21,431 nt of DNA from a virus. A model generated the notes under the pieces. It was not told where the DNA came from. It ran no database searches and worked only from the letters and a program-made list of their open reading frames with translations. Each line of letters begins with the position of its first letter. Within the stretch, counting starts at the first letter, position 1. Below, in pieces: positions 1-21,431 of this stretch. Location: IMG/VR virus record IMGVR_UViG_3300018815_000406, positions 1 through 21,431 of that record; one strand, 5' to 3'. The translations under genes and the position numbers were made by a program.

Positions 1-1
1 C

Positions 2-430
2 TGGTGGACCCCGGCCGACCACAAGAATTTCGAGGCCAAGACCAAGATGCTGGTCAACCAGTACAACCAGTTCGAGCCGCTCAAGGGCTACCACGTGAAC
101 GGCGAACTGACGCTGGGCGAGAACATCGCCGACAACTCGGGTCTCGCCATCGCCTATAAAGCCTACAAGATCTCCCTGAAGGGCAAGAAGGCACCGGTGA
201 TCGACGGCTTGAGCGGCGAACAGCGCCTGTACATGGGCTGGGCCCAGGTGTGGCGCACGAAGATGCGCGAGCAGCAGCAGATCGTGCAGGTGAAGACCGA
301 CCCGCACTCGCCGGGCCAGTTCCGCGCCAACGGCACGCTGCGCAACCAGCCGGGCTTCTACGACGCCTTCAAGGTCAAGCAGGGCGACAAGATGTACCTG
401 GCGCCGCAGGAGCGCGTCATCATCTGGTAA
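2..430 (+). CDS. M13 family metallopeptidase, C-terminal part (partial)
   Basis: The reading frame is open from base 2 and codes for the last 142 residues of a neprilysin/PepO-like (M13) zinc endopeptidase, an enzyme that cleaves peptides, usually from the periplasm or cell surface. The run GYHVNGELTLGENIADNSG carries the third zinc ligand (Glu of GENIAD) and the Asp that supports it. DPHSPGQFRANG holds the conserved His-Ser-Pro of the substrate pocket. The HExxH helix of this family lies about 25 residues before the WWT seen at the window edge, so it is outside. The family usually ends in CRVW; here the end is RVIIW, close in form but without the Cys. A strong terminator follows 30 bases after the stop, so this is the end of its transcription unit. 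The family call is firm; substrate and export are not visible. Confidence 0.93.
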   Translation, partial: WWTPADHKNFEAKTKMLVNQYNQFEPLKGYHVNGELTLGENIADNSGLAIAYKAYKISLKGKKAPVIDGLSGEQRLYMGWAQVWRTKMREQQQIVQVKTDPHSPGQFRANGTLRNQPGFYDAFKVKQGDKMYLAPQERVIIW

Positions 431-461
431 TCAGGATGCCGTAGCACCGGCCCGTGCCGCG

Positions 462-496
462 AACGCCGTTCCCGCCATGTGGGAACGGCGTTTTTC
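462..496 (+). terminator. Rho-independent terminator after the M13 peptidase gene
   Basis: A perfect 12-bp stem (AACGCCGTTCCC pairing with GGGAACGGCGTT) with a 7-base loop is followed by a T run. It separates the peptidase gene from the glycosyltransferase group. Confidence 0.9.
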
Positions 497-526
497 ATTG
501 CGGCCGCCATACAACAGACCGCAAAC

Positions 527-555
527 TTGATGTTCTTAAAGCTTGCAAATATGCT
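527..555 (+). promoter_or_regulatory. Candidate sigma-70 promoter for the glycosyltransferase genes
   Basis: TTGATG, a 17-base spacer and TATGCT sit 45 bases before the start codon at 600, in a short A+T-richer stretch directly after the terminator. Both hexamers match the consensus at four positions. This is a sequence match only. Confidence 0.5.
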
Positions 556-599
556 AAAGTTCGCGACGCTGTCCCATCGTTGACCTTTCCCCGACATTC

Positions 600-2237
600 A
601 TGCAAGCGGTTTTCCATAAACCCTCATCCCGGTTCCTTTGCCTGGCTTATCTGTGCGCCGTCCTCGTCGGCGTGCTGGCCGTGTTCATGGCGAAGTCGTA
701 CCAGTCCGGGTTTTCCGGGGCGGATGAGCCGTCGCACTTCCTCAACGGTTATTTTGTCGCGGATTACTTCGCCCGCCATCTCGGCAGCAATCCGATGGGC
801 GCCGCCACCGATTTCTACGTCCACTATCCGAAGATCTCGATCGGGCACTGGCCGCCCGCCTATTACGGCATCCTCGGCCTCGTGTTCCTCGTGCTGCCGC
901 CGACCTTGCCGGTGATTTTCGCCGTCAACATCTTGTTCGCCGCATTGCCGGCGATTGGCGTCGCCGCGGCGCTGTCCATGCTGGCCGACCGCCGTGCCGC
1001 CCTGGCCGGCGCGCTCGTCTACGCGGTGACGCCGCTGGTGCTCGAAGGCCACGTGATGTTCATGGCCGACCAGCCGCTGACCGCCTGCCTCGTCGCCGCC
1101 ACTGTCGTCTGGATCGCGTTCAGCGTGCGTCCCGGCTGGGGCAGCGCGCTCGGGTTCGCGCTGCTCGCCGCGACGGCCGTGCTCATCAAGGGCAACGGCT
1201 GGCTCGTCGTGTTCCTCCCCGTCTTCCACATCGTGCTGACGGGCAACTGGAAACTGCTGCTGTCGGTGCGGCTGTACGTCGCCGCCGCGCTGGCGGCCGC
1301 CATCGTCGTGCCGTGGTACATGCTGACGGCAAAGATCGCCGCCGACGGTTTCAATTACCAGGCCGGCCTGCCGTATGCGACGAAGGCGCTGCTGTACAAC
1401 TTGCAGACCTTCAGCCGGAACGTGACGCCCGTCGGCGGCCTGTTGGCCCTGTACGCCATCGTGGCAGAGTTCCGTGCCCGCCGCGCCGATGCGGCGCGCT
1501 GGACGATCGTGAGCGCCGTGATCAGCCTGCTGCTGGCGACCTTGCTGCTGCAATCGCTGGTGCCGGTCGATATCGTCGACCGCTACATGGCGCCCGCGTT
1601 GCCGGCCGTCGTCGTGCTGGCGGTCCTCGGCGCCGTGCGCCTGCTGGCGCAGTTGCGTGCAGATACCCCTGTGCCGGCCCTCGCCTTGGCCGCGCTGGCC
1701 GTCGTGATGGCCGTGCCGGGTGTCGTGCACCTGGTCCAGCGCGCGCCGAAGGCCGATGCCGGCATCGTCGCCGTGACGGACCGCCTGGCCGCCGCGAAAC
1801 CCGTGCTGACCGTCATCGACGGGAGCGCGTCCGCCGAAGGCTGGTTCATCGCCGACATGGCCGTGCACGACCGCGCGCTGCGCGGCTACGTCGTGCGCGC
1901 GTCGAAGCTGCTGGCCGACTCGAATTTCATGGGATCCACGTATTCCCTCAAGTACCACGACACGGCGGCCGTGCTGGCCGAACTGCACCGGCTGGGCGTG
2001 CAGCACGTCGTCATCGTGCGCGACGGCGGCAAGGATGCGTTCCCGCACAGTGCCCAGATGCGCGCGGCGCTGGCGCGCGCCGATTCCGGTTTCCGCCTCG
2101 GCCAGAGCCTGCCGCACCGGTACCGGGCGGGCGTCACCGAAGTCTACGACGCCGTCGCCCCGGGCCGGCCCGACATCGCGGCCGTCCGCAACATGGGCTT
2201 GCCGGCCAAGGCGACGGCGCTCACCAAATTGCAGTAA
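600..2237 (+). CDS. GT-C type membrane glycosyltransferase (ArnT/PMT-like, GT39/GT83 superfamily)
   Basis: A 545-residue polytopic membrane protein. One hydrophobic segment (about residues 13-32) is followed by a periplasmic loop with GADEPSHFLNGYF (Asp42-Glu43) and DFYVHYPKISIGHWPPAYY (about 71-89). This loop carries the acidic pair typical of GT-C enzymes, which use polyprenyl-phosphate sugars as donors. About ten further hydrophobic stretches reach to about residue 375. A less hydrophobic C-terminal domain of about 165 residues follows and is probably periplasmic. The expected role is transfer of a sugar from a lipid carrier to a lipid, glycan or protein acceptor on the outer face of the inner membrane. 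No clear Shine-Dalgarno precedes the ATG at 600, but the membrane segment and the DE loop fit this start. A GT2 and a GtrA gene follow, and such enzymes often make and move the donor for a GT-C enzyme. Acceptor and sugar cannot be told from sequence. Confidence 0.8.
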   Translation: MQAVFHKPSSRFLCLAYLCAVLVGVLAVFMAKSYQSGFSGADEPSHFLNGYFVADYFARHLGSNPMGAATDFYVHYPKISIGHWPPAYYGILGLVFLVLPPTLPVIFAVNILFAALPAIGVAAALSMLADRRAALAGALVYAVTPLVLEGHVMFMADQPLTACLVAATVVWIAFSVRPGWGSALGFALLAATAVLIKGNGWLVVFLPVFHIVLTGNWKLLLSVRLYVAAALAAAIVVPWYMLTAKIAADGFNYQAGLPYATKALLYNLQTFSRNVTPVGGLLALYAIVAEFRARRADAARWTIVSAVISLLLATLLLQSLVPVDIVDRYMAPALPAVVVLAVLGAVRLLAQLRADTPVPALALAALAVVMAVPGVVHLVQRAPKADAGIVAVTDRLAAAKPVLTVIDGSASAEGWFIADMAVHDRALRGYVVRASKLLADSNFMGSTYSLKYHDTAAVLAELHRLGVQHVVIVRDGGKDAFPHSAQMRAALARADSGFRLGQSLPHRYRAGVTEVYDAVAPGRPDIAAVRNMGLPAKATALTKLQ

Positions 2238-2284
2238 CCACCGTTCACCCGTCACAGTAACAGCACCCGCAGCGAGGACGCAGC

Positions 2285-3283
2285 ATGCCTTCCACCCTGA
2301 AAACCAACGTATTGCCGATCGAAGCGGCCCGTGCCGCCTATGCCGGCCTCGACATCGCGGTGATCCTGCCGTGCTATAACGAGGAGGCCGCCATCGGCGC
2401 CGTCGTCGAAGGCTTCCGGCGCGAACTTCCGCAGGCGCGGATCTACGTGTACGACAACAATTCCAAAGACCGCACGTCCGAGGTGGCCGCCGCCGCCGGC
2501 GCCATCGTGCGTTCCGAAACCCTGCAGGGCAAGGGCAACGTCGTGCGCCGCATGTTCGCCGACATCGACGCCGACATCTACCTGATGTGCGACGGCGACA
2601 TCACCTATGACGCCGCGAGCGCTCCCGCACTGATCGCCAAGCTCGTCGAGGAAAACCTGGACATGGTCGTCGGCTGCCGCGTCGATTCCGAGGAAGCGGC
2701 CTATCGCGCCGGCCACCGCTTCGGCAATGCCCTGTTCACGGGCTTCGTCGCGAACCTGTTCGGCAACCGCTTCACCGACATCCTGTCGGGCTACCGCGTG
2801 TTCTCGCGCCGCTACGTGAAATCGTTCCCGGCCCTGTCGAACGGCTTCGAGACCGAGACCGAGCTCACTGTGCACGCGCTGCAGCTGCGCATGCCGATCG
2901 GCGAACTGGACACGCCGTACGGCGCGCGCCTGGAAGGATCCACCAGCAAGCTGTCGACGTACCGCGACGGTTTCCGCATTCTGCTGATGATCACGAAGCT
3001 GTTCAAGAACGAGCGGCCGCTGCTGTTCTTCTCGATCCTGTTCGGGCTGCTGGCGCTGGTGTCGATCGGCCTGTCGATCCCCGTGATCGTGACCTATTTC
3101 GAGACGGGCCTGGTGCCGCGCCTGCCGACCGCCGTGCTGGCCGCCAGCATGATGCTGCTGGCCTTCCTGGCACTCACCTGCGGCCTCGTGCTCGACACCG
3201 TCACCCATGGCCGGCGCGAGATGAAGCGCCTGGCTTACCTGACCATGCCGTCGGTCGGGGCTACGCGCGAGAAAAAGGCTTGA
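2285..3283 (+). CDS. Glycosyltransferase family 2, polyprenyl-phosphate sugar synthase type (DPM1/GtrB-like)
   Basis: A 332-residue protein with a GT-A fold at its N-terminus: AVILPCYNEEAAIG (about 25-38), DNNSKDRT (about 57-64), QGKGNVVRRMF (81-91) and the metal-binding DGD at 103-105 in MCDGDITYD. FTDILSGYRVFSRR (about 163-176) is the usual second signature of DPM1/GtrB-type enzymes. Two membrane segments follow (about 245-271 and 282-305), as in GtrB-type proteins that charge undecaprenyl phosphate with a sugar from a nucleotide sugar. A GAGGA-like site lies just before the ATG. The stop overlaps the TTG start of the GtrA gene, so the two are translated together. Which sugar it uses is unknown. 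Confidence 0.87.
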   Translation: MPSTLKTNVLPIEAARAAYAGLDIAVILPCYNEEAAIGAVVEGFRRELPQARIYVYDNNSKDRTSEVAAAAGAIVRSETLQGKGNVVRRMFADIDADIYLMCDGDITYDAASAPALIAKLVEENLDMVVGCRVDSEEAAYRAGHRFGNALFTGFVANLFGNRFTDILSGYRVFSRRYVKSFPALSNGFETETELTVHALQLRMPIGELDTPYGARLEGSTSKLSTYRDGFRILLMITKLFKNERPLLFFSILFGLLALVSIGLSIPVIVTYFETGLVPRLPTAVLAASMMLLAFLALTCGLVLDTVTHGRREMKRLAYLTMPSVGATREKKA

Positions 3284-3675
3284 AGCAGTTCTTCCGTTTC
3301 TGTCTCGTCGGCGCCCTCGGTTTCGTGACCGATTTCGGTGTCCTGTACGCCGTCGTCAAGGGCCTGGGGCTCGGCCCCACGAGCGGACGCATCGTGTCGT
3401 TCCTCGTGGCCGCCACGGTTACGTGGAAGGTCAACCGCCATTTCACGTTCGTGAAGCAGGACGCCGGGTCCGTGCGCGAGTGGCTGCAATATCTGGCGTT
3501 CACGGGCGTGGGCGGCTTCATCAACGTGGCCGTCTACCAGGCCTGGCTCTGGTTCACCGACCACAGCACGCTGAACCTGTTCCTCGGCGTCGTGGCCGGG
3601 TCGGCGGTGGCGCTGATGTTCAACTTCGTGATCTCCAAGCGGGCGGTATTCGCCGAGCGGCGCGTGGCGCAATAG
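3280..3675 (+). CDS. GtrA family membrane protein
   Basis: A 131-residue protein with four hydrophobic segments (about 5-28, 36-50, 67-90, 98-120). The start matches the GtrA family: KQFFRFCLVGALGFVTDFGVL. Family-typical features include WKVNRHFTF after the second segment and FNFVISKRAVF near the end. GtrA proteins are proposed to flip undecaprenyl-phosphate sugars or to help do so. The start is TTG at 3280, sharing TTGA with the stop of the GT2 gene; GAGAAAAAGG just before it can serve as ribosome binding site. Starting here gives the normal family N-terminus. A GT2-GtrA pair beside a GT-C enzyme is the same set as in O-antigen glucosylation (gtrA, gtrB, gtr-type) clusters, but the target need not be O antigen. 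Confidence 0.88.
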   Translation: MKQFFRFCLVGALGFVTDFGVLYAVVKGLGLGPTSGRIVSFLVAATVTWKVNRHFTFVKQDAGSVREWLQYLAFTGVGGFINVAVYQAWLWFTDHSTLNLFLGVVAGSAVALMFNFVISKRAVFAERRVAQ

Positions 3676-3703
3676 AAAAAGGCCGCTGCGAGCGGCCTTT
3701 TTT
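3676..3703. terminator. Bidirectional terminator between converging genes
   Basis: AAAAAGGCCGCT pairs with AGCGGCCTTTTT across a 3-base loop, with T runs in both directions. It directly follows the GtrA stop and lies 20 bases past the stop of the reverse-strand beta-helix gene, so it probably ends both transcripts. Confidence 0.88.
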
Positions 3704-3722
3704 CATGGTGCGGGGGAAGCGG

Positions 3723-5348
3723 TTACTGCGTCACGCTCGAGTAGGAGCACGACTTGACCTGGCCGCGTGCCGGGTCGCCGAACACGGCGTTGGTGCAGGC
3801 CACCGGACCGGTCACGACCTTCGAGGTGTAGATCGTGCTGGTGCCGTAGCGGACTTCACGCTTGCCGGTGAACGAGCAGGTGCCGTTCTCGCTGGCGCAG
3901 GCCGTGAAGGTCGGCGTGCTGGTGTCCGTGGTCGTCGTGCCCGTGCCGGCGTAGCTGCACGACTTGGCAACGCCGCGGATCGGATCGCCGAAGACGGCGG
4001 TCGTGCACGGGGTCGAGGCGGTGATCATCTTCGACGTGAACACACCGTTCGCGCCGAAGCGGACTTCACGGGTGCCGCTGAACGAGCAGGTCCCACCTTC
4101 GCTGGCGCAGCCCGTCCAGGACGTCGTCGTCGTCGTCGGTGCGGTCAGCGATTCGTACGCGCCGATGTCGATCTGGCCGACCACCGGACGTGCTTCGCCG
4201 GCGGCGACATGCTTGTATTGCGCAACAGCCTTCAGCGACACGCCCTTGGCCGACACGCCCGGATCCGAGCCGGCATCGATCACCAGCGCGCTGCCGACCG
4301 GATGCAGGTCGTACGCGGCGCGGTTTGCGAAACTCGGCGAGGCCGAACGGTAGTTCGTCTTGTCGACCGTCGATGCCTGGGTGCTGAACGTACCCACGCC
4401 GGCATAGATGTTGTTCTGTGCAATCGCCGGGGTCGGCACCTTGCCGCTGACAAACATGAACGTACCGCCGCTGCCCATATCGTTCAGGAACGTATTGTTG
4501 ATCACGTACAGGTCGCTGCCGGCGTTCACGGCACCTTCTTCACCGTAAGCCAGCATCGCCGAGTTCGAGTTCGATGCCGGTTGCTGGATGATGTTACCGA
4601 TGACGTAGGACGTACCGGCGTTCGGCAGGTCGATCTCGTACGACGGCTTGCCGGCCGCGGTGCTGCCCGTCTCGCCCGGGTTCAGGCTCGAGAAGCGGTT
4701 GTACGCGATCAGGTTGGTATCCGCACGCGACTTCAGGTTGTGGCCGACGTTGGCGTCGTGCGAGAAGTTGTAACGGAAAGTCAGGCTCTTCACGTGACCG
4801 ATGTACAGGTTGTGCGACTGGCCGTCGCCTGCGCCGTTGTGGCCGAATTCGGTGTTCTCGATCACCACGTCGCTGTTCGCGTTGGCGTTCGCCAGGATAC
4901 CGTTCTGGTTGTCGTGGAGGAAGGAGTTACGCAGCGTGAAACCGGCCGCTTCGAGGCGGAAGGCAGCGCCGTTCGCGTCGGGCACTTTGGCGCCGTACAT
5001 TTCGACGTTGTCCACGGTCAGGTTGGCACCGTCGACGACCCAGATGCCTTTGCCGCCGGCGTTCTTGCCGGCCGCATCGATCTTCGGACGGCCGTTCACG
5101 CCGCGGATGGTCAGGTTGTTACGCATGATGTAGCAGACGTCGCCGCTATACGTGGTGTTGCCGGTGATTTCGATGACGTCGCCATCGGCGGCGGCGGCGA
5201 TCGCAGCGCACGGCTTGGCGTAGGTCTTGCCCGGGCCAACCGACAGCGTGGCTGCGGATGCAGCGGATACACCTGCGAACGCCATCAGGACGGCAGCAGC
5301 CAGGTGCGAAGCGGAGAATTGGGTGTTGCGCGATGCGGTTTGTTGCAT
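3723..5348 (-). CDS. Secreted right-handed beta-helix protein with two C-terminal four-cysteine modules
   Basis: 541 residues. A signal peptide is followed by SAASA|ATLSVGPGKTY, with cleavage expected near residue 32. Residues about 35-390 show the rungs of a right-handed parallel beta-helix (repeated N-x-x-I/F-x-x-N turns such as NNLTIRGVNG, NLTVDNVEMYG, GFTLRNSFLHDN), a fold common in polysaccharide lyases and other glycan-active proteins. The most family-specific part is GQSHNLYIGHVKSLTFRYN followed by SHDANVGHNLKSRA. After a Thr-rich linker come two modules (about 411-468 and 481-541) of the form CxxE...C-F-x-G-x-REVR-(F/Y)G...C...FGDP...K-x-C-x-Y with four Cys each, likely disulphide-bonded and outside the cell. 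A paralogue with three modules follows upstream and another with none beyond it. GAGGAC lies just before the ATG. Catalytic residues and substrate cannot be named; a carbohydrate-binding role for the modules is a guess. Confidence 0.85.
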   Translation of the reverse strand: MQQTASRNTQFSASHLAAAVLMAFAGVSAASAATLSVGPGKTYAKPCAAIAAAADGDVIEITGNTTYSGDVCYIMRNNLTIRGVNGRPKIDAAGKNAGGKGIWVVDGANLTVDNVEMYGAKVPDANGAAFRLEAAGFTLRNSFLHDNQNGILANANANSDVVIENTEFGHNGAGDGQSHNLYIGHVKSLTFRYNFSHDANVGHNLKSRADTNLIAYNRFSSLNPGETGSTAAGKPSYEIDLPNAGTSYVIGNIIQQPASNSNSAMLAYGEEGAVNAGSDLYVINNTFLNDMGSGGTFMFVSGKVPTPAIAQNNIYAGVGTFSTQASTVDKTNYRSASPSFANRAAYDLHPVGSALVIDAGSDPGVSAKGVSLKAVAQYKHVAAGEARPVVGQIDIGAYESLTAPTTTTTSWTGCASEGGTCSFSGTREVRFGANGVFTSKMITASTPCTTAVFGDPIRGVAKSCSYAGTGTTTTDTSTPTFTACASENGTCSFTGKREVRYGTSTIYTSKVVTGPVACTNAVFGDPARGQVKSCSYSSVTQ

Positions 5349-5400
5349 GTCGATGTCCTCGTAAGCGATTGCCTGTCAGCAGTTGTGCCTGCTGGAAAGT

Positions 5401-5446
5401 TGCAGAATACGAGGTTTGAGATCGACGGTTTGTAACGAAGTGTAAC
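5401..5446 (-). promoter_or_regulatory. Conserved promoter/operator block of the 3723-5348 gene
   Basis: Read on the reverse strand this holds GTTACA-N4-GTTACA, then 21 bases, then TATTCT as a possible -10 element, about 50 bases before the start codon. The same block, in the same order and with identical spacing, stands before the paralogue at 6299-8140 (8190-8235), while the 11 bases between the parts differ. Six-base direct repeats one helical turn apart are typical sites for OmpR/PhoB-type response regulators. The regulator itself is not in this window. Confidence 0.62.
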
Positions 5447-5448
5447 CA

Positions 5449-5905
5449 AAAATAACGGAACAGCAATCATGAAAAAAGGCTAATTAATGTTCCTTTTAGC
5501 CTAATTCAGTAGAGTGAAAGATCATTTTCTAAGCACTTTTTCTAGCATACGGAACAACAAAAGGGACGTTTGAAACCCACTTTTTCGAGTTTTTCCCTAT
5601 GGAATTTAATTTCCGGTGGAAAATTTATCGACAGAGCAAAAATGGCAACGCTTATGTCTCTCTGTTAAGAGTCTGGTTGGCGCCTGTTGTCGAAATGATT
5701 TCGAAAAAAAATTCTCAAAATCAAGCCGATGTTGCGCTCACGCTGCACTTTTTTCTGAGAAAAATTGGTGCCGGTGAACAACATCTCCGGGAAATGTACA
5801 GAAAAAGTTCAGGTCTGGAAACTATTTTTCGAGAAAATGTTAGTTTAGGAGTAATTGCGGACAATTAATGCCGCTTTCGCGCCACAAAATGTGGGCTCAT
5901 ACAAC
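5449..5905. other. A+T-rich non-coding stretch upstream of the first beta-helix gene
   Basis: About 450 bases visibly richer in A+T than the neighbouring genes. No convincing gene is seen: an 89-codon open frame at 5599-5868 has no ribosome binding site and no recognisable motif. At 5471-5502, read on the reverse strand, AGGCTAA and TTAGCCT form a 7-bp stem followed by six T, a weak terminator-like hairpin. It would stop transcripts coming from the direction of the transposase remnant before they enter the beta-helix promoter. Confidence 0.5.
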
Positions 5906-5913
5906 ACGGTACG

Positions 5914-6161
5914 GGTGCCCGTCAACACGTTGTGACTGCGACGGCAGCCGAGACTGCGGAAGCGCTGCAGTCCACTAGCCTGGACTGGCCGCAGCTGCAG
6001 TGCGGACACGGCCGTACTGCCGCCGCCTGTTCGATGAGCGCGATGCACTCGGCGGGGGGCGCCATGCTCGCGATCCATTCTCGCAGCCGGGCCACGGCGG
6101 CGGCAGACAACGCGGCCGCCGGCAACATGGCGAACAATTCGACGAACGACAGGCTGCGCAT
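5914..6161 (-). pseudogene. Remnant of an IS1595-family transposase (N-terminal zinc ribbon), frameshifted and truncated
   Basis: The start is intact: GAGGAG at 6167-6172, then ATG at 6161-6159, opening MRSLSFVELFAMLPAAALSA and reaching CPHC (codons at 5997-6008). In the IS1595/ISXO2-type transposases known to me, CPHC is followed by about eight residues and then a G-x-A-x-GLQR-(F/Y)-RC...F-N-ALTGT run. Here the matching ASGLQRFR...CRRSHNVLTGT is found only in a different frame, from about 5972 down to 5914, so about 13 bases appear to be lost between the two parts. The second Cys pair is also damaged (RSLGC). Similarity ends at LTGT; the DDE catalytic part is absent. The element cannot move. 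The assignment rests on remembered family patterns, not on a search. Confidence 0.68.
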
Positions 6162-6244
6162 CGTCACTCCTCATGAGTCAACTCGACGATGCAGAGGACC
6201 TCTGCAACGAATTGAAGTGCACATGACTACCGCGAACACGGCCA

Positions 6245-6275
6245 TAAAAAAACGCGGCACGAGGCCGCGTTTTTC
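6245..6275 (-). terminator. Terminator of the 6299-8140 gene
   Basis: ACGCGGC and GCCGCGT form a 7-bp G+C-rich stem with a 5-base loop, flanked by A and T runs on both sides. It stands 24 bases after the reverse-strand stop codon. The flanks would allow it to work in both directions. Confidence 0.85.
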
Positions 6276-6298
6276 GGACGGGAAGAGCTCCCGAAGAA

Positions 6299-8140
6299 TT
6301 ACTTGTAGCTGCAGGACTTGGTTTGCCTGTACGCCGGATCACCAAAGACTGCATTCGTGCAGGCAACCGGACCGGTCACAGTCTTGGTCGTGTACATGCC
6401 GTTGGCACCATAACGGACCTGATGCGTACCCGTTACCGAGCAGACACCGCCTTCAACCGCGCACGCTGTCCAGCCCGCGTCGGACGGAGCCGGTGCCGTA
6501 GGTGCCGGCGTCGGCGTCGAACCCGACGTCGCAATCGTGTTGCTGTTGTAGCTGCAATTCTTCAGCACGCCCTTGGCCGGGTCGCTGCCGAACGATTTGG
6601 GCCAGCAGATGACGGTACCGGTGAAGGTCTTGGTCACATACGACGTACCGGCGCCGAAACGGACTTCGCGGGTGCCGGTGAAGATGCAGGGGCTGTTCTC
6701 GCCGGCGCAGGGAATCCACGCCGGGGCGGCGGCCGCGGTCGAGGTCGATACCGTGCTGGAATAGCTGCACGTCTTGGCGACGCCGCGGATCGGATCGCCG
6801 AACACGGCACTGGTACACGGAGTCGAGCCGGTGACCATTTTGGTCGTATAGGTGCCGTTGGCGCCGTAGCGGACTTCTCGGGTACCGCTGAACGAGCAGG
6901 TCGAATTTTCGTTACCGCATGCGGTCCAGGTGACGGCCGCGACGTTCGCGGCATCGCCCGTCGCTTCGTACGCGCCGATGTCCAGCTGGCCCACTACCGG
7001 ACGTGCTTCGCCGGATGCATTGCCTTTATATTGTGCGACCGGAACCAGCGAGACGCCCTTGGCCGACACACCCGGATCCGTAGCGGCATTGATCACCAGT
7101 GCACTGCCGGTCGGGTGCAGATCCCATTTGGCACGGTCGACGAAGCCCGGCGATACCGAACGGTAGTTGGACTTCAGGATCGAGCTGGCCTGGGTGCTGA
7201 GGGTACCGATGCCGCTGAAAATGTTGTTCTGAATCACCGCCGGCGTCGGAACCCTGCCGCTGACAAACAGGAACGTGCCATCACCGTAGTCATTCAGGAA
7301 CGTGTTGTTGATGACGTACAGGTCGCTGCCGGCGTTGACCGCGCCTTCTTCGCCATAGGCCACCATACCCGGGTTCTGGTTGGCAGCCGGTTGCTCGATG
7401 ATATTGCCGATGATGTAGGAGGTACCGGCATTCGGCAGGTCGATTTCGTACGACGGCTGGCCGGACGCGGTGCTGCCCGTCTCGCCCGGCGCCGTGCTCG
7501 AGAAGCGGCTGTACGCGATCATGTTCGTATCGGCACGCGACTTCAGGTTGTGACCGACGTTCGCATCGTGCGAATAGTTGTAGCGGAACGTGAGGCTCTT
7601 CACGTGGCCGATATACAGGTTGTGCGACTGTCCGTCGCCAAAGCCGTTGTGACCGAACTCGGTGTACTCGATCAGGATGTCGCTATTGACGTTGGGATTC
7701 GCCAGGATGCCGTTTTCGTTGTCGTGAATGAACGAATTACGCAACGTGAAACCCGTGCCCTGCAGGCGCATAGCGGCGCCGTTGGCATCGAGTACCGTCG
7801 CGCCATACATTTCGACGTTATCGACCGTCAGGTTGTTACCGTTGACGACCCAGATACCCTTGCCGCCGGCATTCTTGCCGGCCGCGTCGATCTTCGGACG
7901 GCCATTGACACCGCGGATGGTCAGGTTGTGGCGGTTGATGTTGCAGACGTCGCGGCTATAAGTGGTGTTGCCGGCGATTTCGATGACGTCGCCATCCTTG
8001 GCAACGGCGATGGCGGCGCAGGGTTTCGCATAGGTTTTGCCCGGGCCGACCGACAGGGTGGCTGCGGACGCGGAGGTCACACCCGCGCAGGCCATCAGAA
8101 TGGTGGCAGCCAGGAGTGATTGGTTACGCAAAGTGTGCAT
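6299..8140 (-). CDS. Secreted right-handed beta-helix protein with three C-terminal four-cysteine modules
   Basis: 613 residues from ATG at 8140-8138. The frame stays open to 8248, but this start is chosen because ACGAGGACTCTC precedes it, it begins a normal signal peptide (MHTLRNQSLLAATILMACAG, cleavage near residue 26) and the conserved promoter block lies upstream of it. The beta-helix part (about 27-385) is closely alike to the 3723-5348 product, including GQSHNLYIGHVKSLTFRYN and the YGEEGA segment. Three four-Cys modules follow at about 405-462, 475-532 and 557-613; the middle one deviates (ICWPKSFGSDP instead of ACTNAVFGDP). The linker before the last is Pro/Thr/Ala-rich, as between domains of secreted enzymes. 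It most likely acts on or binds a polysaccharide outside the cell; this is inference from fold and architecture. It is a tandem paralogue with its own promoter and terminator. Confidence 0.85.
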   Translation of the reverse strand: MHTLRNQSLLAATILMACAGVTSASAATLSVGPGKTYAKPCAAIAVAKDGDVIEIAGNTTYSRDVCNINRHNLTIRGVNGRPKIDAAGKNAGGKGIWVVNGNNLTVDNVEMYGATVLDANGAAMRLQGTGFTLRNSFIHDNENGILANPNVNSDILIEYTEFGHNGFGDGQSHNLYIGHVKSLTFRYNYSHDANVGHNLKSRADTNMIAYSRFSSTAPGETGSTASGQPSYEIDLPNAGTSYIIGNIIEQPAANQNPGMVAYGEEGAVNAGSDLYVINNTFLNDYGDGTFLFVSGRVPTPAVIQNNIFSGIGTLSTQASSILKSNYRSVSPGFVDRAKWDLHPTGSALVINAATDPGVSAKGVSLVPVAQYKGNASGEARPVVGQLDIGAYEATGDAANVAAVTWTACGNENSTCSFSGTREVRYGANGTYTTKMVTGSTPCTSAVFGDPIRGVAKTCSYSSTVSTSTAAAAPAWIPCAGENSPCIFTGTREVRFGAGTSYVTKTFTGTVICWPKSFGSDPAKGVLKNCSYNSNTIATSGSTPTPAPTAPAPSDAGWTACAVEGGVCSVTGTHQVRYGANGMYTTKTVTGPVACTNAVFGDPAYRQTKSCSYK

Positions 8141-8189
8141 GAGAGTCCTCGTAAAGTTTCTGTGCGGGAAGTAATTCCCAAGGGCAAGA

Positions 8190-8235
8190 TGCAGAATACG
8201 AGGTTTCCCACCCGTGCTTTGTAACGGCATGTAAC
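8190..8235 (-). promoter_or_regulatory. Conserved promoter/operator block of the 6299-8140 gene
   Basis: This block is identical in layout to the one at 5401-5446: a shared 17-base part (TGCAGAATACGAGGTTT on the given strand, holding the possible -10 as its complement TATTCT), 11 unrelated bases, then TTTGTAACG-N3-TGTAAC. Distance to the start codon is 49 bases. Confidence 0.62.
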
Positions 8236-8560
8236 GACAATTGCTCAACTAAAAAGACCTGGAACAAAACGATGGATACCTTGTTCGCGATTATTCATGT
8301 CAAAAATTCCACCTTGATGACATCTTGAACATTTTATTCGGCATAAGGATCTTTGTGTTTCCTCAACCCAACTTTTATTCTCACTATGAAACGTCGAGTT
8401 TTGAAATCAACAAACCAATAGTTAAAAAATTACAAGAGGTCTTAGCTTTTAGGCATAAAACCTCAAAATTCGTTTTTTTGACGAAAATCAGCGGAAAAGA
8501 CGCAGATGGACGCGAACTGTTGCGTATAAGCGTCACTGCGGCGGCAACCGCTCGGCCGCC
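8236..8560. other. A+T-rich non-coding stretch between beta-helix genes 2 and 3
   Basis: I see no gene here. The stretch is A+T-rich with several T and A runs, much like 5449-5905, and contains ATGTCA-N15-TGACAT at 8297-8323, which may be chance. No clear terminator for the 8561-9718 gene is found in it. Confidence 0.45.
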
Positions 8561-9718
8561 TCAGCGGCTGGCGGCGTTGTCCCCGCGGGCTTTCGATACG
8601 GCGTCTTTCAGGTCGGCGCCGCTCGTCCACGGGTCCGCTGGCGGCCCCGCCTTCAACACGATGTCATTCACCAGTGGCCGCAACGTGAGACCGGCACGGT
8701 CGATAAAACCCGGCTTTTCCAGGCGGCGGTTGTCTTTCTGGATGGCGCCGGCTTGCGTGCTCACGGTGCCGGGACCGGCAAAAACATTGTTCTGGATCAG
8801 GGCAGGGGTCGACACCTTGCCGCTGATGAACAGGAACGTGCCGCTGTTGAAGTCATTCAGGAAGGTGTTATTGATGACATACAGATCCTGGCCGGGATTC
8901 GTCGCCCCTTCTTCGCCGTAGGCCACGATGTTCGGATTGTCGTTGATGGCCGGCTGTTCGATCACGTTGCCGATGAGGTAGGACGTACCGGCGCTCGGCA
9001 GGTCGATTTCGTACGAGGGCTTGCCGCTCGCTGTACTGCCGGGCTTGCCCGGGGGCGTGCTCGAGAAGCGGTTGTACGCGATCATGTTGAACATGGCGCG
9101 CGACTTGAGGTTGTGCCCGATGTTCGCGTCGTGCGAATAGTTGTAGCGGAAAGTCAGGCTTTTGACGTTACCGATGTAGAGATTGTGCGTCTGGCCGTCG
9201 CCTCCGCCGTTGTGGCCGAATTCGCTGTGCTCGATCACGACATTGCTGTTGCGGTTCGCACCCATCAGGATGCCGTTCTCGTTGTCGTGGATAAAAGCCT
9301 GGCGCAGCGTGAAATTCGTGCCTTCGAGACGGAGCGCCGCGCCATTGCGATCCCTGACTTTCGCGCCCAGCATCTCGACGTTCTCGACCGTGATGTTATT
9401 GCCCGTGACGACCCAGGTGCCCTTGTTGCCGAACTGTTGGCCGGCGGCGTCGATGACCGGACGGCCCTTTACGCCGCGGATGGTCAGGTTGCTGCGTGCG
9501 ATCGCACAGGTGTCGCCGTTGTAGGTCCAGTCGCCGACGATCTCGATGGTGTCGCCATCCTTGGCAGCTGCGAAGGCCGGGCACGGAGCGACAAAGGTCT
9601 TGCCCGGACCCACCGACAGCGTGGCCGCGCCTGCGGTGCCGGCCGCGGCCAGCAGTGTCGTTGCGAGTGCAAGGGAGGATACCGGCTTGCGGGTGACAGG
9701 GATGTACAACAGTGACAC
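8561..9718 (-). CDS. Secreted right-handed beta-helix protein, module-less paralogue
   Basis: 385 residues. The start is GTG at 9718-9716, supported by AAAAGGAATC seven bases before it and by a signal peptide (SSLALATTLLAAAGTAGA|ATLSVGPGKTF, cleavage near residue 31). The beta-helix body keeps the family marks: NNLTIRGVKG-like rungs, GQTHNLYIGNVKSLTFRYN, SHDANIGHNLKSRA and YGEEGA. It ends at about the place where the paralogues enter their linker, with a short charged tail and no four-Cys module. It is more diverged than the other two are from each other. Only 65 bases separate it from the cytochrome gene, and these hold that gene's terminator. The TGTAAC promoter block is missing, so it is either expressed by readthrough or from a promoter inside the cytochrome gene. 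Function is unproven, as for its paralogues. Confidence 0.82.
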   Translation of the reverse strand: MSLLYIPVTRKPVSSLALATTLLAAAGTAGAATLSVGPGKTFVAPCPAFAAAKDGDTIEIVGDWTYNGDTCAIARSNLTIRGVKGRPVIDAAGQQFGNKGTWVVTGNNITVENVEMLGAKVRDRNGAALRLEGTNFTLRQAFIHDNENGILMGANRNSNVVIEHSEFGHNGGGDGQTHNLYIGNVKSLTFRYNYSHDANIGHNLKSRAMFNMIAYNRFSSTPPGKPGSTASGKPSYEIDLPSAGTSYLIGNVIEQPAINDNPNIVAYGEEGATNPGQDLYVINNTFLNDFNSGTFLFISGKVSTPALIQNNVFAGPGTVSTQAGAIQKDNRRLEKPGFIDRAGLTLRPLVNDIVLKAGPPADPWTSGADLKDAVSKARGDNAASR

Positions 9719-9741
9719 GTCGATTCCTTTTCTGATCGATG

Positions 9742-9770
9742 AAAAAAAACCGTCCCGTGGGACGGTTTTT
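9742..9770 (-). terminator. Terminator of the cytochrome c gene
   Basis: AAAAACCGTCCC and GGGACGGTTTTT form a near-perfect hairpin with a minimal loop and an A run that reads as a T run on the reverse strand. It lies 14 bases after the cytochrome stop codon and directly before the next gene. Confidence 0.9.
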
Positions 9771-9783
9771 CAGCTCTTTCGGC

Positions 9784-10686
9784 TTATTTCGCCGCGGCGA
9801 CCATGTAGTCCACGGCAGCTTTCACGTCGGCGTCGGGCGCCGTGGAACCGCCTTTCGGCGGCATCACACCGGCCTTGCCCTGGAAGCCCTTGATGGCATG
9901 CTCGTACAGCGTATTGGTGCCTTGCGCGATGCGCGGTGCCCACGCGGCCTTGTCGCCGACCTTGGGCGCGCCTGCGATCCCCGCGGTGTGGCAGGCCGTG
10001 CAGGCCGTATTGAACAGAGCCTTGCCGGCGTCGTTGTTCCCGGCCACGGCCGGGGTCGCGATCGCGCCTGCCGTCGGTGGCGTACCGGGCGTCGCGGCCG
10101 GCTGGGCCGGTGCCGGCGCCGGCGCTGCGGACGCTGCCGGTGCAGCCGCGGCCTGGGCCGGCGCCTGGGCGCCTGCCGCCGGCGCTTCCGGTTCCTTGAA
10201 TTTGGCGCCCGACTGGTTGGTCATGTAGACCACCGCGCGGGCGACTTCGATGTCGTCGAGATCGGGATTGCCGCCCTTGGCCGGCATGGCGCGGATGCCT
10301 TGCACGGCGTGCTGGACGAGGGTGTCGTAGCCCTGGGCGATACGGGCACCCCATGCGCCGGCGTCGCCGGCATTCGGTGCGCCGGCCGCGCCCGAGCCGT
10401 GGCAGGCGACGCAGGTGGCGTTATACACGGCCTGGCCCGATTGCAGGACCTTGGGCGCGTTCACGTCCTTGAACGCAAACCCTTCCTCGGCCACGGGGCG
10501 CACGCGCGACGCGACGGCTTGCGCGCTCTGGCTTTCGGACCCGGCGCCACCCAGGGGCTTGTTGGTGGCAAAGATCACCAGCAGGATGATGCCGATGACG
10601 ATGACCAGGAAAAAACCAGCCACTGCGATGACCAGTTGCTTGGGAGTCCGGATGAAGGATTGGTGTTCGTTGTGCGCGTCGCTCAT
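9784..10686 (-). CDS. Membrane-anchored di-haem cytochrome c (cytochrome c5-like)
   Basis: 300 residues from ATG at 10686-10684, preceded by AAGGAAATC; the frame extends further upstream but without a start context. A single membrane segment (about 18-40) acts as uncleaved anchor. Two class I cytochrome c domains follow. The first has CVACH (92-96) and axial Met in AMPAKGG (M134). The second has CTACH (229-233) and Met in VMPPKGG (M275). An Ala/Pro-rich linker (about 165-215) joins them. The repeated GxxxxW(G/A)xRIAQG and MPxKGG pattern is typical of cytochrome c5-type proteins. The expected role is electron transfer in the periplasm between respiratory complexes. A good promoter and terminator make it a single-gene unit. 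Its neighbour tRNA-Arg is the prophage integration site. Confidence 0.92.
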   Translation of the reverse strand: MSDAHNEHQSFIRTPKQLVIAVAGFFLVIVIGIILLVIFATNKPLGGAGSESQSAQAVASRVRPVAEEGFAFKDVNAPKVLQSGQAVYNATCVACHGSGAAGAPNAGDAGAWGARIAQGYDTLVQHAVQGIRAMPAKGGNPDLDDIEVARAVVYMTNQSGAKFKEPEAPAAGAQAPAQAAAAPAASAAPAPAPAQPAATPGTPPTAGAIATPAVAGNNDAGKALFNTACTACHTAGIAGAPKVGDKAAWAPRIAQGTNTLYEHAIKGFQGKAGVMPPKGGSTAPDADVKAAVDYMVAAAK

Positions 10687-10770
10687 GATTTCCTTAATAC
10701 AAATTAAAAAAACCTGCTTCTGCCCTGCGGAATACGTGAAATACTTATTTATATGCAATGCTGCCGGGCG

Positions 10771-10799
10771 ATTATAGACCCAAAGACACTTGGTGGAAA
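10771..10799 (-). promoter_or_regulatory. Candidate sigma-70 promoter of the cytochrome c gene
   Basis: On the reverse strand TTTCCA, 17 bases and a perfect TATAAT are found, giving a leader of about 75 bases before the ATG at 10686. Confidence 0.65.
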
Positions 10800-10830
10800 C
10801 GCAATTTCCCACTGGAGCGGACGGTTGCCA

Positions 10831-10859
10831 TAGACGACGCACGGGAAAGACTGTATCCT
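10831..10859 (+). promoter_or_regulatory. Candidate promoter of tRNA-Arg
   Basis: TAGACG, 17 bases and TATCCT (four of six matches each) end 19 bases before the mature tRNA, a usual distance for a tRNA promoter. Sequence match only. Confidence 0.45.
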
Positions 10860-10878
10860 TCGCATCGCTTCCCCCAGC

Positions 10879-10954
10879 GCGGCTGTAGCTCAGTGGATAG
10901 AGTATTGGCCTCCGAAGCCAAGGGTCGACAGTTCGATTCTGTCCAGCCGCGCCA
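10879..10954 (+). tRNA. tRNA-Arg, anticodon CCG
   Basis: A 76-base cloverleaf: acceptor GCGGCTG pairs with CAGCCGC, discriminator G and an encoded CCA follow. The D arm is GCTCAGTGGATAGAGT. The anticodon stem TTGGC/GCCAA has loop CTCCGAA, so the anticodon is CCG and reads CGG. The T arm is GACAG-TTCGATT-CTGTC. The gene is intact although a prophage integrase stands right behind it, as expected when integration uses the tRNA 3' end and restores it. Confidence 0.96.
10934..10954 (+). other. Probable prophage attachment site core (tRNA-Arg 3' end)
   Basis: The integrase gene begins 125 bases after the tRNA and points away from it. This is the usual layout of elements that recombine into a tRNA 3' end. 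The core should be the T-arm to CCA end of the tRNA. Its exact length can be fixed only with the second copy at the other prophage end, which is outside the window. Confidence 0.55.
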
Positions 10955-10983
10955 AATTTCCCTTTAGAATCAACAAGCTACTA

Positions 10984-11032
10984 TTTTGGGAAAATCTTTT
11001 GGGGAGAAATCCTCGAAAATTTGGGGAGAAAT
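10984..11032 (+). repeat. Direct repeats beside the attachment site (possible integrase arm sites)
   Basis: TTTGGGGAGAAAT occurs at 10998-11010 and again at 11020-11032, exactly 22 bases apart (two helical turns). A related TTTTGGGAAAAT stands just before, from about 10984. Short direct repeats between attachment core and integrase gene are typical arm-type sites bound by the integrase N-terminus or by excisionase. The assignment is by position only. Confidence 0.55.
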
Positions 11033-11078
11033 ATAAACCCGTGTTGTAACACTTGACTCTACAGGTCAGGAGTTCAGC

Positions 11079-12302
11079 ATGAAGGTCAAGCATAGCGGTA
11101 CAGTTGAGCGCAACATCTATGTCGAAGGTCGCAGTGGCTCGCTGCGGTTCACCGTCGAAGTCTCTCCCTTTCCTAAAGACCATCTCACCGTCGACCTCGA
11201 CCAGTACGATAAAGGTCTCAATTGGGCTCGCCGTCGCCGCGTCGAGCTGCTCGAGCAAAAGTCTAGCCGGAAGCCAGAGCAACCGCCCTCGGGACCAGTA
11301 ATCGAGCCCGGTTGGCATCCCTCTAGCATCTGCATTAGCGACGTGCTCGAGAACTACCGCATCCGGGAGCTACCGAAGCTTGCTGGCGCTGCATCCGATA
11401 AATCAAGGCTCAAGCGTCTGGAAGAATGGTTCGGCTGCTATACGCTCGGCCAGCTCAGCTATGACGTCCTCGAGACCTGGAAAGACGAGCGCCAAGCCGG
11501 CAAGCTTGGGTCAGGCCGTGTCTCAGACCCGACGCTGACGAAGCAGCAACGGTACAAGCTAAGGCGTGCCGGCCAGCCTCTGCCACCTACTGTCATCAAA
11601 CCGGTTGCATCGCAAACAGTTCGACATGAGCTCGTACTGTTTCGCCGCGCGTTGACGGCGTATTTCCGCGCTCACAGCCTTATGCATCTCCACGGCGCGT
11701 GGCTGGCCTCCCAGCACATCATGGATATGCCCCTGCCTGAGAAATCAGACGCACGGGAAGTCCGCGTCGACGATGACGGCCTTGCAGCCTTGGTGCGCGA
11801 ACTAGATGACCCGCAGCTGCAAGCGTTCGTGCGTCTGGCTGTCATGACTACGCTTCGGCGAAGCGAGGTTTGTTCGCTGCGCTGGGAGGATGTTGATTTC
11901 GACAAGAAAATCATGGGACTGCGGGCGCCTGGTCATCGCAAGAAGACGAAGACGCATGGGCGTCAAATCCCACTTTTGCCCCCAGCTATCGCGATTCTGC
12001 GCAAGCTTGGGCCGAAAGAGAGTGGAAAAATCTTCCAAATCACGCCAAGCGGTATCAGCCAAGCCCTGCGTAGGTGCGCTGACCGCGCCGGCCTGACCGA
12101 CCTTCGCTTGCACGACCTACGCCGCGAGGGCATCTCTCGCTTAGTCGAACTGCTCCAGGTGCCTCTGGCAACTGTTACAGTGTTTTCTGGCCACAGTGAC
12201 CAAGCTGTCCTCCAAAAACATTACTTGAAGCAGCGTTCGACCATCATTGCTGAACAGCTCACGGCCCATCCTGGAGCGGCTACCATGATTGCAAGTGCAT
12301 GA
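11079..12302 (+). CDS. int: Phage tyrosine recombinase (integrase)
   Basis: 407 residues. Residues 1-75 form a basic N-terminal part. About 80-210 is a SAM-like core-binding domain. The catalytic domain runs from about 225 and shows the full set: Arg260 in TTLRRSEVCSLRW, a Lys in the KKTKTHGRQIPL strand (about 288-292), His345 and Arg348 in LHDLRREGISR, His372 in FSGHSD and the nucleophile Tyr382 in KHYLKQ. It should catalyse integration into and, with an excisionase, excision from the tRNA-Arg site just upstream. AGGAG lies seven bases before the ATG. The stop overlaps the start of the next gene (ATGA). The N-terminal stretch is longer than in minimal integrases and presumably reads the arm sites. 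All catalytic residues are present, so it looks active. Confidence 0.95.
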   Translation: MKVKHSGTVERNIYVEGRSGSLRFTVEVSPFPKDHLTVDLDQYDKGLNWARRRRVELLEQKSSRKPEQPPSGPVIEPGWHPSSICISDVLENYRIRELPKLAGAASDKSRLKRLEEWFGCYTLGQLSYDVLETWKDERQAGKLGSGRVSDPTLTKQQRYKLRRAGQPLPPTVIKPVASQTVRHELVLFRRALTAYFRAHSLMHLHGAWLASQHIMDMPLPEKSDAREVRVDDDGLAALVRELDDPQLQAFVRLAVMTTLRRSEVCSLRWEDVDFDKKIMGLRAPGHRKKTKTHGRQIPLLPPAIAILRKLGPKESGKIFQITPSGISQALRRCADRAGLTDLRLHDLRREGISRLVELLQVPLATVTVFSGHSDQAVLQKHYLKQRSTIIAEQLTAHPGAATMIASA

Positions 12303-12883
12303 ATCCCATCCTCTACTTGGACTACGACGGCGTGCTGCACCCGGCCGACGTTCGCGTCACGAAAGCCGAACCGCTGCGGCCGCGGGTCTACATCGGTGGC
12401 CGGCCGAGCGACCACCCGCTTTTCGAGCACGCGCTCCTGCTCGAGCTGTTGCTTTTGCCGTTTCCAGATGTGCGAATCGTGTTGTCAACGGCTTGGGTGC
12501 GAACCCTGGGCTACGAGTTCACGCTGCAGCAGCTGCCACCAGGGCTGCGGGCCAGGGTCGTTGGCACAATCTGGCACACCGAACGGCTGGAGCATCCACC
12601 GCCCTCACGGCATGACGCAATCACCGACGACGCTGCCGAACGTGGCGCCGACCGCTGGCTCGCGCTCGATGACGACCGCGAGGACTGGCACGAGGCCCGG
12701 CGGCACCTCGTCGTAGCCCCCACGAACGCCTGGCAAGGACTTGCACAACCGGGGGTAGCCGAGGAGCTGACTGAGGCGCTCGAGCTGCTCTGTTCAGACC
12801 GGTCGCTCGAATCGCGCCTGCCGGCTGCGAGCGATTCCCCCTCAACGATGGACCAGGTATTCGGCAAGATTAGGAAGAAATAA
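12299..12883 (+). CDS. HAD-like protein (family of the HAD domain in Swiss Army Knife RNA repair proteins)
   Basis: 194 residues. LYLDYDGVLHP (Asp8 and Asp10) is motif I of the haloacid dehalogenase superfamily, IVLSTAWVRT (about 60-69) fits motif II, and WLALDDDREDW (about 120-130) is the acidic motif IV that binds magnesium. Order and spacing match the small HAD family first described with RNA-repair multidomain proteins, which also occurs as a single domain in phages and plasmids. The likely activity is phosphate removal from a nucleic acid end or a nucleotide; this is inference from the family. The start overlaps the integrase stop by ATGA, so expression depends on the integrase message. 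It is probably a phage accessory gene. The last 40 residues have no recognisable feature. Confidence 0.75.
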   Translation: MNPILYLDYDGVLHPADVRVTKAEPLRPRVYIGGRPSDHPLFEHALLLELLLLPFPDVRIVLSTAWVRTLGYEFTLQQLPPGLRARVVGTIWHTERLEHPPPSRHDAITDDAAERGADRWLALDDDREDWHEARRHLVVAPTNAWQGLAQPGVAEELTEALELLCSDRSLESRLPAASDSPSTMDQVFGKIRKK

Positions 12884-12885
12884 AA

Positions 12886-12924
12886 CTCGGGTTCTACACC
12901 GGTTTTAGGTGTGCGGAGCCCGAG
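12886..12924 (+). promoter_or_regulatory. Nested hairpin in the leader of the AlpA-like gene
   Basis: CTCGGG (12886-12891) pairs with CCCGAG (12919-12924), and inside it ACACC (12896-12900) pairs with GGTGT (12908-12912) around a 7-base loop. The 3' strand and the segment between contain the GGAG and GAGG that could serve as ribosome binding site, so folding would hide them. No T run follows, so it is not a classical terminator. It could also be an operator. Confidence 0.5.
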
Positions 12925-12927
12925 GAT

Positions 12928-13155
12928 ATGAGGTACATGACGAAGAGTGAGCTGGCGGACATGCTGCGAGTGTCTGTTCGAACAATTACAGCCTATATGG
13001 GCAAAGGCCTGTTGCCGCAACCCGTGCAGCTGGGCCGCAAGCTGCTGTGGGATGAAGCCGTAGTCCATAAATTCATTCAGCCGAAACCAGCATTTGCAAA
13101 GCTCGTAATACCCGCAAAGCAGGGCCGCGGCCGCCCACGCAAAGCACTGAACTAA
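12928..13155 (+). CDS. AlpA-like/MerR-type small DNA-binding protein, possible excisionase
   Basis: 75 residues. TKSELADMLRVSVRTITAYMGKGLLPQPVQLG is a winged helix-turn-helix of the AlpA/excisionase kind: helix 1, turn, recognition helix RTITAYM, then the wing with RKLLWDEAVVHKF. The C-terminus is short and basic (KQGRGRPRKALN), with an AT-hook-like RGRPRK. In prophages and integrative elements such proteins bend DNA for excision or regulate integrase expression; the place close to the integrase supports this. The start at 12928 has GGAG nine bases before it; the ATG at 12937 is nearly as likely and begins closer to the domain. Which role dominates is not visible. Confidence 0.78.
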   Translation: MRYMTKSELADMLRVSVRTITAYMGKGLLPQPVQLGRKLLWDEAVVHKFIQPKPAFAKLVIPAKQGRGRPRKALN

Positions 13156-13173
13156 CTACTCTCGAGAGGACAT

Positions 13174-13449
13174 ATGAACGTACGAAACTGCATTCTCGGT
13201 ACCACCAATGCCAACGCTCTCAGCTGGGGCATTGGCTGTGAAGGTCCTTACTACGTCATCGCCCCTGACGGCTATAAGACCTCATGTTCGACCCTCGAAA
13301 ACGCTGCGGCGTTCATTGTCGCGATGGGCTGGCAGCACGAGCAGCCGGTCGACGTTCGCGACCGGCTCACGGACTATGAATTGCACATGCTCGAGCTGTG
13401 CAAATCTGACTATCACCGGCAGTGCATCGCAGAGATGAACTGCCACTAA
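13174..13449 (+). CDS. Hypothetical phage protein, 91 residues
   Basis: GAGAGGA precedes the ATG at a good distance, and the gene follows the AlpA-like gene by 18 bases, so both are probably on one transcript. The product (MNVRNCILGTTNANALSWGI at the start, about residues 25-50 YYVIAPDGYKTSCSTLENAA, C-terminal YELHMLELCKSDYHRQC) is soluble, slightly acidic, with five Cys that form no known zinc motif. I do not recognise it. The coding pattern and ribosome binding site make it a likely real gene. Its end lies only eight bases from the stop codon of the converging tnpB gene, so a TnpB guide RNA would be antisense to its 3' end. Confidence 0.7.
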   Translation: MNVRNCILGTTNANALSWGIGCEGPYYVIAPDGYKTSCSTLENAAAFIVAMGWQHEQPVDVRDRLTDYELHMLELCKSDYHRQCIAEMNCH

Positions 13450-13454
13450 GCCTG

Positions 13455-13530
13455 CTGCTATACCTGCCAGGTTGGCATCCGCCCCGCGCTAGCGGGGCTT
13501 CCTTCTACAAGGCGCGCATGCCCGCGCGCG
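13455..13530 (-). ncRNA. Putative omega RNA scaffold at the 3' end of tnpB
   Basis: Read on the reverse strand, three hairpins follow each other over the last 25 codons and the stop of tnpB: GCGCGC/GCGCGC (13512-13529, 6-base loop), GCCCCGC/GCGGGGC with a 4-base loop (13481-13498), and ACCT/AGGT (13462-13472). TnpB guide RNAs are known to be processed from this place, with the guide taken from sequence beyond the element end. Here that would be within the 3' part of the 91-residue gene, in antisense. Extent and processing are inferred. Confidence 0.42.
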
Positions 13531-14561
13531 AGAATGTTCGTTGCGGCGTTGACGTCTCTTTCATGGCGCATTCCGCAGTCTGGACAGACCCACTCTCTTA
13601 TTCCGAGTCCTGCCAGGCCTTGCGGACCACTACAGCTTCCGCAGCCTGAGCATGCTCGGGTTGTGTATTTTTCGTCTACTACTTCGAACCGCGCGCCGGC
13701 GAAATCGCACTTGTACTGCAACATGGTTCGTAATGCACTCCAGCCAGCATTGCTCACAGCCTTTGCCAACCGGGTTTTCTGCAGCTTCGAGGCATCTACA
13801 TCGCCCACATAAATCTCACCGTACCTTCGCACTAAGTCTGAACTGATTTTGTGCAGGTAGTCCCGCCGCTGGTTCGACGCCTTCGCGTTGAGCGCTCGAG
13901 TGCGGTCCTTCTTCCGTGCCCGCTGCGCCACGGCCAACTTTGGCTCAATCGCTTGGTAGAACCGCCTGATTTCAATGCTCTCACCATTCGACAGCACCGC
14001 CAAATCTTTCAGCCCAAGGTCGATGCCGATTGCCTCGCGAGCTTCCATAGCTTTGCTAGCAACATAGGGCAGTCTGACGCAAAGATTGGCGTACCACCGG
14101 CCGCGTGCGTCCTCCGAGACATTCCCGCCGTGGATGTCGTAGTTCGACAGGCCATAGCTGTCCCACACGCCAACAGGGCCTTCCACGCCGGCCAGGAAAA
14201 GCTTGCCCGCCCGAACGCGCACTCCCTTCGTTTTGTAGGGAATCCAGCCCAGACTGCGGCGCCGGCCAGCGGATACGCGCCAACGCAGTTTGGTCTTCTT
14301 CGCGTGGTAGCGCCGGCGAATGTACTCTTCGTAGACACCTTGGATGCTGTGGCTGTGCAGCTTCATGCCGGCTTTCCCGGCGCCGCGGACGTACGGCTGC
14401 ACATCGAATGCAGTCATGAACCGCCGCTCTCGCTCGAGCACTCGAAGGGCTAACTCCTGGGTGTAGTTCCATACCAGGTTCACTTCCTCAGACAGCTCAC
14501 GCAGCTGTTTAGCGTGGCGGTCTTTGATGCGAACGCGGAGAACTCGAGTCGTGTATTCCAA
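13458..14561 (-). CDS. tnpB: TnpB family RNA-guided nuclease (IS200/IS605 OrfB, IS1341-like)
   Basis: 367 residues from TTG at 14561-14559. An N-terminal wedge/REC-like part (1-170) is followed by a RuvC-like nuclease: Asp181 in IGIDLGLKDLAVLS, a bridge-type basic helix (about 205-240), the RuvC-II strand EIYVGDVDASKL, a zinc ribbon with Cys304/Cys307 and Cys326/Cys329, and Asp336 in RDVNAATNIL. At the usual place of the second catalytic acid (V-E-D/N-L) this protein has Gly253; Glu297 in VVDEKYTTRACSGCG is a candidate replacement, as in other proteins of this subgroup (VGDVSSSKL type). TnpB cuts DNA with an omega RNA made from the 3' end of its own gene. Length is normal and no frameshift is seen. 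The weak ribosome binding site and TTG start are the least certain points. Confidence 0.9.
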   Translation of the reverse strand: MEYTTRVLRVRIKDRHAKQLRELSEEVNLVWNYTQELALRVLERERRFMTAFDVQPYVRGAGKAGMKLHSHSIQGVYEEYIRRRYHAKKTKLRWRVSAGRRRSLGWIPYKTKGVRVRAGKLFLAGVEGPVGVWDSYGLSNYDIHGGNVSEDARGRWYANLCVRLPYVASKAMEAREAIGIDLGLKDLAVLSNGESIEIRRFYQAIEPKLAVAQRARKKDRTRALNAKASNQRRDYLHKISSDLVRRYGEIYVGDVDASKLQKTRLAKAVSNAGWSALRTMLQYKCDFAGARFEVVDEKYTTRACSGCGSCSGPQGLAGLGIREWVCPDCGMRHERDVNAATNILARGHARLVEGSPASAGRMPTWQV

Positions 14562-14591
14562 GATTGCCTGTTCGATAACTGCTGAGTTGTT

Positions 14592-14622
14592 ATTGTAAAC
14601 ACAACGCGGTTCCTGGCGTCAA
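14592..14622 (-). promoter_or_regulatory. Candidate promoter of tnpB
   Basis: TTGACG, 19 bases and TACAAT on the reverse strand, 31 bases before the TTG start. The spacer is longer than ideal. Confidence 0.35.
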
Positions 14623-14641
14623 TGCCTCCATGCAAAATGTA

Positions 14642-14669
14642 TAAAAAATCGGCCCCGAAGGACCGATTT
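14642..14669 (-). terminator. UUCG-loop terminator of the tail operon
   Basis: On the reverse strand a 10-bp stem AAATCGGTCC/GGGCCGATTT (one G-U pair) closes on a TTCG tetraloop, followed by a T run. It stands two bases after the stop codon of the last tail gene and separates the tail operon from tnpB on the same strand. Confidence 0.92.
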
Positions 14670-14671
14670 GC

Positions 14672-15769
14672 TTAGAAGCCTACTGCAAACCAATACGCGG
14701 GGCGCTCCAAGCCATACGCTCGAATGGTGAAACTCGCTGTCGTGAGATTGGTAGCCTTTACGTTCTCTTGCGAGCCGGTCGCAGAGCTTCCGCCAACAGC
14801 TTGAACGTTGAGGCAGGCGTGCGGGAATTGAATGGGAAACGGCACCACCGCAACATCGGTATTTCCGGTGTAAAAGCCCCATTGCATGATGAGCCCGCTT
14901 GGCAGCTTCTGATAGCCGTTCACGGCCAGCGAAGCATCGAATCCGGTCGCCAGTGCATTGTCGACGGCAGTCGTGACATCGGCGCCGGTCGCCATGCCGG
15001 CCGTGGCATCGGCTACTGCATCGTGCACGAATTTTGTGTTCGCTGCTTTCGTGCTTGCGTCGCCGCTGGCCACGTTCGGAACTGTCGGAGTGCCGGTGAA
15101 ATGAGGGCTCTCGAGAGGTGCCAGCCCTGCTGCACGCTGGATGGCCGGCGCACCAGGAGCGACGCGAATGGCACCCGACAGCACCGCAATGTCACCAAAA
15201 CTCACGGTTACGACAGCTACTGGCACGGCACCGGCGGTCGGGGCTGGTGGAGTCTGCGAACCAGCAGGAGCCGGAGCGCCGGCGACAGCCTGCACGACTG
15301 CGATGCACTTGCGCGAGGTCGGCTGAGCAGCGCCGCTGTTGCCTGGGCCAGCGAAGGCCTGAGACGGGTTGGACGCGTTGTAGTACGGGAGTACCGCACC
15401 ATCGACGTCGACTTCTGTCAGCGCCACTTGAATGAGGTAGTCGACTGCATAGCCAGACGTTGTCGGAGCAGCCACGGCCAGCGTCACAGCAGTCGCCAGC
15501 GCGCCTTGCTTCATGACTTGGGTCGGGTCAGCCGGCAGGCTGCTGTAGGCACTCGCATCAGCAGACGTGCGCGCGTAGATGGTGCCAGGGCTGACAACGA
15601 CAGCCAGGCTGGGCACCGGTGTCGGCGAGACGGCCAGTCCGGAGAACTGGGTCTCAGTGCCGATGATGCTCTCAGCCAGCCGACCAACAGCCATCATCAT
15701 ATTTTTGTTGGTTTTGAGGAGGTCGGTTTCGAGCGGGATAGCGCCCGGGAAGACTTGAATACGGTCCAT
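14672..15769 (-). CDS. Phage tail fibre protein with gp53-like C-terminal domain
   Basis: 365 residues, last gene of the tail operon. The N-terminus (MDRIQVFPGAIPLETDLLKT) resembles the baseplate-attaching start of many Burkholderiales prophage fibres. PLESPHFTGTPTVPNVASGD...TKAANTKFVHDAVA (about 220-255) is the recurring fibre repeat seen in lambda-like and T4-like side fibres. The end from NGYQKLPSGLIMQWG (about 295) to YWFAVGF is the gp53-like C-terminal domain of tail fibres. That domain is a beta-sandwich-like tip thought to touch the host surface. The Ala/Pro-rich middle is flexible. It probably determines host range together with the Gly-rich protein made just before it. Confidence 0.85.
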   Translation of the reverse strand: MDRIQVFPGAIPLETDLLKTNKNMMMAVGRLAESIIGTETQFSGLAVSPTPVPSLAVVVSPGTIYARTSADASAYSSLPADPTQVMKQGALATAVTLAVAAPTTSGYAVDYLIQVALTEVDVDGAVLPYYNASNPSQAFAGPGNSGAAQPTSRKCIAVVQAVAGAPAPAGSQTPPAPTAGAVPVAVVTVSFGDIAVLSGAIRVAPGAPAIQRAAGLAPLESPHFTGTPTVPNVASGDASTKAANTKFVHDAVADATAGMATGADVTTAVDNALATGFDASLAVNGYQKLPSGLIMQWGFYTGNTDVAVVPFPIQFPHACLNVQAVGGSSATGSQENVKATNLTTASFTIRAYGLERPAYWFAVGF

Positions 15770-15784
15770 TATTGTTCTCGCGTG

Positions 15785-16678
15785 TTAGTACCAAATAAGG
15801 GCTTTGCCCCGGGCACCGGCTTGGCCGGAAGTTGACGAGCTAGAGGAACCCCAGCCACCGCCGCCAGGGAATCCTGCAGTCGTGCTGAATTGGGTACCGC
15901 CGAAGCCTCCATTTGGAGCGGAGCCGCCTTTTTCGTATAGCGCTGCACCCGGCATACGCTCACCCAGGATGCTCTCGACCAGAGTGCCACCGCTTACAGC
16001 GAACGGGTCTTGGCCAATAGAGTTCTGTACCAGGCCATAGCCGCCCCCGAGCTTCGCCACGGAAGTACGGCCACCCGGTGCACCCGTAGTGCTGTCCGGA
16101 CCCGGGTACTGCACGCCGAGACCGCCAGCTCCGATGAGGACAACAATGGTGTCGCCAGGCGTGACATTCAGGAGCGCTTTGCCGTACGAGCCACCATCGC
16201 CGCCTTTCGATGCACTGTTGCCTTGCTTGGCGCCCCCCTGGCCGCCACCCCAGGCCTCGACCATAATTTTGTAGACACCAGCAGGTACGACCCAGTTTGT
16301 GGAGCCAGCAGCTTCGAACGAAACGACATTCGTGAAGCCGCCAGCGGGGCCAACAGCGCCAGGCGGACCTGCAAGCGATGTGCCTGCCGCCCAAGAGCCT
16401 GCTGCCTTTGGGCCATAGAGCATGCCGGCCGCGGGGTCGATGTACAGGTCGCCGTTGTCGCCAAGGGTGTCAGCCGGTGCTCCTGAGCCGGTGTAAAGCT
16501 GGGCGCCAGCATTGATAGCAGCGATAGCATCAGCGAGGAAGCCCAGGCGGGCTGCAATCGCGGTCGCTTGAGCGTTCATAGGCCCGCCCGGGCCGCCTAA
16601 CGCCTGGCAGGTCGTGCTCAGCCGCGGGATGTCGACCCAGGCCGGGTCGGATGTGATAGTGCCGTCGAAATTGGACAT
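15785..16678 (-). CDS. Glycine-rich phage tail tip/fibre protein
   Basis: 297 residues. Residues 1-60 resemble the start of prophage fibres that attach to the baseplate. A short collagen-like AGPPGAVGPAGGF stands at about 103-115. From about 120 a glycine-rich domain follows, with FEAAGSTNWVVPAGVYKIMVEAWGGG-type strands (VPAGV and EAWGGG are the landmarks) and Gly-rich loops up to KALIWY at the end. This pattern is the Gly-rich adhesin tip known in phage receptor-binding proteins, where Gly loops hold the binding site. The stop is 15 bases before the next gene's start. Two different tip proteins in a row suggest a branched or two-receptor tail. Confidence 0.8.
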   Translation of the reverse strand: MSNFDGTITSDPAWVDIPRLSTTCQALGGPGGPMNAQATAIAARLGFLADAIAAINAGAQLYTGSGAPADTLGDNGDLYIDPAAGMLYGPKAAGSWAAGTSLAGPPGAVGPAGGFTNVVSFEAAGSTNWVVPAGVYKIMVEAWGGGQGGAKQGNSASKGGDGGSYGKALLNVTPGDTIVVLIGAGGLGVQYPGPDSTTGAPGGRTSVAKLGGGYGLVQNSIGQDPFAVSGGTLVESILGERMPGAALYEKGGSAPNGGFGGTQFSTTAGFPGGGGWGSSSSSTSGQAGARGKALIWY

Positions 16679-17437
16679 TTAGCGAACTCCTTTCAGAGTG
16701 TAGTTACCGTCCAGGCGCCAGGTTCCGTCGAGCAGCAGTGGCTCCGGAGCTGCTGGCGGCGGTTCGTCCGAAGGAGGCATTACCTGGCCAGCAAACTGCA
16801 CCCATACGATTGTGCCTGCGGGTTTTGATACGTCGATGGCCCGGAAAATATCTGCGTCCGTAATCTGGCTCAATGCAGTCGCTGCCGGCGCGTACTCAAG
16901 CTGCGAAGGTGCGGCATAGCCACCCACCGGAACGCCGTAGCCAGCCACGAACGGGACGCCGGTGCCCGCAGGCCGATACACCGTCACGAACGTCTGCCAG
17001 GGCGTTGAAATCGAGCCGTAGGCGCCTGCCAGGCCATAGCCGCAGATGCCGACGCCGTAGGCACCGGTATCGAGGGGGCGGGTAGGCTCGCAGATGACCG
17101 GCTCACGACCAGTAAGCGCTTTGATAACGCCAGCCAGGGAGCGACGCGTCGCTTTTTCCAGAAACAGGCTAGCCAGTATTTCAGCGCGGAAGGACGCGTC
17201 TGTTTGGCTAGCTTTGCGAGCAAGGGACTGGCCGAACAGGTCCGCGGCAATGAGGTCGAGCCAGCCGTCCGTAGCGGTCAAAATTCGCGTCTGGAGCTTG
17301 GCGTAGTCGTACAGCCCTTTAACGTACTCCAGGCCGGACGCAATGCCGGCAATGAGGGCATCCAGAATGGGCGTGTTGTCCGTGAACCAGGCATGGACCG
17401 GCAACAAGCGCTTGATGCGTTCGAACATCGTAGCCAT
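16679..17437 (-). CDS. Phage baseplate/tail protein (tail protein I-like)
   Basis: 252 residues, placed between the gpJ-like gene and the fibres, the normal position of P2 gpI or Mu gp48-type proteins that connect baseplate wedge and fibre. The N-terminal part (LPVHAWFTDNTPILDALIAG..., WLDLIAADLFGQSL, ATRRSLAGVIKALTGREPVI) is helical with the typical ALTG(R/Y) turn. The middle is Gly/Tyr-rich, and the end is a small repeat-like LLLDGTWRLDGNYTLKG. The start is directly next to the gpJ stop (TAAATG). The exact family is not certain; the structural role is well supported by gene order. Confidence 0.72.
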   Translation of the reverse strand: MATMFERIKRLLPVHAWFTDNTPILDALIAGIASGLEYVKGLYDYAKLQTRILTATDGWLDLIAADLFGQSLARKASQTDASFRAEILASLFLEKATRRSLAGVIKALTGREPVICEPTRPLDTGAYGVGICGYGLAGAYGSISTPWQTFVTVYRPAGTGVPFVAGYGVPVGGYAAPSQLEYAPAATALSQITDADIFRAIDVSKPAGTIVWVQFAGQVMPPSDEPPPAAPEPLLLDGTWRLDGNYTLKGVR

Positions 17438-18562
17438 TTATGCCACGCTCACGGAATTGGCCTTGATGACTTGTTCGGGCGTAGCCTCCAGGTCGGTCAT
17501 CAGGCCGTTGATAGTTATACCGGTAACGTTGGCAATGCCCTCGGTGGCGTCATAAGCCACCTGGGCGATGCGGGAGACGTTCAGGCTCGCACCGAGCGGC
17601 AGTGAGTTCACGTAGTCGGAGACGGCTTGCTGCACGATGCCAACTAGCGTCGTGTGGTCATATCCTGGTTGCGTCGTAATCGACAGTCCAACGTCGGCCA
17701 TTTCGATATCCGGACGGAACACGGCGAACGACACTGTCACGGCGCGTACCGCGTCGATGGCGTTGTAGACGCCGGCCAGGAGCGTATCCGAAGGCGAGCC
17801 GCTGCCGTCGTCGACAACCACGAAGAAAAATCCCAAGTGCTCCGAACCGTCTGGATTCTGGTTTTCGGTCAAGGTGTACGTCAGGCCCTCGCGATAGCTC
17901 GAGATTGCGTAGCCAATGGCACCCTTCGTGGCTTTCGACAACGACTGAAGATAATCCTTGAAGCGGGCGCGGAATGCCTCGTCCGACTCGGCGTCAGAGC
18001 CGTTCGTCAGGCCCATCGGGTTCGTAACAGTGTCGATGCCTGGCAGGGATTGGCCGATGACGGAGATAGCGCCAGCGATGGCATTGCCGAGGCTCCCTGC
18101 AGTGCTAGCTTGGATTGCAACTACGGCGGAGGTGAGGCCCACCGGCAGCACGTACGCGTTGCGCGCCGGGACGTAGTGCGAGAGAGCCGTATCGGCCACA
18201 ACAGCGTAACGTTGCGTGCCGTCGGCGGTTTGAATCAGCGTGCCGACCGGGACCACGGCTTCGGCAGTCGCGGTGTAGCGCGAAAAGGAAACCTGACCGG
18301 TAGCTTGAATCGCCGCCAAACGCGTTAGGCTGAAGTCCAACATCCAGCTGTCCAGGTCCGTGCCCGACGACGTCGATGCGCGGGTAGTGGAGAGCAGCTG
18401 CAGGATGAGGCTTTGCAGCCAGAGGACAGTTGCGGCACTGGCTTCGAACACAGCCCGGAGCACCGAACCGACGCTCATGTCGAGCGCCTGACGTGCGTAG
18501 CCCTGGGCCGCGGTAGCAGCCTCATTTACCAGCTGGGTGAATGGTTTCGTTTTCAGTGCCAT
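17438..18562 (-). CDS. Baseplate J-like protein (wedge, gpJ/Mu gp47 family)
   Basis: 374 residues. The N-terminal SVGSVLRAVFEASAATVLWLQ followed by GTDLDSWMLDFSLTRLAAIQA is the classical start of Baseplate_J proteins. VPVGTLIQTADGTQRYAV, then GSLGNAIAGAI, and NGSDAESDEAFRARFKDYL (about 185-205) continue the family pattern, with the ES(D/N)E-x-(F/L)R-x-R motif. The C-terminus forms the usual alpha/beta domain. It builds the wedge of the contractile-tail baseplate with gp25. A six-base gap separates it from the gp25-like gene, so the genes are translated as one operon. Confidence 0.92.
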   Translation of the reverse strand: MALKTKPFTQLVNEAATAAQGYARQALDMSVGSVLRAVFEASAATVLWLQSLILQLLSTTRASTSSGTDLDSWMLDFSLTRLAAIQATGQVSFSRYTATAEAVVPVGTLIQTADGTQRYAVVADTALSHYVPARNAYVLPVGLTSAVVAIQASTAGSLGNAIAGAISVIGQSLPGIDTVTNPMGLTNGSDAESDEAFRARFKDYLQSLSKATKGAIGYAISSYREGLTYTLTENQNPDGSEHLGFFFVVVDDGSGSPSDTLLAGVYNAIDAVRAVTVSFAVFRPDIEMADVGLSITTQPGYDHTTLVGIVQQAVSDYVNSLPLGASLNVSRIAQVAYDATEGIANVTGITINGLMTDLEATPEQVIKANSVSVA

Positions 18563-18568
18563 TTGCGC

Positions 18569-18934
18569 TCAATTCGTGACGTTGAAGGACAGGGCGGCAA
18601 GCGCACCTGTGTTGGCGTCGGTGTATCGAATCGAAACACTGAGCCCTTCCGGTATAGCGACAACGGCAATCTGGGGCTCAGGCGTGCTAGATACGCTCTC
18701 CTCAAGCAGCATCTGCGAACGGATGACGGCTCGTACCTCGGCGATTTTGAGTGGACGGCCGATGAACTGCGGCAGCCCCGCGCCGTACTCTGGGTGGAAA
18801 ACATAATCACCAGGATTCGTCATCAGCCGGCGCAGGATGCGCTGCTGGCTGCGTTCCAGGCTCGTCGAGAGCTCGACATCGCCCAGGTTCGACAGGGTGA
18901 GGTCGGCGCCGACCAAATGGGAGAGTTCGAACAT
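18569..18934 (-). CDS. gp25/gpW-like baseplate wedge protein
   Basis: 121 residues, the normal size of the GPW_gp25 family, which is related to lysozyme-like gp25 and forms the inner wedge of contractile-tail baseplates. RRLMTNPGDYVFHPEYGAGL (about 35-55) is the family signature (a run of TxPGDY-x-(F/L)-x-PEYG). The end is a beta strand with SVSIRYTDANTG. AGGAGA precedes the ATG, which shares TAATG with the stop of the gpV-like gene. It is always found beside gpJ, as here. Confidence 0.93.
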   Translation of the reverse strand: MFELSHLVGADLTLSNLGDVELSTSLERSQQRILRRLMTNPGDYVFHPEYGAGLPQFIGRPLKIAEVRAVIRSQMLLEESVSSTPEPQIAVVAIPEGLSVSIRYTDANTGALAALSFNVTN

Positions 18935-19572
18935 TACAGAGTCTCCTGTGGCGTGTTGGACGTGAGCGTGTCAGTGCCGGCCTTGGCGTTAGGTACGCTG
19001 TGGTGGTGGCCGTCGTAGGTGTTGCGCAGGTCAGCCAGGGTGCCGTGGGCCGTGTTCAGGTCGGATACGTTGCCCGAGACGCGCAGGTCGCCGTTCAGCT
19101 GCGTGTTGGCGTTAATAGTCAGGCCTCCGGCGAAGGACATCGTGCCGGTGCCGTCCCCGTGCATCGTTACCGTGCTGCCCGATTTGTCCTGCACGAGCAC
19201 CTGGCCATCAGTATCGAGCTTGATGTAGGCGCCAGATTTGTGCACCAGCCAAACTTCACCAGCAGGGACAGGAAGCGGCACGTCCTCATTGTTGTAGTAC
19301 GCACCGACCGCCACGCCGGCCTCGATTTCGCCATCACTGAACAGGATGTGTACCAGGTCGCCAGGGTTGGGCGGGCAGTAGATGCCGAAGCCATTTCCGA
19401 CCTGCTGCGACAGGAGCGGCAGCCAGCCTGTCTCGGTGCCCTCCGGCTGCAAGGTGACTTTCACGCTGTACGTGTTGGGGTTGTAAGACGTGACGATGCC
19501 TGGCGTGCTGGTCGCCTTTCGGTCAAGAGCGCGCTGGGCGCGCTCGTTCATAGCGTTGAGTAGCTGTCGCAT
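18934..19572 (-). CDS. Baseplate spike protein (gpV-like)
   Basis: 212 residues from ATG at 19572-19570; the frame is open to 19653, but the start at 19572 shares TAATG with the stop of the gpD-like gene and gives the usual N-terminus. The OB-fold part contains PGIVTSYNPNTYSVKVTLQP and GWLPLLSQQVG, then PPNPGDLVHILFSDGEIEAGV (about 92-112), the gpV signature. A beta-helical spike region follows (GAYIKLDTDGQVLVQDKSG, then STVTMHGDGTGTMSF). The C-terminus has a His run (DGHHHSV), common in spike tips that hold metal. It should form the trimeric needle at the tip of the tail tube, below the gpD hub. Confidence 0.88.
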   Translation of the reverse strand: MRQLLNAMNERAQRALDRKATSTPGIVTSYNPNTYSVKVTLQPEGTETGWLPLLSQQVGNGFGIYCPPNPGDLVHILFSDGEIEAGVAVGAYYNNEDVPLPVPAGEVWLVHKSGAYIKLDTDGQVLVQDKSGSTVTMHGDGTGTMSFAGGLTINANTQLNGDLRVSGNVSDLNTAHGTLADLRNTYDGHHHSVPNAKAGTDTLTSNTPQETL

Positions 19573-20702
19573 TAGAGGTTCGGCGTGTTTTCCGGTGCGA
19601 TGTTCTTTGCGCGCACATTCATCGTGTAGCCCGAATCCATGTTCATGTTCCAAACTATGGCGTCGGGGTAGTACACCTGGTCAAAGGCCGTTCCAGTGCC
19701 CTGCACTTTAATAGCCGTTTGAATGTCTAGCGAATGGTCTGCCGGACCGTCGAGAGTCAGCTTCATCTCGTGCTGAATGATTTCCAGGTACCGCTTTTTA
19801 GCGGCAGCTTCGACTTCTACGACGGATTTGTTTGGAGGAAGGCGCAACTTGTAGTTCTGCGTTGTGCCGCCAACGGCTGTAGCGCGGCCGGTGCCTACAG
19901 ACCGAGCACCCGAAGGGTAGGCGGCAGTAACTGCCTTTTTGTGCTTAGTCTGGAAGCTAGATGCCGTGACCGTGACCCCTTTCGCAACGGTCAACGACCG
20001 CGAGAAGGACAGGTTCTTGCCGTTCAAACGGGGTATGCCGGCTTCCATCGACCAGTCGATGACATAAAGGTCCTGGGGCTGCTCCGCGAACGGGGACGGG
20101 GCGAAAATGAGTGTGCGACCCTTCATGAGGGCGATGAATCCCTCTTGGCTGGCTAGATAGGTCAGCACGTCCCATTCGCTGCGCTGGTCGGTCAAGCCAA
20201 TGTGGTCCTGGTCGTAGTAAGTACCGACCTTGGTCTTGGTCGGCGTGATTTTCGCAACCAGGCCATATTTTTTCGCCAAAGCGGCAGCAACATCGCTGGC
20301 GGTCTGGTTGCGATAGACCTCCGTCGACGTCTTATTGTCGATAAGCTGCGCCGAGAGGTCGCGGCCTGTCAGCTCCAGCTCAGCCGTAGCCGGGTTGAAC
20401 GAGATGTCGTCCACATGCCCCACGATGAGGCTGTACATCTCACTATCCTGCGGGTTTGCCGGGTCGACAGGGAACCCGGCCAGGATTTCGACCTCGAGCG
20501 TCTTCTGCTGGGAGAACCAGTTAGCCGATTGCGCCGCCGGCAGCGCACTGCTGGCGAACGTCACGTGAAACGTATCGGCAGAGAAGAAGCTATTGCTGTC
20601 CACCGACCATGCCGTCCAGGCGGGGACAAGGACCCCGCCAATTTTGACCATGCCGCGGGGCTGACGCAGTGCCGGTACAAGGGGAAGCGTGTTTTTGTTC
20701 AT
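19572..20702 (-). CDS. Baseplate hub protein (gpD/Mu gp44-like late control protein D family)
   Basis: 376 residues. The order of parts fits the hub of contractile tails: a first barrel domain (VKIGGVLVPAWTAWSVDSNS..., FHVTF, LEVEIL), VGHVDDISF, ELELTGRDLSAQLIDNKT (about 110-127), the central NQTASDVAAALAKKYGL and WDVLTYLASQEGFIA (about 178-192). GRDLS, with ASDVAxxxAxxxGL and W-D-x-L-x-x-L-A-x-x-x-G, is the typical gpD/gp44 pattern. The protein links the tube end with the spike encoded by the next gene. ATG overlaps the upstream stop (TGATG) and its own stop overlaps the spike start (TAATG). Confidence 0.88.
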   Translation of the reverse strand: MNKNTLPLVPALRQPRGMVKIGGVLVPAWTAWSVDSNSFFSADTFHVTFASSALPAAQSANWFSQQKTLEVEILAGFPVDPANPQDSEMYSLIVGHVDDISFNPATAELELTGRDLSAQLIDNKTSTEVYRNQTASDVAAALAKKYGLVAKITPTKTKVGTYYDQDHIGLTDQRSEWDVLTYLASQEGFIALMKGRTLIFAPSPFAEQPQDLYVIDWSMEAGIPRLNGKNLSFSRSLTVAKGVTVTASSFQTKHKKAVTAAYPSGARSVGTGRATAVGGTTQNYKLRLPPNKSVVEVEAAAKKRYLEIIQHEMKLTLDGPADHSLDIQTAIKVQGTGTAFDQVYYPDAIVWNMNMDSGYTMNVRAKNIAPENTPNL

Positions 20703-21431
20703 CAGTACTCCAGCACTCCGCTAGGTTTGGTTGGTGCCGGCGGCACGATGAGCGTGTTGATGCCAGTGAGCTGCGGGTCAGACAAGGCGTTTGCTTTTGC
20801 GAGTGCAGTCCAGGCCAAAGGGTCCCCGTATTCCTGGGCGGCCAGGGTGAACAGGTCTCCACCGGCTTGAGTGACCTTCTTGTCTGTTTTGTAGTTAGCC
20901 TGCGCATTCACGGCCATACGGCCGGCCACGCGGTCGAGCTGGAGCAGAATTGGATACTGCTGCGTTGCCGCTAGCTGAGTGCCGAGTCGCGAGACTTGTT
21001 GGCTCACCGGGTTATTGGGGAGAATGCCGCCAAGGGTCGTGACATTCGCTAGCGTGTTATTCGTAGCAGCCATCAGGGTCTGAACCTGGCTACGGAATGC
21101 CGCTAGCGGTTGGAGCACACTCGCCAGCTGAGACTGCGTTGCGGTCGCGAACGAAGACACTGCCTTGAGAGCAGACTGCAGGCTGCCAAAGGCGCCAGCC
21201 ATGGTCGAGGTGGTAACCGGGCCGGCGTCAATTTCCTGTTGAGCTTGCAGAGCGGCTACCAGGTCAGCGGCAGCGATGGCGTCGTAGTCGATGAGGCTGT
21301 CGACTGAAACTTTCTCTACGAGAGTAGCCTGCGGCTGTGCTTCATCGGCCACTACCTCCAGCACGATGTTGTACGGGATTTGATAGCTGCGTTCGAAAGT
21401 CGCACGGAACTCGCGAATGACGACCTGATAC
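20702..21431 (-). CDS. Phage tail protein with C-terminal LysM-like domain (partial, 5' end outside the window)
   Basis: The frame is open to the window edge, reading YQVVIREFRATFERSYQIPY before the GTG at 21364, so that GTG is internal and the gene is cut by the window. The visible 242 residues hold an N-terminal part typical of tail proteins that follow the tape measure, a long Ala/Gln-rich helical middle, and a LysM-like domain at the end (TQAGGDLFTLAAQEYGDPLA, then WTALAKANALSDPQL...NTLIVPP). Such LysM-ending proteins stand between tape measure and gpD in contractile-tail phages and help to join tube, hub and tape measure. It overlaps the gpD-like start by TGATG. Confidence 0.82.
   Translation of the reverse strand, partial: YQVVIREFRATFERSYQIPYNIVLEVVADEAQPQATLVEKVSVDSLIDYDAIAAADLVAALQAQQEIDAGPVTTSTMAGAFGSLQSALKAVSSFATATQSQLASVLQPLAAFRSQVQTLMAATNNTLANVTTLGGILPNNPVSQQVSRLGTQLAATQQYPILLQLDRVAGRMAVNAQANYKTDKKVTQAGGDLFTLAAQEYGDPLAWTALAKANALSDPQLTGINTLIVPPAPTKPSGVLEY

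Follow-up and report, generated by a model that had tools for sequence, protein, structure and literature searches.

Two descriptions of the binding site of enterobacterial OmpR, the Escherichia coli motif GTTACAnnnnGTTACA (PMC7315122) and the repeat known from ChIP-exo, GTTACATTTTGTTACAT (PMC5438342), share two hexamers set at a 10-base period, and in enterobacteria this box precedes porin genes. The box of another regulator of the family, RstA, has been described as TACA-N6-TACA (PMC4117788). Here, the same two hexamers with the same period were identified upstream of two tandem genes for predicted beta-helix proteins (genes 1 and 2) in a 21,431-nucleotide stretch of the IMG/VR virus record IMGVR_UViG_3300018815_000406 (hereafter, the window), where the closest relatives of gene 1 were those of Massilia (93-95% identity; Massilia sp. 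PDC64, M. kyonggiensis, and Massilia sp. Root133). Unlike the enterobacterial OmpR box, the predicted Massilia box is single, occupies the -35 position itself with 21 bases between it and the -10 element, and precedes genes for beta-helix proteins instead of porins. It contains the RstA core TACA-N6-TACA, yet conservation in the Massilia box extends to the GT with which the first half-site begins. With a probability of roughly two in three, we read the two sites as activator-dependent sigma-70 promoters that would be bound by an OmpR-family regulator, most likely the envelope-stress regulator OmpR, and would co-express both beta-helix genes under an EnvZ/OmpR signal. As judged from their sequences, the conserved promoters would be a case of OmpR-type control, a known kind of gene control.

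The promoter blocks of genes 1 and 2

Read toward the genes, both sites have the order GTTACA-N4-GTTACA-N21-TATTCT-GCA (full sequences, GTTACACTTCGTTACAAACCGTCGATCTCAAACCTCGTATTCTGCA and GTTACATGCCGTTACAAAGCACGGGTGGGAAACCTCGTATTCTGCA; Table 1); these are the 46-base blocks of constant spacing that an earlier note on this DNA had located, and both were present as described. The blocks were identical at 35/46 positions (76%), whereas their flanks agreed at 17/50 positions just upstream and 21/50 just downstream (34-42%). When 46-base segments of the two intergenic regions were compared without gaps, no pair matched better than the block, and outside this register the highest count was 27/46. The intergenic regions were thus not uniformly conserved, in agreement with the earlier view of an isolated conserved block within changed DNA. 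The 11 bases that the earlier note had called variable do vary between the two paralogues but were nearly invariant among gene-1 orthologues (CGTCGATCT), so that the core appears isolated only when the paralogues are compared. No further copy of GTTACA-N4-GTTACA occurred within the window, and each of nine Massilia/Telluria genomes (5.5-7.5 Mb) had between one and three copies of the repeat (reversed-pattern control, one match in ten genomes).

Since genes 1 and 2 are tandem paralogues, the block might be a functionless remnant of gene duplication. The divergence of the flanks relative to the block argues against this, as does the retention of the block architecture before orthologues of other and distant species, and on these two grounds a remnant of recent duplication was ruled out; we regard any such origin of the conservation as highly improbable.

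No usable -35 hexamer was present 17 bases from TATTCT, and a promoter scan returned no minus-strand site at the block. With transcription assumed to begin about seven bases past TATTCT, the box would fall at about -49 to -34, where it would replace the -35 element. In the mechanism that we propose, each block would form the central part of a sigma-70 promoter that lacks a -35 element and depends on an activator: two phosphorylated OmpR-family molecules, most likely OmpR itself, would bind GTTACA-N4-GTTACA head to tail, and the bound OmpR~P would stand in for the missing -35 and bring RNA polymerase to the -10 element TATTCT, whereby both tandem paralogues would be expressed together under the EnvZ/OmpR signal. 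Because an OmpR-type promoter is common to both, genes 1 and 2 are probably switched on together. We infer binding, start site, and signal, as well as activation rather than repression. A regulator of this type could also act as a repressor by covering the -35 region and blocking polymerase, and the overlap of the box with that region, as positioned from the sequence, would fit repression too. However, there is no usable -35 element for a repressor to block, and the fixed distance from box to -10 is as expected of an activator; repression therefore seems unlikely to us. The activator reading does leave something over: AAAC(C/A)TCG, directly 5' of TATTCT, was conserved in closer relatives to a degree that a simple -10 element would not require, and this counts against the OmpR activator model.

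Genes 1 and 2 also have a common ribosome-binding region, TTACGAGGAC. In both window genes, CCTCGTA of the block shows exact 7-base complementarity to TACGAGG of that region, and pairing of the two in the mRNA could hide the ribosome-binding region, a form of translational control. This complement was, however, lost without compensation in orthologues (AAAACTCGTA in L009 and L012, CACGAGG in L010, and AAACATCGTA with TTTACAGGA in L156 and L158), and the likely start site is downstream of CCTCGTA. With the pairing broken uncompensated in several orthologues, the masking hairpin is not retained; it was dropped for want of covariation, and we give translational control of this kind very little credence. 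Short predicted stem-loops of differing sequence were found in the 5' leaders of many orthologues (mean z, -1.46, versus -0.44 in an upstream control) and were noted for the leaders of genes 1 and 2. Some 150 bases upstream of the box of gene 1, another conserved block was seen, GGAAATTAAATTCCATAGGGAAAAA, which hardly varied among 11 orthologues and has a less exact equivalent at gene 2, TTTCATAGTGAGAA.

Table 1. Positions of features in the window (numbering from its first letter)
Feature	Position	Strand	Basis or remark
Gene 1, predicted secreted right-handed beta-helix protein, 541 aa, two C-terminal Cys-containing repeats	3723..5348	-	
Ribosome-binding region, gene 1	5355..5364	-	sequence, alignment
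Predicted 5' leader hairpin CAGCAG...CTGCTG, gene 1	5377..5394	-	z about -2.3, weak evidence
46-base block, gene 1	5446-5401	-	
-10-like hexamer TATTCT, gene 1, 21 bases after box	5404..5409	-	kept as TAnnnT in distant orthologues
AAAC(C/A)TCG, gene 1	5410-5417		
Downstream half-site GTTACA, gene 1 promoter, 10-base period	5431..5436	-	sequence
Upstream half-site GTTACA, gene 1 promoter	5441..5446	-	sequence
Second conserved block, gene 1	5590-5614	-	
Gene 2, paralogue, 613 aa, 74% identical to gene 1 over alignment, three C-terminal repeats	6299..8140	-	
Ribosome-binding region, gene 2	8145..8154	-	sequence
46-base block, gene 2	8235-8190	-	
-10-like hexamer TATTCT, gene 2	8193..8198	-	sequence
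AAAC(C/A)TCG, gene 2	8199-8206		
Downstream half-site GTTACA, gene 2 promoter	8220..8225	-	sequence
Upstream half-site GTTACA, gene 2 promoter	8230..8235	-	sequence
Gene 3, paralogue, 385 aa, without promoter block, without C-terminal repeats	8561..9718	-	
Prophage-like segment	10879-21431		
tRNA-Arg(CCG)	10879-10954		
Integrase gene	11079-12302		
TnpB-like gene	13458-14561		

Orthologous promoters in Massilia and beyond

The block was found before orthologues, picked by protein similarity alone, in 8 named Massilia/Telluria species (L008-L014 and L018). In 6/8 of these species it preceded both paralogues, and one site was seen in L013 and in L014. A genus-wide scan for the box followed by 21 bases and TATTCT, with two mismatches allowed, returned 29 sites in 21/62 genomes and none with the reversed pattern. 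Among the newly fetched scan sites that were inspected, 12/15 preceded genes of this beta-helix family (L161, one of these, was assigned to it from the frame start only), and three (L160, L163, and L166) did not. The earlier expectation of further copies before related secreted genes was thus borne out, with most sites of this strict scan preceding the beta-helix family.

The spacing was also kept at greater distance. For the spacing test, boxes of distant orthologues were chosen by best match without regard to the sequence that follows, upstream of the start codon and with at least 10/12 bases matching; the orthologues came from a family-wide protein search, together with L017 and other loci from a search for gene-1 relatives, and L171 (a gene-1 orthologue) and L192/L019 (where the match falls at the start codon) were left out. 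TAnnnT occurred exactly 21 bases after the box in 8/10 of these cases (L172, L173, L174, L175, L187, L194, L198, and L017); of the other two, L197 had TAnnnT at 22 bases and L176 had no TAnnnT. As L174 and L175 are near-identical, the test comprises about nine independent cases. A box at a fixed distance from the -10 element, as found here, is a mark of an OmpR-regulated promoter. Across 39 promoters, bases 2, 4, 5, and 6 of the first half-site and bases 2, 4, and 5 of the second were invariant, an invariance to which the selection of the sites contributed. A box could not be recognized in over half of the orthologues inspected across the family, which counts against the OmpR model and restricts box control to one branch of the family. 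The promoters would be a clear illustration of an OmpR-type box at a constant 21 bases from the -10 element, conserved in many species of one genus.

OmpR and its paralogues as candidate regulators

The direct repeat GTTACA-N4-GTTACA agrees with the motif by which OmpR promoters are recognized (PMC7315122); a literature search by the exact letters of the site gave no match. OmpR itself is encoded in these bacteria: the Massilia OmpR scored 421.9 bits against the NCBIfam OmpR equivalog NF007005 (cut-off, 331 bits), closely resembled the E. coli protein in an alignment across the DNA-binding helix region, and was 90-100% identical to the best matches in 10/10 related genomes, the window itself spanning only 21 kb. 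A related box was present upstream of ompR in all ten, reading ATTACA-N4-GTTACAAACTTTACC in nine and ATTACA-N4-GTTACATACTTTACC in Noviherbaspirillum. This ompR-type variant occurred in exactly one copy in each of the 62/62 genus genomes (control, 0); it lay just upstream of ompR in the 9 of these that were inspected and is assumed to do so in the others. The earlier note had proposed a regulator of the OmpR/PhoB type, and that class is upheld by the match to the published motif, the presence of OmpR, and the related box at its own promoter; within the class, these sites point to OmpR as the most likely regulator.

The main rival is another member of the OmpR family (RstA-like, CpxR-like, or specific to Massilia) bound to a promoter of the same anatomy, which we judge to be possible but considerably less probable than OmpR. 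The RstA box, TACATNTNGTTACA, is similar to that of OmpR, the two motifs overlap in E. coli, and several OmpR-family paralogues with similar helices are encoded in the same genomes; given TACA-N6-TACA as the RstA box, the motif alone cannot separate OmpR from RstA. The profile searches bear on this, as no protein in six genomes passed the cut-off of either equivalog: the best score for RstA was 226.5 bits (cut-off, 330), and that for CpxR was 226.4 bits (cut-off, 341). The CpxR consensus is GTAAA-N5-GTAAA, and the half-sites here read GTAAC rather than the CpxR-type GTAAA. One such paralogue is a homologue 47-48% identical to OmpR (L146-L154), with direct repeats ending in GATACAAAG on both sides of its gene, possibly that regulator's own box. 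The beta-helix sites (GTTACAAAC in gene 1) nevertheless look nearer to the ompR-promoter site, GTTACAAAC, than to the GATACAAAG sites.

Gene products, genomic setting, and other candidate targets

Neither gene 1 nor gene 2 matched any Pfam or NCBIfam family above the cut-off, PL6 and PL9 included. A structure predicted from 37 homologues (mean pLDDT, 87), which replaced an unusable three-sequence model (pLDDT, 42), was a right-handed parallel beta-helix, the fold of PL6 and PL9, a likeness that does not imply activity. Its best structural matches were mostly enzymes acting on polysaccharides (Pel9A, lacto-N-biosidases, PL6 lyases, and Vibrio RbmB), all with low TM-scores. The modelled products thus resemble in fold the parallel beta-helix polysaccharide lyases (Pel9A, PL6 alginate lyases, and Vibrio RbmB), and a weak profile match to AlyF-OU02 was also obtained; they differ from Pel9A, PL6, and RbmB in that the TM-score is at most 0.43 (by query length), the identity is 10-16%, and no Pfam family applies. 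Genes 1 and 2 are accordingly predicted, from the model, to encode polysaccharide-lyase-like beta-helix proteins, and an N-terminal signal-like sequence suggests that these are secreted. The promoters would suggest a likely control for this family of secreted beta-helix proteins, which is widespread and has no name.

The number of C-terminal Cys-containing repeats differs between the paralogues. Viral contigs (L001-L007) carried relatives of these repeats only (residues 405-536, 56-61% identity; window positions 3723-4133), and because the matches are confined to the C-terminal repeats, the viral contigs offered no promoters for comparison. Both blocks sit in the bacterial flank of the virus record; the prophage-like part starts downstream of tRNA-Arg(CCG), and that segment encodes, besides the integrase and the TnpB-like gene, an HAD_SAK_2 protein, a tail fibre, baseplate J, and baseplate V.

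Through these promoters, the EnvZ/OmpR regulon of Massilia and related bacteria, on which no paper was found in the literature library searched, becomes accessible to concrete tests. A two-mismatch scan of nine genomes returned 58 sites versus 18 control matches, and, as the earlier note had asked of copies elsewhere, a few envelope or surface genes were also preceded by the box. Several of the sites recurred from species to species. Candidate targets include the genes for a DUF535 protein, with three repeats (in 7 genomes), for a secreted protein of RTX/cadherin-like type (in 2 genomes), and for a VpsR-domain sigma-54 regulator, which had the exact repeat in 4 genomes but no -10 element at 21 bases. 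Related boxes before these genes and the beta-helix genes suggest, tentatively, that Massilia OmpR might control extracellular-matrix remodelling, with EnvZ/OmpR placed above a VpsR-like matrix circuit; we hold this wider reading to be conceivable, though rather doubtful. A further candidate, present in 9/9 genomes (L119, L126, and L131), is a membrane protein without a Pfam family, preceded by GATACA-N4-GTAACA-N21-TACTCT/TAAGCT. This membrane-protein site lies about 6 kb from a gene for an OmpR-like regulator.
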